The notes under the pieces: generated by a model | What the model was told of the DNA's origin: nothing | What the model saw: the letters and a program-made list of their open reading frames with translations, nothing else | Databases searched by the model: none | Made by a program: the position numbers and the translations under genes | NCBI GenBank assembly: GCA_013003715.1 | Contig: JABDIN010000046.1 | Span: 1 to 64,000, forward strand | From: Desulfobacteraceae bacterium | GTDB lineage: Bacteria > Desulfobacterota > Desulfobacteria > Desulfobacterales > Desulfosarcinaceae | DNA: 64,000 nt | Direction: 5' to 3' | Part shown: positions 1 through 64,000 of the stretch, piece after piece | Layout: every line of letters starts with the position of its first letter | Position numbering within the stretch: the first letter of the stretch is position 1

Positions 1-2
1 AA

Positions 3-470
3 GCACTGACTTTTTTTGAAGAGTGGACGTTGTTCATCACGGTGATGGTGGCGCTCATCGCGCTGTTTTTCAACGTGGTGTTACGCTACGGATTCAACTA
101 TTCACTGGCGTGGTCGGAAGAATTGGTCAGGGAAGTTATCATTTACACTACCTTCATCGGATGCTGCTCAGCCGTGAAAAACAGAACCATGATAAAAATT
201 GATGCGTCTGTTCAATTGATTCCAAAGCTTAAGATTCCACTTACTTTTTTCAGTAATATCGTCACCATCATTTTTTCCGTGATGATGATGGTCTATGGTT
301 GGAGAATTGCCGCCTTACAGGCACAAACCTTTCAGAAAACCATTATCCTTCAAATTCCTCTGGTATATTTATATTCGATACTGCCATTGATGGGCGTATT
401 GATGTTTATCCGCGTATTGCAAGTTATGTATGAAGACTTTGCAGAGAATAAAAGAACCGCTGCGAACTGA
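3..470 (+). CDS. dctQ: TRAP transporter small permease, DctQ-like (5' end cut by window)
   Basis: The small membrane subunit of a tripartite ATP-independent periplasmic (TRAP) transporter, which works with DctM and a periplasmic binding protein to import carboxylates using an ion gradient. The reading frame is open from base 3 upstream of the first possible start (TTG at 30). The residues before it (EEWT) match the usual DctQ N-terminus, so the gene begins outside the window. Visible are four hydrophobic segments and the DctQ signature region 'VVLRYGFN...AWSEELVR' near the start of the protein. It lies 38 bp before dctM and ends in a TGA at 468-470. The substrate-binding DctP gene is not in the window and is presumably upstream. 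Confidence 0.9.
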   Translation, partial: ALTFFEEWTLFITVMVALIALFFNVVLRYGFNYSLAWSEELVREVIIYTTFIGCCSAVKNRTMIKIDASVQLIPKLKIPLTFFSNIVTIIFSVMMMVYGWRIAALQAQTFQKTIILQIPLVYLYSILPLMGVLMFIRVLQVMYEDFAENKRTAAN

Positions 471-508
471 GTTGATGACATACGGAATTAAAAAAGGAGA
501 TCTGCAAT

Positions 509-1801
509 ATGCAATCTAGTGATCTTATTATCATGGCCATCCTGCTGGGCTGTATGGCCACATATATACCGGTATTCATGTGTTTGTTTTTTACATCCGT
601 CCTGGGTTTCGTGTTTTTTACGGACCTTCCGGTGTTGCTGCTGGCCCAGTCGATTTTTCGCAGCATGGATAATTTTGCTCTGGTGGTGGTTTTGTTCTTC
701 ATACTCTGCGGCAACATCATGACAGCCGGATCCATCGTGGAAAAATTGATTAAAGTCGCCAACGTTCTCGTGAGTTGGCTGCCCGGTGGCCTTGGAATGG
801 CCGGTGTTCTTGCCTGCGGGCTGTTCGGGGCCATTTCCGGATCCACGGTGGCCACCGTGGTCGCTCTGGGCGGTTTCATGATTCCAGCACTTCTTGAAAA
901 TGGATACCCGAAAAAATATACCATGGGATTGATGACAACTTCACCGAATCTGGGGGTCATCATACCACCGAGTATCGGCATGATCCTCTACTCAATGATC
1001 AGTAATGTGTCGTTGGAGGGACTTTTTTTGACCGGATTTGTGCCCGGTGTTTTGATCATGTTTGGTGTGTGCCTTTATTCGTACCTCTATTTCCGCAAAA
1101 AGAAAGAAATTACGAGAATGCCGGTTCCGACATTCAGAGAGACCATCGCCGTATTGAAAGAGGGTTTCTGGTCCCTGATGCTGCCTGTCATCATTTTTGG
1201 CGGTATTTTCTCCGGTGCATTCACGGCCAATGAAGCTGCCGTGGTTGCCTGCGTATATGCGTTTTTCGTTGAACTGGTAATCCATAAATCCATCAAATTC
1301 AGTCAGGTCAAGCAAATTACCGTTTCATCAGCGGTTACCTCGGCAACACTGCTGATCATTGTGGCCGGTGCGACCTGCTTTGGCCGTCTTCTGACCCTTG
1401 AGAGTATTCCCGGACGAATCACCGAAACCGTGTTATCGGCAATATCCTCTCCAGTTATATTCCTGCTGGCCATGAACATAATGCTATTGATAGTGGGTAT
1501 GTTCATGGATATTATTTCCGCAACGATGATACTCGGACCGGTTTTTTTACCCATGCTGGATGCATTCAATGTGAACTGGATGCATTTCGGTTTGATCATG
1601 ACGGTGAATTTGGCCATCGGATATTGTACACCACCCATGGGGGTTAGCCTCTATATTACAGGGGCCATTGCCAACAAAGATCTGATTTACGTGTCTAAGG
1701 CGGTGTTGCCTTTTTTGGCCATTCAAATGGCAGTATTACTTTTGATGACTTATTTCCCCAGTATTGTACTTTGGTTACCTAAAATGATGGGTTTTGTATA
1801 G
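509..1801 (+). CDS. dctM: TRAP transporter large permease, DctM
   Basis: The large (12-TM type) subunit that forms the transport channel of a TRAP carboxylate importer in the inner membrane. The 430-residue length is normal for DctM. The protein is hydrophobic throughout and shows the family motifs 'GLFGAISGSTVATVVALGG' (about residues 110-130), 'SPNLGVIIPPSIGMILYS' (about 148-165) and the C-terminal 'GYCTPPMGVSLYITGAI'. The ATG at 509 is preceded by AAAAAGGAGA at a good distance. It is co-transcribed with dctQ and followed by a strong terminator. The substrate cannot be read from sequence. The neighbouring glutaryl-CoA genes make a dicarboxylate such as glutarate a reasonable inference only. 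Confidence 0.93.
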   Translation: MQSSDLIIMAILLGCMATYIPVFMCLFFTSVLGFVFFTDLPVLLLAQSIFRSMDNFALVVVLFFILCGNIMTAGSIVEKLIKVANVLVSWLPGGLGMAGVLACGLFGAISGSTVATVVALGGFMIPALLENGYPKKYTMGLMTTSPNLGVIIPPSIGMILYSMISNVSLEGLFLTGFVPGVLIMFGVCLYSYLYFRKKKEITRMPVPTFRETIAVLKEGFWSLMLPVIIFGGIFSGAFTANEAAVVACVYAFFVELVIHKSIKFSQVKQITVSSAVTSATLLIIVAGATCFGRLLTLESIPGRITETVLSAISSPVIFLLAMNIMLLIVGMFMDIISATMILGPVFLPMLDAFNVNWMHFGLIMTVNLAIGYCTPPMGVSLYITGAIANKDLIYVSKAVLPFLAIQMAVLLLMTYFPSIVLWLPKMMGFV

Positions 1802-1870
1802 CTCATTTCATATAATCGTTTTCGTCAATATAATCCGACAATAAGTTTGATATGCCAGTCGGCAAGGTAA

Positions 1871-1909
1871 AACAGGCAAGGTCCCTTGACAAGACCTTGC
1901 CTGTTTTTT
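1871..1909 (+). terminator. Rho-independent terminator after dctQM
   Basis: A perfect 12-bp stem, AACAGGCAAGGT (1871-1882) pairing with ACCTTGCCTGTT (1894-1905), has an 11-nt loop and runs into TTTTTT. It closes the TRAP operon. On the minus strand the same hairpin is followed by TTTT, so it probably also serves the convergent iclR-type gene, which ends 10 bp away. Confidence 0.92.
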
Positions 1910-1918
1910 CCACACTGC

Positions 1919-2725
1919 TTATATCACTTCCGGGTATCCATTGGGCGAGGCGGACGCCTGGCGGCCCATCATCTCTGAACAGGTATTGACAATCCGCAAT
2001 GTCTCCTTCAGGCAGACCTCACGGTGTGCTTGTTCCCTGTAGCGGATTTCAGGTATGGCCAGGCTGATTGCGCCCAGTTGGATTCCCTCATGATTGATCA
2101 CCGGCGCGCTTATGGCTCCAAGTCCGGGGTTGTGTTCTCCCAGGCTGGTGGCATATCCATTGGTCTTGATCTCCTTGAGTTCGAGTTCCAGGGCCTGGGG
2201 ATCGGTGATTGTATGGGGGGTCAGGGCTTTTAAGGTGATCGTATCCAGATAGGATTCGATGAAATCCGATGTCGAAAATGCCAGCAAGCATTTGGACGAC
2301 GCGCCTGCATACAGCGGAGACCGGCTACCGATGGGCATGCTGGCCTTGAGTGTTTGCATGGACTCAATGCTTTCGATACATATCCGTTCCGTCCCGTCCA
2401 CGATGTTGAGATGAACGGTTTCCGCCGTACTTCCGGCCAACTGCTTCATGAAGGGCAGGGCCGTACGCGATATGGGCAGTGAGCTTTGCAACACATGCAA
2501 AAGCGAAAAATAAATATTTCCCAACCGGTATTGTCTTGTATCCATGTCCTGGGCAACAAAACCGTATCGTTTTAAGGTCTGAAGAATGCGCTGTACGGTT
2601 GCCGGACTGAAACCGGTTTTCGCACCCAATTCTCTAACCCCCCAAACCGGTTGGTGGGTTTGAAACGAGAGGATGAGTTTCAACGCCTTTTCGATTGAGT
2701 TGGATTTTCGCCCATTCTGTTTCAT
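1919..2725 (-). CDS. IclR-family transcriptional regulator
   Basis: A ligand-responsive DNA-binding regulator. The N-terminal winged helix-turn-helix spans about residues 5-65 (NSIEKALKLILSF...WGVRELGAKTGFSPATVQRIL). The C-terminal IclR effector domain runs from about 80 to 255 and includes 'SPLYAGASSKCLLAF' and 'GEHNPGLGAISAPV'. I chose the ATG at 2725 (268 aa) because an AAGGTG ribosome site precedes it and the family HTH begins a few residues later. The longer frame upstream would run through the operator region. The gene is divergent from the acyl-CoA dehydrogenase and convergent with dctM, so it is the likely local regulator of the glutaryl-CoA and TRAP genes. One operator-like palindrome overlaps its own start codon, suggesting autoregulation. 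Confidence 0.9.
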   Translation of the reverse strand: MKQNGRKSNSIEKALKLILSFQTHQPVWGVRELGAKTGFSPATVQRILQTLKRYGFVAQDMDTRQYRLGNIYFSLLHVLQSSLPISRTALPFMKQLAGSTAETVHLNIVDGTERICIESIESMQTLKASMPIGSRSPLYAGASSKCLLAFSTSDFIESYLDTITLKALTPHTITDPQALELELKEIKTNGYATSLGEHNPGLGAISAPVINHEGIQLGAISLAIPEIRYREQAHREVCLKETLRIVNTCSEMMGRQASASPNGYPEVI

Positions 2726-2735
2726 AATATAAAAC
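2719..2735. promoter_or_regulatory. Candidate IclR operator overlapping the regulator's start
   Basis: GTTTCATAATATAAAAC is a near-perfect 17-bp palindrome. Its reverse complement equals the site at 2881-2897 in 16 of 17 positions, differing only in the central base. It covers the start codon of the IclR gene (2723-2725). Two matching palindromes flanking a divergent IclR promoter region are what an autoregulated IclR system should show. The assignment to this regulator is inference. Confidence 0.6.
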
Positions 2736-2880
2736 ACCTTGTTCTTATTATTGTTTGTCCATGCCAGAAATCGAGGTTTGATGTCAAGGTTTTTATTTCT
2801 CCGTTGAACCTTGTTAATGAAAGGGCTTGACATAAAATCCGTAATTCTGATATGCAATTTCTGATAATTTATAGAACAAT

Positions 2881-2897
2881 GTTTTATAATATGAAAC
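2881..2897. promoter_or_regulatory. Candidate IclR operator upstream of acyl-CoA dehydrogenase
   Basis: GTTTTATAATATGAAAC is a 17-bp palindrome with a single mismatched pair besides the centre. It lies 63 bp before the acyl-CoA dehydrogenase start and is the twin of the site at 2719-2735. A weaker copy (GTTTTATTAAGAATAAC, 2919-2935, 11 of 17 matches) follows 38 bp downstream. Placement between the divergent genes fits control of the catabolic operon. Confidence 0.65.
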
Positions 2898-2959
2898 AAT
2901 TTTACTTTTCGAACCACTGTTTTATTAAGAATAACGTATTACCATGAGGAGGCAAGTCG

Positions 2960-4123
2960 ATGGATTTTGCATTATCAAAAGAACACGAAATGTTGCGGAA
3001 AGCCGTTCGTGAATTCGCCACCAAAAAAATCGCCCCCAATGCGGATCAATGGGACGAAGATCATTATTTTCCGTATAAGGAGGCCATCAAGCCCATGGGC
3101 GAACTTGGCTTTTTTGGCACCGTGATACCCGAAGAGTATGAAGGTGAGGACATGGGGTGGCTGGCCGCCATGATTGTCACCGAAGAGATCGCAAGGGCAT
3201 CGAGTTCGCTGCGTGTTCAAGTCAATATGCAAGTCCTCGGGTGTGCATTCACCATTTTCAGATACGGTAACGAAACCATTAAGAAAAAATACATTCCAAA
3301 ATTGTGCACTGCCGAGTTCATCGGTGGATTCGGCATAACCGAACCGGATGCCGGGTCGGATGTGATGGCCATGTCAACCGTTGCTGAGGATAAGGGGGAT
3401 CATTGGCTGTTGAGTGGATCTAAAACCTGGATATCCAATGCCGATGTAGCCGATGTTTTGATTTGTTATGCCTATACGGATCAATCCAAGGGTTCCAAGG
3501 GCTTGTCCGCATTCGTTATCGAGCCCCAAAATTTTAATGGTATCAAGACGACCAAGCTGGATAAGATGGGATCTCATTCTTCGCCCACGGGAGAGGTTTT
3601 CCTGGATAACACCAAAGTGCCCAAGGAAAACATTCTTGGCGAACCCGGTGACGGCGCAAAAATCGTTTTCAGTTCTTTGAACCAGACCCGGCTTTCAGCA
3701 GCGGCAGGTGGGGTTGGTCTGGCCCAGGCATGCCTTGATGTGGTGACGAAGTATTGCAACGACCGCAAACAATTTGGTAAGCCCATAGGCCAGTTTCAGA
3801 TGAACCAGGATATGGTGGCGCAGATGGCTACAGAGATTGAAGCCGCCCGGTTATTGGTTTACAAGGCCGCCTGGGGAAAAGACCAGGGGAATTTGAATAA
3901 CGGACTCGATGTGGCAATGGCTAAGTATTTTGCCGGTGAGGCGGTCAACAAATGTTCGAATTATGCCATGAGAATTTTAGGCGCCTATGGATATTCTCCG
4001 GAGTACCCGGTTGCCCGGTATTATCGGGACACACCGACGTATTACATGGTAGAGGGATCGGCGAATATCTGCAAATGGATCATCGCCCTTGATCAACTGG
4101 GTTACCGCAAAGCCAACAGATAG
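2960..4123 (+). CDS. Glutaryl-CoA dehydrogenase, probably non-decarboxylating (acyl-CoA dehydrogenase family)
   Basis: An FAD enzyme oxidising glutaryl-CoA to glutaconyl-CoA. The 387-residue protein has the three acyl-CoA dehydrogenase domains, with 'GFGITEPDAGSD' near 124-135 and the C-terminal catalytic base in 'YYMVEGSANI' (E365). By recalled alignment to human GCDH, the substrate-carboxylate arginine is kept (R85). The two residues of the proton network needed for decarboxylation are changed: Glu87 becomes A78, and Tyr369, just before the catalytic Glu, becomes V364. These are the substitutions described for the Desulfococcus-type non-decarboxylating enzyme. The adjacent gcdA would supply the separate decarboxylation step. 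The start follows GAGGAGG. It is first gene of an operon under a probable IclR operator. A generic short-chain acyl-CoA dehydrogenase is the alternative. Confidence 0.85.
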   Translation: MDFALSKEHEMLRKAVREFATKKIAPNADQWDEDHYFPYKEAIKPMGELGFFGTVIPEEYEGEDMGWLAAMIVTEEIARASSSLRVQVNMQVLGCAFTIFRYGNETIKKKYIPKLCTAEFIGGFGITEPDAGSDVMAMSTVAEDKGDHWLLSGSKTWISNADVADVLICYAYTDQSKGSKGLSAFVIEPQNFNGIKTTKLDKMGSHSSPTGEVFLDNTKVPKENILGEPGDGAKIVFSSLNQTRLSAAAGGVGLAQACLDVVTKYCNDRKQFGKPIGQFQMNQDMVAQMATEIEAARLLVYKAAWGKDQGNLNNGLDVAMAKYFAGEAVNKCSNYAMRILGAYGYSPEYPVARYYRDTPTYYMVEGSANICKWIIALDQLGYRKANR

Positions 4124-4248
4124 TCGCATTTACCCGGTCGCGCGCTGATGTGCCCGGCCGGGTGGATAAATCTACAATTACGGTCCCTGGCGGCAGTATA
4201 TGAGCTGGAATTTGCATACAGGGGTTTTCGAAAAAAGGGGAGGCCATC

Positions 4249-4653
4249 TTGAGTAATGACATCGCCGATCGAACACGAAAAACCGCTGCGTTATACTTCG
4301 ATGGTGTCGAGGATGAAAAACCATTTGAATTGTGGCGTTCTTTTGACAAGGAACTGGGTAAGGAATTATCCCTGTTTATCACCGGGAGAATGTATGCCAG
4401 GGAAAAACTGCCCCATAAAACACGCCAGTTGGTTACCATATCCGCGCTCACCGTTTTATCCAGGCCCGATGAATTGAAGCTCCATGTTAAAGCGGCGCTA
4501 AACGTCGGCTGCAGTGTGGAAGAGATTGTTGAGACGATTTTTCAAACCTTCACCTATGGTGGCATCCCGACGGTCAATACCGCATTGAAGGTAGTTCGGA
4601 CCGTATTGCAGGAAAAAGGGCTCTGGCCGGTGGATAATTCGCGAGAGCAATAG
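4249..4653 (+). CDS. Carboxymuconolactone decarboxylase (CMD)-family protein
   Basis: A 134-residue all-helical CMD/AhpD-like protein. The family core runs from about residue 45 to 120 ('LPHKTRQLVTISALTVLSR', 'KAALNVGCSVEEIVETI', 'TYGGIPTVNTAL'). The AhpD CXXC pair is absent, and the family position usually held by His ('IxHxxxYxG') is Gln here, so neither peroxidase nor decarboxylase activity can be assumed. The start is TTG at 4249, supported by GGGGAGG five bases before it. It lies between the glutaryl-CoA dehydrogenase and gcdA on the same strand, so it is probably an accessory to that pathway, with its exact role unknown. Confidence 0.8.
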   Translation: MSNDIADRTRKTAALYFDGVEDEKPFELWRSFDKELGKELSLFITGRMYAREKLPHKTRQLVTISALTVLSRPDELKLHVKAALNVGCSVEEIVETIFQTFTYGGIPTVNTALKVVRTVLQEKGLWPVDNSREQ

Positions 4654-4747
4654 GTGCGTGAGCCTTAACCCCGTTTGTTGACATTGCTCAAAAACAACGA
4701 TATTCATACGATATTTTTAATTCTAAGTCCGATCAGGAGTGAACACC

Positions 4748-6481
4748 ATGAAGCCTTATTTTGAAAAGATGCAGGATTTCGGCCGTGAACTCACACCCGG
4801 CCAAATCGCCAGCGCGGAAAAAAACGTCGGAGAGATCAAAGCGGTGGAAGCCGAAGTCAAAAAAGCGATTGATAAAGTGAAATCCGCCGGATTCCCTGAA
4901 GAAAAAATCAATGCCCGGGGGCAGATGACAGTTTGGCAACGCCTTCGCTATCTGGTTGACCCCGGATCGTGGTGCCCGCTGCATACCTTGTACAATCCGG
5001 AGGATAATCCTGAGGGGACCAGCAATGTCATCGACGGATTGGGGAAGATTTCCGGTAAATGGGCGGTTATTATCGGTTTTGACAATAAGGTTTTTGCCGG
5101 CGCATGGTTGCCCGGTCAATATGAGAATATCCTCAGGGTAACCAATATGGCCAAGCGCCTGCATGTCCCATTGATCTGGCTGGTGAACTGCAGCGGTGTA
5201 CAATTGACCACACAACATAAATTCTATGGTGATCGTCGCGGTGGCGGGACCACTTTCTTCCGCCACGCCGAGCTGAATCAAATGGGTATTCCGGTTCTGG
5301 CGGGTATATACGGGACAAACCCGGCCGGTGGCGGATATCAGGGTATCAGCCCCACCATATTGTTCGCCCATAAAAACTGCAATATCGCTGTCGGCGGCGG
5401 CGGTATTTTAAGCGGTATGTCACCCAAGGGCTATTTTGACAAGGAAGGCGCGGAACAGCTCATTACCGCGGCCAAACAATTCAAGGCGGAACCACCCGGA
5501 TCGGTTAAAATACACCATGATGCAACCGGATTCTTCAGATATGTGTTTGAAGAAGAAACCCAGGTGCTCGATGCACTGAAAGATTATATGCGAGATATTC
5601 CCGCATATAACCCGAAATATTTCAGGGTGGCGGAACCCAAGAAACCCAAGTTCCCGGCGGATGACCTATATCGGCTGGTACCCTTCAATCAGAAACAGAT
5701 GTATGACTTCGATCAAGTGCTCTCGCGGCTGGTGGATGGTAGTGAACACATGGAATTCCGTCCGGGTTACGGTCCGGAAATCTATACGGGCCTTGTCAAA
5801 ATAGATGGTTTCCTGGCCGGCGTCATCGGCAACCGTCAGGGGTTCCTGGGTGAAGATTATCCGGAATATGCGGATTATCCGGGGATCGGCGGAAAGCTTT
5901 ATCGGCAGGGCCTCATTAAAATGAACGAATTCGTTACCCTCTGCGGGCGGGACCGGGTACCGATTATCTGGTTTCAGGACACCAGCGGTATTGACGTCGG
6001 GGATATAGCCGAGCAAGCCGAGTTGCTGGGGTTGGGCCAGTCGCTGATTTATTCCATACAAAGTACCGATGTTCCGCAAATGCTGGTGGTTTTGCGCAAA
6101 GGTACCGCCGCCGCACATTATGTCATGGGTGGCCCCACCGCCAACAGGCATAATGCATTCACCCTGGGTGTGCCGACTTCTGAAATCTATGTCATGCATG
6201 GGGAGACGGCCGCCGCCGCCAGTTTTTCGCGTCGTCTGGTCAAGGAGCAGGCCGCCGGCAACGACCTGGATCCCGTGATTGAAAAGATGAACAAAATGGT
6301 GCAGGAATATTACGATTACAGCCGACCCATTTACTGCGCCCAACACGGCCTGATTGATGAAGTGGCCAACTTCAGCGATGTCCGGAACTACCTTAAGGCA
6401 TTCGTCGGTTCCATATATCAGAATCCCACATCCATTTGTCCGCAGCACCAGATGCTGTTGCCACGCGTGATCAAGGGGTGA
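4748..6481 (+). CDS. gcdA: Glutaconyl-CoA decarboxylase alpha subunit (carboxyltransferase)
   Basis: The subunit moves the carboxyl group of glutaconyl-CoA onto biotin, giving crotonyl-CoA. In the full complex a membrane beta subunit then releases CO2 and pumps Na+. The 577-residue length matches Acidaminococcus GcdA (587). Both crotonase-like carboxyltransferase halves are present, with 'RRGGGTTFFRHAELNQMG' and 'GIYGTNPAGGGYQGISPT' in the first half and 'GIGGKLYRQGLIKMNEFVTL', 'IWFQDTSGIDVG' and 'LRKGTAAAHYVMGGP' in the second. ATG 4748 is preferred over an in-frame GTG at 4739 because AGGAG (4735-4739) sits eight bases before it. The beta, gamma and delta (biotin carrier) subunits are not in this window. 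A terminator follows. A related acyl-CoA carboxylase subunit is less likely given the neighbours. Confidence 0.9.
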   Translation: MKPYFEKMQDFGRELTPGQIASAEKNVGEIKAVEAEVKKAIDKVKSAGFPEEKINARGQMTVWQRLRYLVDPGSWCPLHTLYNPEDNPEGTSNVIDGLGKISGKWAVIIGFDNKVFAGAWLPGQYENILRVTNMAKRLHVPLIWLVNCSGVQLTTQHKFYGDRRGGGTTFFRHAELNQMGIPVLAGIYGTNPAGGGYQGISPTILFAHKNCNIAVGGGGILSGMSPKGYFDKEGAEQLITAAKQFKAEPPGSVKIHHDATGFFRYVFEEETQVLDALKDYMRDIPAYNPKYFRVAEPKKPKFPADDLYRLVPFNQKQMYDFDQVLSRLVDGSEHMEFRPGYGPEIYTGLVKIDGFLAGVIGNRQGFLGEDYPEYADYPGIGGKLYRQGLIKMNEFVTLCGRDRVPIIWFQDTSGIDVGDIAEQAELLGLGQSLIYSIQSTDVPQMLVVLRKGTAAAHYVMGGPTANRHNAFTLGVPTSEIYVMHGETAAAASFSRRLVKEQAAGNDLDPVIEKMNKMVQEYYDYSRPIYCAQHGLIDEVANFSDVRNYLKAFVGSIYQNPTSICPQHQMLLPRVIKG

Positions 6482-6550
6482 TAACGGCCCGTGGATGGAA
6501 TGGGATGATGGCAAGGCCGCAATGCAAATACCGGCAATAAAAATCCATAC

Positions 6551-6590
6551 AAACCGGTCATGATGGAGGTCATATCATGGCCGGTTTTTT
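6551..6590 (+). terminator. Rho-independent terminator after gcdA
   Basis: A 13-bp stem (AAACCGGTCATGA with TCATGGCCGGTTT, one G-U pair) and an 11-nt loop run directly into TTTTTT at 6585-6590. It lies 70 bp after gcdA and separates the catabolic operon from parE. Confidence 0.88.
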
Positions 6591-6661
6591 AGTGAATCGG
6601 GCCCGGCACGTCCCGGTTTTCCCCCTGGATATCGAGCCGTAACACCTTGGAAAGTCACCTC

Positions 6662-6688
6662 TTGACTTGTATGCCCACAACATATAGT
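6662..6688 (+). promoter_or_regulatory. Possible sigma-70 promoter for parE
   Basis: TTGACT (6662-6667) and TATAGT (6683-6688) are near-consensus -35 and -10 hexamers, but the spacer is only 15 bp. They lie about 140 bp before the parE start in the otherwise empty stretch 6591-6813. Confidence 0.35.
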
Positions 6689-6813
6689 AGTTAAAGGCAG
6701 GTTGCGGATACAAGAAGGCCGTCCTCGGCTCAAATAAAGCGTATTCCCCCTTGCAACCGTCATATGTTGACCTATTCTTAAAAAACATCTTTCAAATCTT
6801 ACGGTTTGGCTGT

Positions 6814-6828
6814 GGAGGTGGCACTATA
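6814..6828 (+). promoter_or_regulatory. parE ribosome binding site followed by an AUA codon
   Basis: GGAGGTG (6814-6820) is a strong Shine-Dalgarno sequence exactly five bases before ATA at 6826-6828. No ATG, GTG or TTG occurs in the parE frame between TTG 6751 and the internal Met of the '[10 protein letters not shown]' motif. The site therefore points to AUA as the start codon. Confidence 0.55.
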
Positions 6829-8751
6829 AAACACAACGCACTATTCAAGAAAAACGGGAAGGGTAAAAACGACTACAATGCCGCATCCCTTGAGATCTTA
6901 AAAGGACTCGATCCGGTTCGACGACGTCCCGGTATGTATACTGACACACAGCGTCCAAATCATCTTGCCCAGGAAGTTATCGACAATGCTGTTGATGAGG
7001 CCATCGCGGGGTATGCAAACCGTGTTGATGTCAAACTTTTCGAAGACGGCTCCCTGGAGGTCTCGGATAATGGGCGCGGTATGCCGACCGACATTCATCC
7101 CGAGGAAGAAATCAGTGGCGTCGAGGTGATTCTGCTCAAGCTTCATGCCGGTGCGAAATTTTCCAATAAGGACTACCATTTTTCCGGCGGCCTGCACGGT
7201 GTAGGGGTATCCGTCGTCAACGCGCTATCATCGCAAGTGGATGTCGAGATCCGAAGAGAGGGCCAAAAGTACCATATTCGATTTGAAGACGGTAAAAAAG
7301 TCAGCGAACTCGACGCCATCGGGACCGTGGGGATTCGGAATACCGGAACCACCATTCGATTTTGGCCCAATCCCGTTTATTTTGATACAACGAAATTTTC
7401 AATTCGAAGACTACACCATATTTTAAGGGCGAAAGCCGTACTCTGCCCAAAACTCTTGGTAACTTTCCATAATGAAATCACCGGAGATTCGGAAGAATGG
7501 TATTTTGAAAACGGACTGAGCGAGTATCTGACCGACGGATTGCAGCAGTATGAGCTTCTCCCGGCGGACCCTTTCATGGGCGAATCCGACGGTGAAGACG
7601 AAGCCGTGCAATGGGCCGTGCTCTGGCTGCCCGAGGGAGGTGAGACGATAACCGAAAGTTATGTCAATTTGATTCCCACTCCGTTGGGGGGTACCCATGT
7701 GAACGGATTTCGCGCGGGATTGCTGGCCTCAATCCGGGAATTCTGCGACTTCCGCAAAATGATTCCCCGAGGCATCAAGCTGTCACCTGAGGATGTTTGG
7801 GAGAATTGTTGCTATGTACTTTCCGCCAAGCTTGCCGACCCCCAATTCTCCGGTCAGACCAAGGAACGCCTTTCATCAAGGCAATGCGCATCGTTTATCT
7901 CCGGCGTGGTGAAAGACCGGTTCAGCCTGTGGTTGAACCACCACACGGACGTCGGTGAGAGAATTGCGGAAATGGCCATTGATAAAGCGCGCCATCGCCT
8001 CAAATCCGGTAAACAAGTAGTTCGAAAAAAGATTACCAGCGGTCCTGCATTGCCTGGTAAACTGGCCGATTGCGTCAGCCAGAATTGTGAGGATGCGGAA
8101 TTGTTCCTGGTTGAAGGTGATTCCGCCGGCGGTTCGGCAAAGCAGGCAAGGGACCGTCAATTTCAGGCGGTATTGCCATTGAGGGGTAAAATATTGAATA
8201 CCTGGGAAGTGGATTCCAGCACCATACTGAATTCGAAGGAGGTTCATGACATTGCCGTTGCCATTGGCGTCGATCCCGGTTCGGACGACCTTTCCGGTCT
8301 CAGATATGGACGCATATGCATCCTGGCCGATGCGGATTCCGATGGCCTTCATATAGCCACATTGATTTGTGCGTTGTTCATGAGACATTTCCGGCCCCTG
8401 GTCCGTCACGGGCATCTATTTGTCGCCATGCCGCCGCTTTTTCGAATCGATATCGGTAAAGACGTCTATTATGCGCTCGACGAATCGGAGAAAAACGCGG
8501 TTCTCAAGCGGATAGAGTCCAAAAAGAAAAAAGGGACCATCAATGTCCAGCGTTTCAAGGGGCTTGGTGAAATGAATCCCATACAACTGCGGGAAACGAC
8601 AATGGCCCCTGACACGCGTCGTCTCGTGCGATTGAATTACAACGATGAGCAAAAAACATTGTCGATTATGGATATGATGCTGGCCAAAAAAAGAGCCGGT
8701 GATCGAAAAAAGTGGTTGGAAGCGGAAGGCGATTTGGCCCAGTCGCAATAA
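6826..8751 (+). CDS. parE: DNA topoisomerase IV subunit B
   Basis: The ATPase subunit of topoisomerase IV, which decatenates chromosomes with ParC. Visible are the GHKL ATPase motifs ('[11 protein letters not shown]', 'VSDNGRGMP', '[15 protein letters not shown]') and the TOPRIM motifs ('[18 protein letters not shown]', '[16 protein letters not shown]'). The '[18 protein letters not shown]' N-terminus is ParE-type rather than GyrB-type. The start is taken as ATA 6826 (641 aa) because it has the only good ribosome site. This gives about 13 residues more than E. coli ParE, while the only upstream alternative in frame is TTG 6751, with no ribosome site. The sequence resembles gammaproteobacterial ParE strikingly along its whole length. 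parC follows after 67 bp. Confidence 0.93.
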
Positions 8752-8818
8752 CCGGGCAATCCGCAAGCCCGTCGATCATGATCCTGAAACCTTACACGAA
8801 CCATTTGAACTTAACCCC

Positions 8819-11092
8819 ATGACTGATTCCACAACGTTGAACACTGACCACACCGAACAGATGACACTGGATTCTTTTACCCGGAAGGCATACCTGGATT
8901 ATTCCATGTATGTCATCATGGACCGCGCCCTGCCGTTTATCGGTGACGGGTTGAAACCGGTGCAACGCAGAATCATTTACGCCATGTCGGAGCTTGGATT
9001 AAAGGCCACGGCAAAATATAAAAAATCGGCTCGAACCGTCGGTGACGTTCTGGGTAAATTTCACCCCCACGGTGATTCCGCCTGTTACGAAGCAATGGTG
9101 CTCATGGCCCAGCCTTTTTCGTACCGTTACCCGTTGGTGGACGGCCAGGGCAACTGGGGGTCCGCGGATGATCCGAAATCGTTTGCCGCCATGCGGTATA
9201 CGGAATCCCGTCTATCCTCCTATGCCGATCTGCTGTTGACCGAGCTGGGTATGGGAACGGTGGACTGGGGCAATAATTTTGACGGCACACTCAAAGAACC
9301 ACTGACGCTTCCGGCCAGGCTTCCCAATTTGCTGTTGAATGGAACCTCCGGCATTGCCGTGGGTATGGCCACCGACATCCCGCCCCATAACCTGATCGAG
9401 GTGGTGGATGCCTGCATCCAATTGATCAATAAGAAGACCTCGACCCTTGAGGAGATCTGCGAGCACATCAAGGGACCTGATTATGCCACCGGTGCCGAAA
9501 TCATCACCCCTTCCGAGGATATATTGAGCCTGTATCGCACGGGCAGGGGCGGCATCCGAATGCGCGCTAAATTCGAGTTCGAAAACGGTGATATCGTTGT
9601 CACCGCCTTGCCTTTCCAGACGTCCCCGGCCAAGGTACTCGAACAAATCGCCGCCCAGATGACCGGGAAGAAGTTGCCCATGGTGGCTGATTTAAGGGAT
9701 GAATCGGACCATGAGGACCCCACCCGCCTGGTTATTGTTCCCAGGTCCAACCGTGTTGACAAGGACGCATTGATGGCGCATCTGTTTGCCACCACCGACC
9801 TGGAACGTACATTTCGCGTGAACATGAATGTCATCGGCCTGGACCGTAAACCCCGGGTAAAAGGTTTATTGGACCTTCTGACGGAATGGATACAATACCG
9901 GAAAGACACCGTGCGTCGCAGACTCGAACACCGGCTGGAGAAGGTGCTTTCACGCCTCCACATTTTGGATGGACTGCTGATAGCGTACCTGAACATCGAT
10001 GAGATCATCCGTATCATCCGGAAGGAAGAAACTCCCAAACCGGTGCTCATGCGGACATTCAAACTCACGGATATTCAGGCTGAAGCCATTCTGCAACTGC
10101 GTTTACGGCATCTTGCAAAGTTGGAAGAGATAAAGATAAAATCCGAACAGAAAGATCTGGATGAAGAGCGTAAGCAAATCGAAAAGATCTTGTCATCGGA
10201 AACCCGGCTGAATACCGTAATTAAAAAGGAGCTCAAAGCCGATGCCAAGACCCATGGGGACGCGCGGAGGACACCCATCGTTCGCCGGAATGAGGCCCAG
10301 GCCATTTCCCAGGCCGACATGGCCCCGGTGGAACCGGTGACCGTCATCGTTTCACAGAACGGGTGGGTTCGTTCGGCAAAAGGCCACGATGTGGATCCTG
10401 AAAAATTGTCGTATAAGGCCGGTGATTATCATCTGAGCGCCGCTCAGGGTAAAAGCAATCAACTGGCCGTCTTCATGGACTCCACCGGCAGGTCATACGC
10501 TCAACCCGCCATCGGCCTGCCTTCGGCCAGAGGGTATGGTGAACCGTTGACCGGGCGATTCAGTTGTCCGCCCCAAGCCAAATTCGTTAGCGTGCTTTTG
10601 GGTGAACCCGACCAACAACTATTGATTGTCAGTGATGCCGGGTATGGATTCATCGCGCAACTATCAGATTTATATACTAAAAACCAAAAGGGTAAGGTGG
10701 CCTTGACCTTACCCAAAGGGGCATTGCCGGTTCATCCCGAATATGTTGAAGATTACCATTCCCAATTGCTTGCCGCCATTACCAATGAGGGCCGGATGCT
10801 CGTTTTCCCGCTGCAGGATTTGCCCATACTGCCAAAAGGGAAGGGGAATAAGATTATACAGATTCTCCCGGCACGGGTTGCCGAACGCATTGAATTCATG
10901 ACCATAGTCGCTCTGGTACCCGAACACGGTACATTGACGGTTTTCTCGGGTCGGCGCCATTTCAAGCTCACCCCCGGACTGCTGGTCGAATTTATGGGTG
11001 AGCGTGGCCGGCGCGGCAAGAAACTGCCCCGCGGATTCCAGAATGTGGATCGGGTTGAAGTGGTACCGCCATCACAGTTGAACCTGGTTTGA
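8819..11092 (+). CDS. parC: DNA topoisomerase IV subunit A
   Basis: The DNA cleavage and rejoining subunit of topoisomerase IV. The catalytic tyrosine is Y127 in '[13 protein letters not shown]'. The quinolone-resistance region reads '[20 protein letters not shown]', with Ser at 87 and Glu at 91, the wild-type drug-sensitive states in E. coli ParC. The breakage domain, a coiled coil at about 420-500, and a shorter C-terminal beta-pinwheel follow. The frame is open back into parE, but the family start fits ATG 8819 (757 aa; E. coli 752). No clear ribosome site is visible there, so translation may depend on coupling to parE. The similarity to gammaproteobacterial ParC is very high. Confidence 0.92.
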
Positions 11093-11225
11093 ATCGGGAT
11101 CTTTTTTGTGTTTTCGTTCAAGTTTCAGGATGATTGTGACGATAATTTTCTGAGAATCTTATGAGATGCCTGTTGGTGCAACCAAACGCTTCAATCGGGC
11201 GCCAAACCAAGAGGAAATTCGTAAA

Positions 11226-11525
11226 ATGTTAAACCAGCGAATAAAACATTATATTCTATACGCGGTGTTGATTGCAGCGGGATGGTTCGTGATGACCCAC
11301 CATTTTATCTATAACGATAAGTGGTTTCACCTGCTGAAAAAAGCCGAGCCGTCCTTGCATTATACCTTCTATAGTCTAGACAACCGGAAGGCTGAGAATG
11401 TCCTGAAAATTGATATCCTGCGCCAGGATGGTATCGGGACGCTATTGGTCGAATTGGGTAAACTGGATGACGAGGAACGCATGTACCTCGAACAAAAATA
11501 CGACATGGATGCTGAAATGGAATAG
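11226..11525 (+). CDS. Small single-pass membrane protein of unknown function
   Basis: A 99-residue protein. One transmembrane helix (about residues 9-26, 'YILYAVLIAAGWFVMTHH') is followed by a charged, mostly acidic domain rich in Leu, Asp and Glu, ending 'YDMDAEME'. ATG 11226 is chosen because GAGGAA lies about nine bases before it. An ATG at 11166 in the same frame lacks a ribosome site. It follows parC by 133 bp on the same strand. I do not recognise the family. Confidence 0.6.
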   Translation: MLNQRIKHYILYAVLIAAGWFVMTHHFIYNDKWFHLLKKAEPSLHYTFYSLDNRKAENVLKIDILRQDGIGTLLVELGKLDDEERMYLEQKYDMDAEME

Positions 11526-11663
11526 GTTCCGATGCCTGTTCCCTGGTAGCCTATGCGCCAACCGCGCGTATCCCTGTCCTTTTTTAGTTTGGCCGGATGC
11601 ATTCATCGCTTTCGGTATCTTTATACATCCCGCAAAAATTCACCTGTCATACGCACCGGAGGT

Positions 11664-12155
11664 TCAATCCAGCGGAAGCATGTAATCGGACAGTCTGGAA
11701 CGTGTTTTTTTGAGATTCTGACTCAACATCCGGGCGAGATTTTTCAGTATGCTGATGGCGATGGCCGGAGACGTGTCGACGATGTCATCAAATCCTTCCC
11801 TTTTCAAAATCGCCACGCGTGTGTCCGTGTGTGTTTTCACCGTGGCGGACCGGGGGAAATTTTCAATGAGACACATCTCACCGATGGATTGACCCCGGCG
11901 CAAATTTCTTAATACCGAATACGTTTCAGGGCCACTCTTTTTCATCACATCAAGGGAGCCGGATTCGATGAAACAGACAAACTCCGCCCGATCCCACTCA
12001 TTGAAGAAAATTTCTCCGCGCTGAAGATTCTGGAAAGACATGTGGTCCTTCACCACCGATAATCCTTCAGGATCCAGGTTTTCGAACAATGGCAGGTTGC
12101 TGATGAAATCGATGAGATCAGCGCCTTGCCCGGCGGCCGTCGGAGCACTACTCAT
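11664..12155 (-). CDS. Cyclic nucleotide-binding (CRP/cNMP-fold) domain protein
   Basis: A 163-residue protein made almost entirely of one cNMP-binding beta-barrel. The phosphate-binding cassette reads 'IGEMCLIENFPRSATVK' (G92, E93, R102, S103), close to the canonical FGE...L...RSATV. This suggests it can bind cAMP, cGMP or a similar ligand. There is no DNA-binding domain after the barrel, only a C-terminal helix, so it is not a CRP-type activator. It may act on a partner protein. The ATG at 12155 has AAAGGA seven bases upstream. It is divergent from the EamA transporter gene. Confidence 0.85.
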   Translation of the reverse strand: MSSAPTAAGQGADLIDFISNLPLFENLDPEGLSVVKDHMSFQNLQRGEIFFNEWDRAEFVCFIESGSLDVMKKSGPETYSVLRNLRRGQSIGEMCLIENFPRSATVKTHTDTRVAILKREGFDDIVDTSPAIAISILKNLARMLSQNLKKTRSRLSDYMLPLD

Positions 12156-12356
12156 TGGTGTTCCTTTCGTATAAAGCTGGTTTTCATAGGAACATCTGCG
12201 ATATAGAACCACGTTTGTAGAAGTATACCGCCTCCTTATCATGTTCGGCAGGCATTGTAAAATGTTCAGAACCGGCAAAAAACAGCTTGAATCCGGCACC
12301 GAAACACAATACTCTCGGGTCCGCTTTCAATAACTGCCTAAAATTCATGGGTGCCC

Positions 12357-13259
12357 ATGATTACTTATATTAAACTCGTATTAACGGCCATTTTCTGGGG
12401 CGGCACTTTTGTCGCCGGCCGGATACTGTCACCGGTGGTCGGACCCTTCTCCGCCGCATTTATCCGCTTTGCCATTGCCTCTTTTTGCCTGCTGATGATC
12501 ATTCGCAGTCTCGAGGGCAAATTGCCGTTACCGGCCAAAAAACATGTTTTTCCGTTGATCCTGCTTGGGTTGTCCGGTGTATTTGCCTACAATGCCTTTT
12601 TCTTCAGCGGGTTGAAATCGATCACTGCCGGCCGGGCATCCGTGATCATCGCCAATAATCCGATTGTCATTACCCTTTTTGCCGCTATTTTTTTTCATGA
12701 ACGCCTGACGCTCATAAAAGTTGCCGGCATACTGATATCGGTATCCGGAGCGCTGATTGCCATCAGCCGCGGAGATGTGGCCGCCTTGTTTTCCGGATCC
12801 TTGGGTATGGGAGAATTTTATATTTTTTGCTGTGTGTTGAGCTGGGCCACATTTTCACTCATCGGCAAAGTGGTACTCAGTGATCTGACGCCCATGCTGT
12901 CCGTCGGGTATTCCGCCTTTATCGGCACGATCGCCTTGCTGCCGCCCGCATTGTGGGAAGGTGTGGTGACCGGTTGTTTCGATTATACTGTTACGGACTG
13001 GTTGAGCCTGGGATATCTGGGGATTTTCGGCACCGTTCTCGGTTTTGTGTGGTACTATGACGGTATTCAGGCTATCGGTCCGTCCAAGGCGAGTCTGTTC
13101 ATCAATCTTGTGCCCATCAGCGCCATCTTGTCTGCCTATATCATTCTTGATGAGCCCATATCGTCATCCTTATTGGTTGGTGTGGTGTTCGTGGTGACCG
13201 GTATATATATGACCACCACGGTTTCGGATTATTTCAGACTGAGGAAAATCAATGCATGA
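12357..13259 (+). CDS. EamA-family (DMT superfamily) transporter
   Basis: A 10-helix drug/metabolite exporter with two EamA repeats (about residues 5-135 and 145-285). Typical features are 'AIFWGGTFVAGR' in helix 1, 'PIVITLFAAIFFHERLT' at the end of repeat one, and 'VPISAILSAYIILDEP' in repeat two. The ATG at 12357 is preferred, with a GTG two codons upstream possible. Neither has a good ribosome site. The substrate is unknown. The 3' end overlaps the transglutaminase-like gene by 8 bp, so the two are translationally coupled. Confidence 0.88.
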   Translation: MITYIKLVLTAIFWGGTFVAGRILSPVVGPFSAAFIRFAIASFCLLMIIRSLEGKLPLPAKKHVFPLILLGLSGVFAYNAFFFSGLKSITAGRASVIIANNPIVITLFAAIFFHERLTLIKVAGILISVSGALIAISRGDVAALFSGSLGMGEFYIFCCVLSWATFSLIGKVVLSDLTPMLSVGYSAFIGTIALLPPALWEGVVTGCFDYTVTDWLSLGYLGIFGTVLGFVWYYDGIQAIGPSKASLFINLVPISAILSAYIILDEPISSSLLVGVVFVVTGIYMTTTVSDYFRLRKINA

Positions 13260-13971
13260 TGCACCCAGTGAGATAAAGGATGTAAACGCATGTCGGATAC
13301 CCACCGAGACTATCGACAGCGACCATCCACGCGTTGCCGGATATGCCCGAAAAGTAATCGGCGATGATCCGGCATCGCACCGGCAGATGGCCATTGCCCT
13401 TTATTATGCCGTGCGGGACGGCATCCGGTATGATCCTTACTACCCCTTCTATCTTGCCGGGCATTATCGTGCCAGCAATATCATCAAAAGCGGCCGGGGA
13501 TATTGTGTCAGCAAAGCCGTTTTGCTCTGCGCCCTGGCCAGAGCTGTCGGCATTCCGGCGCGGCTTGGATTCGCCGATGTCCGCAATCATATCGCCACCC
13601 GGCAACTCCTGGATTTCATCGGCACCAATCTATTCGTCTATCATGGATACACTCAGTTTTATCTGGAAGACAAATGGGTCAGCGCGACACCGGCTTTCAA
13701 TCTCAGTTTATGCCGGTTGCACAAGGTGGACCCCCTCGACTTCGATGGCCGGTCTGATTCATTGTTTCAACCTTACAATAACCAGCGCAAAAGATTCATG
13801 GAATACGTCCGGTACCATGGGCATTTTCCTGATTTACCGCTCGAGGCCATTCTCGAGGCGTGGCGCAGCGCTTATGGGAACGACCGGGTGGCCGGTTGGA
13901 TTCGTGCCAGTGAACAATCCGGCGGCAACACCTCCCGTAATTTCTATGGGGAGGATGTGATCAGCGATTAG
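13252..13971 (+). CDS. Transglutaminase-like cysteine protein
   Basis: A 239-residue soluble protein with a transglutaminase-like (PF01841-type) core. The nucleophile is C85 in 'SGRGYCVSKAVLLCALARA' and the histidine is H131 in 'YHGYTQFYLEDKWV'. The acidic third residue, normally in 'DPT' after the tryptophan strand, is missing: the segment reads SATPAFN (144-150). Such proteins usually act as cysteine peptidases or amidases, but the activity here is uncertain. It overlaps the EamA exporter gene by 8 bp, and the pairing suggests handling of the same small molecule or peptide. No signal peptide is seen, so it is cytoplasmic. Confidence 0.8.
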   Translation: MHDAPSEIKDVNACRIPTETIDSDHPRVAGYARKVIGDDPASHRQMAIALYYAVRDGIRYDPYYPFYLAGHYRASNIIKSGRGYCVSKAVLLCALARAVGIPARLGFADVRNHIATRQLLDFIGTNLFVYHGYTQFYLEDKWVSATPAFNLSLCRLHKVDPLDFDGRSDSLFQPYNNQRKRFMEYVRYHGHFPDLPLEAILEAWRSAYGNDRVAGWIRASEQSGGNTSRNFYGEDVISD

Positions 13972-14024
13972 GCGATACGACACCTGTAAGAAATCTATGT
14001 ACCCATTTGATCAAGGAGGTATTT

Positions 14025-14495
14025 ATGATCCGCATCGATATTCCCGGTTATCGTCTATTGAACATGCATCATCTGGTGTTGGATTATAATGGTACATTGG
14101 CATGTGACGGCACCCTCATCGGGGGCGTCCGCCCCGCGCTCATCCAACTGGCAGAGAAACTGGATGTGCACGTGATCACCGCCGATACATTTGGGCAGGC
14201 AAAGTCCGGACTCGAGGGCATTCCCTGTCATTTGTCCATATTGCCGCCGGACAACCAGGCACAGGGCAAACTGGCGTACATTCACCATTTGGGGAGGGAG
14301 GGGACGGTGGCCATCGGTAACGGGCGAAACGATCGTCTGATGCTTAAAGACGCCATTCTGGGCATTGCCGTTGTTCTGGGAGAAGGAGCGGCTGTCGAAT
14401 CCCTGGTAGATGCCGATATTGTGACCACGTCCATCGTATCCGCCTTGGAATTGCTGCAATTTCCCTTGCGTCTGACCGCTACCTTGAGATCCTGA
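14025..14495 (+). CDS. Small HAD-fold hydrolase, 'soluble P-type ATPase'-like
   Basis: A 156-residue HAD-superfamily protein. Motif I is 'LDYNGTLACDG' (D20; P-type ATPase-like DxxGT variant), and 'AIGNGRNDRLMLKDAILGIA' is the conserved acidic motif resembling the GDGxND loop of P-type ATPases. It lacks the transmembrane part of those pumps, matching the soluble phosphatase-like family (COG4087 type). The start at 14025 is set by AAGGAGG five bases upstream; the substrate is unknown. It lies 53 bp after the transglutaminase-like gene and is followed by a terminator. Confidence 0.8.
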   Translation: MIRIDIPGYRLLNMHHLVLDYNGTLACDGTLIGGVRPALIQLAEKLDVHVITADTFGQAKSGLEGIPCHLSILPPDNQAQGKLAYIHHLGREGTVAIGNGRNDRLMLKDAILGIAVVLGEGAAVESLVDADIVTTSIVSALELLQFPLRLTATLRS

Positions 14496-14557
14496 AAAAA
14501 AGCTTGCGTCCTGCAAAACGCATTGGTAATAGAAATCCTTATCCGGATTGTTCAGAA

Positions 14558-14626
14558 GCCCGGAACGCCTTGAGAAATCGTGTGAGTAAATGTAGCCTCC
14601 CACTGCTCCGTTCCGGGCCTTTTTTT
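14558..14626 (+). terminator. Rho-independent terminator after the HAD gene
   Basis: A perfect 10-bp GC-rich stem, GCCCGGAACG (14558-14567) with CGTTCCGGGC (14609-14618), is followed by CTTTTTTT. The loop is long (41 nt), so the hairpin is less compact than usual. Confidence 0.7.
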
Positions 14627-14707
14627 ATCTACGCCTGGTTTTGTTCGGGTGTGATTCAATTACCGTTGGATGCACTTGCCGGCATCGCTGCCGATCACGC
14701 CGGCACC

Positions 14708-15688
14708 TTATCCACCAATACCTGACATCTGGCTGGATACCTGCTTTCGTCCATCACTAAGGCAGTGGCGGGCCTGTTTCAACTTTGCGGCATTGATAAA
14801 AATTTCGGCAATGCGTTCATCGGAGGCATTGCTTCGCAGGAGCAGCTTCAAATCCTGCTGCTCGTCGGACAGGAGGCAGGTTCTTAATTGACCGTTGGCC
14901 GTCAGCCGCAGACGGTTGCACTGGCCACAGAAATGATTGCTGACCGCCGTTATCAGACCGATTTCTCCTGTTGCGCCCTCGAATTTATACCGTAATGCCG
15001 GCCCATCGTATTTGTCACTGTTTATCGGAACGAGCGGTGCGATATCTTCGAGTCTGGATTTGATTTCCGGGGCAAGCAGATGATCTTCCGGATTAATTCT
15101 GCTGATACCGATGGGCATATATTCGATGAACCGGACGTGGAACGGCCATTTCAGGGTCAATCGTCCAAAATCACATATTTCATCCTCGTTGATCCCCCTA
15201 AGCGCCACCACATTTATTTTTATCGGATTGAAACCGAGCCGGTGGGCATTGGTAATGCCATTCCACACCGTTTCAAACAAGTCATACCCCGTAATGAACT
15301 TGAATTTTTCCGGTTGCAGTGAATCGATACTGATATTCATCCGGTGAATCCCGGCGGATTTGATTTTTTCGATGTTGTCCGTCAACTGAACGGCATTGGT
15401 GGTGAGGGAGATATCCTTCAATCCGTTGATTTCCGAGATTCGATGCAGGAAATCATAGACACCTTTCCGCATTAACGGTTCGCCGCCGGTGACCCGTAAT
15501 TTGGTGATGCCCAGGTCCACAGCGATGTTAATTACCCGTATAAATTCCTCGTAGGTCAATACGTCTTCATGGTTCAGTTTGGGGATCCGGCCGGAAGGCA
15601 CACAATAAACACACCTGAGATTGCAGCGGTCCGTGATGGAAATCCGCAGGTAGTTCAGCTGTCGGTTGTAATTGTCTATTAGCTTCAT
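14708..15688 (-). CDS. moaA: GTP 3',8-cyclase MoaA (molybdenum cofactor synthesis)
   Basis: A radical SAM enzyme that starts molybdopterin synthesis by converting GTP to the 3',8-cyclo intermediate. The N-terminal radical SAM cluster is C22-x3-C26-x2-C29 in 'TDRCNLRCVYCVP'. The GTP-binding C-terminal cluster is in 'FCGQCNRLRLTANGQLRTC'. The protein ends in the conserved Gly-Gly tail (GIGG) needed for activity. Length is 326 residues. It is the last gene of the minus-strand run that starts at the fmdB-like gene, 33 bp after the glycosyltransferase. MoaC and the rest of the pathway are elsewhere. Confidence 0.95.
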   Translation of the reverse strand: MKLIDNYNRQLNYLRISITDRCNLRCVYCVPSGRIPKLNHEDVLTYEEFIRVINIAVDLGITKLRVTGGEPLMRKGVYDFLHRISEINGLKDISLTTNAVQLTDNIEKIKSAGIHRMNISIDSLQPEKFKFITGYDLFETVWNGITNAHRLGFNPIKINVVALRGINEDEICDFGRLTLKWPFHVRFIEYMPIGISRINPEDHLLAPEIKSRLEDIAPLVPINSDKYDGPALRYKFEGATGEIGLITAVSNHFCGQCNRLRLTANGQLRTCLLSDEQQDLKLLLRSNASDERIAEIFINAAKLKQARHCLSDGRKQVSSQMSGIGG

Positions 15689-15721
15689 TTTGGTAGTTTC
15701 ATTTCGGCTGCATGATGCATG

Positions 15722-16711
15722 TCAATGCTGTGGGCCGGTGTCGATTCCGAATTTTTCGCGGTACTCCGGGATTTCGACAATCGGCGGCCTTTCGTGGCCT
15801 TCGTACCGGAAAATATCCGGTTCGATCCGCCCCTTGATTAACTTGTATTGGATCATTTCATCAAACATTTCATTTTTCAAGTCTATCAGGTTTAATTGTA
15901 CCTTCCGGTTGATGAATGTTTTAAGGATAGCAAAGGACATTTTCCCCAATGATTTTGTATCCTGGTTACGATGCACCCGCCGTTCCAAATCCACCTGGCC
16001 CATCACATCAAGCCCCCATTTATGGTAAATATCTAAAATCATGCTGGTTTCGATCCCGTATCCTATGGGGAAAGGGATGTTTTCGAATATCGCCCTGTAT
16101 CCCGCATACTCGCCGGACAAGGGTTGGAGTATTTGCGTCAACTCCGGAAAAAACAAGGAAAAGAGCGGCCGTATAACCAGCTCCGTGACGCGACCTCCAC
16201 CGGTGGGACGGATTTTGTTTTTACCAATGGCGATGGGCCGATCATAAAAAGCCTTGGTGAATTTAATGTCGTTATCCAGCAACAGCGGTCCGATCAATCC
16301 ATAGGCGAAACGATGATGGATATTCTTAATATCGGCATCAAGATATACAATTATATCCCCTTTGGTGATATACAGCGCCTTCCATAAATTTTCACCTTTG
16401 CCCTTGAATTTATCGAGGTGCGGTAAAATATCGTCCGCATTGTAAACATCCGCTCCGAAGCTGGTCGCAATATGCCGTGTATTGTCGGTGGACCCGGAAT
16501 CCACTACGACAATTTCGTCGAGCACGGGATACCGGGCCATCAATTCGGATCGAAGTATCACCAGTTCCTTGGCGATGGTTTTTTCCTCGTTCAGGGTGGG
16601 AAGGCACAAGGATATGGTGACGCCTTTCTTTTCCTTGGCCGCCATCACCTGGTTCAGGTCGCAAAACCGGGCGTAATGAAACGTGTTGGTCTTGATCCAT
16701 TCATCGTTCAT
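15722..16711 (-). CDS. Family 2/81-type glycosyltransferase, glucosyl-3-phosphoglycerate synthase-like
   Basis: A 329-residue GT-A fold transferase. Its N-terminus 'ISLCLPTLNEEKTIAKEL' and 'DSGSTDNT' are followed by the metal-binding 'VYLDADIKNI' (DxD) and 'GGGRVTELVIRPLFSLFFPEL'. The pattern matches GpgS enzymes, which transfer glucose from a nucleotide sugar to 3-phosphoglycerate in glucosylglycerate (compatible solute) synthesis. The ATG at 16711 overlaps the end of the upstream peptidase gene by 11 bp; an in-frame start 36 codons further up is less likely. The usual phosphatase partner (GpgP) is not in the window. Mannosyl-3-phosphoglycerate or another glycosyl acceptor is possible. Confidence 0.75.
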   Translation of the reverse strand: MNDEWIKTNTFHYARFCDLNQVMAAKEKKGVTISLCLPTLNEEKTIAKELVILRSELMARYPVLDEIVVVDSGSTDNTRHIATSFGADVYNADDILPHLDKFKGKGENLWKALYITKGDIIVYLDADIKNIHHRFAYGLIGPLLLDNDIKFTKAFYDRPIAIGKNKIRPTGGGRVTELVIRPLFSLFFPELTQILQPLSGEYAGYRAIFENIPFPIGYGIETSMILDIYHKWGLDVMGQVDLERRVHRNQDTKSLGKMSFAILKTFINRKVQLNLIDLKNEMFDEMIQYKLIKGRIEPDIFRYEGHERPPIVEIPEYREKFGIDTGPQH

Positions 16712-17861
16712 CGCAAACCCCATTGTTGATCGCCATGATGACCCCGATGATTTGTGCCAGCCCTTTAAACGCCGGTGCAATGGCCATGGTGGAGTATTGA
16801 TCGAGATAGTGTTTGCCATGGGTCACACCCAGGGTGACGGCCGGGATCTTCCTGGATAAAAAGATGGATAATTCGGATTCACTGGGTTCGCTCACCGGGT
16901 TCAATCCCAATGTTTCCATAACCTGAGTAGCTGCCTTCACCAGTGGATGGTTGAATTTCAAACGGGCCGCATTCACGTTGCTGACGGTGGATAACCCCAG
17001 GTCTACGTCGTACTCATGACTGATACCATCTATAATATCCTTGATATCATTGTGGAGCATTCGGACCATTTTATCCGAATCGCTGCGAATCTCGAAACCA
17101 AGTTTCGCCTCCTGGGCGCTCACGCCATGTTTGATGCCCCCCGTAATTTTCCCGATGATGATTTCCGATCGCGGCCGTTGGGGAAGCCGCAACTCTAAAA
17201 TCTCATTTATCACCTGGTTCAGCACGAGGATGGCATTTACCTTGGTGCCGTGCGCCTGGCCTTCCGTCTTTTTTATTCTGCAAATAATTTCACCGCGTAT
17301 CATGCCGTCCGAATAATAGTTTAATCTGCCGAGTTCGCCGCCCTCAACAATGACGGCGCCCCGGATGGGGGTGGACCAGGTTTTCAACAGATGACGGATG
17401 CCGCGAAGATTGCCTTTGCCGATGGACTGGATCACCCCGGCGAGAACGATATCGGATTCAAAGGTCAGCTCCAGCCGTCTGAATATCTCGGGGAGGGAGA
17501 GCAGGGCGCCGACACCCACCGAATTGTCGAGGATACCTGATCCGGAAATCGTTTTTTCCTTTACCGTATAATTATGATCCACTGTTTTTTCGTACGCGGT
17601 ATCCAGATGGGCGACAACAAAAATAGGGGGTTTTGCCCGCGAGGTGCCACGAATGATGGCAATGGGATTTCGATATCCGTCCGTGGTGCATTCATCCACC
17701 TGGAAATCAGCCAGCCTTTCCAGAAAAACGGCAGTCCGGACCTTTTCTTGAAATGTGGGGGCAGGTATCTGGCCGATCAGTAGAATATTGGTGAGGATCG
17801 TCTCCATGGCGGAACCAATAACATCCACGAAACCCGGGAGTCTTTGAAGATAGTCGTCCAT
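16701..17861 (-). CDS. M20-type zinc peptidase/amidohydrolase
   Basis: A 386-residue M20-like metallohydrolase. The metal ligands are seen in 'VVAHLDTAYE' (His and Asp), 'GSGILDNSVGVGALL' (bridging Asp), 'VIVEGGELGRL' (Glu pair) and the C-terminal 'VTHGKHYLDQYSTMA' (His). A lid/dimerisation domain (about 200-310, 'GGIKHGVSAQEAKLGFEIRSD') sits between the catalytic halves. It would hydrolyse peptides or N-acyl amino acids, with the substrate unknown. ATG 17861 has AAAGGA seven bases upstream. It lies 92 bp after cobA/hemD and overlaps the glycosyltransferase. Confidence 0.82.
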   Translation of the reverse strand: MDDYLQRLPGFVDVIGSAMETILTNILLIGQIPAPTFQEKVRTAVFLERLADFQVDECTTDGYRNPIAIIRGTSRAKPPIFVVAHLDTAYEKTVDHNYTVKEKTISGSGILDNSVGVGALLSLPEIFRRLELTFESDIVLAGVIQSIGKGNLRGIRHLLKTWSTPIRGAVIVEGGELGRLNYYSDGMIRGEIICRIKKTEGQAHGTKVNAILVLNQVINEILELRLPQRPRSEIIIGKITGGIKHGVSAQEAKLGFEIRSDSDKMVRMLHNDIKDIIDGISHEYDVDLGLSTVSNVNAARLKFNHPLVKAATQVMETLGLNPVSEPSESELSIFLSRKIPAVTLGVTHGKHYLDQYSTMAIAPAFKGLAQIIGVIMAINNGVCDER

Positions 17862-17953
17862 GGTGATTCCTTTACCATCTCGTTCAGAGTGCAGAGCACC
17901 CGCATCAGTGGCGGTGGATATGGAATACTGTCAGCGAAATTCCGCCGATGTAG

Positions 17954-19486
17954 CTAATTGGCGTAATAATCAAGAATGGCACAGCACAATCCGTCAATCG
18001 TGTAATCCGTGGCTTCGGTACTGACATTCAAACCCAGTGTTTGAGCGGTTTCGGTGGTAATTGGACCGATACTGGCAATGGCAATGTCTTTCAATAAGGT
18101 ATGGCGATCGGTTTCCGGTATCATACGGCAGAAGTTTCTTACAGTGGAAGAACTGGTGAAAGTAATCATGTCGATCTGCCGGTTCTTCAATTTTTCGAGC
18201 AGTTCGTCGGATCCCTCGGTGGTCATGGTGGTCTGGTAGGTTGCGACTTCGTTGACTTGCGCCCCCATTGCGGATAGCTCCACCGGCAGTATCGGTCTGG
18301 CCTCCAGGGCGCGGGGCAACAATACCTTTTGCCCGGTCACCCGCTCATTTTTAAATGCGTCGATGATGGATTCGGCCCGAAATGTTTCCGGTACAATGTC
18401 GGCCCGGAGCCCGAAATCCTGAAGCCGGTCCTGGGTTGCGGGACCGATCACCGCCGTTCGGAGGTTGCCCAGATGACGGGCGTCTTTCCCCTTTTCGAAC
18501 AGCCGTTTGAAGAAAAAATCAACACCGTTGACACTGGTGAATACCAGCCAGTGGTAGTCCCGCAAATGCGCGATGGCTTCGTCCAGTGGCGACCAGTCTT
18601 CCGGTGGAACCACCCGGATCGTGGGGCATTCATAGCATTCAGCACCCAGACCGGCCAGTCGTGCTGTAAATGATCCGGCTTGCGCTCTTGCCCGCGTAAC
18701 GACAATGCATTTGCCCATCAACGGCCGGGTTTCGAACCATTTTAACCGGTCCCGTAGCGTGACCACATCACCGACGATAATCAAGGCGGGTGCTTTGATA
18801 CCGGCTGTTTTGACAATTTCCACAATGGTGTCCAGCGTGCCGGTAACGGTTTCCTGACGCGGTGTTGTACCCCATCTCACAACGGCAACGGGCGTTTCCG
18901 CCGGTTTACCGCCGGATATCAGATTCCGGATGATGTTGGGCAGATTTTTTATCCCCATAAAAAAGACAAGTGTTCCGATCCCGTCGGCCAACGCATGGTA
19001 GTTGATACTGGACTCCGGCTTGGTGGGATCTTCGTGTCCGGTGATGAAGGCCACACTGGAGGCGAATTTACGGTGGGTCAGAGGAATACCGGCATAGGCG
19101 GGGGCGGCAACGGCCGAGGTCACGCCCGGTACGATTTCAAACGGAATGTTATCGTTCATCAGTTCTTCCGCCTCTTCTCCCCCCCGGCCGAAAATAAACG
19201 GGTCCCCGCCCTTTAGCCGCGTGACGGTCAATCCCTGCCGGGCCTTTTCCACTATCAGGGCATTTATCTCTTCCTGGGACATGGTATGGTCGCCCCCTTT
19301 TTTGCCGACATAAATGAGTTCGGCACCGGGGCGTGCATACCTGATCAGCTCCGGCGCAGCCAGATAGTCGTAGATCAGTGCATCGGCATGTTGGATGCAA
19401 TAGGTCCCTTTGACGGTGATAAGACCGGGATCACCGGGTCCTGCGCCAACCAGATATACTTTTCCCACCTCAGGATTTTGTTTCAT
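17954..19486 (-). CDS. cobA/hemD: Uroporphyrinogen-III C-methyltransferase / uroporphyrinogen-III synthase fusion
   Basis: A 510-residue bifunctional enzyme. The N-terminal half (about 8-250) is SAM-dependent CobA/SUMT, with 'VYLVGAGPGDPGLITVKG', 'VTRLKGGDPFIFGRGGEEAE' and 'PGVTSAVAAPAYAGIPLTHR'. The C-terminal half (about 260-505) is HemD, with 'FTSVNGVDFFFKRL' and 'TFTSSSTVRNF'. Together they close hydroxymethylbilane to uroporphyrinogen III and methylate it to precorrin-2, the branch to sirohaem, cobalamin and, in sulfate reducers, alternative haem. It overlaps hemC by 17 bp, so hemC makes the substrate of HemD and the pair is translationally coupled. Confidence 0.95.
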   Translation of the reverse strand: MKQNPEVGKVYLVGAGPGDPGLITVKGTYCIQHADALIYDYLAAPELIRYARPGAELIYVGKKGGDHTMSQEEINALIVEKARQGLTVTRLKGGDPFIFGRGGEEAEELMNDNIPFEIVPGVTSAVAAPAYAGIPLTHRKFASSVAFITGHEDPTKPESSINYHALADGIGTLVFFMGIKNLPNIIRNLISGGKPAETPVAVVRWGTTPRQETVTGTLDTIVEIVKTAGIKAPALIIVGDVVTLRDRLKWFETRPLMGKCIVVTRARAQAGSFTARLAGLGAECYECPTIRVVPPEDWSPLDEAIAHLRDYHWLVFTSVNGVDFFFKRLFEKGKDARHLGNLRTAVIGPATQDRLQDFGLRADIVPETFRAESIIDAFKNERVTGQKVLLPRALEARPILPVELSAMGAQVNEVATYQTTMTTEGSDELLEKLKNRQIDMITFTSSSTVRNFCRMIPETDRHTLLKDIAIASIGPITTETAQTLGLNVSTEATDYTIDGLCCAILDYYAN

Positions 19487-20411
19487 ATGCTGTCAACTCT
19501 TCCAGTATCTCCCGTGCCCCCTGTGAAAGGAGGATATCGGCTAATTGTTCACCAAGGCTTTCCGCTTCCCGCTTCGGACCGGTGATGGTTTCTTTCAGTA
19601 TGCGGGTGCCGTCCACATGGGCGACCAGACCGGTCAAATGGATATTTTCGTTCTCCAGTCTGCCGTGTCCGGCAATGGGCACCTGGCAACCGCCTTCCAG
19701 ACGATGGAGGAAGGCGCGCTCGCCTGAAACCACCCACCAGGTGTCCGGATCGTTCAGACCGGAAACAAGGGGCGTGATTTCAGGGTCATTCGTTCTGATC
19801 TCGATGCACAAGGCGCCCTGGCCCACGGCGGGCAGCATGATGGATTCATCCAGGTATTCGGAGATCTCGCGGGTAAGGCCCAGGCGTTTAACCCCGGCTG
19901 CCGCCAGGACGATGGCGTCCAGTGCCTCTGTTTTCAATTTCTTCAGCCGTGTATCCAGATTTCCGCGCAAGGGCGCGATGGTGATATCCGGCCTGGTTTT
20001 TTTGATCTGGGCGGCGCGGCGCAGGCTGCTCGTGCCCACAACAGCACCTTCGGGCAAGTCGGCCAGTTTTTGTCCCTGTTTTGAAATCAATACATCCGAT
20101 GCCGCCTCACGTATGGGAATGGCGCCAATGCAGAGTCCTTCCGGGATGTCGGAGGGCATGTCCTTCATACTGTGCACGGCCACATCAACCCGGCCGTCCA
20201 GCAGGGCTTCCTCGATCTCTTTCACAAACAATCCCTTGCCGCCGACTTTGGCCAACGGCACATCCAGGATTTTGTCACCTTTTGTTTTCAGAATCGAAAT
20301 ATCACAGTGCAACTGTGAATGGCGTGCTTCCAAAGCTGATTTTACCCATTCCGCCTGCCATAGGGCCAGTTTGCTGCCCCGTGAACCAATGGTGATATGA
20401 AGGGATGCCAT
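19470..20411 (-). CDS. hemC: Hydroxymethylbilane synthase (porphobilinogen deaminase)
   Basis: A 313-residue enzyme that polymerises four porphobilinogens to hydroxymethylbilane. The dipyrromethane cofactor cysteine is C242 in 'LEGGCQVPIAGHG', and the catalytic aspartate is D84 in 'VHSMKDMPSD'; both positions equal those of E. coli HemC. The start overlaps the stop of the fmdB-like gene by one base (TGATG), so the two are coupled. The longer open frame upstream runs antisense-free through fmdB in another frame and is not coding. Confidence 0.96.
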   Translation of the reverse strand: MASLHITIGSRGSKLALWQAEWVKSALEARHSQLHCDISILKTKGDKILDVPLAKVGGKGLFVKEIEEALLDGRVDVAVHSMKDMPSDIPEGLCIGAIPIREAASDVLISKQGQKLADLPEGAVVGTSSLRRAAQIKKTRPDITIAPLRGNLDTRLKKLKTEALDAIVLAAAGVKRLGLTREISEYLDESIMLPAVGQGALCIEIRTNDPEITPLVSGLNDPDTWWVVSGERAFLHRLEGGCQVPIAGHGRLENENIHLTGLVAHVDGTRILKETITGPKREAESLGEQLADILLSQGAREILEELTAYETKS

Positions 20412-20641
20412 CAGTGACCACAACCCGAACAGCTTGTTGCCGCGCAACCGCCACACGATGATGCGCCGGCCGAAGAGCTTACCGTTTCTCCGCTGCCTGA
20501 CTTTGAAATGAATCCGCAGGCACTCATCAACCGGCAGACTTTCTTCCCTTCGCATTCCGGGCATTCCGGGCAGTCGCTGCCAAATACCAGGTATTCGAAA
20601 TCCTTTCCGCATTCTTCGCAATGATATTCATATATCGGCAT
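20411..20641 (-). CDS. FmdB-type zinc-ribbon protein
   Basis: A 76-residue protein with the FmdB/Zn-ribbon N-terminus 'MPIYEYHCEECGKDFEYLV', then a second Cys pair 'CPECPEC', and a Gly/Ser/Cys-rich tail ending 'SSCGGCAATSCSGCGH'. The four N-terminal cysteines probably bind zinc. The tail cysteines may bind another metal. The ribosome site AAGGAGTG is strong. It is first gene of the haem-moaA run. The family's role is putative transcriptional regulation or metal handling, not proven. Confidence 0.85.
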   Translation of the reverse strand: MPIYEYHCEECGKDFEYLVFGSDCPECPECEGKKVCRLMSACGFISKSGSGETVSSSAGASSCGGCAATSCSGCGH

Positions 20642-20854
20642 GATTCACTCCTTGTTTCCCATGGCCGGTATTCGTTGTCACTTCGATCGTTTGCCTCTTC
20701 ACCGGCGATAGTTGAAGATTTTATTTCCCACCAAATAGGCAATCAATTATAACTAATCATTTTATACGTTTATTCAAGCTGGCCCATGAACCGTTTCCCC
20801 GGTGATCATATGTGAAAAATCAAGGACTGGAAGGCATTTCCGTAGCCGGATGTT

Positions 20855-22267
20855 TTATGTGCCAAGCACGGCTTCGATTGCATCGACGATGGTCTCAATT
20901 TCATCGGCCTGGATGGTTCGGGGATCCATCACCAGGTAATCGTTTTCAATACGGCAAATTACCGGGGGGGAATGTTTGCGCAGACCTTTTTCAAGTGTAT
21001 TGGGGGACATGCCGGTTACCCGGATTCCAAGACATTTGCTCGGTATTTCCAGCATCGGCAGCGATCCGCCGCCTGCGCGTGAATCCAGATCCAGGAGATC
21101 GACTTTCATGTCCGGTGCATGCAGGTCCAACAGCCTGTCCCGCAGGTCCCGGGCGCGATGCTCGATCTCGTTCATCGGCGCCATAATCATTCGCAAGGTC
21201 GGGATCTCGTTGACGGCCAGGGTTTCATCACGATAGAGCTGGAGTGTGCTTTCCAGCGCCGCAAGGGTCAGTTTGTCAATTCTCAAGGCCCGGGTCAACG
21301 GGTTCATCTTTATCCGGTTCAGCATCTCCCTGGTCCCCAGAATAATACCGGCCTGGGGACCGCCCAGAAGCTTGTCACCGCTGAACGTTATGATATCCGC
21401 GCCGGAGCGGACACTGTCTTGTACCATGGGTTCGGCGGCGAGGCCATGGCGTGAGAAATCCACAAAGGTGCCGCTGCCGAGATCTTCCATCACCGGCACT
21501 TGTAGCCGATTTCCCAGAGAGACCAGTGAATTCAAAGAAACTGAGGCCGTAAATCCGATGATGCTGTAGTTGCTGGTATGGACTTTAAGCAACAATCCGG
21601 TATCGGGGTCCACCGCATTTTCGTAATCTTTCAAATGGGTCCGGTTGGTGGTGCCCACCTCTTTCAGGCAAGCGCCGCTTTTGATCATAACATCCGGTAT
21701 GCGGAAAGCACCGCCGATTTCCACGAGTTCACCGCGAGAAACGATAACGGTTTTCCCCCTCGCGATGGTATCCAGACACAGCAATACCGCACCGGCATTG
21801 TTATTGACCACCATCGCGTCCTGCGCGCCGGTGATGTCGCAGAGGATCTCCCGGATCAGACTGTACCGAGACCCTCTTTTCCCTTTTGTCAGATCATATT
21901 CCAGGTTCGAGTAACCGGCGGCCACCTTATACACATTGTCCAGCACACGATGACTCAGAACCGAACGGCCGAGATTTGTATGAATGACGATACCGGTGGC
22001 ATTGACGAGTGGACGTAAATTCGGGGAGCCGGCAATTCTCACCTGGGTTTTGATGGTTTCAATGATGGCGTCTTCCGTCAGCAGCGCTTCCGGTATTTCG
22101 CTTGGATCGGCAATAATCCTGGCGCGCAACCGGTCAATTACCTTCCGGATATATTCAGTCACCAACCCCTGGGAAAAGGGTACGAAGTCGGCGTCTGATT
22201 TCGCGGCCTCGATGATTTTATCGACCCCTGGAAGCTTGCGTAATCGTTTTTGGCTTAATTCATTCAT
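20855..22267 (-). CDS. selA: L-seryl-tRNA(Sec) selenium transferase
   Basis: A PLP enzyme converting seryl-tRNA(Sec) to selenocysteyl-tRNA(Sec) with selenophosphate. The PLP lysine is K299 in 'DIITFSGDKLLGGPQAG' (E. coli K295). Other family motifs are 'PLVNATGIVIHTNLGRSVLS' and 'EVGTTNRTHLKDYENA'. I start at ATG 22267 (470 aa), where the family N-terminus 'NELSQKRLRKLPGVD' begins. No strong ribosome site is seen. It lies 37 bp after the CheD-HDOD gene and may be read from it. It implies that the organism makes selenoproteins; selB, selC and selD are not in the window. Confidence 0.95.
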   Translation of the reverse strand: MNELSQKRLRKLPGVDKIIEAAKSDADFVPFSQGLVTEYIRKVIDRLRARIIADPSEIPEALLTEDAIIETIKTQVRIAGSPNLRPLVNATGIVIHTNLGRSVLSHRVLDNVYKVAAGYSNLEYDLTKGKRGSRYSLIREILCDITGAQDAMVVNNNAGAVLLCLDTIARGKTVIVSRGELVEIGGAFRIPDVMIKSGACLKEVGTTNRTHLKDYENAVDPDTGLLLKVHTSNYSIIGFTASVSLNSLVSLGNRLQVPVMEDLGSGTFVDFSRHGLAAEPMVQDSVRSGADIITFSGDKLLGGPQAGIILGTREMLNRIKMNPLTRALRIDKLTLAALESTLQLYRDETLAVNEIPTLRMIMAPMNEIEHRARDLRDRLLDLHAPDMKVDLLDLDSRAGGGSLPMLEIPSKCLGIRVTGMSPNTLEKGLRKHSPPVICRIENDYLVMDPRTIQADEIETIVDAIEAVLGT

Positions 22268-22304
22268 GCAATTGATCGTCGATGTCGTTTCCGTGTCATT
22301 AATA

Positions 22305-23657
22305 CTATTGAATTTCCGCTGTGGGTGGTGTTTCCAACACATTCAGAGGGATCAAATCCACAATGGACGGGAACCGGTCCGCTGACAGGTTGAGTGCCTT
22401 GAGCCGGGATGCCAGCATTTTTGAATCGATCCGTTCCAGTTCGAACCCGGAACCAAATTGGCACATGAGCAAATCGGCCATGTGCACCATATTGTTCAGC
22501 GGTGTGTCCGAATCGTCTTTCTCAAGATCATGATGATTTTTCACAGCCGAGATGAGGGATTCCGTAAATGACCATTTCTCAGCGAGCATTCCACCTATCT
22601 GTGTATGGTTCGTCCCCAGAATTTTTTTCTCTATATTGAGAATATTGGCTTCTTCCTCCCTCATTTGGCGATAGAAAAGCGGGAAGGTCGAATTAACCCA
22701 CTGATCAAGAACCACTTTGCCGATGTCATGCAGGAGTCCGGCAGTGTATGCCGACGTCGGATTGATCATATTCGTCAGCTTGGCCAGTTCTTCGGCAATG
22801 GTCGCTGTGCCCACGGCATGATGATACATGCCCCCTTTGCATAAGGAATATCCCGTATCCGATTGATTGAAGTAGCCTTGTACCGCCTCTGAAAGCACCA
22901 GTTTCACAAACTGATGCTGGCCGAGAAATACCAATGCGTGATCCAATGAATCAAATTTTTGAGCCTTGGCAAAAAGGGCGGAATTGCATATTTGAAGCGT
23001 TTTTGCGCTGATTACCTGATCTTTTTTGACTTCTTCGGCTATGCGGCCGATATCATACTCACCTTCACCGATCAGCCGCAGGACTTTCAGCGCCACCTGG
23101 GGGATGGGCTGTAAATTTTCAATCGTTCGGTCGATATCCTCCGGGGTCGGTATTTTAGCTTTTAATGTTACTCCCGGTTGGAGTTGCCCGGCGGGTTCGA
23201 TTGCAAATTTGTACTTCCTTGTATCCAGGCTGAGGCAACAGGTGAAAAATCCGCCGGTTTCGGATTGTTCAATGGGAATTTTCCTGGCATCCAGAATGGT
23301 TTTCACTGTTTCCGCCGTTCTGCCGCCGATGTCGAGATCAAGGTCCTGGCGGCTGAGTGGGCCCACCAGGGCACCCCCGGCCACGCATGCTTTTAAATTC
23401 TCTATTTGTGCCCCGGCCTTTTTAATGGTGTCGATAAAGACCGGAAGTCCGGTGGATGCATACTTTTCAGGGTGTAGCGCACTGGTGGCTGAAACCGGTT
23501 CGGGAAGAAGCAAATGGATGATTCCCCCAATACCGGAGATCGAGTCATATAGCGCGACGCCAACACAGGTACCCAGATAAGCCTGCAGCAGGACGCCATT
23601 GGAGCTGTCAACATAATAGCTGCCCGCGGCCACATGATATTTTCGAAGATTTTCCAT
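22305..23657 (-). CDS. CheD (receptor glutamine deamidase)-HDOD domain fusion
   Basis: A 450-residue two-domain protein. The N-terminal part (about 5-160) is CheD, which deamidates chemoreceptors and binds CheC. Its catalytic pair is C31 ('YLGTCVGVALYD') and H48 ('GGIIHLLLPEP'), at the same 17-residue spacing as Thermotoga CheD (C27, H44). The C-terminal part (about 180-440) is an HDOD domain ('QPIPQVALKVLRLI', 'YTAGLLHDIGKVVLDQW'), a signalling fold found next to chemotaxis and c-di-GMP systems. It stands alone, with no che genes in the window. selA follows after 37 bp. Confidence 0.88.
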   Translation of the reverse strand: MENLRKYHVAAGSYYVDSSNGVLLQAYLGTCVGVALYDSISGIGGIIHLLLPEPVSATSALHPEKYASTGLPVFIDTIKKAGAQIENLKACVAGGALVGPLSRQDLDLDIGGRTAETVKTILDARKIPIEQSETGGFFTCCLSLDTRKYKFAIEPAGQLQPGVTLKAKIPTPEDIDRTIENLQPIPQVALKVLRLIGEGEYDIGRIAEEVKKDQVISAKTLQICNSALFAKAQKFDSLDHALVFLGQHQFVKLVLSEAVQGYFNQSDTGYSLCKGGMYHHAVGTATIAEELAKLTNMINPTSAYTAGLLHDIGKVVLDQWVNSTFPLFYRQMREEEANILNIEKKILGTNHTQIGGMLAEKWSFTESLISAVKNHHDLEKDDSDTPLNNMVHMADLLMCQFGSGFELERIDSKMLASRLKALNLSADRFPSIVDLIPLNVLETPPTAEIQ

Positions 23658-23792
23658 ATATGCCTTCCATGCTGCACTTTTCTAATTAGCCTGAAAAGAT
23701 AGCATTTTTATCCGACATTTTTCAATATTTATCTTACGTTGAACTCGGAGAATGAGTTTGATATAAGATTGAGAATATACATTCGCAAGTTA

Positions 23793-23818
23793 GTGTCCAT
23801 CCATCTCTGGATGGACAC
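23793..23818. repeat. Perfect 11-bp inverted repeat (hairpin) in the 345-bp gap before pyrF
   Basis: GTGTCCATCCA (23793-23803) and TGGATGGACAC (23808-23818) form a perfect stem with the tetraloop TCTC. It lies in the AT-rich gap 23658-24002 between the divergent CheD-HDOD and pyrF genes. No U-run follows, so it is not a terminator. About 110 bp downstream a weak GGGTT/AGCCC stem precedes seven Ts (23930-23936). The rest of the gap shows nothing I can name. Confidence 0.6.
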
Positions 23819-24002
23819 AAGTTGTATCTCTGTTGATTGTGTCGGTTGCAGTGTAACGTTTGACGTTGTATTTAACAGGCTGTATAGATGTTTTTTCAGA
23901 AAAGGGTTCTTCAACTGCTGCCCAGCCCGTTTTTTTCACTTTTAACCACTAGTTGCCGCGCATATCAGCACGCGAGGCTTTCGGAAAAGGATACATCAAT
24001 CC

Positions 24003-24722
24003 ATGAAAATGCCTAAAGATTACATTGTTTTTCCCTTGGATGTCGGAAGTCTGGAGGAAGCGAAACACTTTGTCGATCTGCTTTCCGAATATGTGGGGAT
24101 GTTCAAGGTCGGCCTTGAATTGTTTATCCGGTGCGGGCCACAAATTGTAGAGCTGATAAAAAAGGCCGGATCCGCCGGTGTTTTTTTGGATCTGAAGCTT
24201 CATGACATTCCTGAAACCGTGTTTCGCGCCATGGAAAGTATTGCGGATTTAGGCGTCCTTTTCACCACCGTGCATTGCGGTGAAAGTACGAGGATGCTTG
24301 AAGCTGCTGTGGCCGGCAGCAAAGGGCAGGTCTCGGTCCTGGGTATCACCGTTCTGACCAGTGTTTCCAGTGATGATATCAAGTCGGCCGGGTTCCATAC
24401 CGATTCAGATGCCGGCTTGTCCAAGCTGGTGCTTCATCGCGCAGCCATGGCCAAATCCGCTGGTTTGGCGGGTGTGGTTTGTTCCGGTTTGGAAGTCGAA
24501 ATCATAAAACAGCATTTCGGAAAGGATTTTGTAGCGGTAACCCCGGGGATACGGCCGGACCTGGCCAACGGCGATAACGATGACCAAGAGAGAATCACCA
24601 CACCGGCACAAGCTGTTCATCACGGATCCGACTACCTTGTTATCGGTAGGCCGATACGGGATGCGGAAGATCCGGTGCAAGCGGTAAAGCTGATTGCCGA
24701 TGAAATCGAGAAAGCCCCATAA
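24003..24722 (+). CDS. pyrF: Orotidine 5'-phosphate decarboxylase
   Basis: The last enzyme of UMP synthesis. The 239-residue TIM barrel carries the catalytic D-K-x-x-D array in 'FLDLKLHDIPETV' (D63, K65, D68), with the partner lysine at K35 ('MFKVGLELF') and D13 in 'PLDVGS'. The phosphate-binding end is 'VTPGIRP' and 'DYLVIGRPI'. It stands alone between divergent and convergent minus-strand operons, with no other pyrimidine genes near. The start is ATG 24003, with GGAAAAGGA roughly 15 bases before it. Confidence 0.95.
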   Translation: MKMPKDYIVFPLDVGSLEEAKHFVDLLSEYVGMFKVGLELFIRCGPQIVELIKKAGSAGVFLDLKLHDIPETVFRAMESIADLGVLFTTVHCGESTRMLEAAVAGSKGQVSVLGITVLTSVSSDDIKSAGFHTDSDAGLSKLVLHRAAMAKSAGLAGVVCSGLEVEIIKQHFGKDFVAVTPGIRPDLANGDNDDQERITTPAQAVHHGSDYLVIGRPIRDAEDPVQAVKLIADEIEKAP

Positions 24723-24779
24723 TTTCCGCATAAACCGGGTTTTAAAAGACCATTCGAAAATCCGGCCTGACCCGACAGC

Positions 24780-24869
24780 TCAGCGGACATACCTCAGGAG
24801 TGAAATGAACAGCAGCGCCATCCCCAGAATCAGTATGAACAACAACTGGTCCGGATAAAATTTTTTCAT
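24780..24869 (-). CDS. 29-residue membrane micropeptide coupled to lysC
   Basis: The ATG (24867-24869) overlaps the lysC stop codon as ATGA. The frame runs 29 codons to a TGA at 24780-24782. The peptide begins MKKFYPDQ, has one strongly hydrophobic segment of about 17 residues (9-25, rich in Leu, Ile, Phe) and ends RYVR. This is the plan of a small single-pass inner-membrane protein with Lys/Arg at both ends. The four-base overlap with a conserved gene is the classic arrangement for translational coupling. No function is known to me; it could be chance, but composition and position both argue against that. Confidence 0.55.
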   Translation of the reverse strand: MKKFYPDQLLFILILGMALLFISLLRYVR

Positions 24870-26095
24870 TTTTCTTCTTCGTCCCTGTCCAGACCAAATG
24901 CGGTGTGCAACACCCTTACCGCCAGTTCCGCGTATTTTTCATCGATGACGCAGGAAATCCTGATTTCGGACGTTGATATCATATGGATGTTGATGCCCTC
25001 ACGCGACAGGGTATTGAACATGACCGATGCCACGCCGGAATGATTTTTCATTCCGACCCCGATCACCGATACTTTGGCGATATTATCATCCCCGAATACA
25101 TCTTCAGCGCCAATCCGGGCAGCCACTTCCTTTTCAATTTCCAAGGCCTTTTTATAGGCTGTTTTGGGTACGGTGAAGGTCAGGTCCGTCTGACCCTCCG
25201 CCCGTGTATTCTGAATGATCATGTCCACAATAATACCGGCTTCCGCTATGGGTGTGAAAATTTTTGCGGCGATACCCGGCTGATCCGGCACTTTTTTAAG
25301 GGTGATACGCGCTTCGTCCTTGTTATGTGTCACACCGGATACCACGAGCTGTTCCATACCGGAATCTTCGTTTACCACCATTGTGCCTTCCTCCTGGGAA
25401 AAAGATGACCTCACATGAAGGGGGATGTTATATTTTTTGGCGAAACCCACCGACCGTATCTGCAGAACCTTTGCACCGAGACTCGACATATTCAGCATTT
25501 CATCATAAGAGATGTACGCCAATTTTTGAGCTTTTTTACACACATTCGGATCGGCGGTGTAGATACCATCCACATCAGTATATATTTCACATGTATCCGC
25601 CGTCAGGGCTGCCGCTATGGCCACCGCCGAGGTGTCGGATCCACCTCTTCCGAGGGTGGTGATATTGCCCTTGATGTCCGTCCCCTGAAACCCCGCCACA
25701 ACGACGATGTTGCCTTTTTGCAGAAGGTCCTTGATGCGACCCGCCCCGATTTCCAGGATCCGTGCATTGCCGTAATCACGGTCAGTCACCACCTCGGCCT
25801 GGTGTCCCATCAGGGATTTGGCCGGATAGTTCATGGATGTCAGCATCATGGCCAGCAGCGCTGCCGTGGTTTGTTCGCCGGTGGCCAGTAGAACATCCAG
25901 TTCCCTGGGATCGGGATTGTTGGTGATGCCATGGGCCATGCTGATGAGTCCGTCCGTAACACCGGCCATAGCCGAGAGAATAACCACCACCTGGTTTTCT
26001 TTCTCATATGTCGATATCACGCGATGGGCGACATTTTTAATCCGTTCAAGATCGGCAACGGATGTTCCGCCATATTTTTGAACGATTAAGCTCAT
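24866..26095 (-). CDS. lysC: Aspartate kinase
   Basis: The first enzyme of the aspartate family (Lys, Thr, Met, diaminopimelate). The N-terminus 'SLIVQKYGGTSVADLERI' carries the kinase KYGGTS motif; 'TTLGRGGSDTSAVAIAAAL' and 'EIYTDVDGIYTADP' complete the kinase domain (about 1-250). Two ACT domains (about 265-400) would give feedback control by lysine and/or threonine, and 'SGVASVMFNTLSREGINIHMISTSEIRIS' is the family's C-terminal ACT. I start at ATG 26095 (409 aa), as the four residues before it lack support and GAGGAT precedes. It lies 34 bp after tsaE, the next-to-last gene of the long minus operon. Confidence 0.96.
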   Translation of the reverse strand: MSLIVQKYGGTSVADLERIKNVAHRVISTYEKENQVVVILSAMAGVTDGLISMAHGITNNPDPRELDVLLATGEQTTAALLAMMLTSMNYPAKSLMGHQAEVVTDRDYGNARILEIGAGRIKDLLQKGNIVVVAGFQGTDIKGNITTLGRGGSDTSAVAIAAALTADTCEIYTDVDGIYTADPNVCKKAQKLAYISYDEMLNMSSLGAKVLQIRSVGFAKKYNIPLHVRSSFSQEEGTMVVNEDSGMEQLVVSGVTHNKDEARITLKKVPDQPGIAAKIFTPIAEAGIIVDMIIQNTRAEGQTDLTFTVPKTAYKKALEIEKEVAARIGAEDVFGDDNIAKVSVIGVGMKNHSGVASVMFNTLSREGINIHMISTSEIRISCVIDEKYAELAVRVLHTAFGLDRDEEEK

Positions 26096-26129
26096 GCACA
26101 TCCTCACTATTCAGATTCAATACGGATGA

Positions 26130-26615
26130 TCAATCGAAGTTCCCGTATGTCTTTAGCAGATTCGTTGCGTTCAGTCCATATGCCTTTATCACAATGTGGC
26201 GGGCTTCCTTATCCTGAATGGTGAACTCAATCACCAGGCGGCCGGCGGGCAGGTCGCTTTCGTGCATCCGATCCGGCCACTCGACCAATACAACGGCATC
26301 GGAGACCAGGATGTCGTACAAGCCGATTTCCTCAATATCGGCGAATCCGGACAATCGATATAGATCCACATGGCAAAAAGTATATTTGCCGGGATATTCA
26401 TTTATCAGGGTATAGGTCGGGCTGGTGACATAATACTCAGGCGGAACGGATATCCCTCTGGCAAATCCCTTGGCAAAAGTGGTTTTACCGCTGCCGAGAT
26501 TCCCGCTTAATGCGATGAAAAGCCCCGGATAAGCCAAGCCGCCCAATTTTTCACCAAAAGCGGTGGTTTCCCCGGGGGAACTCAATTTTATGTGCCGTGT
26601 TTCGATGATGTTCAT
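26130..26615 (-). CDS. tsaE: tRNA threonylcarbamoyladenosine biosynthesis ATPase TsaE
   Basis: An ATPase of the complex making the t6A modification of ANN-decoding tRNAs. Its 161 residues include the Walker A 'LSGNLGSGKTTFAKGFARG' (about 36-54), the family 'SPTYTLINEY' and 'HVDLYRLSG' segments, and 'VVLVEWPDR', the usual TsaE end motif. It lies 85 bp after nnrD and 34 bp before lysC. The nnrD-tsaE order is common in bacteria. Confidence 0.95.
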   Translation of the reverse strand: MNIIETRHIKLSSPGETTAFGEKLGGLAYPGLFIALSGNLGSGKTTFAKGFARGISVPPEYYVTSPTYTLINEYPGKYTFCHVDLYRLSGFADIEEIGLYDILVSDAVVLVEWPDRMHESDLPAGRLVIEFTIQDKEARHIVIKAYGLNATNLLKTYGNFD

Positions 26616-26700
26616 GGATAATTACACTGATTGTTGAGCACAATGCGCAAATTCGTATCAATGGAAATCGAGCCGTCAATTCTTGAGTCGCCAAGACAAC

Positions 26701-28290
26701 CTATCCTAAGGGCAACCTCTTCGGCAAGCCTGCCGGCTGGTGGGGTTTGAGTGATTTCAGGCATTCCGGTATATGGTCCATTACCTCTCTTGCGGTGTAG
26801 CCGATTAGACCCTTGGATACAGCCAGAGCGTCAGCAGACGAGCCATGGAGGAATACAGCGGTGTGGACGGCTTTTTCGATGCCGCCGCCCTGGGCGATCA
26901 GGCCTGCAATCAATCCGGTCAGGACATCACCCATGCCCCCGGAAGCCATACCTGAATTACCTGTGGGATTGATAAATATGCGGCCGTCCGGATGGGCTAC
27001 GATGGTCCTTGCGCCCTTCAATACAATAAGGTGGTTGATTTTTTGTGCGAATTCCCGCGCACTTTTAATTCGATCCTGTTGAATGCGGGTGATTGATTCG
27101 CCGGTCAGCCGTGCCATCTCGCCGGGGTGGGGGGTGAGAACGGCTTCGGTTTTTAATTTTCCCAATAAATTCAAATGGCCGGCCAACAGATTCAAACCGT
27201 CTGCATCTATCACCAGGGGCAGGGATGTCTCAACCACGAGTCGCCGGACCAATTGGGCGACGGAATCACCATGTCCGAGTCCGGGTCCCAATGCAAGGCA
27301 CTGTTTCCCTTCGCAAAGCTGCAGAATTTTATCCAGCCCCTTTAGGCTCAAGGTACCGTTTTTGCTCTCCGGCAGGGGTTCTGTCATGGGTTCGATCACC
27401 CGGCTCTCGAGTGATGGATTTAAATGTCGGGGAATGCCCAGGGTTACCAGGCCTGCCCCGGATCGAACGGCGGTCATTGCCGTCATGGCGGCCGCACCGG
27501 ACTTGCCGGTGGAACCGGCAATTATCAACACATGCCCGGTGTTGCCCTTGTGGGCAATGGGCGTTCGATGGGGCATGTGGTTTTTGACATAATTGTCGGT
27601 GATCAGAAATTGTCCGGGCCCCACCGTTTTTCTCATCATGGCGGGGATGCCGATATCCACAACTTCCAATTTGCCGGTGTGGGTGACGCCCGGGTAGACC
27701 ACATGCCCGCATTTGGCAAATGCAAATGTCGCTGTGGTGTCGGCATTGATGCATATGCCGCAGGGCTGCCCCGTATCTGAATTGAGGCCCGAGGGAATAT
27801 CCACAGAAAAGACCGGTTTACCGGCGTCATTGATAAATTGGATGACCTTTTTGAAGAATCCCCGGACCATCGATGTCAAGCCTGTACCCAATATGGCGTC
27901 TATCCAAATATCCTGTTGCTGTAGCTCGTCCATGGCGGTGCGAAATGCTTCAGCATCGGGGATGATCGCCATCGGTACACCCAATCGTTCCAGAAGCGTG
28001 AAGTTCGCTTGAGCATCCCCAGTGAGTTTTTCTTTACCGGCAAATAAAAAAACCGTCACGGAAATCTTCTTCTCAAACAAATAGCGGGCTATTACAAACC
28101 CATCACCACCGTTATTACCGCGACCGGCGGCGACGCCCACCCGCCTGCATGATGCCTGAGGATTATTGTTTAGGAATACGGCCGTGGCACCGCGCCCTGC
28201 GTTTTCCATCAACACCCGTCCCGGAATACCGAACTGATCAATGGTATCGCGATCCATCCGCTGCATTTCTTCGGCCGTCACAATATACAT
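26701..28290 (-). CDS. nnrD: Bifunctional NAD(P)H-hydrate epimerase / ADP-dependent NAD(P)H-hydrate dehydratase
   Basis: A metabolite-repair enzyme (529 aa) restoring hydrated NADH and NADPH. The N-terminal YjeF_N epimerase (about 1-215) shows 'GRGNNGGDGFVIARYLFE' and 'DAILGTGL'. The C-terminal carbohydrate-kinase-like dehydratase (about 235-515) shows 'HKGNTGHVLIIAGSTGKSGA', 'LTPHPGEMARLTG' and 'NSGMASGGMGDVLTGLIAGL'. The start at ATG 28290 is chosen because the conserved 'YIVTAEEMQRMD' begins there and GGGAAGGG lies upstream. It sits between the PdxJ-like gene and tsaE. Confidence 0.94.
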   Translation of the reverse strand: MYIVTAEEMQRMDRDTIDQFGIPGRVLMENAGRGATAVFLNNNPQASCRRVGVAAGRGNNGGDGFVIARYLFEKKISVTVFLFAGKEKLTGDAQANFTLLERLGVPMAIIPDAEAFRTAMDELQQQDIWIDAILGTGLTSMVRGFFKKVIQFINDAGKPVFSVDIPSGLNSDTGQPCGICINADTTATFAFAKCGHVVYPGVTHTGKLEVVDIGIPAMMRKTVGPGQFLITDNYVKNHMPHRTPIAHKGNTGHVLIIAGSTGKSGAAAMTAMTAVRSGAGLVTLGIPRHLNPSLESRVIEPMTEPLPESKNGTLSLKGLDKILQLCEGKQCLALGPGLGHGDSVAQLVRRLVVETSLPLVIDADGLNLLAGHLNLLGKLKTEAVLTPHPGEMARLTGESITRIQQDRIKSAREFAQKINHLIVLKGARTIVAHPDGRIFINPTGNSGMASGGMGDVLTGLIAGLIAQGGGIEKAVHTAVFLHGSSADALAVSKGLIGYTAREVMDHIPECLKSLKPHQPAGLPKRLPLG

Positions 28291-28345
28291 GTCAGACCCT
28301 TCCCTCAGTTGCATTTTTTAGTGCGCGAAACCCGCAATGGTTCGT

Positions 28346-29065
28346 TCAAACACCCCTGACAAAACTCGCTATCTCACTGACAGCCGCCTCCATTCCCTTG
28401 AGAATCGCCCGTGCGACAATGCTGTGTCCCACACTGAAATTGTCGATTTCCCTGAGTCCACTGAAGGCTTTCATGGTTTTATAGGTCAATCCTTGCCCCA
28501 AATTGACATTCATCCTCAGTTTGCGGGCAAGATTGGCTGCATTTGAGATCTGAGAAAACGCCTGTTCCCGGCTGAAACCTGAGCTTGCCCGATTATAGGC
28601 GCCGACATGCAATTCAATTGTACCGACATTCAATTGGTGAGCCAATTTGACTTGCTCCAGTTCCGCATCAATTGAAATTCCGACGGGAATGCTATTGTCC
28701 TGAAGTGTGGACGCGGTTTCGGCGATATCTTTTTTGTGAACAACCAAGTCCAAGCCGTTTTCGGGCAAGGTTTCGTGACCGGTTTCCGGGATCAGAACGA
28801 TCAGGTCTGGCCGCAGATCCAGCGCAATGCCGACCATCTCTGAAGTTGGACGCATGTAGATAACCAACTGGGTATGCACAACCTTTCTCAGCGACCTGAT
28901 ATCACGCTCGCGACTCTGCAAATGCACTTCATCCAGTTGCATGGCAATGCCGTCCGCACCGGCCAATTCCGCCAGGACAGCGGCGGCAATCGGATCGGGT
29001 GTCCGGGCATGGCAGGCCTCTCTGATTCTGGCGATATGATCAACACTCACGATGATTCCGGCCAT
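28346..29065 (-). CDS. PdxJ-like protein lacking the canonical active-site residues
   Basis: The 239-residue TIM-barrel scaffold is clearly that of pyridoxine 5'-phosphate synthase ('DPIAAAVLAELAGADGIAMQL', 'IELHVGAY', 'GLTYKTM', 'SVGHSIVARAI'). The phosphate-binding end (HVGAY, SVGH) is kept. Against recalled E. coli PdxJ the catalytic residues are replaced: His45 by Q43, Arg47 by D45, His52 by Q50, Glu72 by Y70 and His193 by Q191. It therefore probably does not make pyridoxine phosphate, or does so by a different route. It is nested in the phoH-ybeY-nnrD-tsaE operon, a usual place for this gene. Annotation as active pdxJ would be unsafe. Confidence 0.8.
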   Translation of the reverse strand: MAGIIVSVDHIARIREACHARTPDPIAAAVLAELAGADGIAMQLDEVHLQSRERDIRSLRKVVHTQLVIYMRPTSEMVGIALDLRPDLIVLIPETGHETLPENGLDLVVHKKDIAETASTLQDNSIPVGISIDAELEQVKLAHQLNVGTIELHVGAYNRASSGFSREQAFSQISNAANLARKLRMNVNLGQGLTYKTMKAFSGLREIDNFSVGHSIVARAILKGMEAAVSEIASFVRGV

Positions 29066-29220
29066 TGTTTTTTCCTCACGTTTTTTGCATGCATGTTGTC
29101 CTGTTTCTTCAGTGAGAAACCAGTGGAGGATCGGATAAAAGTGTACCGCCCGGTATTTTGGGTTTAAATCGACGAGGGTTTATTGTTCGTTCGACAGCAG
29201 AGGTAAACCTGTGGTTTCGG

Positions 29221-29655
29221 TTAGGAAATCAGCTTGGTCAATTCATTACTCTTTCGTTTCATCTCAGCTGCCTGCTGCTCAGAATGAATATGATCATAAC
29301 CGAACAAATGCAATATGCCATGAACCAGCAGTTGATCAAATCTTTCTTCGAATTGCAAACCTGCGTCCGTGGCTTCCATTTCGCAAGTATCCAGGGATAT
29401 AACCACGTCTCCCAGAAGATTCGGCTCAATATCAGCGTATTCGCCTTCCTGCATGGCAAACGCAATAACATTGGTGGGACCGGTTCGGTTCAAATAGGCC
29501 GTATTAAGTTCGGCAATTTGTGTATCATCGGCTAAAACTATGGAAAGCTCGCCCTCAGGACAATCCAAGGCGTTTAAGACGGCCTCTGCTTTCGTCCTCA
29601 CGATTTCTGTCGGCATCTCGTGTCGTGTCTGGCGGTTGTTTATCAGCACCTGCAT
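29221..29655 (-). CDS. ybeY: rRNA maturation endoribonuclease YbeY
   Basis: A zinc-dependent endoribonuclease for rRNA processing and ribosome quality control. The metal motif is 'VHGILHLFGYDH' (HxxxHxxxxxH), preceded by 'ELNTAYLNRTGPTNVIAFAM', the conserved substrate strand. I start at ATG 29655 (144 aa), where the family N-terminus begins ('MQVLINNRQ') and GGAAAGGG precedes. This makes its first 101 bases overlap the end of the PgpH-like gene in another frame. Upstream in-frame starts would lengthen the overlap. The PdxJ-like gene follows after 155 bp. Confidence 0.92.
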   Translation of the reverse strand: MQVLINNRQTRHEMPTEIVRTKAEAVLNALDCPEGELSIVLADDTQIAELNTAYLNRTGPTNVIAFAMQEGEYADIEPNLLGDVVISLDTCEMEATDAGLQFEERFDQLLVHGILHLFGYDHIHSEQQAAEMKRKSNELTKLIS

Positions 29656-32044
29656 CTTTTCCCTTTCCATTCCCCCTTGCCGGACTGTCGGCATATTCAA
29701 TCCGGTGATGGTGGATACCATTGAGAATTTTATTAAAACTTCTGGCAATATTATGTAAATCTTTCAGGGTTAATTCGCAACTATCCAACTGTCCGTCGGA
29801 AAATATCTTATTTACCAGATTTTGAACCAGTCCCTGGATTCGTGATGGCGTGGGGTTGTCCAGTGTTCTGGATGCCGCTTCAACGACGTCCGCCAGCATC
29901 ACCAGACCGGCTTCCTTGGTTTGGGGTTTGGGACCGGGATACCGGAAATCTTCTATTTTAACCTGATCCTGACCACGCTGTTGTTTCGCTTTTTCATAAA
30001 AGAAACTGATGAGGCTTGTACCATGGTGTTGTTCAATGGTATCCGTGATCGCCTTTCCCAGCTTGTTCTTCTTGGAAATTTCCACCCCATCCCTCACATG
30101 GGCAATGAGTATGAGGCTGGACATGGACGGGGCCAGTTTATCGTGCTTGTTTTTGCCGTTGGTTTGATTTTCAATGAAGTACAGTGGTTTATTGATTTTG
30201 CCGATATCGTGGTAATAACCGCAAACTTTTGCCAGAAGCGGATTGGCGCCAATATCGGAAGCTGCGGCTTCAACCAGTGAACCTACAATCACCGAGTGAT
30301 GGTAGGTGCCCGGGGCCTCGATCATCAACCGTCTTAAAATGGGTCTGTCCAGATTGGCAAGCTCGAGCAGGGTGATATCGGTGGTATATTGGAACGCGAT
30401 TTCAATGATCGGCGCAACACCAATGGTCACAATTCCAGCGCCGATTCCGGCCAGAAATGCAAAAATGCTATCCCATAATATTGACAATCCGCTGTATTGC
30501 GATAGATAAAAATCAATGGCGATGGCCAACACCACATTCAATGCACCGATTTTGGCACCGGCTTGGATGATGGCCTTGCGATCCCGGCAATCTTTAATCC
30601 AATACCCTGCCATGACACCATTGAGAAGAAAATAGGTGAATATTTCGAATCGGTTTTGCAGGAGGATGGCTGCACTGGCAGCAAGCACAATCGCGAATGC
30701 GGTGGCCACCTCAAGTCCCAGGAACAGGCAAACCAGCATCACGCCTGCGGAGATGGGAATACCGTATTCAAGGGATGCGGCCGGTATTGAAAATGACGAG
30801 GCGACCCCCCTTGACTCTGCAAGGATAGCTGTGAACTGTATGATGATCAGGAATGCCGATAATGCCGTGACCAAAAAAAGCAGGTTCTTGTTATGGTTTA
30901 AATTAAACGATCGGTGCGACTTCAATTGCAATGAATAGATGGATAGGAACAAACAGGTCAGAATGGTCAATACCCCAAACAGCGTTGGAAACACTTTGCT
31001 TCGCTTGGACTGGTTCTGCATGGCTTTCAATTTCAACAATTGAAACTCGGTCACCCGCTCTCCCTCACGAAGAATCATCTCTCCGGCCTTGATTTTATAG
31101 AGCACTGGTTTGATATCCTCAGCCGAAATTTTCTTGCGTTCCTCGGTGCCGTTTCGGTTCAGGCTTATATTGGGTTGAATCAACGACTGGGAAAATTCCA
31201 CAATCAGGTTTACCACTTCGTAGCTGCCGTTTTTAAGCAATGGATCCCCGACGACCCTTACCATGGTTTTTGCCTGGTCCGGGCTGTAGAAACGTCTTAG
31301 ATTGCGAATTTCCGCCTCGGTTTTAGTGCCTACATCTCTCAGCGATATTCCTTTTTCCGCCTCCTTGAGTAGAATTTCCTTGTTAGCGACAACACCATTT
31401 TTCATGATTTCGGTGACAATTTTTTTTATCAAATCGGATATTCCGGTCGAAAATTGTTCCTTGACCAGAATGGTGTAAGCGCCATGGCTTACCGGTATGC
31501 CGAGTTCCTGTTCAAAATACTCCTTTTTAGACCAGATCAGGTCCGTTCGTGCGATGGTTTTAGCATCCTCTCTTGCGGCCTCCGCCAGATCCACCCGGGT
31601 AGTCCCGGTTGACTGATCCGGGAGTGCTATGGATTCATCCGGTGTGGTTCCGGGGACATTCTCTTCAGCGGGCGGCATTGAAGATGGGGCGGGATTTTCA
31701 GGTGTTGTCTCGAAAAAACCCTGCAATTCAGAGAATGATCTGGATACGCGCTCGTTAATCTTCAGGAATAGCACCGGATCGTAATCATATACGGTGAGAA
31801 CCGCTCCAGCCGCCTGTTCCCTGTTGGATCGAGTCGCTGCCTCATCTTCTACAAAGAAGTCTTCCACGGCTTTGACATCCCGATCCGCCACATCGCCCAT
31901 GTCATAGGTGAACTCTTTCACAGCGATACTCGGGTAGATGATGAGCGTGAACAAGATGAGTAGAAATGCCAGCAACACCCATCGGATTTGCATATTCGAA
32001 ATTAGCATTGTGTTCAGCGGTGTGGTTTTCCGATTGATTTTCAT
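29555..32044 (-). CDS. 7TM-HD (7TMR-HDED/7TMR-HD) phosphohydrolase, PgpH-like
   Basis: An 829-residue inner-membrane protein. One N-terminal helix (about 20-40) is followed by an extracytoplasmic 7TMR-HDED domain (about 45-330), seven helices (about 350-570) and a cytoplasmic HD domain. The HD motifs are 'GTYHHSVIVGSLVEAAA' and 'CGYYHDIGKINKP', with a later 'VMLADVVEAASR'. Homologues such as Listeria PgpH hydrolyse cyclic di-AMP; the nucleotide here is unproven. The charged C-terminal tail (from about 785) is encoded in the region shared with ybeY and may have arisen by loss of an earlier stop codon. It lies 48 bp after phoH. Confidence 0.9.
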   Translation of the reverse strand: MKINRKTTPLNTMLISNMQIRWVLLAFLLILFTLIIYPSIAVKEFTYDMGDVADRDVKAVEDFFVEDEAATRSNREQAAGAVLTVYDYDPVLFLKINERVSRSFSELQGFFETTPENPAPSSMPPAEENVPGTTPDESIALPDQSTGTTRVDLAEAAREDAKTIARTDLIWSKKEYFEQELGIPVSHGAYTILVKEQFSTGISDLIKKIVTEIMKNGVVANKEILLKEAEKGISLRDVGTKTEAEIRNLRRFYSPDQAKTMVRVVGDPLLKNGSYEVVNLIVEFSQSLIQPNISLNRNGTEERKKISAEDIKPVLYKIKAGEMILREGERVTEFQLLKLKAMQNQSKRSKVFPTLFGVLTILTCLFLSIYSLQLKSHRSFNLNHNKNLLFLVTALSAFLIIIQFTAILAESRGVASSFSIPAASLEYGIPISAGVMLVCLFLGLEVATAFAIVLAASAAILLQNRFEIFTYFLLNGVMAGYWIKDCRDRKAIIQAGAKIGALNVVLAIAIDFYLSQYSGLSILWDSIFAFLAGIGAGIVTIGVAPIIEIAFQYTTDITLLELANLDRPILRRLMIEAPGTYHHSVIVGSLVEAAASDIGANPLLAKVCGYYHDIGKINKPLYFIENQTNGKNKHDKLAPSMSSLILIAHVRDGVEISKKNKLGKAITDTIEQHHGTSLISFFYEKAKQQRGQDQVKIEDFRYPGPKPQTKEAGLVMLADVVEAASRTLDNPTPSRIQGLVQNLVNKIFSDGQLDSCELTLKDLHNIARSFNKILNGIHHHRIEYADSPARGNGKGKDAGADKQPPDTTRDADRNREDESRGRLKRLGLS

Positions 32045-32092
32045 ATACCGATACCTGTTAAGGGTTCACACTCATCCGTTTTACGGACACTC

Positions 32093-33064
32093 TTATGACG
32101 CGTCCTGTTCTTCATAAGCCATGATAATCTTTTGTACCAATTTATGGCGTACGACGTCATTTTTTGAAAAAAAGACAAATTGAATCCCTTCGATATCATT
32201 AAGAATGTCCTTGGCTTGAATAAGTCCCGAAGGCTTTCCTGCCGGCAAATCCGTTTGTGTGATATCCCCTGTAATCACCGCTTTAGAGCTGAAACCAATC
32301 CGGGTCAGGAACATTTTCATCTGCTCGGATGTCGTATTCTGCGCTTCATCTAAAATCACAAATGAATCGTTCAAGGTGCGTCCCCGCATAAATGCTATGG
32401 GCGCAACCTCAATGATCCCCTTCTGCATCAATCCGGCCACCTTTTCGAACCGCATCATATCGTGGAGCGCATCATATAGCGGTCGCAGGTAAGGATCTAC
32501 CTTGTCTGCAAGATCTCCCGGTAAGAAACCCAATGCTTCGCCGGCTTCCACCGCGGGCCGCGTGAGGATGATGCGGTCGACTTCTCCCTTGGTCAGGGCG
32601 GCCACTGCCATGGCCATGGCAAGGTAGGTTTTACCTGTCCCGGCCGGACCGATGCCAAAGACGATGTCATTATTCCGCATGGCATCGATATAGTCCTTCT
32701 GGGCCGGACTTTTAGGGGTAATCGCTCTTTTTTTGGATGTGACAAAGACGGTATCCATGAAAATATGCTTCAAATCCACTCGGTGGTCTTCGCTCAGCAC
32801 CCTGATAGCATAATCGACATCTTTGGTGTAAACAGGGTAACGTTCTTTGAGCAAACCGTATAATTGTTCAAGTACGTTCTTCGCCAGTGCCGCCTCAATG
32901 GTGTCGCCCTTGATATATAAGGAGCTTCCGCGTGTATGGATTGTCACATCGATGGTATCTGAGATACGTTTCAAATGGCTGTTATGTTCGCCGAACAATT
33001 GCCGCGACAATTCTACATCCGAGAAGGTGACCTTGATCCGTTTATTGTCTGTGATTTCGCCCAT
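32093..33064 (-). CDS. phoH: PhoH-family ATPase (PhoL/YbeZ type)
   Basis: A 323-residue P-loop protein with an N-terminal KH-like RNA-binding domain and a C-terminal ATPase. Walker A is 'GIGPAGTGKTYLAMAMA' (about 137-153) and Walker B is 'DSFVILDEAQNTT'; 'GEALGFLPGDLADKVDPYLRP' is a family signature. It partners YbeY in ribosome maturation in other bacteria. It is first gene of the phoH-PgpH-like-ybeY operon. Its start faces cvpA across a 283-bp gap. Confidence 0.93.
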   Translation of the reverse strand: MGEITDNKRIKVTFSDVELSRQLFGEHNSHLKRISDTIDVTIHTRGSSLYIKGDTIEAALAKNVLEQLYGLLKERYPVYTKDVDYAIRVLSEDHRVDLKHIFMDTVFVTSKKRAITPKSPAQKDYIDAMRNNDIVFGIGPAGTGKTYLAMAMAVAALTKGEVDRIILTRPAVEAGEALGFLPGDLADKVDPYLRPLYDALHDMMRFEKVAGLMQKGIIEVAPIAFMRGRTLNDSFVILDEAQNTTSEQMKMFLTRIGFSSKAVITGDITQTDLPAGKPSGLIQAKDILNDIEGIQFVFFSKNDVVRHKLVQKIIMAYEEQDAS

Positions 33065-33347
33065 TGCCCCGTCTTTGCTCAGGTGCTTCGCCTTGTTGAT
33101 CCTATTGCCGGATTATCGAACCAAAACTTTAAACCCCAACACTATCCAACTTTTAATTTGAAAGCAAATCACAAATTTCATCATCCGGGATATAAGTATT
33201 AAAAGACTTGACTCACCACCGGGCCTCTGTTAGTTAAAACTATTTGTGTTTATGATACTGAATTATCATAAATTATCAGTATGTTATGGTGCTATTTGGC
33301 GAGGGGGACAAACCAGGGTCCACAGTTGATTATCACAAGGGGTTAAA
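33065..33347. promoter_or_regulatory. Divergent promoter region between phoH and cvpA
   Basis: The AT-rich 283-bp gap holds a possible plus-strand promoter TTGACT (33207-33212), 17 bp, TAGTTA (33230-33235). Downstream lies a 7-bp inverted repeat, ATACTGA (33255-33261) and TCAGTAT (33277-33283), with a direct repeat AATTATCA between the arms. These could be regulatory; nothing ties them to a known regulator. Confidence 0.3.
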
Positions 33348-33872
33348 ATGAACCTGCTCGATATAATCGTCATCATTATTTTGGCCTATTGTCTGACCAG
33401 GGGTATCTTTCGGGGTATAATCCGAGAGTTATCTTCGATTATCGGAGTATTGACCGGTTTTTACGCGGCCTACACTTATTATCCGATGGCGACCAAATGG
33501 ATGGGCAGTTGGCTTGTTGAAACCAAACATATCGAAATTATATCATTTTTTCTTATATTCTTAGTAGTGTTCGCCATTATCAGCATTGTGGGGATTATTA
33601 TCAAGTATGTGTTGAATATTGCTTTTCTTGGTTGGATCGATCGTATCTGCGGATTTTTTTTTGGTGCATTGAAGGGTATTTTGATTGTCACCGTTCTACT
33701 CATCGGTCTAACCGCATTCTTGCCACAAGGTGATCCATTGGTAAAAAATTCAGTAATTTATCCGCACCTCACCATCATCTCCGAAAATGTGGCTTTGGTG
33801 ATTACCAATGATCTGAAGCGCCAATACGGATCTAAAATAAGGGTATTAAAAAAAGAGTGGAAAATTCAATAA
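33348..33872 (+). CDS. cvpA: CvpA-family membrane protein
   Basis: A 174-residue inner-membrane protein with four hydrophobic helices. It opens with 'LDIIVIIILAYCLTRGIFRGIIRELSSIIGVLTG', the typical CvpA N-terminus of NxxD-type proteins linked to colicin V production and envelope homeostasis. A short charged tail follows the last helix. AAGGGGTT precedes the ATG. Its last 16 bases overlap mazG, so the two are coupled. Confidence 0.85.
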   Translation: MNLLDIIVIIILAYCLTRGIFRGIIRELSSIIGVLTGFYAAYTYYPMATKWMGSWLVETKHIEIISFFLIFLVVFAIISIVGIIIKYVLNIAFLGWIDRICGFFFGALKGILIVTVLLIGLTAFLPQGDPLVKNSVIYPHLTIISENVALVITNDLKRQYGSKIRVLKKEWKIQ

Positions 33873-34675
33873 CCCCTCCTGACGGTAAATCCATTGACGA
33901 TCTGATATCCATCATCAAAACCCTTCGAAGCAAGGACGGTTGCCCCTGGGACAGGGAGCAGACACCGGACTCGATTGCCGTATATGTGGTCGAAGAGGTT
34001 TTCGAACTCGTGAATGCGATTGAATCTCAAGATATCGAGAATATTTGCGAAGAATTGGGGGACGTGCTTTTTCAAGTTCTGTTCATTGTCCAGTTATTCG
34101 GTGAATCCGGTGGATTCAGTTTGGAAAAGGTCATTTCCGGGGCTATTGAAAAAATGGTTCGCCGGCACCCCCATGTATTTGGCCACAGCGATGTTGAGAG
34201 CCCTGAACAGGTTAAAAAACAATGGCACGACATTAAAAAGAAAGAAAAAACGACCTCTGACGGCGTCGTATCCGCAATGGATTCCATACCCCATGGTTTA
34301 CCTGCATTAATGCGGGCATTCAGAATATCCGAGCGTGTGGCGGCCTTGGGCTTTGACTGGGATGAAATGCCCGCCGTGATGAAAAAACTTGATGAAGAAT
34401 GGCAGGAATTCGAAATTGAGCTTGAAAAAAGCAAGGGGTCAGCTAGCGCAAGCCCGGAAATTGCCGAGGAGTTTGGGGACCTGATGTTTACCTTGGTGAA
34501 TGTGGCGCGGTTCGCGAAAATACATCCTGAAATGGCCGCCACGAAAGCGGTGCTGAAATTTGAAAGACGATTCAGGCATATGGAAGACACCGCGCGGCAA
34601 CAGGGCACGGTATTTGAATCTTTATCCAGAAACGAAAAGGAAAGGTTGTGGGAAGCGGCGAAGAAAAAATGGTAA
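33857..34675 (+). CDS. mazG: Nucleoside triphosphate pyrophosphohydrolase MazG
   Basis: A house-cleaning enzyme hydrolysing (d)NTPs to monophosphates and pyrophosphate. The 272-residue protein has two MazG domains. The first (about 10-120) carries the metal motif 'VVEEVFELVNAIESQD...CEELGDVLFQ' and the GCPWDREQT entry signature. The second (about 150-260) repeats it with 'EEWQEFEIELE' and 'EEFGDLMFTLVNVARF'. The start is GTG 33857 inside the end of cvpA, preceded by AAAGAG. Nothing in the remaining 3' gap resembles a terminator. Confidence 0.94.
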   Translation: MENSITPPDGKSIDDLISIIKTLRSKDGCPWDREQTPDSIAVYVVEEVFELVNAIESQDIENICEELGDVLFQVLFIVQLFGESGGFSLEKVISGAIEKMVRRHPHVFGHSDVESPEQVKKQWHDIKKKEKTTSDGVVSAMDSIPHGLPALMRAFRISERVAALGFDWDEMPAVMKKLDEEWQEFEIELEKSKGSASASPEIAEEFGDLMFTLVNVARFAKIHPEMAATKAVLKFERRFRHMEDTARQQGTVFESLSRNEKERLWEAAKKKW

Positions 34676-34747
34676 CAGATGTCCCTATCCGATCAGCCGG
34701 TAAACGGATGACCGGACTCGCCACTTGAACAAAGTGGCACCGCGTCA

Positions 34748-34900
34748 ATCGGGTGGCACTCACAATGAGCCGGCAAAACTGTACTCGGCACTGCTTCGAT
34801 CGGGTGGCATAACCAATCAACAGACAGCATTAGTGATGCCCGAACGGCCCGGCATCAATCGGGCGGCATTACCAATCAACAGATAGCATCGGTGATAACC
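34748..34900. repeat. Degenerate tandem repeat (about 2.5 copies, 51-59 bp) after mazG
   Basis: ATCGGGTGGCA-type units begin at 34748, 34799 and 34858. The last two share about 43 bases almost identically, including ACCAATCAACAGAYAGCAT, while the first keeps only its opening 11 bases. The units fill most of the 261-bp gap 34676-34936. No coding frame or terminator is seen there. Confidence 0.7.
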
Positions 34901-34936
34901 GAGGGGCACGCCTCCACTGAAGCATGAATCTTGTGT

Positions 34937-35227
34937 TTAAGCATTCTCGTCTATCGGGCTGTATTTTGGCGGAATGCTGAGAATAAGCTGCCCATTCTTA
35001 TCATATTTCTCAAATACCAGCCGCTTATCTTCAATCTTATACTTGGAAGATGGCTCCTGTTGTTGCGTACTCATTTCAGATTTGTTGCCGGTTCCTGATT
35101 TTTCAATGGGACGATCCGCCCTAAGCCTGTCTTTTTTTTCGATACTGGCAACCTTCTCGCTCGCTGCCAGCCCGCTTTCCGGGCGAGGTACATTTCTGAT
35201 TGCGGTTTCGCCTATGGAATCAAACAT
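34937..35227 (-). CDS. Small hydrophilic protein, possibly flagellar-associated (weak FlaG-like end)
   Basis: A 96-residue charged, probably disordered protein. Its C-terminus 'KRLVFEKYDKNGQLILSIPPKYSP' faintly recalls the FlaG ending (D-x-x-T-G-E-V-I-R-x-I-P-P). The ATG has GGAGG eight bases upstream. It lies 143 bp behind the next gene, which has a sigma-28 promoter, so both may be read in the late flagellar programme. The family is not firmly recognised. Confidence 0.55.
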   Translation of the reverse strand: MFDSIGETAIRNVPRPESGLAASEKVASIEKKDRLRADRPIEKSGTGNKSEMSTQQQEPSSKYKIEDKRLVFEKYDKNGQLILSIPPKYSPIDENA

Positions 35228-35370
35228 TTTTTAATCCTCCTGCCAAGCACCCTTGCATGATGTGACTGGTGCTCATTGGTTGCTGCAATGGTTTCGGGAC
35301 CCTCTTTACCTCCCATGGGTCTTGTTTTTCCGGATTCAGTGCCCCGGGTCCGGATGGTTAAGGTATTGTC

Positions 35371-35796
35371 CTATGTTTCCTCGACTGCACGTTTCGCCAA
35401 TTGGTCCAGGCGGTTAATCAGCACGCGCGAATCGTCAGTGGATATGGAGCTGGTTATCTTCCGATTATGCTGATCAATAATATTGTATTCAAATTGACCC
35501 TGGGGAAGACCCTGTCCGACATCCGGGTGATTTTCCGCCTGGCCCCGCTGAATCTGTCCGACCAGTTCATCCTTGAATACGGAATCTGATTTATCACCGA
35601 AATTCGTAATTTTATTCACGATATCGGCGGCAACTTTTTCCATCACCGACTTTCGTTTCCCCTGGGGAGAAATTTCTATGGTATCAATCGGTTCTTTCAA
35701 TCCCTGGGATAACTGATTCGCCAGTAGTTTATTCTTGCTCAATTGGCGCCTGTAGACGTTCAGGACATTATGAATCTGATAGCTGGGTATGTGCAT
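35371..35796 (-). CDS. Probable flagellar-associated protein (DVU0524/FlgM-associated-like)
   Basis: A 141-residue hydrophilic protein beginning 'MHIPSYQIHNVLNVYRRQLS', which resembles a small family found near FlgM genes in sulfate reducers; that likeness is from memory. The middle ('DTIEISPQGKRKSVMEKVAADIVNKI') is amphipathic and the end ('RVLINRLDQLAKRAVEE') helical. The ATG at 35796 is set by GGAGGAA six bases upstream, 18 bp inside the longer open frame. A sigma-28 promoter lies directly before it. No other flagellar gene is in the window. Confidence 0.6.
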   Translation of the reverse strand: MHIPSYQIHNVLNVYRRQLSKNKLLANQLSQGLKEPIDTIEISPQGKRKSVMEKVAADIVNKITNFGDKSDSVFKDELVGQIQRGQAENHPDVGQGLPQGQFEYNIIDQHNRKITSSISTDDSRVLINRLDQLAKRAVEET

Positions 35797-35815
35797 TTGG
35801 GTTCCTCCGAACATG

Positions 35816-35843
35816 TTATCGGCAGGAGAGGATAATCACTTTA
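35816..35843 (-). promoter_or_regulatory. Sigma-28 (FliA) promoter
   Basis: Read on the minus strand: TAAAGTGA (35843-35836), 12 bases, then GCCGATAA (35823-35816). The -10 is an exact match to the FliA consensus, and the -35 matches TAAAGT. The spacer is one base longer than the usual 11. It is 20 bp before the start codon at 35796, so the transcript would have a very short leader carrying the GGAGGAA site. Confidence 0.75.
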
Positions 35844-35931
35844 GAAATAATAAATTTCGGTGTGCTGTTGCAGCATCAAGAGGCGGATTGGTGGAATTTA
35901 AATATAACTATTTATAATTATAGTTCATTTA

Positions 35932-36423
35932 TTAATTGAAATAAGCTTCGATGAATTCCTTGTGGCTTTGAAATGCGACCTCCGGCAAGTCATCCGAATC
36001 AAAGAAGGCTAAATCCGTTGCATCGTCCCCGGCCGCAGGCAGTCCCCGATACTTTGTTACCAGATAGCCGATCATCAGCACTGTATGATATTGGTCATTG
36101 GGCATGCTTGTCACGCCGAGAAGCTTGGCATTTGCAGCGGAAAGGCCGGTTTCTTCCGACAATTCCCTGAACGCTGCATTTTCCGGTGTTTCATCCAGTT
36201 CCATAAAGCCCCCGGGCAGACACCACATGCCAATCTTCGGTTCAACCCCTCTTTTTACCAGCAGCACCCGGTCATCACTGTCGACTACCACCAGGCAGGT
36301 CGCCGGAATGGGATTTTCATATATCGGTGTCCGGCACTGGTCACAATATCGCCGGTCACGTCCTTCGGTAAATCTGGTCGTCAAGGTTGCACCGCAATAT
36401 GGGCAATTCGTTTTGGTCTTCAT
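35932..36423 (-). CDS. Nudix hydrolase with N-terminal zinc ribbon
   Basis: A 163-residue hydrolase of nucleoside-diphosphate-X compounds. Four cysteines (C7, C10, C27, C30) form a zinc ribbon like that of NADH pyrophosphatase. The Nudix box is complete: 'GGFMELDETPENAAFRELSEETGL' carries G-x5-E-x7-REU-x-EE-x-GU (quoted in part: GGFMELDETP, then FRELSEETGL). ADP-ribose or NADH are the likeliest substrates. It lies between the aldolase terminator and the sigma-28 promoter on the same strand. Confidence 0.85.
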   Translation of the reverse strand: MKTKTNCPYCGATLTTRFTEGRDRRYCDQCRTPIYENPIPATCLVVVDSDDRVLLVKRGVEPKIGMWCLPGGFMELDETPENAAFRELSEETGLSAANAKLLGVTSMPNDQYHTVLMIGYLVTKYRGLPAAGDDATDLAFFDSDDLPEVAFQSHKEFIEAYFN

Positions 36424-36461
36424 ATCAGGCTTTCGCGCTCCTGTGGTCCATCTGGTCCGTT

Positions 36462-36512
36462 GTTAAATAAAACGCCGGATTTTTCGATATCATCGACATT
36501 AATCCGGCGTTT
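36462..36512 (-). terminator. Rho-independent terminator after the aldolase
   Basis: Minus strand: an 11-bp perfect stem, AAACGCCGGAT with ATCCGGCGTTT (36512-36502 and 36480-36470), with a 21-nt loop, runs into TTTTATTT. It lies 56 bp past the aldolase stop. Confidence 0.75.
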
Positions 36513-36567
36513 ATGGGGCTAAGATTTAGAAAATTTGTCGTCCGTCCATGATGGTATCGGCTCGGTT

Positions 36568-37863
36568 TCAATCATCAAAGTCGCCTTCAGGGCCCTTGTC
36601 GGATTCAATGGATTTGGCCCTTTCAATGATCTGCTCCTTGGTCCAGTTGTTTGTATCCTCTATCTGCGTGGCTTTTGGTCCCAAGTCATGGCTTTGGGCC
36701 TCGAGGATATGATTCAGCGCGATGGGTGCGGTGTCCGAAGCATTAAAAACGGATACCAGCATATTATATACAAAATCTTCCACGCGTCGAACCATTCGTT
36801 CCCGTATTTTCAGGGGTTGGGCCAACAATACATTTTCAAAAGGCAGATTCAGTTTTTTGTAGTTCCCACCGGACCACCCCTGTTTTGATGCATATTCGAC
36901 CATTTTGGCCCAATTCTGGTCTGTGGTTCCTTCATTCCCGAGTTTTATAAAGCCGCCATCCTCATTTACGATGGCATTCCCATAGTCGTTGACTTCAAGA
37001 CCCCAGGAAATCATTTGAAGTGCCGTGGCCACATTTGCCTTGGTTGTTTTGGTCTTATTGGCGATTTCGCGCAATCGATCCGAATTATTTCCAGACGTTC
37101 CATGCTGGGCACCGGAAATATGATAAGGCGCCAGCGCTTCATGAATCCCGGCCGTCAATTCCACCTGAATGCCTTGTCCGCTGGCTTCGATACCATGGGT
37201 GGTGCCGTTGTTTAAGGCGATCCAGTCCGGGAAAATACCGTGGGCGTTCAGACCCTGTATCAGAAACAACGCCTCCTGGGTGGTCGAAAGTCCGGATTTC
37301 CCTTTGATCTCACCAACTTCGGTTTCCAGTCCCGCCCATGGGGGAATAACATCCTGGAGTTCCAGATTGGCCAATAGATTTTCATCGTCGGGTAAATGGG
37401 AAGCGTCAATGGCAATGGAGGTCAGACCGGCTTCGAAAACCGTGGGGATTTCAATTTTCGCGGCAGCCACATCCATTTCCGATTTTATGCCGTAGTGGTC
37501 GGCATGCAGTGCCACCGGGACGGTGATTTTCAATTCATTGCAGATCGCATCCACCATTCTGGCCATGTTCCAATAATTTGTCGCGCAATAGGCATTTGTG
37601 CCCCCTTCTGATTTGGCAATTTCGATTATCAACACGGAATTGGCTTTCTGGGCGGCCCGCAATGCCCCTCTGATGACAAATTGACTCCGGCCGTTTGCCG
37701 CTATGGAGATGGCATCGCCCTTAGTCAGCATGGCCCGGTCTATAATTTTACCACTCACCAGCAGTGCTTTTGAGTTGGGAAACAATTGAACGATATTCGG
37801 TGGACGCCCCACGGAAAGGGCTCTTTCAAAATCACCTGAATCATCTATTCGTGTTACCGACAT
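36568..37863 (-). CDS. fba: Class II fructose-bisphosphate aldolase
   Basis: A zinc-dependent aldolase splitting fructose 1,6-bisphosphate. The class II metal residues appear in 'VALHADHYG' (His/Asp), 'GLETEVGEIKGKSG' and 'SGAQHGTSGNNSD'. 'SIAIDASHLPDDEN' is the substrate strand. At 431 residues it is longer than E. coli FbaA (359) and may belong to a distinct subgroup. The start at 37863 has AAGGAGGT six bases upstream, while 20 further codons are open but unsupported. A terminator follows. With pfk 3 kb away it covers upper glycolysis or gluconeogenesis. Confidence 0.88.
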   Translation of the reverse strand: MSVTRIDDSGDFERALSVGRPPNIVQLFPNSKALLVSGKIIDRAMLTKGDAISIAANGRSQFVIRGALRAAQKANSVLIIEIAKSEGGTNAYCATNYWNMARMVDAICNELKITVPVALHADHYGIKSEMDVAAAKIEIPTVFEAGLTSIAIDASHLPDDENLLANLELQDVIPPWAGLETEVGEIKGKSGLSTTQEALFLIQGLNAHGIFPDWIALNNGTTHGIEASGQGIQVELTAGIHEALAPYHISGAQHGTSGNNSDRLREIANKTKTTKANVATALQMISWGLEVNDYGNAIVNEDGGFIKLGNEGTTDQNWAKMVEYASKQGWSGGNYKKLNLPFENVLLAQPLKIRERMVRRVEDFVYNMLVSVFNASDTAPIALNHILEAQSHDLGPKATQIEDTNNWTKEQIIERAKSIESDKGPEGDFDD

Positions 37864-38008
37864 AGGAAACCTCCTTTGTATTTTACAGCGTCCTCGCCCG
37901 CCTTTTTCAGAGAGCGGTGACACCGGCGATCGTTATAATTTCATTGAAAGGAATTGAATCCGCGTAGAAAGGGATTGTCGGGACAGTAGTGAAGAACTCA
38001 CCATCGGA

Positions 38009-38521
38009 TTATTCAGATGGTTTCCCCGTACTATCACCAATTGTGCTGTCAATCAAAGCATTAAACTCGGCAATCTCCTTTTCAATGGCACTTCTTCTCT
38101 CTTCGAATGCCTGCGATTTTTTATTAAATTCATTCACCTTTTCGTTATAGACGGCTATCTGTTCCTTGGTGACAGCCTCTTCCTTTTCCAATTCCAGCTG
38201 CTTTCGATCTTCCATTAATGCCTGATAGTCCTTATCAAGCTGGTTTTTCTTCTGGTCCAGTTCCTGCCTGCGTTTTTCCAGATTCTTGATGGGATCGGCC
38301 GGTGCTTCGGTTTGATTCGTTTCCGCCGTCGGCAGTTGGGGGGTGGATCTGACTTCCGTATACTCTTTAAGCCCTTCCCGTTGATCCAGTGGTACTTTGC
38401 TCAAGTCATCCGTATATAAGATGTTCCCTTCCTCATCCACATATTTATAAAATTCAGCTTCAGCGGGGATAGATAACATGAGTAGAATCATAAGGATTGT
38501 TAGTGATGATTTAAATATCAT
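38009..38521 (-). CDS. Secreted DUF4124/coiled-coil protein
   Basis: A 170-residue protein. The signal peptide (about 1-22, ending '[10 protein letters not shown]') is followed by a short DUF4124 beta motif ('[21 protein letters not shown]'). A long charged coiled coil (about 85-155, heptad-like [18 protein letters not shown]) completes it. It is exported to the periplasm. ATG 38521 is chosen because the signal peptide begins there and AAGGAAGG precedes. Proteins of this kind are common in this phylum, with no known function. It is divergent from the LpoA-like lipoprotein gene. Confidence 0.8.
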
Positions 38522-38781
38522 TCGCAGACCTTCCTTTGTGGGGTGTTGAAATTTTCGGGTGAACAATATAGTTCCGTCATATTTCAGATTCGTTTTTTTA
38601 ATTAATTCCATTTAATATACGTTTCTGTGGAATGCCCTGTCAAGCATCAACAATTGTTTGACAATAAATGTAACTTGTGTAGATAGTTCGTGAATTTGCC
38701 GCCTGTATTCTCTCACAATTATGTTTTATGATTACAATAAAAAGTGGAAAACATCAAAGAAACCATTACGACCGTATTCTT

Positions 38782-40851
38782 ATGAGAATAATTGTCATCA
38801 TTAACATCATTTTGACCGCATGTTTCCTTTTTGCGTGCACGCCGTCAACCATTGGGCCGTCAGTCGATGGCCCCCTGATCAAGTTGCCGGTGGGGGAGTC
38901 GGAACTGCTGAGTCAGGCCGAGGCGCGGTATCTGAATAAAGATTGGGAAGCCGCCATACAATTGTATCAGCAGTTTTTGACCACCAACCCCTCTCATACC
39001 AGTGCGGATTCGATTATATTTAGAATCAGCCACGCCTACAAAAAACTTGAGCGCTATAATCGGGCACTTAATACTTATAATCAACTCATTTCCACATACC
39101 CGGCCAGTGCCCTGACCATTGAAACGAAAATGGAGATTGCCGATGTATACTACCTGAGCGGTCAATATGGCGAGGCGATCCGCATTGCTCAGGCATTGCT
39201 TGGCGATCCATTGTCGGCAACGCAGATTCTCAAGGTGCAACGGCTCCTGGCGGATGCCCATATGGCTTCCGGCGAATCCTTCAAGGCTGTTCCGTATTAC
39301 GCCGAAATACAAGGCCGGCTTTCCGGAATTGCCGCTGATGCAAATCTGATCCGGCTGAAAGAAGCGATTCTGCAACTCACCGAACCAGAAGCCGCCGGCC
39401 TTCTGGAAATGGCTTTGGAAATTCCCGCTCCCGCTTATATTCTTTACCACCTGGGATCACTCCAAGCCGTCCAGATGGCCTTCGATCAATCATTGGAAAC
39501 GTTGACGCAGTTTGTGGAAAAGTACCCTGAAAATGAAATGGTTGCCGTTGCTTACCAATTTTTGGACCAGCTGTTCCAGCATTTTTCGTTTCAACCTTAT
39601 ACTTTCGGCTGCTTGCTGCCTTTGAGCGGGCCATACGAAACATATGGGAAACGCGCACTGCAGGGAATCGAATTGGCGTTAACCCAATATGCAAATGAAA
39701 AAAATTTGCCCTTCAGAATCGTCGTCAAGGACACCGCCTCCGATCCCCGAACAGCCGTGGAAGCGGTTCGGTCGCTGGCCCAATCGAAGGTAGCCGCGAT
39801 CATAGGACCCATTGACGTGGCTGAATCAGCCGCCGTGGAAGCACAGCGGTTGAACATCCCCATGATAACCATTACCCAGAAAGACAATATCGCCGAGATC
39901 GGCAGCTATATATTCAGGAATTTTATCACCCCCAGAATGCAGGTCAAAACCCTTGCCGATTATGCCGTGGGCCAACTGGGCCTGAAAACGTTTGCCATCA
40001 TGTATCCTGAAGAACCCTATGGAACAATGTTCATGAATTTGTTCTGGGCCGAACTCACGGCGCACGGTGCAAAAGTGACGGCGATTGAATCCTATTCGCC
40101 GGATCGGACGGATTTTTCGGAGGCCATAAAAAAAATGGTTGGCGGCTACTACGAGATTCCCGACACCCTCATACAAAATTCATCCCTCCTGGCTTCGGAC
40201 CGGGCACGGGGGAAAACATACGCGGCCTCGGCCTTTGGGCTTGAAACCTTGTTCAGTGGTCCGGTACGCAAAATTATGGGGATACTCTCCGATGCCGAAG
40301 ACGACTTGACCGCAAACCGGAATACGGTGATCGAGCCTGGTGAATCCAAGCCGCTGATCGATTTTGAGGCGATTTTTATTCCGGATTCGTCGAAAATAGC
40401 CCGATTGATTTTACCCCAACTGGCTTTCAATGACATCACTGGTATTCAGTTGCTCGGCACCAATTTATGGCATTCAGACCCTTTTATTGAGATGGCCCGG
40501 CAGTATGTTCAAGGTGCGCTGCTGGTCGATGGCTTTTTTGCCCAGAGTAACTCCGCTGAAGTTCGGAAATTTATCGATGCGTTCCAGCAAATATATGAAA
40601 CCCCTCCTTCCATTATTGAGGCCTCATCCTTTGATAATGCGGTGATGCTGATGGATATTCTGTCCCAACCGGACATCATGCTGCGGAGCGAGGTCAAAAA
40701 TGCACTGTTATCCGTGAGGGGATTCAGGGGTGTGACCGGTCTTACATCATTTCCGGCCAATGGTGATGCGGAAAAGGACTTGTATCTGCTCCAGATCAAG
40801 GGCAAGCGATTTGTTGAAGTGAAGAAATCCCGATGGCAATTGTGGCCCTGA
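38782..40851 (+). CDS. LpoA-like lipoprotein (TPR plus periplasmic-binding fold)
   Basis: A 689-residue outer-membrane-type lipoprotein. The signal ends in the lipobox 'FLFAC' (C19). An N-terminal solenoid of TPR-like repeats (about 40-270, 'AEARYLNKDWEAAIQLYQQFL', 'YNRALNTYNQLISTYP') precedes a type I periplasmic-binding fold (about 280-680, 'FGCLLPLSGPYETYGKRALQG', 'AAIIGPIDVAESAAVEAQ'). This is the plan of E. coli LpoA, which activates the peptidoglycan synthase PBP1A. A branched-chain amino-acid receptor without its transporter is the alternative. ATG 38782 is set by the signal peptide, although no ribosome site is clear; an ATG at 38728 is also open. Confidence 0.8.
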   Translation: MRIIVIINIILTACFLFACTPSTIGPSVDGPLIKLPVGESELLSQAEARYLNKDWEAAIQLYQQFLTTNPSHTSADSIIFRISHAYKKLERYNRALNTYNQLISTYPASALTIETKMEIADVYYLSGQYGEAIRIAQALLGDPLSATQILKVQRLLADAHMASGESFKAVPYYAEIQGRLSGIAADANLIRLKEAILQLTEPEAAGLLEMALEIPAPAYILYHLGSLQAVQMAFDQSLETLTQFVEKYPENEMVAVAYQFLDQLFQHFSFQPYTFGCLLPLSGPYETYGKRALQGIELALTQYANEKNLPFRIVVKDTASDPRTAVEAVRSLAQSKVAAIIGPIDVAESAAVEAQRLNIPMITITQKDNIAEIGSYIFRNFITPRMQVKTLADYAVGQLGLKTFAIMYPEEPYGTMFMNLFWAELTAHGAKVTAIESYSPDRTDFSEAIKKMVGGYYEIPDTLIQNSSLLASDRARGKTYAASAFGLETLFSGPVRKIMGILSDAEDDLTANRNTVIEPGESKPLIDFEAIFIPDSSKIARLILPQLAFNDITGIQLLGTNLWHSDPFIEMARQYVQGALLVDGFFAQSNSAEVRKFIDAFQQIYETPPSIIEASSFDNAVMLMDILSQPDIMLRSEVKNALLSVRGFRGVTGLTSFPANGDAEKDLYLLQIKGKRFVEVKKSRWQLWP

Positions 40852-40884
40852 GTTCCCCTCTGCGTAGACCTTCCTCTGTTTTAA

Positions 40885-42210
40885 TCAGACATTTTTGAGT
40901 GAGCCCTGGCCTGTGGATTCCAGCACCGTGGCCCATAGCTTCCCCTTGGGATTGACCTGCTTTCGCTTTACACAACTCAACTCCATGGGCACATGGACGA
41001 AATGGTTATTCCAGTGACCGATGATCAGGCCTGTTTTACCGGCCATTCCGGCATGAACCGCATCCCTGCCTAAAAAACCGCAGAAAACGCTATCGTTGGC
41101 ATTGGCGGGAAGGCTTCGGATAATATAGCTGGGATCGATGTATTTAAGGGTAACCGCAATCTTTTTGTTGTTGAAATATACCTTGATTTTATCTTTCAGG
41201 AACAAACCGATATCCATCAATCGAATGTTCCCTGATTCATCCGTGCCGATATTCTTCCTTTGAAAATATTTCTGGCCTGCTCCTTCCGCCACTACGATTA
41301 CCGCATGGCGGCGCTGTTTCAACCGGTTTTCCAGGGAGGCGAAAAGCCCATTCGGGCCTTCAAGATCAAAATCCACTTCAGGAATCAAGACGAAATTGAC
41401 GTCCTGCTGGGCCAGACTAGTGGTGGCGGCGATAAAGCCGGAATGGCGGCCCATCAGTTTGATCAATCCAATACCGTTCGGATACCCCTGGGCTTCGTTA
41501 TGGGCACCGGTAATGGCCTGTGTGGCCACATCCACGGCGGTATCAAAGCCGAATGAGCGCGATACCATATGGATATCATTGTCGATGGTTTTGGGAATAC
41601 CCACCACACTGATTTTTATTTTTCTTCCGGATATGAGTTCATTGATTTTTTTGGCCGCTCTTAATGTACCGTCCCCGCCGATCATGAACAAAATCCCTAT
41701 GTTCAACCGCTCCAGGCAATCCACTATGGCTTCGATATCCTGTTCGCCGCGCGATGAGCCGAGGATGGAGCCTCCCATATTGAGGATATGGGCCACGGAT
41801 TCGGGCGTCAGATCCATGGTCTCGTGACCGAATTCGGGTATAAATCCCTGTAGACCATGCCGAATACCGAAAATCTGCCGGACACCATAGTGGTGATACA
41901 ATTCAAGTACAATGGCCCGAATGATATCGTTGAGTCCGGGGCAGAGGCCGCCGCAGGTGACCAGGGCGCATCTGAGTTTGCTGGGGTCAAAGAAAATCTT
42001 CTCTCTGGCCCCGGCGAGCTCGAAGGAGGGTATTTTTTCAATTGGGCAATTCATGAGCCGGAGATCTTTTTCTTTGATATTGATCAGTATCCGGTCATCG
42101 TCGGTTACCATATTGTGGATTTGGGCAGCGGGTGCGGCTTTTATCAGGGGGGACTTTATTTTTGCCGGTCCGAGATTGTTGATGATTGCGGCGCTATAAT
42201 CGATATCCAT
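40885..42210 (-). CDS. pfk: 6-phosphofructokinase of the PPi-PFK-like group, probably ATP-dependent
   Basis: A 441-residue phosphofructokinase. The nucleotide loop is 'FMIGGDGTLRAA' (G178-T182) and the substrate loop 'GIPKTIDNDIHM' (P206-D212). PPi enzymes have GGDD with PKTIDND, and classical ATP enzymes GGDG with PGTIDND. GGDG with PKTIDND is the combination of the plant and trypanosome ATP enzymes. ATP use is therefore likely but not certain. The ATG has AAGGAGAA seven bases upstream. It lies 12 bp after kdsD, so the two are co-transcribed. Confidence 0.88.
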   Translation of the reverse strand: MDIDYSAAIINNLGPAKIKSPLIKAAPAAQIHNMVTDDDRILINIKEKDLRLMNCPIEKIPSFELAGAREKIFFDPSKLRCALVTCGGLCPGLNDIIRAIVLELYHHYGVRQIFGIRHGLQGFIPEFGHETMDLTPESVAHILNMGGSILGSSRGEQDIEAIVDCLERLNIGILFMIGGDGTLRAAKKINELISGRKIKISVVGIPKTIDNDIHMVSRSFGFDTAVDVATQAITGAHNEAQGYPNGIGLIKLMGRHSGFIAATTSLAQQDVNFVLIPEVDFDLEGPNGLFASLENRLKQRRHAVIVVAEGAGQKYFQRKNIGTDESGNIRLMDIGLFLKDKIKVYFNNKKIAVTLKYIDPSYIIRSLPANANDSVFCGFLGRDAVHAGMAGKTGLIIGHWNNHFVHVPMELSCVKRKQVNPKGKLWATVLESTGQGSLKNV

Positions 42211-42222
42211 TACAAATTCTCC

Positions 42223-43206
42223 TTACGGATGCTGTTCGCCATTGAATTTAAAATCACCTTTTCCCAAAATATCGTGCAGGTGAAGAATACCTTGTATGGC
42301 ACCATCACGATTGCAGACGGGTAAAACCGTGATCTGGGCTTTTTCCATCAGATACAAGGCGTCATAGGCGGGTGTGCCCATGGTGACCTGCTTTGGACCG
42401 GCCGTCATGACCTCGTCCACCGGGGTTTCGTACACCAAGGCCTTATGGGCGGCCAGACGGCGCAGATCGCCGTCAGTGAAAATGCCGATGACCTTTTTAG
42501 TCGCATCAACGATAAAGACCGCCCCGAAGCTCAGCCGGTTCAATTCCGTCAGGGCGGCCTCCATCGACACACCGGCCGTGACCATTGGAATGGAATCACC
42601 GGTGAGCATCATCTCCTCGACTGAACTGGAAAGCCGTTGGCCCAATGCACCACCGGGGTGATATTTCTTGAAGTCGCTGGGTTTAAAACTGTTTTTTTCA
42701 ATGAGGGTGACAGCCAATGCATCCCCTATGGCCAGCATGGCCGTGGTGCTCGCCGTAGGTGCCAGGCCCAACGGACAGGCCTCTTTCTCCACATATACAT
42801 CGATCACAATGTCACTGTTTGAGGCCAGTGTGGATGCCCCATTACCTGTAAACGCAATGGTCCGGCACCCGATTTTACGTATACTCGGCAGGAGAATATT
42901 CAATTCGTCCGTTTCACCACTATACGACAAGGCAATGAAAACATCATCCGCTCCGACCATTCCCAGATCACCGTGCATGGCTTCCACCGGGTGCAGGAAC
43001 AGTGCGCGGGTGCCGGTGCTGTTAAGTGTCGCGACGATTTTCCGGGCAATGATCCCGGATTTACCGATACCCGCCACGATAACTCGACCGGAACCCTGGT
43101 AGATCCATTCAACCATTTTTTCAAAATTAGCATCGATCCGGTCGATCAACCCCAATATACCGGCAGCTTCGACCTTCAGCACGGAAATAGCATGCTCTCG
43201 TATCAT
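42223..43206 (-). CDS. kdsD: Arabinose 5-phosphate isomerase (KpsF/GutQ family)
   Basis: An enzyme converting ribulose 5-phosphate to arabinose 5-phosphate for KDO of lipopolysaccharide. The SIS domain (about 35-170) shows 'VAGIGKSGIIARKIVATLNSTG', 'HGDLGMV' and 'SYSGETDEL'. Two CBS domains (about 205-320) follow, as in E. coli KdsD. Length is 327 residues. pfk follows after 12 bp. The upstream gap of 392 bp separates it from tamB. Confidence 0.93.
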   Translation of the reverse strand: MIREHAISVLKVEAAGILGLIDRIDANFEKMVEWIYQGSGRVIVAGIGKSGIIARKIVATLNSTGTRALFLHPVEAMHGDLGMVGADDVFIALSYSGETDELNILLPSIRKIGCRTIAFTGNGASTLASNSDIVIDVYVEKEACPLGLAPTASTTAMLAIGDALAVTLIEKNSFKPSDFKKYHPGGALGQRLSSSVEEMMLTGDSIPMVTAGVSMEAALTELNRLSFGAVFIVDATKKVIGIFTDGDLRRLAAHKALVYETPVDEVMTAGPKQVTMGTPAYDALYLMEKAQITVLPVCNRDGAIQGILHLHDILGKGDFKFNGEQHP

Positions 43207-43598
43207 TGATATTCCTAATTATTCCTGAATAGTTGTAAATATAGAATAGACACTGTTTTTTAGTTACGAGTCCTTAAGCATGAGTTTGCACAACGGAATG
43301 AAAAATCATCCAGCTCGCGGCTCAATTGGAAAAATTCCCCGACCCCTCAAATAGTTGGTATTCTTGATGTTATCCTATACCGAGCCGCCCCCTTAATTCG
43401 GTTCAACTATAATCCTTTCGGCGTCGGATGTAAATGGCCATGACCCCTTTTACAATCGCCATTGTTGATTAAAGACAATAATTTTCGGATAAATAAATTC
43501 CGTGTTCTTATTGATATAGTGATTGCAATATATACCATTTGATGGAATGAAGTCGTCGAATTCATGATTCACCAACACCATTATTCACGGCAGCAAAA
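43207..43598. other. 392-bp intergenic region between kdsD and tamB
   Basis: AT-rich and free of convincing genes or repeats. It must contain the promoters for kdsD-pfk (minus) and tamB-Omp85 (plus), but no clear -35/-10 pair or operator stands out. Confidence 0.6.
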
Positions 43599-46500
43599 AT
43601 GAAAAAGATTTTCAGACATATAATCATCGGTTCAGGGATTGCCTTGCTGATCATGGTGATCATCGGATCAGCCGTGCCGGTCTGGTTGAAGACGTCCCAT
43701 TTCCGGCGGTTCTGTCTTGAAAGGATCAATGCATCGATTCCGGGCACCTTGCGCATAGGACAGCATCGGGTATCGCTGCTGAAAGGGCGGATCGATCTGG
43801 TTGACCTTTCCCTCACGGCGCCTTCGGGGAGTTCACCGATTAAACTTGACCGGCTGTCCATCGACATCAAGTATATGCCGATATGGCGGAAAGAATACCA
43901 CTTTTCCCAGGTGTTGCTGGACACACCGCAGATAGATCTGTCCCGGGGGGAGTCCGGAAGTCTGGTCCTTATGGAAGCCATCCGTTTAAATTCGCCCCGA
44001 CCCTCACCTTCGGCACAACCGTTTACATACGGTACACCCATTCCCATCGTCATTGAAGACTTCAACTGCGCATCCGGATCGGTTGCCTTTCAGGATAAAA
44101 CGGATGCCATTTCCGTGGATGCAACCGATATAAACCTGAACCTCTCCTTGGATGGGCTGAACACCAGGTTCAGCGGTGATCTTAAAACCGGGCGGGTGAC
44201 CTTGATTAAAAATGGCACCGCGCTTCCTCTGGACCGGATTTCCGTTGCCGCCGATGTCGATGGGGATACGGTCGATCCTGTAAACGTGGTGATCGGTGCA
44301 GGCCGGTCGGAGCTTTGTGTTGCCGGGCAGATTCGGGAGATCTCCACCAAACCACTGTTTGACCTCGACGCGGACCTGCAAGCCGATCTTGCAGATGTCC
44401 GGCACCTTGGTTTCGCCCGATTTCCCGCCACCGGGTTATTGAATGCAAAGCTCCACCTCCAAGGCCCATTATCTGATCCTGCCACCGAGCTGGTGATTGA
44501 ACACCGGGGCGGAATTGTTTACGACCGGAAGATCGACCACGCCCGCCTTGAAGCCGGTATCACCGACCGTCGGATATGGATGCGCAATCTAACCGTAAAG
44601 ATGGGGCACCAGGCCATTTCAGGTTCCGGAAGTGTGGATGTCGGATCGCTCTTCCCCAATGGATTTATTCCATTTTCACCGGTTCCGGGAGAAGCAGTCT
44701 ACCGGTTTCAATTGGCATCCGGCCAATCATCCCTGGACCTGAGTGGTGCCCTTGACACCACCGGTATGGCAGTCCGGGCGCAAGTCGCTGTTCATTTACC
44801 GGATGCGGCTGAAATTTCGCATTTTGCCGGTTTGAAAGGCATACACGGGTCAGTATCATTGAATGCGGATATCTCAGGCATACTGCACCACCCGACCGCC
44901 CGATTCGCCGTGGCCGGCAATAAACTGCAGTTTGCGGAATATACCCTCGGGAATATGGAAATTCATGGCGAGTTGACCTCAGACGGCATGCTGCGAATTG
45001 CACAAATGGAACTACTAAACCAGGATTCCATGGTTTCAGGGCAGGGGACAATCCACTTATTATCGGAGACCTACGGTCTGCATCCCCGGATGCCCCTGAA
45101 TTTCAGGATGAACATGTCCGGGCTTGATGTTAAGGATTTTAGTGAACAGATACCCATGGACGGCTATTTCGACGGGTCGGTTGATATCACCGGTGATGCC
45201 CGGACACCGGTAATCTCGGCTTCTTTGACGGGAACCGGTATGCGCTTGGGGCCATTGCCGCCCACGGACGGCCGGACCGCGTTTACCTTATCCAATGGGA
45301 GGCTCAGTCTACTGGACATTTCACTCTCCCATGGCCGGGCCAGTGTTCATGGAACCGGACATATCGACCTTTTTCAACCCGATGCCTTCACCCTTTTAGA
45401 GGACCCGACGTTTCAGTTCAGTTTGCAGGGAAAACAGATTGATTTGGGTCTTCTGTCCGGGGAGATCACCGGCGAATTAAATTTTTCCGCCGAATTAGAG
45501 GGGCCAGTCTCCAACCCCGCGGGAAAGGTACAACTCCACGGTAAGTCACTTGATCTCGGATACGGGAAATTGGATTCCCTGGATCTCGCCTCGGTCATCA
45601 CGGAAAAGAAGCTGTTTGTTGAATCCCTGAAAATGGCTTTAACACCATCGGATATCATCAATTGCACCGGTTGGATAGCGGCTGACCGCTCCATGTCCCT
45701 GTCGGTGACGACTCAGCATATTGACTTGAATAATATCCCGCAGCTCGGCGGGAAAGGCATCTCCGACTGGGATTTGGCTTTTTCAATCCAGGCGGAAGGT
45801 TTTTTAACCGATCCTGATGTAAAAGGAAGCGGCAGCATCACCCATATCATGCTTCGTGAAAACCCGATTCCGGACGTGAATTTCAATCTGGCATTCAGCA
45901 ATCGGACGGCCGTGGTAAATGCCGTTTCGAATATGGATTTACACGCGAGCTATTCCCTTGACAAAAAGGACTTTCGCGCTACTCTCACCATGGACCGGAC
46001 CCGGCTTAATCTGTTTGCCGCCATTGGCGGCCGGCCGGATCTGGATGGCGAGATCACCGGCACCATGGCGGTCGAGGGCAATATGAACCGCCCGGCGGAC
46101 ATCACTGCCGGCATGAACCTGACGCATATAGATGTCAGGTATAAAGATAAATTGATGGCCGGCAGCCGGTCCGTAAATGTCGAAATTGAAAACAAGGAAT
46201 TCCGGATTCCACCGTTTGAGATAAGCGTTCCGGATCAGGGGCGCCTGAGCATCTCCGGCAACGGCCGATTTGATGGGCCGATGAACATCGAGATCTCAGG
46301 TTCCATCCCGTTAGCGGTTGCCGATCCTTTCGTCGATGAAATATCCGGTTTCAACGGAAACCTGTCCATTACCGCCTCAGCCGGTGGCACCTGGCCCGCA
46401 CCGGAAGTCAAGGCCGATGTCAAACTGGAGGCATTGGGATTCACCTATGCCGAAGGGGGGCAGACCATACGGAACCTGAATGGCCGGATTGCAGTCAGCC

Positions 46501-47570
46501 CGAAAATGATAAAATTCGATCAACTGCACGGCGATTTGGATACCGGCAACTTTGATGCGACAGGAACCCTATCCCTGCTGAATCTCCGGCCCGATAGAGT
46601 GAACCTTGTGCTTCATACCCACCAGGTGCCGGTGCAGGTACCGGATGTGATGACCTTGAAATTGAATACCCGGCTATCCCTGCAAGGCGTGCCGGATAAT
46701 GCCCATCTGACGGGAAATATCGATGTCGTCGACGCGGTTTATTATAAAAATGTGGTGTTGAATCTGGCCGATGCATTGGGGAAAAAAGAGCGAACCACCG
46801 AAGCGCCAGGCAAACCAATGGAACTCCCGTATTTAAGCAATACGTCACTTGATCTGTCCATTCACAGCCGGAATCCGGTTATCGTCGATAATAACATGGC
46901 CTATCTTGAAATCAGACCCGATCTTCGGCTGGTGGGAACGGCGAGGCGGCCGGTACTCAACGGCCGGGCAAATGTGGAAATGGGGGAAATCTATTACCGG
47001 AAAAAAGCGTTCACCGTCACCCGCGGGGTGGTGGATTTTGTGAACCCGTATAAAACGGAACCGCTTATTGACGTGAAGGGGCGAATTCAGGTACGCCGGT
47101 GGATGATCACATTGGCAGCATCAGGTACACCCGATAACCTCAAGGTCCGGTTGTCCTCTGATCCGCCTGAAGCTGACGCGGACATTCTTTCCCTGCTGCT
47201 GGTGGGAAAGACCGCCGGGGAGTTGTCGGATACCGGGAACGGCGGGGTGATCTCAACCAAACAGATGATGGCGCAATTGATCGGTTCTCAACTGGGCGAT
47301 GGGGTCAAGGACTCTACCGGACTGGATATCCTGGAGGTGGATACCGCACCGGTCGCCGGAGAAGAAGCCTCGGAGTCGGTAAGGGTCACCGTTGGAAAGA
47401 ATCTGACCGAACGCATGACCATTAAATATTCCGTGGTCTCCAAAGACGGTGAGACCAACCAGCGGGCAATTTCGGAATACCATTTTCTGGACTACATTTT
47501 AATCAACGGATTCCAGGATACCAATGGCGTCTATGGCGGCGAGCTGATTTTCAGGATGGAATTTCGATGA
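43599..47570 (+). CDS. tamB: Translocation and assembly module protein TamB
   Basis: A 1323-residue AsmA/TamB-family protein bridging inner and outer membranes. TamB helps in outer-membrane protein assembly and is thought to conduct phospholipids. An N-terminal anchor helix (about 8-27, 'IIGSGIALLIMVIIGSAVPVW') precedes a long beta-taco of repeated strands. The DUF490 C-terminal domain is present ('VEMGEIYYRKKAFTVTRGVVDF', about 1130-1150; ending 'GELIFRMEFR'). It overlaps the Omp85 gene by four bases (ATGA), so the pair is coupled, as in tamAB operons. Confidence 0.92.
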   Translation: MKKIFRHIIIGSGIALLIMVIIGSAVPVWLKTSHFRRFCLERINASIPGTLRIGQHRVSLLKGRIDLVDLSLTAPSGSSPIKLDRLSIDIKYMPIWRKEYHFSQVLLDTPQIDLSRGESGSLVLMEAIRLNSPRPSPSAQPFTYGTPIPIVIEDFNCASGSVAFQDKTDAISVDATDINLNLSLDGLNTRFSGDLKTGRVTLIKNGTALPLDRISVAADVDGDTVDPVNVVIGAGRSELCVAGQIREISTKPLFDLDADLQADLADVRHLGFARFPATGLLNAKLHLQGPLSDPATELVIEHRGGIVYDRKIDHARLEAGITDRRIWMRNLTVKMGHQAISGSGSVDVGSLFPNGFIPFSPVPGEAVYRFQLASGQSSLDLSGALDTTGMAVRAQVAVHLPDAAEISHFAGLKGIHGSVSLNADISGILHHPTARFAVAGNKLQFAEYTLGNMEIHGELTSDGMLRIAQMELLNQDSMVSGQGTIHLLSETYGLHPRMPLNFRMNMSGLDVKDFSEQIPMDGYFDGSVDITGDARTPVISASLTGTGMRLGPLPPTDGRTAFTLSNGRLSLLDISLSHGRASVHGTGHIDLFQPDAFTLLEDPTFQFSLQGKQIDLGLLSGEITGELNFSAELEGPVSNPAGKVQLHGKSLDLGYGKLDSLDLASVITEKKLFVESLKMALTPSDIINCTGWIAADRSMSLSVTTQHIDLNNIPQLGGKGISDWDLAFSIQAEGFLTDPDVKGSGSITHIMLRENPIPDVNFNLAFSNRTAVVNAVSNMDLHASYSLDKKDFRATLTMDRTRLNLFAAIGGRPDLDGEITGTMAVEGNMNRPADITAGMNLTHIDVRYKDKLMAGSRSVNVEIENKEFRIPPFEISVPDQGRLSISGNGRFDGPMNIEISGSIPLAVADPFVDEISGFNGNLSITASAGGTWPAPEVKADVKLEALGFTYAEGGQTIRNLNGRIAVSPKMIKFDQLHGDLDTGNFDATGTLSLLNLRPDRVNLVLHTHQVPVQVPDVMTLKLNTRLSLQGVPDNAHLTGNIDVVDAVYYKNVVLNLADALGKKERTTEAPGKPMELPYLSNTSLDLSIHSRNPVIVDNNMAYLEIRPDLRLVGTARRPVLNGRANVEMGEIYYRKKAFTVTRGVVDFVNPYKTEPLIDVKGRIQVRRWMITLAASGTPDNLKVRLSSDPPEADADILSLLLVGKTAGELSDTGNGGVISTKQMMAQLIGSQLGDGVKDSTGLDILEVDTAPVAGEEASESVRVTVGKNLTERMTIKYSVVSKDGETNQRAISEYHFLDYILINGFQDTNGVYGGELIFRMEFR

Positions 47571-50395
47571 TACAAGAGATGGCCATAGTCCGAAACAAGC
47601 TGTTGATCCCGTGCGGTATTCTGCTGACATGTCTGCTGTTTGCGCCACTGCCGTTTTCCGTGCAGGCGGAACCCCAACCGTCGGACCCACCGGAATCGGT
47701 GGCTTTGGATCAACCGATTGCGGATCTGCATATCACCATTGTGGATTCGTCCGAAGACGCACCCGCCTGGGAAAAAGCAGCGAGTTCTCTTATATCGATC
47801 GATGTGGGAACAAGGTTGACCACGGAAATAATTGAGAATGCTATCGACGCATTGAAGCAAAGCGGGAAATTCCGGCACATTCATGTGGATACCGGGCCGG
47901 TTTCGGGTGGCGTGCGCCTCCTGTTTTCCCTGACACCGTATAAACTCATAAAGGATATCCGGATTCGCGGTAATTATCCGTTGTTTGACCGGGATGTACT
48001 CAATGTGCTGTCGGTGGTGCCCGGAGATGTGTTCATTGAAACGCAGGTGCCCCGGCAACAGGAACTGGTAACCGAATTGTATAGACGCGACGGATATATT
48101 GATCCTCAGGTCAGCGTCGAGGCTGTGAGGGATGATCAGGACGGGCATTATACGCTTATTGTCGGCATCGAGAAGGGAGATTATTATCATGTCTCCAGTA
48201 TCGGGATCTCAGGTAACCGGTTGTTTTCAGACGACATCCTGAAAGGAAAGATGAAAATCCTGGGTATTTCCAATGCCATCAGCAACGGCCGGCGGTTCAC
48301 GGTATCGAAGCTCAGCGAGGATATCAAAAAGCTCACCGCCTATTATCGGAGAGAAGGATTTGCCGAAATTTTAATTACCCAGGCTGTCACCTATTCAAAA
48401 GACCGCGGCACCGTCGATATTCGGTTGTCGATTTCCGAGGGGCCCAAATATAAAATCGAATGGAAGGGCAATAAGACCTTTTCCGACCGGCAACTCAAAG
48501 GGGAGTTGGTGATATTCACGGAAGGTAATGTAAACAACATCGGTCTGAGAAAAAGTCTGCGTAATATTCGCTCACGATACGAGCAATCCGGTTTCCAGAA
48601 AGCGAAAATCGATGCAACATCCACCCTATTGGAAGCATCTCCCACCCCGTTGCATCAAATTCTGATCCATATCGCGGAGGGATCTCAAACCATGGTTGAA
48701 TCGGTTGAAGTTACTGGGAATGAATATTTCACGGCAAAACGGATAGACGACCAGATATTGACCGGCCGAAAAGGGTTTTTTACGGGGGCGTATTATGTTT
48801 CGGCCACCTTGGAGGCGGATCTGCTGGCCATAAAAACCATGTATGAAGCGCATGGATTCCTGGATGCGGAGATCCACAGCAATGAAACGGTCGCTCCCGA
48901 CCGGCAGGATGTCCGGATCCGGATCGACATCAAGGAGGGGCCACGAACACTTGTAAGCTCGGTATCCATTGATCCGGAGTTGTCCATATCCATTGAACCA
49001 ATCAAGCAAGCCCTTGCCCTTCAGGCAGGTAAACCGTTTTCTCCCGCCGGGTTCCAAAATGACCGGGATGCATTGGCCGCCATGATTTCAGAAAAAGGAT
49101 ATCCCCATGCGGATATTGCTGGCAGCACAAAGTTCAGCGACGACCGCCGACAAGTGGACCTCTCATATACAGTCGATTTGGGGCCTCAAGTAAAAATCGG
49201 CAATATTATGCTGAATGGGAATATGCGCACCCGGGATTCAAATATTCTCCGGGAACTGAATATCCGGACCGGTGAGCCGCTTTCCATGCAACGCATACTT
49301 GACGGCCGGCGAAATCTTCGAAATATGAACACCTTCCGATCCGTTGATGTGGACACCACCGGTCTAAAGGAAAAAGACGAATCCGTGCATCTGTGGGTGG
49401 CTGTGGAAGAAAAAAAGCCCTATTTTTTCGAGGTCGGCGCCGGGTATGAGAGCGACAGGGGCGCCCTGGTTCGAACAAAAGCGGGAGATAGAAATCTGCT
49501 CGGCAGAAACAAGGACATATGGATCAGTTCCGAACTCAGCGAGGTCGGATATCGTACTGAATCCGTTTTGAGTGATCCAAAGCTGCTGGGTACCCGAATC
49601 TCCGCTGATCTCTCTGTTTTCATGGAAAGGCTGTCTGAATTCAATCAAAGCTTCGGCACCGAGACCATGGGGGCTTCAATAAACTTTAATCGTCCGCTGT
49701 CCCGTTTTTTGACGGCCAATCTGGGGTTCAGATTCGAACGGAGGGATCAGTTTGCCCTGGAAGTCACGGATATCCGTGATGAACAACTCGAGCCGAGGGA
49801 AATCCTGGTGACCACGCCTTCCATCCGATACGATTCCAGAGATTCGTTTGTTAGACCGACGAGAGGTGCTTATGCTGCCGTTGATCTGGACGTATCCCGG
49901 GGCATTCAAAATTCACTGGACGATTTCACGAAATACCGTTTCGAAACACGGCTCTACTATACCCCTGCCGACAGATTGACCTTCGCCCTGATGGGGAGGG
50001 CCGGCTTTCTCGTTCCCTACGGCAGTCGATCCGACATCTCATCGGATCAGCTCTTTTATCTCGGCGGTACAAACGATGTGAGGGGATTTGAGGAGAATCT
50101 GCTCCAGTTCGATGAAAATCTTGACCCGGCGGGTGGACGGCAGTTTTTTTCCGGAAGCCTGGAATCGCGTATAGATGTCGGGCGAAATGTGGAATTGATG
50201 TTTTTTTACGATACGGGCAGGATTTCAGATCTTGAGACGGGCGTTGAACAGGATGAGTTCCGATCCTCCATTGGTGCCGGGCTCCGTTATCATACACCCA
50301 TTGGTCCCATTGGTATTCTTTACGGCAGCAAACTGAATCCACGCGACGACGAGAGCCCGGGCAGACTCCATTTTTCCATCGGGTACACCTTTTAA
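47567..50395 (+). CDS. Omp85-family outer-membrane protein (TamA/BamA-like) with about seven POTRA units
   Basis: A 942-residue outer-membrane assembly protein. A signal peptide (to about 34) is followed by a run of POTRA-like units. Each begins with a 'xIxIxGN'-type strand: about 53, 128, 207, 289, 365, 445 and 529 (for example 'DIRIRGNYPLF', 'SIGISGNRLFS', 'SVEVTGNEYFT', 'NIMLNGNMRT'). The 16-strand barrel starts near 600 and ends in the terminal Phe of 'RLHFSIGYTF'. TamA has three POTRA and BamA five, so this is an extended form. The start overlaps tamB by four bases; a second ATG at 47579 is possible. Counting of POTRA is by eye. Confidence 0.88.
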   Translation: MIQEMAIVRNKLLIPCGILLTCLLFAPLPFSVQAEPQPSDPPESVALDQPIADLHITIVDSSEDAPAWEKAASSLISIDVGTRLTTEIIENAIDALKQSGKFRHIHVDTGPVSGGVRLLFSLTPYKLIKDIRIRGNYPLFDRDVLNVLSVVPGDVFIETQVPRQQELVTELYRRDGYIDPQVSVEAVRDDQDGHYTLIVGIEKGDYYHVSSIGISGNRLFSDDILKGKMKILGISNAISNGRRFTVSKLSEDIKKLTAYYRREGFAEILITQAVTYSKDRGTVDIRLSISEGPKYKIEWKGNKTFSDRQLKGELVIFTEGNVNNIGLRKSLRNIRSRYEQSGFQKAKIDATSTLLEASPTPLHQILIHIAEGSQTMVESVEVTGNEYFTAKRIDDQILTGRKGFFTGAYYVSATLEADLLAIKTMYEAHGFLDAEIHSNETVAPDRQDVRIRIDIKEGPRTLVSSVSIDPELSISIEPIKQALALQAGKPFSPAGFQNDRDALAAMISEKGYPHADIAGSTKFSDDRRQVDLSYTVDLGPQVKIGNIMLNGNMRTRDSNILRELNIRTGEPLSMQRILDGRRNLRNMNTFRSVDVDTTGLKEKDESVHLWVAVEEKKPYFFEVGAGYESDRGALVRTKAGDRNLLGRNKDIWISSELSEVGYRTESVLSDPKLLGTRISADLSVFMERLSEFNQSFGTETMGASINFNRPLSRFLTANLGFRFERRDQFALEVTDIRDEQLEPREILVTTPSIRYDSRDSFVRPTRGAYAAVDLDVSRGIQNSLDDFTKYRFETRLYYTPADRLTFALMGRAGFLVPYGSRSDISSDQLFYLGGTNDVRGFEENLLQFDENLDPAGGRQFFSGSLESRIDVGRNVELMFFYDTGRISDLETGVEQDEFRSSIGAGLRYHTPIGPIGILYGSKLNPRDDESPGRLHFSIGYTF

Positions 50396-50718
50396 ATCGT
50401 CAGGTCCGGTATCCGCCGAAAATTCAGCAGGAAGGAATCACCGGGAATCACTGTTTTGAATCATCATTTACACGTTTTTTTGTCCAAACACTGGAATTAT
50501 CCGATCCATGAACTAACTTATTTGCCTTGTAAATCCGGCAGGTTTGAATATCTAAACCCCCTTCGTTGAAAACCGGGCTTGGTCCCATTGCAGGCTCTCT
50601 GTTTTAAGACAACCATAATCACAAGGAGTGATATTATTCTTGACTAATTTGCTTCGATGGCAAAAAAAGAGTGAAGCGTTGATTCAATTTGGTTTCGGAA
50701 ACGGTGGAAGGGATTGTG
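50396..50718. other. 323-bp intergenic region before the Sm-like gene
   Basis: No confident gene or terminator was found. An AAGGAG at about 50622 precedes a TTG at 50639 whose frame runs about 37 codons, but it overlaps the next gene and has no protein-like features. TTGACT at 50639 could instead be part of a promoter. Confidence 0.4.
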
Positions 50719-51321
50719 ATGGGATACCTGGAAGGGCTGAAAAGATATCTTGAGCAGCAATATGAGACCAGCGTGTTTCAGAGCGCATTTGAAGATCGGA
50801 TGGCTCGGTACTGGTTCCTTCACGGCGATCGTGTTATACAGGCAAGCGTTTCGGACAATCAGACCTATGATGTGGAGTTGGATGTTGAGGGTCAGGGGAA
50901 GCAGGTGTCGCCCAAAACCGACATAAAAATGGTATGCAGCACGGATGACCTTGCTTCGGTCCGGTCTCTGGTGAAGACGGATGAAAAAGTAAAATCAATA
51001 AAAAACGGGCCGATCATCTCCCTCAAAGATCGTCATTTTATTAAAAACAAAACGCTGTATGCATTGATGGCGGAAAAACAGGTGGTGTTCTTTACCCTGC
51101 TTGAGGGCGAAATCATTCGCGGATTGATCGGTGGCTTCACCAGGTACGAGATTACGGTGAATTTAAAAGGCGGCGTGCCGCTCATTTTGTTACGTCACGG
51201 CATATTAGATCTTCGCGACAAAAAAAAACGTTGCCAGTTGAAGGCCTTTCAGCATGTACACCGGGATTGGGAAAAATCCGGACTTTTCCGTTCCGGTTCA
51301 CTGCCTGCGGAAGTCGATTAA
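50719..51321 (+). CDS. Tandem Sm/Hfq-like domain protein
   Basis: A 200-residue protein with two Sm-fold candidates. The C-terminal one (about 111-170) matches Hfq well: 'LYALMAEKQVVFFTLLEGEIIRG' parallels Hfq '[23 protein letters not shown]', then 'IGGFTRYEI' and 'LLRHGILDL' with the Hfq-type histidine (H160). The N-terminal one (about 20-75) has Sm1/Sm2-like strands ('FLHGDRVIQASVSDNQTYDVEL', 'VSPKTDIKMV'). Hfq is normally a single 60-80 residue domain forming a hexamer, so this would be a fused dimer, perhaps giving a three-subunit ring. ATG 50719 is chosen because GGAAGGG precedes it; TTG 50689 is open upstream. It lies upstream of the ACT gene. Confidence 0.7.
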   Translation: MGYLEGLKRYLEQQYETSVFQSAFEDRMARYWFLHGDRVIQASVSDNQTYDVELDVEGQGKQVSPKTDIKMVCSTDDLASVRSLVKTDEKVKSIKNGPIISLKDRHFIKNKTLYALMAEKQVVFFTLLEGEIIRGLIGGFTRYEITVNLKGGVPLILLRHGILDLRDKKKRCQLKAFQHVHRDWEKSGLFRSGSLPAEVD

Positions 51322-51399
51322 TGGTTTTTCTGAAACACGCACGCGACCTCACCATTTATACCGAATGAAACAGGCATGGGTGTGCGTATTGGAGGGTTA

Positions 51400-51840
51400 A
51401 TGAAATTAAAGCAAATTGTTGTTTCCATCGAGAATGCCCCCGGACGATTCTACGAGGTGACAAAAGCCCTGGGCGATGCCGGCATTAACCTGAGAGCGCT
51501 TAACCTGGTGGATACCGGTGCTTTCGGGCAACTTCGGCTGATTGTTTCCAACGTGGCGACCGCGCGGCGTATACTCATGGAAATGCACATTCCGGCACAG
51601 ATAACCGAGGTGGTGGCCACGGAGATAGCGGATCATCCGGGAAAGCTGGCGGATCTGCTGAAACCGCTCATGGATGCCGATATTCATGTAATCTTCATGT
51701 ACGCCCTGATACGGCAATCATCTGAAAACGCCGTCATGATTTTCCGATTCAGCGACAATGACAAGGCGATTGAAATACTGAAGAAAAGCGGCATAGATCT
51801 GTTGACCACGGAAAGTTTCGGCATTTTGGAAAACGGTTGA
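51400..51840 (+). CDS. Two-ACT-domain amino-acid-binding protein
   Basis: A 146-residue protein made of two ACT domains (about 1-70 'KLKQIVVSIENAPGRFYEVTKAL', and 73-142 'EIADHPGKLADLLKPLMDADI'). This family is often next to phenylacetate-CoA ligase genes, but none is here. It probably senses an amino acid or aromatic acid and acts on a partner. The start at 51400 is fixed by GGAGG four bases upstream. It lies 78 bp after the Sm-like gene and 60 bp before the histidine kinase. Confidence 0.85.
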   Translation: MKLKQIVVSIENAPGRFYEVTKALGDAGINLRALNLVDTGAFGQLRLIVSNVATARRILMEMHIPAQITEVVATEIADHPGKLADLLKPLMDADIHVIFMYALIRQSSENAVMIFRFSDNDKAIEILKKSGIDLLTTESFGILENG

Positions 51841-51900
51841 CATTTTGCGTCTATCATATGTTCCATCCCATAACCTGAGCTAAACCGGACAATCAAACGG

Positions 51901-53775
51901 ATGTCAGCCAACAAATCCGAGGGCGGATCTGCAAAAACGTTCGCAAGCATATCCGAAGAACGATATCGGCAGTTCCTCGACTTTTTGCCGGACCCCGTAT
52001 TTGTTTTCAATCTGGACAATACGGTCTCCTATCTGAACCCCGCATTTGAGCATGTTTTCGGCTGGACCCTCGCGGAGGTCAAGGGGCGGCGAATCCCCTT
52101 GTTTGTGCCCGATCATATGAAGGAAAAAACCCGGGAGGGCATATCACGGTTATTCAGGGAAAAAGTGCTGCACAATTTTGTGACCCAGCGATACACCAAA
52201 GACGGGCGCCTGAGGGATATCATAATTGACGGGGCCATATTTTATGATCAGGACCAACGGCCGGCCGGTCAGGTGATCACCCTCCGGGATGTCACCCGCG
52301 AAAAAAGAACGGAACGTATCAACCAGGCATTATTCCGCGTGGCTCAGGCCCTGCATCGTTATCGCCGGTTGGCGGATCTGCTTGAATTCATCACCAGGGA
52401 GATCCAGTCGTTGATGTCCGTGGATGGCGCGTCGGTGATTCTTCTGGATGAAAACAAGAAAGAATTCTATTTCCCCGTCGCTGCCTATGAAGATTCCGAT
52501 ACCGGCAGCAAAATCCGGGAAATCCGCTTCCCGGTGGATAAGGGCGTTGCCGGGCATGTCTACCGCACCGGCGAACCGCTTATTGTACCGGATACCTCCA
52601 AGAGCCCATACTTTTACCGGCATGTGGATGAGCAGTCCAAATACAGCACCCGGAACATGCTGGATGTGCCCCTCCGGATAAAAGACAGGATGATTGGCGT
52701 CCTGTGTGCCGTCAATAAAAAAGCCGGCACATTCGATGATGAAGATGTGGATCTGCTGATGTCCGTGGGGAATATGGTTGCGCTCCCCTTGGAGAATGCC
52801 AGAATTCATCACGCCCTGAAAAAATCATATGAGAACGTCAAAAATCTCAACCGGGCGAAAGATCGCGTGATCCATCATCTGTCCCATGAGTTAAAGACGC
52901 CGCTCTCCGTATTATCGGCGTCCCTTTCGATCTTGGAAAAGCGGATTTCGACACCGGAAGATAAATCCATACAAAAGTTATTCGACCGTGCGCGGCGGAA
53001 TTTAAATCGTCTCCTTGAAATGCAATATGGGATAGAAGATATTCTACGCGGAAAGGAATACGCTTCCCATTTGATGCTGTCCAAACTTCTGGATGCCTGC
53101 AGCGATGAGTTGGAAACACTTGTCTCCGCCGGCGCCGGCGAACCGGAGCTCATTCGTTCGGTCAAAGACAAAATCGATGTGTTGTTCGGTCCGCATGCGG
53201 CCAAGACGGAAACCCTTCACCTGGATCAAGCCGTCGGCGCCATTCTTCAGGATCTGCGCCCTGCTTTTTCCCACAGGTCGATACAATTGACCACTCGATT
53301 TTTTTCAACAATCCCGGTATCCGTTCCCAGGGAAGTGTTGGCGAAAATCGTTGAAACATTGATTCGCAATTCAGTCGAAAATACACCGGATGGCGGAAAA
53401 ATCGAAGTGATCGTCCGCAATACCGATCACGGTCCCGAGCTTGAGGTCAAGGATTTCGGGGTTGGTATCACCGACGGGAAACAAAGCCTGATTATCGACA
53501 ATTATTTTGCCGCGGATGATCCCATGAGTTATAGTTCAAAAAAACCATTTGATTTCAACGCCGGCGGGAAAGGTTTTGATCTCCTGAGGATTACTATTTT
53601 TTCCGAGCGCTACGGATTCAAGACAAAATTGATTTCCAAGCGATGCACGTTTATTCCCGGTGAAGATGATTTATGTCCGGGGAAAATCGAATGGTGTGAA
53701 TTCTGTAAAACGAATTCGGATTGTTATCAATCGGGTTATACCACGATGATAATCCGTTTCAACCCAACATCGTGA
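51901..53775 (+). CDS. PAS-GAF sensor histidine kinase with Cys-rich C-terminal tail
   Basis: A 624-residue soluble kinase without membrane segments. PAS (about 20-135), GAF (about 150-302), HisKA (about 318-390; phosphorylated H329 in 'HHLSHELKTPLSV') and a HATPase domain (about 450-575; 'LIRNSVENTPDGG', 'VKDFGVGI', 'GGKGFDLLRIT') are visible. The tail carries five cysteines (C582, C592, C599, C602, C608) in a 'CPGxxxxCxFC' pattern that could bind zinc or an iron-sulfur cluster. Input is likely a cytoplasmic or redox signal through PAS/GAF. A second kinase follows after 7 bp. Confidence 0.87.
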   Translation: MSANKSEGGSAKTFASISEERYRQFLDFLPDPVFVFNLDNTVSYLNPAFEHVFGWTLAEVKGRRIPLFVPDHMKEKTREGISRLFREKVLHNFVTQRYTKDGRLRDIIIDGAIFYDQDQRPAGQVITLRDVTREKRTERINQALFRVAQALHRYRRLADLLEFITREIQSLMSVDGASVILLDENKKEFYFPVAAYEDSDTGSKIREIRFPVDKGVAGHVYRTGEPLIVPDTSKSPYFYRHVDEQSKYSTRNMLDVPLRIKDRMIGVLCAVNKKAGTFDDEDVDLLMSVGNMVALPLENARIHHALKKSYENVKNLNRAKDRVIHHLSHELKTPLSVLSASLSILEKRISTPEDKSIQKLFDRARRNLNRLLEMQYGIEDILRGKEYASHLMLSKLLDACSDELETLVSAGAGEPELIRSVKDKIDVLFGPHAAKTETLHLDQAVGAILQDLRPAFSHRSIQLTTRFFSTIPVSVPREVLAKIVETLIRNSVENTPDGGKIEVIVRNTDHGPELEVKDFGVGITDGKQSLIIDNYFAADDPMSYSSKKPFDFNAGGKGFDLLRITIFSERYGFKTKLISKRCTFIPGEDDLCPGKIEWCEFCKTNSDCYQSGYTTMIIRFNPTS

Positions 53776-53782
53776 GTGCATC

Positions 53783-54607
53783 ATGAAAAGTATCCCAGAT
53801 ATCAGCAATGACAGCCGGAAAGAGGGCCCGGACCGGTTCTTCAAGGATATTAACATTGAATTTCTGATTCATGAACTGAAAAATCCTATTACCGTTATTG
53901 AAACCGCCATAAAGACCTTGTTGCGCAAACAGGATGTATTCGGTGCATTGAATCCCAAACAGGAAAGGCTTCTCAATCGGGCGTTGCGGAATTCGCTGAA
54001 GAGCAGGGAAATGCTGCACAATCTGCTGGAAATCGGCCGGACCGAAGCTAGTTGCGTTGACTGCCGCAACTTCCATCCATACCGCGCCGCACTGGCAGCC
54101 ATATTCGATGTGGTGGAAACCGTTGCAGGTCCCGTGGACGTGTCGGAATCGATCCTCTCCGATTCAGATGCCGCGATGGTTTTTTTTGCGAGATATAAGA
54201 TCGTTATCGCGTGCGAGGCGGATGTTGCAGACATTCGGATGTTGCAGGATGAAATCAAATTCCGGCAGATCCTTTCAAACCTGGTCAAAAACGCTCTCCA
54301 TTATCGTAAGGAGCGGCTTGGAATACAATTCGGAATTATGGGTCAATTATGGTATGTGGATGTGGTGGATGACGGACCTGGAATAGAACAAAAGCATCAC
54401 CAGGTCATATTCCAGCGCTATCGACAAATTGATGATATCAATGGCCTGTCACGAAACGGCCATGGATTGGGATTGGCTGGCGCCCGAATTTTGGCGCGGG
54501 GCATGTCCGGCGAGATTGAAGTGTTCAGTGAACCGGGTAAGGGCACTACCTTCCGGTTTACCCTGCCGTTTATGCCTGCATCTGCGGCCGGGGATTCCGG
54601 CCCCTGA
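53783..54607 (+). CDS. Short histidine kinase (HisKA-HATPase only)
   Basis: A 274-residue kinase with no sensor domain. The phospho-acceptor is H30 in 'IEFLIHELKNPITVIE'. The HATPase motifs are 'NLVKNALHYRKERLG', 'DVVDDGPGIEQ' and 'GHGLGLAGARILA'. It starts 7 bp after the PAS-GAF kinase and 95 bp before the receiver gene, so the three form a two-kinase, one-receiver cascade. It may be driven by the larger kinase or by a partner protein. Confidence 0.88.
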   Translation: MKSIPDISNDSRKEGPDRFFKDINIEFLIHELKNPITVIETAIKTLLRKQDVFGALNPKQERLLNRALRNSLKSREMLHNLLEIGRTEASCVDCRNFHPYRAALAAIFDVVETVAGPVDVSESILSDSDAAMVFFARYKIVIACEADVADIRMLQDEIKFRQILSNLVKNALHYRKERLGIQFGIMGQLWYVDVVDDGPGIEQKHHQVIFQRYRQIDDINGLSRNGHGLGLAGARILARGMSGEIEVFSEPGKGTTFRFTLPFMPASAAGDSGP

Positions 54608-54702
54608 TTTTTCAATTCCGGACACATCACCGGGGTGGTTTGCAATTCTGTTGTGGATCATTACTATTATCATATTCGGTAAACTGAAAGGAGACTGATG
54701 TC

Positions 54703-55260
54703 ATGGCAACTGATAAGTCCTACCTGAGCGAGAAAAATATACTTGCTGTCGATGATGAACCGGACATTCTTGAAACCATTGAGGACATATTGGTGGGTGC
54801 GTCCGTCGATACAGCCCGGGATTACACTACCGCATCTGAAAACATCCGTAATAATCATTATGACCTGGCCATCCTGGACATCATGGGCGTGGATGGATTG
54901 AAGCTCCTTGAAGAGACAGTGGCCAAGGGCATCCCCACGGTGATGCTCACCGCCCATGCCGTGAATCAGGAAACCCTGATGGCATCGATACGCAAGGGCG
55001 CCATTTCCTACCTGCCAAAAGAAACACTTTCCGAGCTCGATGAACTTTTGAACGATCTTCTCAGGGCATACGAGCAGGGAGACCCCCCATGGAAACTGTT
55101 GTTCACTAAGTTGGGCCCGTTTTTTGATGAACGCTTCGGCCCGGACTGGAAAGAGAAGGACAGCAACTTCTGGTCCGATTTTACCAAGACCTACGATATC
55201 GGAAAAGGCGTCCAGGAGCGCCTCAAACATAACCGGCGTATCATTGATAAGGGCATTTAG
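54703..55260 (+). CDS. Response regulator receiver protein without DNA-binding domain
   Basis: A 185-residue protein. The receiver domain (about 10-125) has the acidic pair D17/D18, the phospho-aspartate D59 ('LAILDIMGVDG'), T83 and K106 ('SYLPKETL'). The C-terminal 60 residues ('PWKLLFTKLGPFFDERFGPDW...') are not a helix-turn-helix or GGDEF domain that I recognise. AAAGGAGACTG precedes the start. It closes the kinase cluster and probably acts by protein-protein contact. Confidence 0.88.
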   Translation: MATDKSYLSEKNILAVDDEPDILETIEDILVGASVDTARDYTTASENIRNNHYDLAILDIMGVDGLKLLEETVAKGIPTVMLTAHAVNQETLMASIRKGAISYLPKETLSELDELLNDLLRAYEQGDPPWKLLFTKLGPFFDERFGPDWKEKDSNFWSDFTKTYDIGKGVQERLKHNRRIIDKGI

Positions 55261-55284
55261 GGTCCACGGAAAGGTCGGGCTTCA

Positions 55285-56130
55285 TCAGAGTTCAAGCGTG
55301 TTGTGCCGGATCATTACCCCGGCGATTTCCTTGAGCAGTTTTACGGCGACCGCGGCTGTCATGTCGTTAATATCACGTTTGGGATTCAATTCCACGATAT
55401 CAGCGCCCACCACTGGTGTATTCAAATTTTGAATGAAATTGATGATATCTCTTGTGGTCAATCCACCCGGTTCATGGTGTGAGACGCCGGGTGCGAAAGC
55501 GGGATCAAGGACATCCAGGTCTATGGAAAGGTAAACGGGCCCGGAAATGTTTGGGATCCAACTACTCTCCCAATCCTTCAATTCAATCACTTCCACCGCA
55601 TATTTGTCGACCTGTTCACGCAGATGCGGATTGAGGGTACGAATACCCACCTGTATGAGATGTTCGGCAAGCTGCTCTTCCATTATTCTCGCAAACGGGC
55701 AGGCATGAGAAAGGGCATTGCCATCGTATACGTCATATAAATCCGGGTGGGCATCAAATTGAACGATATTCATCGGGCCGTATTGTTTGGCATATGCTTT
55801 AACGATGGGATAGGTGACCGAGTGGTCGCCACCCAGAGATATCGTATAAACGCCCTGTTCGACCAATCCTGAAATCGTCGATTCGATGACCTCGGTAGCC
55901 GGTGTTTTTCCGTCCAGAACCATATTTTCGAGATCGATGAAACCGGCTTCGGCCGACAGATCAACGCCGTTTTCGGCGCATAAGTGAGACGCCCCGTTGT
56001 GCATGACTGACCGGATCTTTTCCGGGGCCAGGGCCGCCCCTTTCATAAAGGAGGAATTTTCATCATGCGGTATACCGATGACGGCCACCATTCCGGGTTC
56101 CGTCTTGTTGAGTTTTTCCTGTGAAATCAT
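55285..56130 (-). CDS. speB: Agmatinase (ureohydrolase family)
   Basis: A 281-residue manganese ureohydrolase, likely converting agmatine to putrescine and urea. Metal ligands are H103 in 'SLGGDHSVTYPI', D126/H128/D130 in 'QFDAHPDLYD', and the aspartates of 'SIDLDVLDPAFAPG'. ATG 56130 is chosen because GGAG lies eight bases upstream; a TTG four codons earlier is the other option. It ends the five-gene minus run, 54 bp after the unknown Cys-containing gene. Guanidinobutyrase or formimidoylglutamase cannot be excluded. Confidence 0.88.
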   Translation of the reverse strand: MISQEKLNKTEPGMVAVIGIPHDENSSFMKGAALAPEKIRSVMHNGASHLCAENGVDLSAEAGFIDLENMVLDGKTPATEVIESTISGLVEQGVYTISLGGDHSVTYPIVKAYAKQYGPMNIVQFDAHPDLYDVYDGNALSHACPFARIMEEQLAEHLIQVGIRTLNPHLREQVDKYAVEVIELKDWESSWIPNISGPVYLSIDLDVLDPAFAPGVSHHEPGGLTTRDIINFIQNLNTPVVGADIVELNPKRDINDMTAAVAVKLLKEIAGVMIRHNTLEL

Positions 56131-56184
56131 GTGGGTCTCCAAGCGAAGCTGATATTCGATTGCCGGGTATGACGGCGGGTATGG

Positions 56185-56931
56185 TTATGTCGCAGGCACC
56201 CGGCCGGCCAGAAACGGTTTGAATATATTGTTGAGTTCCTCTAAAGAGTCCTCAATGTTGGGTGCAAGGAATTTGGCGATCACGTCCAGATGAACCAAGG
56301 CATTGACTGCGGAGTCCTTAATGCTTGCCTGGCGGATTCGGTTTACCATGTAATCGTTCAGGATCTGAATATCTTTGTAGATGGATACCAGGCCATCCAG
56401 TATGTCGGGACCGTCCTTGTCATCGGTTTCAATTATCCCGCCGTTGTTTTTACACCTTTCCAGGTATCGGGACAGCAAATATGTGGAAGCCGCACGCCAT
56501 ATCGTTTCCTCGCGGGAGGCGAACGGCAGGTGAAACTTGGCCATCGGTTTGAAAAAGTCGGTATGTCTGCATTTGCTGGTGGCGATCAGAATGCCCATTA
56601 ATGAGCTTAACGCTTCCTGGGCCGACGTTTCCGTGGACACGCTGCGATGTTCGACCCGAACCTTGGCCGTCACTTTTTCGAAGGACATGATGTGGCTGAA
56701 TCGTTCCACCAGCGGGACCAGATTGATCGCCACGGGACAAAAGGCTTCCTCTTTGACGGACAACTGGCAGTGCGGGCACTGATGGACGCCGAGACGGGTC
56801 CAGTCCGGCCGTTTACCCTTAATTTTGTTGACGAGTCTGACCGTCTCCTTGTCCAATTGTAATTCAAAAATTTCCTGGCTATTGTCGCTCAGGATGAAAC
56901 AATAGCTGACACTCATTAAGTTGTTCGTCAT
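56185..56931 (-). CDS. Uncharacterised protein with N-terminal Cys-containing motif
   Basis: A 248-residue soluble protein of a family I have seen in deltaproteobacteria without a known function. The N-terminal half (about 1-80) has 'SYCFILSDNSQEIFELQLD' and the motif 'DWTRLGVHQCPHCQLSV...FCPVAINL', with three cysteines and two histidines that could bind a metal. The rest is helical ('SSLMGILIATSKC', 'KFHLPFASREETIWRAAS'). The start at 56931 lies 5 bp after the enoyl-CoA hydratase homologue. Its role is unknown; the operon links it to the ECHDC3-like and agmatinase genes. Confidence 0.75.
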   Translation of the reverse strand: MTNNLMSVSYCFILSDNSQEIFELQLDKETVRLVNKIKGKRPDWTRLGVHQCPHCQLSVKEEAFCPVAINLVPLVERFSHIMSFEKVTAKVRVEHRSVSTETSAQEALSSLMGILIATSKCRHTDFFKPMAKFHLPFASREETIWRAASTYLLSRYLERCKNNGGIIETDDKDGPDILDGLVSIYKDIQILNDYMVNRIRQASIKDSAVNALVHLDVIAKFLAPNIEDSLEELNNIFKPFLAGRVPAT

Positions 56932-56936
56932 TACAT

Positions 56937-57713
56937 TTACCGGTTCGCCCATGTCGCCTTTGATTTAGTCAAAAATGCAGTGATACCGTTCTGGGCATCT
57001 TCAGCTAAATTGTTCAGCGCTATGGTATGTTTCGCATAATTCCATGCCGTATCGTCCGGCTGATCAATTTGGGCATAAAATGCCTGTTTGCCTATGCCTA
57101 AAACAAAGCCGCTGGCCTCGATGACCTGAAGGGCCAACTCATGGGTTTCCTGTTCGAGATTTTCCGGCGATACCACCCGGTTGATTAATCCCAATTCCTT
57201 TGCCTCTGTTGCCGAAAAATATCGTCCGGTCATTAGCATTTCCATTGCGGCTTTGCGTCCGATGGATCTCGCGATGGCCACCATGGGGGTGGTACAAAAG
57301 AGACCGATCTTCACCCCTGGAGTTGCAAATTTTGCGCCATCATCGGCCACTGCCATATCACTCCATGCCACCAACTGGCACCCTGCGGCCGTTGCAATGC
57401 CCCGGACCTGCGCAATGATGATCTGGGGTATCTTATGCATCAATTGCATCATTTCTGTGCATTTATTGAATAAATTCCGATATTCTTTCGCACCTTTACC
57501 TGTCATTTCAGCCAGATAGTGGCCTGCGCAAAAGTGTTTGCCGGCGGCCTTCAATACGATTACCTTCACGGTTTCATTATCCGCCATCATCGAAAGGACA
57601 TCGTTCAGCTCGGATACCATTTTTTGAGATAATGCATTGATTTTGCTTGGGTTATTTAGTGTTATGGTTGCAATGGGCCCTTCGGCTTCAAACCTTATTT
57701 CGGCATAATCCAT
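56937..57713 (-). CDS. Enoyl-CoA hydratase/isomerase-family protein, ECHDC3-like, lacking the catalytic glutamates
   Basis: A 258-residue crotonase-fold protein. The CoA site is 'AAGKHFCAGHYLAEM', and the oxyanion loop is 'GIATAAGCQLVAWSDMAVAD'. In rat mitochondrial hydratase the catalytic residues are Glu144 and Glu164; here the matching positions are Q113 and G133 ('FATPGVKIGLFCTTPM'). The overall sequence, including 'ATPGVKIGLFCTTP' and 'GKQAFYAQ', resembles human ECHDC3 more than a true hydratase. It may be a thioesterase, isomerase or regulatory protein. ATG 57713 is preferred over GTG 57722, since AGGAG precedes. It lies 5 bp after the YbaK gene. Confidence 0.85.
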   Translation of the reverse strand: MDYAEIRFEAEGPIATITLNNPSKINALSQKMVSELNDVLSMMADNETVKVIVLKAAGKHFCAGHYLAEMTGKGAKEYRNLFNKCTEMMQLMHKIPQIIIAQVRGIATAAGCQLVAWSDMAVADDGAKFATPGVKIGLFCTTPMVAIARSIGRKAAMEMLMTGRYFSATEAKELGLINRVVSPENLEQETHELALQVIEASGFVLGIGKQAFYAQIDQPDDTAWNYAKHTIALNNLAEDAQNGITAFLTKSKATWANR

Positions 57714-57718
57714 TGTAT

Positions 57719-58219
57719 TCACTCCTTTTTTTGAGGGATATCGATGACCTCCGGTTCATGTCCGGTGGTGGTCAGGAATCGTCGCAGATCGTCCATGCTG
57801 ATCAAAAGGGTGCTGGTATTGACCAGGGGGTGACATAAAACGGCATCCGAGGTGTCAATTTCCCGATCTAAGACCACACGCACATTTCCCTGATCATCAT
57901 TGATGGTCGCCAGCAATGTCACCGCTCCGGGGATAATTTTCAAATGTTTTTCCAGTCGCTTTGCAGAAGCGAAACGCAGCTTCTTTATGTCCAGTACACC
58001 GGCTAGCGCTTTGAGGTCCACCGACTTGGCGTCCGGCATGGTCACCAAAAAATGTGTTCGCCCCTTGTCGTCGCAAAGGAAAAGATTTTTGGTTTTGGCC
58101 GCGGGCAGGCACGGCACCAATTGGTCGGCCTCTTCACAGGTGAATACCGGCGGATGGTCATGCCGTTCATAGGCAATCTTATGTTCGTCCAAAAACGAGT
58201 ATAAATGCGCGTTATCCAT
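57719..58219 (-). CDS. YbaK/ProX-type aminoacyl-tRNA deacylase
   Basis: A 166-residue single-domain editing protein of the prolyl-tRNA-synthetase-associated (ProXp/PrdX) type, which hydrolyses mischarged Ala-tRNA(Pro) or similar. Signature segments are 'HDHPPVFTCEEADQLVPCLP', 'AKTKNLFLCDDKGRTHFLVTMP' and 'VTLLATINDDQGNVRVVLD'. It lies 8 bp after the alpha/beta hydrolase gene and 5 bp before the ECHDC3-like gene. The tRNA specificity is not read from sequence. Confidence 0.85.
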   Translation of the reverse strand: MDNAHLYSFLDEHKIAYERHDHPPVFTCEEADQLVPCLPAAKTKNLFLCDDKGRTHFLVTMPDAKSVDLKALAGVLDIKKLRFASAKRLEKHLKIIPGAVTLLATINDDQGNVRVVLDREIDTSDAVLCHPLVNTSTLLISMDDLRRFLTTTGHEPEVIDIPQKKE

Positions 58220-58227
58220 AAGGTCCT

Positions 58228-59019
58228 CTATAATTTCTCTGTGTGGGAATGTGTCAAACCACCCACAAATTTAATGATAGCCCGATTGACGGTCTCCGGC
58301 CTCTCCACGGGTGAGAAGTGACCGGCCTTCCGAATTATCTCCAATTTGGCGCCGCGGATCGAATCGACCAGGAAATGAGCATACTTTACCGGGGTCAATT
58401 TGTCATCCTCTGCTCCCAGTACCAATACCGGCGCGGTGATCCGGTGCAGCTGGTTCATAGTGTCGAATTCGTTGCATGCGATGAAATCGTCGGATGTAAC
58501 CTGTGGTGTGCAATCGGTGAAAGCCCTGACTCTTTTGAACATGGTTTCGGATTGATGTTGCGGCGACACACCCTGGGCATAGACCATATCGATAAAGTGA
58601 TCGAAATCGTTGGAAATGACCTCGAATATGGCCGGCAGAACCTTCAGGCGCGCCCCGGTGTTGACGAGTATCCCGGCTTTAATTGTATTCGCGTGGTTTA
58701 TCAGCAAGTGTTGTACGATGGCACCGCCCATACTCAACCCGCAGATCACCGGGGCGGTTATCTCCAACCGGTCCAAAAAATCTAAAATATCGGCGGCATA
58801 CCCTGAAATGAGATTCCGCCCTTTTCCGCCGCTTTCGCCATGGCCCGGCAGACTGAGCGCCATGCAATGATACCGGTCACCAATGGTATCGATCTGACGG
58901 TTCCAGAAATCATGGGTCTGCCCGGCACCGTGCACAAAGATCAGCGAGGGATCTCCGGTGTTTTGATGTTTCGTGCCGGAAACATAGGCGATGTCACCAC
59001 ATGATGTTAAATTTTTCAT
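58228..59019 (-). CDS. Alpha/beta hydrolase
   Basis: A 263-residue esterase-like enzyme. The oxyanion 'IFVHGAGQTHDFW', the nucleophile elbow 'CGLSMGGAI' (Ser near 95), the acid in 'VLGAEDDKLTPV' and the histidine in 'KAGHFSPVERPE' make a full catalytic triad. It is first gene of the minus run with YbaK, ECHDC3-like, unknown and agmatinase. The substrate is unknown; the arrangement with a CoA-binding protein would allow a thioesterase or lactonase role, but that is inference. Confidence 0.88.
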   Translation of the reverse strand: MKNLTSCGDIAYVSGTKHQNTGDPSLIFVHGAGQTHDFWNRQIDTIGDRYHCMALSLPGHGESGGKGRNLISGYAADILDFLDRLEITAPVICGLSMGGAIVQHLLINHANTIKAGILVNTGARLKVLPAIFEVISNDFDHFIDMVYAQGVSPQHQSETMFKRVRAFTDCTPQVTSDDFIACNEFDTMNQLHRITAPVLVLGAEDDKLTPVKYAHFLVDSIRGAKLEIIRKAGHFSPVERPETVNRAIIKFVGGLTHSHTEKL

Positions 59020-59320
59020 ACAATAAATGACCTGTGTGTATTCTTTTGAATTACAATCCGGTTCTGGTTCATTGGAGTGGTAATCCTTTCTCTTGATCTC
59101 CGTAAGGCGTATATTTGATACATCGGAAGTGTAGCACGGGTTAAATTGAGAATCAAATCAGTTAATTTCAGCATTTCCAGGCCGTTGCACCGCATATGAG
59201 AACCAATTGCGCCGGCCCTGCGGATCGCCGGTATTGACGCCTGAAGGCTTTCCATGTAGAAGAAATTAAAATTTATAGTAAATCCCAAGATTTGCCATGA
59301 AGGGTAAAGGAGATCCCACA
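59020..59320. other. 301-bp intergenic region before galE
   Basis: No gene, repeat or clear promoter recognised. It separates the divergent alpha/beta hydrolase run and galE. Confidence 0.5.
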
Positions 59321-60334
59321 ATGAAAAAAATTTTGGTAACCGGTGGTGCCGGATACATCGGCAGCCATACCTGTCTGGAACTTCTCACTGCAGGTTACGA
59401 AGTTGTTGTCGTTGATAATTTATCGAATAGCAAAATGGAATCCATTAAACGCGTGGAGGGTCTGGCCGGCAGGAATATGACCTTTCACCAGGTTGATCTG
59501 CTGGATAAAGCGTCGCTGGACAAGGTGTTTGCCGGCAGCGGTATTGACGCGGTCATTCATTTTGCCGGCCTCAAGGCCGTGGGGGAATCGGTCTTCGTCC
59601 CGCTGAAATATTATCAAAACAATGTTACCGGTACACTGAATCTGATCGAATTGATGTGCTTGCATGATGTTCACGATCTGGTGTTCAGCTCATCGGCAAC
59701 CGTATATGGCGACCCTCGCACCGTACCCATCCAAGAGGATTTTCCTTTGTCCGCCACCAATCCCTATGGTCGTTCCAAATTGATGATTGAGGAGCTGTTG
59801 GGGGATCTATATGTCTCGAATCCGAAATGGGATATTGCACTGCTGCGGTATTTCAATCCGGTGGGTGCCCATTCCAGCGGTAAAATCGGAGAGGATCCCA
59901 ACGGCATACCCAATAATCTATTGCCCTACATCACCCAGGTGGCCGTGGGAAAATTACCTGAACTTTCCGTGTTTGGCGGAGATTACCCGACGCATGACGG
60001 TACAGGGGTTCGGGACTACATTCATGTCGTGGATCTTGCCCTGGGGCACATCGACGCATTGAAGAAACTTGAACAATCACCCGGAAAGGTGGTTTACAAC
60101 CTGGGTACGGGGAAAGGCTATAGTGTTCTTGAAGTTGTGGCGGCATTTGAGCGCGTGCTCGGAAGACCGCTGCCCTATAGAATCGAGGATCGACGTCCCG
60201 GTGATGTAGCCCAATGTTTCGCGGACCCGTCAAAAGCCAACAGCGATTTGGGATGGCGCGCCACACGTGGTATTGCGGAGATGTGCGCCGATGCCTGGCG
60301 CTGGCAATCGGACAATCCCGGCGGTTACATATAG
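59321..60334 (+). CDS. galE: UDP-glucose 4-epimerase
   Basis: An NAD-dependent epimerase interconverting UDP-glucose and UDP-galactose for surface sugars. The 337-residue short-chain-dehydrogenase fold has '[17 protein letters not shown]' (NAD loop), the catalytic YxxxK in '[13 protein letters not shown]', and '[11 protein letters not shown]' just before it. The ATG at 59321 has AGGAG eight bases upstream, so the longer frame from 59297 is not used. It stands alone, convergent with gmhA. Confidence 0.94.
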
Positions 60335-60434
60335 GCCGCGGGGTATCCAACGACTAGCGCCGTTCCGGATGTATTTCAATGAACCGGCCGAACGCTGACT
60401 GATTCCGACTCACACCAAATAGAGGTTTTCCGCG

Positions 60435-61025
60435 TTAGCCCTCGTAATTTTCAGGGAACAATCGGCGTTCAACCAATTCGATAAGAATGTGGATGATTTT
60501 GATGTGCAGTTCCTGCGATCGGTCCGCAAATGCACCAGCGGGCGCACATATTTCGACGTCGGCAATTTCGCCCAGACGCGTTGACGGTTTACCGGTAAGG
60601 GCGATGACATTCAGTTGCCTGGCTTTTGCGGTTTCCGCCGCTTTGATGACATTGGCGCTTGCACCGCTCGTACTGATCCCGAAAAGCAGGTCGCCGGTGC
60701 GGCCGTGAGCCTCAATATAGCGGGAGAATACCCGGTCATATCCGAAGTCATTCGCCACACAGCTCAGATAGCCGGGGTCACTGATCGCTGCAGCCGCCAG
60801 CGGTTTCCTGTTTTTACGAAATCGACCGGACAATTCTTCTGCAAAATGCATCGCATCGCACATGGACCCGCCGTTGCCGCAACTGAATACACGTCCGGAG
60901 GCATTGAAAACCGCTGCCATCCGACCGGCGGCATTTTCGATCTGTTGATGGGCATGTTTATCGTTCATTAAACGTGTCAGCGCGTCAGAAGCTTCACCCA
61001 GTGCTTCCCTGATGAATTCCGTCAT
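60435..61025 (-). CDS. gmhA: Sedoheptulose 7-phosphate isomerase
   Basis: The first enzyme of the ADP-heptose pathway for lipopolysaccharide inner core. The 196-residue SIS-domain protein shows 'FSCGNGGSMCDAMHFAEELSG' and 'GISTSGASANVIKA', matching E. coli GmhA closely, with 'ADRSQELHIKIIHILIELVE' at the C-terminus. It lies 20 bp after the SpoIIE-type phosphatase gene, an odd pairing. Other heptose genes are not in the window. Confidence 0.94.
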   Translation of the reverse strand: MTEFIREALGEASDALTRLMNDKHAHQQIENAAGRMAAVFNASGRVFSCGNGGSMCDAMHFAEELSGRFRKNRKPLAAAAISDPGYLSCVANDFGYDRVFSRYIEAHGRTGDLLFGISTSGASANVIKAAETAKARQLNVIALTGKPSTRLGEIADVEICAPAGAFADRSQELHIKIIHILIELVERRLFPENYEG

Positions 61026-61045
61026 CTGTCATTGCTCCCGAAAAA

Positions 61046-62665
61046 TTAGTGTTCACTGATATACTGATTGCCATCCCGTTGCAGGGCCACCATGGTGATG
61101 TCGTCAAATTGATCGGCCGATCCGGTATGATGGGATACCTGGTGTTTGATCCGCTGGATCAGGGTGGCTGCCGAAACGGCATCCCCCGGGAACAGGGACA
61201 GCAATCTTTCTTTTGAAAATAATTGGTCATCCGTGTTGCGGGCTTCAAACACGCCATCCGTATAGCCGAAGAAGATGTCTCCTGGTCCCAGGCGCGTATG
61301 GCCAACGATGAATTCCGATCCTTCGGCTATACCCACCGCTGGTCCGGTGTGAGACAATTGTGTTTTTATGGCACCCGCCCGGGAAAGCACAAATAACGGA
61401 TCGTGACCGCCATTGATATAAGACAGACGGCCTTCGGTTAGATCCAGGACGCCGAAAAACAGGGTCGCGAACATGGCCAGTTCGCCATGATTTTTAGCGA
61501 TATAATCATTCGTGTAGCGTACGGCCTGCAAGGGATTTATGTCACAGGCACCATCCGTATCCCCCGAACCATTGCTGATCAACCGGCAATCCAGGCCATT
61601 CAGCATGGGCTGGCCGGAAAAGATGCGGATCAAACTCCGAAACAGCGCCATGAACAACGCGGCCCCGACGCCTTTATCACAGACATCGGCCACAACAATT
61701 CCCAGCTTGTTCCCCGGCAGGTCAAATACATCATAGAAGTCTCCGGCCACCTGTCTTGCCGGTTTGAAAAATGCTTCAATCTTCCATCCCGGTTTATTTA
61801 TCAAATCACAGGGGAGAAAGTTATTTTGCATTTTTCTCCCCTTTTCCAGCTCTTCCTTGAGGGCATTGGAGTACGCTTCAACCTTTTCAAGACTGGTTTG
61901 CAGGTCAAACTCAGCCCGTTTGCGTTCGCTGATGGCGGCACGGATACGGAGATACATCTGGTTGAAGGCGGTGATCACCTCTCCCAACTCGTCCTTCCGG
62001 TCCACACCGGCTGCATGGAACCGGGGTGTTTTTTCATCGTTTTCGATGGCTTCTCCCGCACGGACCAGATCGTCGCGCAACCGGATAATGGGCGTCACAA
62101 CGATGGGACCAAGGGCCAGCCAGGCCCCGGTGGTCACCACCAAAGAGATGATCAGGACCAGCCAGGCAATTCGATTTACGTAAGCCCGGAGCTCGATTTT
62201 GACCGAGGTGGCATCATGGCGGAGCACCAGGGTATAGTTCGACGCTCGGGTATTACCTGCGCATCCGGCTTCATATCGTGTCCCGTCCCGGCTCAACTGC
62301 ATGAATCCTTCCGGATCTTTACCCTGGTATGAGGTGTATTCCGGTTTTTCACCGTGAAAACCGATGATTTCGCCCCCGCCTGACAGAAGTACCACACCAA
62401 CGACGGTCTGGTCATCAAGAAGGTTTGTCATCCGATAAAGTACGGTTTGATCCGAGGCTTCCGGATCCACCATTTTCATGAGCAAAGAGACACGGGCCTT
62501 GGATATCTCCAGGAGCTGATGGAGAAGTTGTGTCCGGCGCATATGATATGAGGGAACCAGAATGATGCCCTCGATGACCACCACGGATAAGAAAATCCAG
62601 AACATTACTCGTCGCGATAATCTGGCGGTGGGTAATCTGATCAATCCGTTGAGCAGTCTTGGCAT
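61046..62665 (-). CDS. Membrane SpoIIE-type PP2C serine phosphatase with HAMP domain
   Basis: A 539-residue signalling phosphatase. Two membrane helices (about 20-40 and 168-190) flank an extracytoplasmic sensor region. A HAMP linker (about 190-250, 'PIIRLRDDLVRAGEAIEND') leads through a coiled coil to a PP2C-SIG domain (about 290-530). The metal motif is 'AGDFYDVF', followed by 'VVADVCDKGVGAALFMAL', 'YINGGHDPLFVL' and 'GYTDGVFEARN'. Such RsbU-type proteins dephosphorylate anti-sigma-factor antagonists. None is in the window. ATG 62665 has GGGAG about 11 bases upstream. gmhA follows after 20 bp. Confidence 0.9.
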   Translation of the reverse strand: MPRLLNGLIRLPTARLSRRVMFWIFLSVVVIEGIILVPSYHMRRTQLLHQLLEISKARVSLLMKMVDPEASDQTVLYRMTNLLDDQTVVGVVLLSGGGEIIGFHGEKPEYTSYQGKDPEGFMQLSRDGTRYEAGCAGNTRASNYTLVLRHDATSVKIELRAYVNRIAWLVLIISLVVTTGAWLALGPIVVTPIIRLRDDLVRAGEAIENDEKTPRFHAAGVDRKDELGEVITAFNQMYLRIRAAISERKRAEFDLQTSLEKVEAYSNALKEELEKGRKMQNNFLPCDLINKPGWKIEAFFKPARQVAGDFYDVFDLPGNKLGIVVADVCDKGVGAALFMALFRSLIRIFSGQPMLNGLDCRLISNGSGDTDGACDINPLQAVRYTNDYIAKNHGELAMFATLFFGVLDLTEGRLSYINGGHDPLFVLSRAGAIKTQLSHTGPAVGIAEGSEFIVGHTRLGPGDIFFGYTDGVFEARNTDDQLFSKERLLSLFPGDAVSAATLIQRIKHQVSHHTGSADQFDDITMVALQRDGNQYISEH

Positions 62666-62769
62666 GGAATCTGGATCTCCCTGCAGGTTGTTCCGTCCCG
62701 GCACTCTCTGCTGGTATCGTGAGAAAAACCGTATTCATTGAGTCTAAGCATCATGGCCGGTGATGCAAG

Positions 62770-62798
62770 CGCCGGCCTTCAGCCCTGTGCGGCCGGCG
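62770..62798. repeat. GC-rich inverted repeat between phosphatase and adenine deaminase genes
   Basis: CGCCGGCC (62770-62777) and GGCCGGCG (62791-62798) form an 8-bp stem with a 13-nt loop. It follows the adenine deaminase gene on the minus strand but lacks a U-run there, while on the plus strand it is followed by TCTTTT. It could be a weak terminator. Confidence 0.35.
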
Positions 62799-62829
62799 TC
62801 TTTTCCGACGCACTATCGTGACGATATTT

Positions 62830-64000
62830 TCAGGCACCATAACCGGCAATCAAGGGTTTGTGTTGCCCATCTTTCAGGTTTACCAATCCCTCTTCACAAA
62901 TTTTGAGGTAGGGAATGGCTGCACCGGTCAAAGTGATCAAGGTCAGCATCGGATCGGTGAACGGCACACCGCGTTCCCTTGCTTTTGTATTGATCAGCTC
63001 CATATCATGCGCGATCTCCGGCATGGGGGCGTCTGTCATCAATCCAAAAATGGGCAGCGGGATTTCAGCAATCGTCCTGCCGCCATCGCAGATTACGGCA
63101 CCGCCCTGCAGGTGATGGATACGGTTCACCGCCGCAGCCATATCTGCGCCGGTGGTGCCGATGACAATGATATCCGAACAATCCCAGGCAGCGCTGCAGG
63201 CGACGGCACCGGATTTTAAACCGAAACCACGGATTAAGCCGGTGAATAGTTTGCCGGGCTTATGGGTTCTGTCAACACATGTAATCCATTGAACATCGGC
63301 AACAGATTCAATTTGGAGTTTTCCGTCCGCAACGGGAATCTCGATGATGTCCTCAGCGGTGACCAGGTCACTGATCATTTTTATTGTTCGTACACGGGCC
63401 CGGCCTGTTTCAATCCGGGCATCGATCGAAAAATCGGCGGCGTCCGGTTTGTGGGGCAAGCGGATACTCTTGCGATGCGCGGCTTCGTATTCGTGAACCC
63501 TTGGGGCTACCAGGGCACGGCCATTCTCTGAAATGACCCGGCCGTTGCTGACGACGAGTTCCGGTGTAATGGTCCGAAGATCCGGTAAAATAAGCATGTC
63601 GGCATATTTCCCGGGAGAAAGACCTCCCACCAGATGATCGATATGAAAATGCTCGGCCACATTCAAGGTGGCCATTTGGATGGCTTGAATCGGCTTGAAC
63701 CCATAATGGATGGCTTGTTGGACCACATAGTCCATATAACCCTTGCCCATAAGTTCTCCCGGCGATATGCCGTCGGTGGAAAGGATCAACCGGCGAAGAT
63801 CCACCGCCGCATCTTTGATGGTGGAAACGGCCTCCAGGTCCCTTCGTATACTCCCCTCCCTGACCATCACATACATACCTGCGCGAAGCCGATCCAGCGC
63901 TTCCTCCGGGGTAATGGGTTCATGGCAGGACGATGCACCTGCGGAAACATAGGCGGCAAGTTTTCTGTCCCGGGCACCGGCCGAATGCCCTTCGATGGTT
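62830..64000 (-). CDS. ade: Adenine deaminase (5' end cut by window)
   Basis: An amidohydrolase converting adenine to hypoxanthine and ammonia. The frame continues past base 64000; reading in from the edge it gives 'TIEGHSAGARDRKLAAYVSAG' (metal His region, quoted in part), then 'SCHEPITPEEALDRLRAGMYVMVREGS', the family's DHE-type segment with Cys before His-Glu in place of Asp. The C-terminal half shows 'STDGISPGELMGKGYMDYVVQQAI' and 'GFKPIQAIQMATLNVAEHF'. About 390 residues are present of roughly 570 expected. It is followed by a GC-rich hairpin. Confidence 0.93.
   Translation of the reverse strand, partial: TIEGHSAGARDRKLAAYVSAGASSCHEPITPEEALDRLRAGMYVMVREGSIRRDLEAVSTIKDAAVDLRRLILSTDGISPGELMGKGYMDYVVQQAIHYGFKPIQAIQMATLNVAEHFHIDHLVGGLSPGKYADMLILPDLRTITPELVVSNGRVISENGRALVAPRVHEYEAAHRKSIRLPHKPDAADFSIDARIETGRARVRTIKMISDLVTAEDIIEIPVADGKLQIESVADVQWITCVDRTHKPGKLFTGLIRGFGLKSGAVACSAAWDCSDIIVIGTTGADMAAAVNRIHHLQGGAVICDGGRTIAEIPLPIFGLMTDAPMPEIAHDMELINTKARERGVPFTDPMLTLITLTGAAIPYLKICEEGLVNLKDGQHKPLIAGYGA

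Follow-up and report, generated by a model that had tools for sequence, protein, structure and literature searches.

The locus examined here raises the question of why a bacterium should carry, within a conserved run of genes, a pdxJ whose product lacks most of the active-site residues of pyridoxine 5'-phosphate (PNP) synthase, and what, if anything, this protein still does. The gene lies in a window of 64,000 nucleotides (the whole stretch of DNA analysed, from contig JABDIN010000046.1 of a Desulfobacteraceae bacterium), and an earlier note made from these letters had proposed that the loss of catalytic residues pointed to a new function and not to decay. The features on which the following account relies are collected in Table 1.

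Table 1. Genes of the pdxJ neighbourhood and codons of the five substituted residues named in the earlier note (window positions; residue numbers of the window protein, with E. coli equivalents in brackets).
Feature	Position	Strand	Basis
PdxJ-family gene, predicted pseudoenzyme	28346..29065	(-)	ORF, Pfam PF03740, active-site residues, fold
nnr (NAD(P)H-hydrate epimerase/dehydratase), next downstream	26701..28314	(-)	Pfam YjeF_N + Carb_kinase, synteny
ybeY, next upstream	29221..29748	(-)	Pfam YbeY, synteny
7TM-HD phosphohydrolase gene, same conserved run	29555..32044	(-)	Pfam, synteny
phoH-like gene, same conserved run	32093..33064	(-)	Pfam PhoH, synteny
tsaE, same conserved run	26130..26615	(-)	Pfam TsaE, synteny
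lysC (amino-acid kinase + ACT domains), same conserved run	24866..26107	(-)	Pfam, synteny
Q43 codon (H45)	28937..28939	(-)	alignment
D45 codon (R47)	28931..28933	(-)	alignment
Q50 codon (H52)	28916..28918	(-)	alignment
Y70 codon (E72)	28856..28858	(-)	alignment
Q191 codon (H193)	28493..28495	(-)	alignment

The open reading frame encodes a full-length protein of 239 amino acids with the PdxJ fold. It matches the Pfam family PdxJ (PF03740) with 207 bits against a curated cut-off of 24.5, aligns without gaps across residues 6-233 of E. coli PdxJ, to which it is 36% identical, and finds only pyridoxine 5'-phosphate synthases (eight of eight) among its matches to sequences of solved structures. An AlphaFold2 model built on a 32-sequence alignment (mean pLDDT 91, pTM 0.88) superposes on PdxJ crystal structures with an rmsd of 1.6-1.9, and the top seven VIA-align matches of this model are all PdxJ (Z 31.9-35.1), the eighth standing at 20.9. 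Only residues 96-100 fall below a pLDDT of 50, and these correspond to part of the active-site loop, which spans residues 95-105 in E. coli PdxJ (PMC10471632). Among the NCBIfam models, NF003625 was passed (215 vs 190), while TIGR00559 (164 vs 192.75) and four further models were failed. NF003625 is an equivalog model for pyridoxine 5'-phosphate synthase, and its acceptance of a protein with missing catalytic residues means that automatic annotation may mislabel such genes.

We read 14 positions from the alignment, which we take to form the active site of the enzyme, following the numbering of UniProt and Garrido-Franco (E. coli numbering is used from here on). Of these, H45, E72 and H193 are presumably the catalytic residues of PNP synthase (EC 2.6.99.2), and N9, R20, R47, H52 and T102 presumably bind its substrates. 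In the window protein the three catalytic residues are replaced by Q, Y and Q and the five substrate-binding residues by S, C, D, Q and L, giving eight substitutions in 14 positions (N9S, R20C, H45Q, R47D, H52Q, E72Y, T102L and H193Q), with D11, H12, E153, G194, G215 and H216 kept. The alignment bears out all five replacements that the earlier note had listed, of His45, Arg47, His52, Glu72 and His193 by Gln, Asp, Gln, Tyr and Gln; its phrase "all catalytic residues replaced" leaves N9, R20 and T102 unmentioned and is slightly too strong, as six of the 14 positions, including E153, are retained. Nor have the residues merely shifted, since the motifs flanking them align on both sides and the model superposes on the crystal structures. 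Compared with E. coli PdxJ (PF03740; 1M5W/1HO1), the window protein shares the fold, the length and the residues D11, H12, E153, G194 and G215-H216, but differs at the eight substituted positions and in belonging to a genome without PdxA.

This last difference concerns the vitamin B6 pathway of the host. The window genome is 97% complete, contains a single PdxJ match, namely the gene described here, and gave no match to the PdxA family (PF04166). The earlier note had proposed a search for a second, canonical pdxJ or for a pdxS/pdxT pair, and it is the pair that was found: pdxS and pdxT lie adjacent on contig C68 and exceed the cut-offs of the NCBIfam models TIGR00343 and TIGR03800. Given one PdxJ devoid of catalytic residues, no PdxA match and adjacent pdxS and pdxT, the organism most likely obtains its B6 through PdxST. 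The pair (L213, C68:167000-173000) adjoins an opposite-strand gene with GntR and aminotransferase domains, a MocR-like regulator.

To place the window protein among its relatives we compared 77 PdxJ sequences, its own included, from all 41 matched genomes of a first search for relatives and from 36 genomes chosen from a survey of the order; among the survey genomes whose main match is below 290 bits, this choice passed over G126 and the matches in G125, G130, G147, G186 and G169, which are partial, and it also passed over most high scorers. Sequences with 14 of 14 residues were classed as intact (n=31) and those with at most 12 as degenerate (n=43). The 43 exclude G078 and G160 (L155, L156; 11/14), a divergent subtype with no ybeY or nnr found alongside and with H45, E72 and H193 intact, and G027 (13/14, 63% complete) counts towards neither class and was treated as intact in the trees and in the outer-helix comparison. 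The divergent subtype carries N at D11, K at H12 and D at G194, and G160 possesses PdxA.

The two classes keep different company. PdxA is present in 30 of the 31 genomes with an intact sequence, the sole one without a PdxA match (G021, 14/14) being 86% complete, and PdxS in none of them. Among the 43 genomes with a degenerate sequence, 37 have no PdxA-family match and six have a PdxA-family protein classed as PdxA2-like, where "genuine PdxA" and "PdxA2-like" are classes set by match length and score; PdxS was found in 25 and not matched in 18, several of which are more than 90% complete (e.g. G097, G005 and G031). Across the 194 genomes of the order survey, PdxS occurs in 48 and PdxJ in 124, and in each of the 15 genomes that have both the PdxJ is degenerate.

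No replacement pattern common to all 43 degenerate sequences was found. The earlier note had envisaged a clade sharing its Q-D-Q-Y-Q pattern, which occurs in the window protein alone among the 77 sequences; no such clade emerged from 79 sequences of named genomes either, and the nearest of the 77 is that of G031, with Q-Q-S-A-Q. In the 12 sequences of families f8 and f29 (L134-L143, L023, L024), R20, H45 and E72 are kept, K stands at N9 in all 12 and R at H193 in nine, and these residues suggest that the two families are perhaps an intermediate stage or have a changed activity of their own. The scan of named genomes covered the best 80 loci, out of 374 relatives, and at one of the 80 (L114) every PdxJ ORF fell short of 150 aa. 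Among the 79 ORFs so obtained, 72 have 14 of 14 residues, a truncated one has 12 of 12 readable positions, and six have 4-11 of 14, all of them in records of Desulfobacterales, Desulfobacteraceae or Deltaproteobacteria; among these best 80 of 374, the degenerate state is rare.

The degenerate state has arisen more than once in the relatives. In a tree built without the 14 active-site positions and without G078 and G160, the intact or degenerate state changes six times by parsimony, with two changes forced by starred branches (seven and three, respectively, in an earlier tree that included G078 and G160). The test rejects a single clade of all 43 degenerate sequences (p-AU 0.0005, with a log-likelihood 112.6 lower), within the limits set by the long branches of G005 and G099 and by a quick search. 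In the G013 lineage the loss looks recent, because its sequence (12/14) is nested among intact enzymes with short branches and lacks only N9 and E153.

Despite these losses the gene has stayed in its place. The window gene lies in the same neighbourhood as other Desulfobacterales pdxJ, and the order ybeY-pdxJ-nnr was found in 35 of the 39 degenerate loci scanned, the same order as at intact loci; the scan covered seven named neighbours, such that an unlisted intervening gene would escape notice, and the degenerate loci of G103, G065 and G137 were too short for it. The other four loci, all from family f69 (L146, L148, L150 and L152), read ybeY-pdxJ-tsaE, which rules out nnr as an obligatory neighbour of pdxJ. 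The best nnr of the f69 genomes is located elsewhere and is just 37-39% identical to that of the window. Among 21 relatives that lack PdxJ and have a close nnr (48-56% identity), 18 (L175, L177-L186, L188-L194) show ybeY then nnr with no intervening PdxJ match, from which it follows that pdxJ is dispensable. That metabolic genes, pdxJ among them, are associated with ybeY and era has been called enigmatic (PMC10582724), and nnr has been linked with B6 (PMC5938422).

Evidence that the degenerate genes are maintained comes from 12 independent close pairs, compared with 14 intact pairs; none is from the window's own genus, and half of the 12 are from f8 and f29, which have lost few residues. Summed pN/pS was 0.150 in degenerate and 0.141 in intact pairs. 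At the 14 active-site positions the values were 0.124 vs 0.017, and outside them 0.151 vs 0.150, while dN/dS ranged over 0.041-0.134 in 10 degenerate pairs and 0.015-0.17 in 12 intact pairs, with two more pairs saturated in each class. In recent evolution, the pocket has been under average constraint and the remainder of the protein as constrained as before. When divergence was expressed relative to five neighbour proteins, the ratio was 1.33 for degenerate PdxJ (28 loci) and 0.60 for intact PdxJ (22 loci), a difference of about 2.2-fold, and overall constraint is therefore relaxed. No internal stop was present among the PdxJ matches of the relatives' search and the order survey, though synonymous sites are saturated between many pairs. 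Given intact frames, a position kept between ybeY and nnr, and the close-pair pN/pS values, simple decay is unlikely. The case for a pseudoenzyme under selection consists of residue loss in 43 of the 77 related sequences and purifying selection in the 12 pairs; for the window gene itself we infer selection from these relatives, its genome being the only one of its genus in the comparison.

The distribution of changes along the protein indicates where this constraint resides. Eleven of the 14 active-site positions changed 7-18 times on degenerate branches and 0-1 times on intact branches (tree lengths 15.7 and 19.7, respectively), the exceptions being D11 (6 vs 1), G194 (4 vs 2) and G215 (0 vs 0). 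Such variability at these 11 positions runs counter to a conserved new active site, and a pocket that degrades differently from lineage to lineage argues against one new reaction. Fewer changes on degenerate branches were seen at residues 81, 177, 59, 127, 145, 122, 170, 138, 180 and 142, ten sites picked from the same data, of which only 81 and 177 pass Bonferroni correction (about 236 sites). By the secondary structure of the model all ten lie in or beside helices, and several are charged. At 59, 81, 127, 138, 142, 145, 177 and 180, 16 or more of the 20 local enzymes, which span little divergence, agree on one residue, but these sites are variable in 17 sequences from farther out in the order and in 13 others. 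The window protein itself departs from the consensus at four slow sites (S for G127, L for P138, N for D177 and N for K180). Our reading of these patterns is that the outside of the barrel would be under a clade-level constraint older than the loss of chemistry.

Taking these observations together, we think it probable that the window gene is a PdxJ pseudoenzyme formed in situ and retained for a non-catalytic, probably surface-mediated role. It would be the ancestral pdxJ at its ancestral operon position; the supply of B6 by PdxST or from outside would have freed the pocket from selection, and the gene would be kept by another role of the PdxJ scaffold, one that needs no catalysis. With less assurance, this role may be exerted through the outer helices alpha2-alpha6, several residues of which are held in the degenerate proteins and earlier in their nearest catalytic relatives, and the protein would then bind some partner or serve it as a scaffold, or work through its oligomer, and not by chemistry in the barrel. 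We advance only tentatively the further idea that the outer-helix function was gained in one branch of the Desulfobacterales while PdxJ was still an enzyme, and that independent catalytic losses after replacement of the B6 route exposed this function, which would have been the sole keeper of the gene since. If true, the same moonlighting role may exist in catalytic PdxJ and may have a bearing on why pdxJ is linked to ybeY, era and nnr. Partial distance correlations with the operon neighbours, as a guide to a partner, were weak (0.03-0.33), with nothing clear among them. Part of the earlier proposal of a new function and not decay stands, given the lost catalytic residues, the presence of pdxS and pdxT instead, and purifying selection in relatives. 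A new or different reaction finds no favour with pockets that are variable at 11 of 14 positions, whereas regulatory binding, the other option it had offered, is possible, with the outer surface a likelier site for it than the pocket.

Other explanations account for part of the same evidence. The protein could be a neofunctionalised enzyme or ligand sensor whose pocket binds another phosphorylated compound, which we regard as unlikely: the window protein retains D11, E153, G194 and G215-H216, G215 is invariant and G194 and D11 are mostly kept across the degenerate set, and new pocket residues recur within f8 and f29 (K9 in 12 of 12, R193 in 9 of 12), but the retained glycines may be structural, H12, R20, E153 and H216 change 7-15 times on degenerate branches as against 0-1 on intact ones, the 43 sequences have no replacement pattern in common, and confidence in the model is lowest at the active-site loop (96-100). 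There is a comparably small chance that the gene is in slow decay, its purpose gone with the pathway and its deletion still to come. The 18 of 21 PdxJ-less loci without pdxJ between ybeY and nnr, the quicker divergence relative to neighbours, the relaxed pocket and the recent-looking case of G013 (12/14) would all suit such a course; internal stops are nonetheless absent despite saturated synonymous sites in many pairs, degenerate and intact genes have the same pN/pS beyond the 14 sites, and the degenerate state is common to genomes of several families. That the ORF is a mere spacer coupling the translation of ybeY and nnr, by which it is flanked in 35 of the 39 scanned degenerate loci, is highly improbable, with the amino-acid sequence under selection and ybeY then nnr standing without PdxJ in 18 of 21 PdxJ-less relatives.

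Two further alternatives would leave the protein a part in B6 synthesis. It might be a partner of PdxST that has no catalysis of its own, in the way that PDX1.2 serves PDX1 in plants, although we judge this very unlikely: PdxS occurs in 25 of the 43 degenerate genomes, but the 18 without a PdxS match include several more than 90% complete, and dependence on PdxS is accordingly not universal. The analogy is further strained by the family to which PDX1.2 belongs, which we take to be that of PdxS and not of PdxJ, and by its presumed status as a paralog retained beside active copies; the window PdxJ is the only copy, with its residues missing. PDX1.2 is still what we would call the nearest analogue, as a B6 pseudoenzyme that regulates B6 synthesis without catalysis and is maintained in a clade (PMC6829848). 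It is scarcely credible, finally, that the degenerate proteins are working PNP synthases with unusual residues, supplied in some genomes by a PdxA2-type dehydrogenase. Such a supplier might be sought in the six of 43 degenerate genomes with a PdxA-family protein. The TIGR00557 pdxA model accepts four of these proteins, NCBIfam drawing no line between the two types; the window genome and 36 others have no PdxA-family match, however, and the window protein is without H45, E72 and H193. Three of the six genes lie beside an SBD_N/NBD_C sugar-acid kinase, presumably the typical neighbour of PdxA2; a DctM transporter adjoins the fourth, an amidase the fifth, and the sixth (G020) has nothing informative beside it, neighbours which would back a PdxA2 identity clearly in three cases, weakly in two and not at all in G020. 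PdxA2 is itself capable of the PdxA reaction (PMC9997740).

The preferred reading of a retained, non-catalytic PdxJ has consequences for how genomes are interpreted. In a 2023 survey of B6 pathways, pdxJ serves as the signature gene of the DXP-dependent route, and ten genomes, including that of Desulfosarcina ovata, are reported to have both B6 routes, the DXP route being possibly incomplete (PMC9997740). Like the window genome, these ten combine pdxJ with pdxS/pdxT, but in the survey's passages on them pdxJ is taken as a sign of the DXP route, with no mention of residue loss (PMC9997740). The D. ovata pdxJ may be a degenerate copy, which would be a likely explanation for the possibly incomplete route. 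These bacteria, relatives of sulfate reducers, would be misread by surveys in which pdxJ stands as evidence of B6 synthesis, and with pdxJ as signature gene and NF003625 accepting a protein with the catalytic residues missing, B6 capability will be mis-predicted in the clade. A search by title and abstract, with most subscription journals outside its reach, found no description of a PdxJ pseudoenzyme. Parallel catalytic losses with retained selection offer a natural experiment that separates the chemistry of the protein from its other roles, and further roles of PdxJ become a directly testable question.

That the pseudoenzyme stands in for YggS, a protein of PLP homeostasis, was also considered and rejected, as TIGR00044 matches in 45 of 46 genomes, the one miss (G022) being 73% complete. 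In a survey of the phylum, PdxJ was found in 125 of 148 genomes. Judged by scores, with residues read just for G311, the only low full-length match, at 263.7 bits, comes from an additional copy in G311, once the window and the partials (G310, G349 and small pieces) are set aside. This second PdxJ (L204) carries H45S and H52Y, and the other copy of that genome has all 14 residues.
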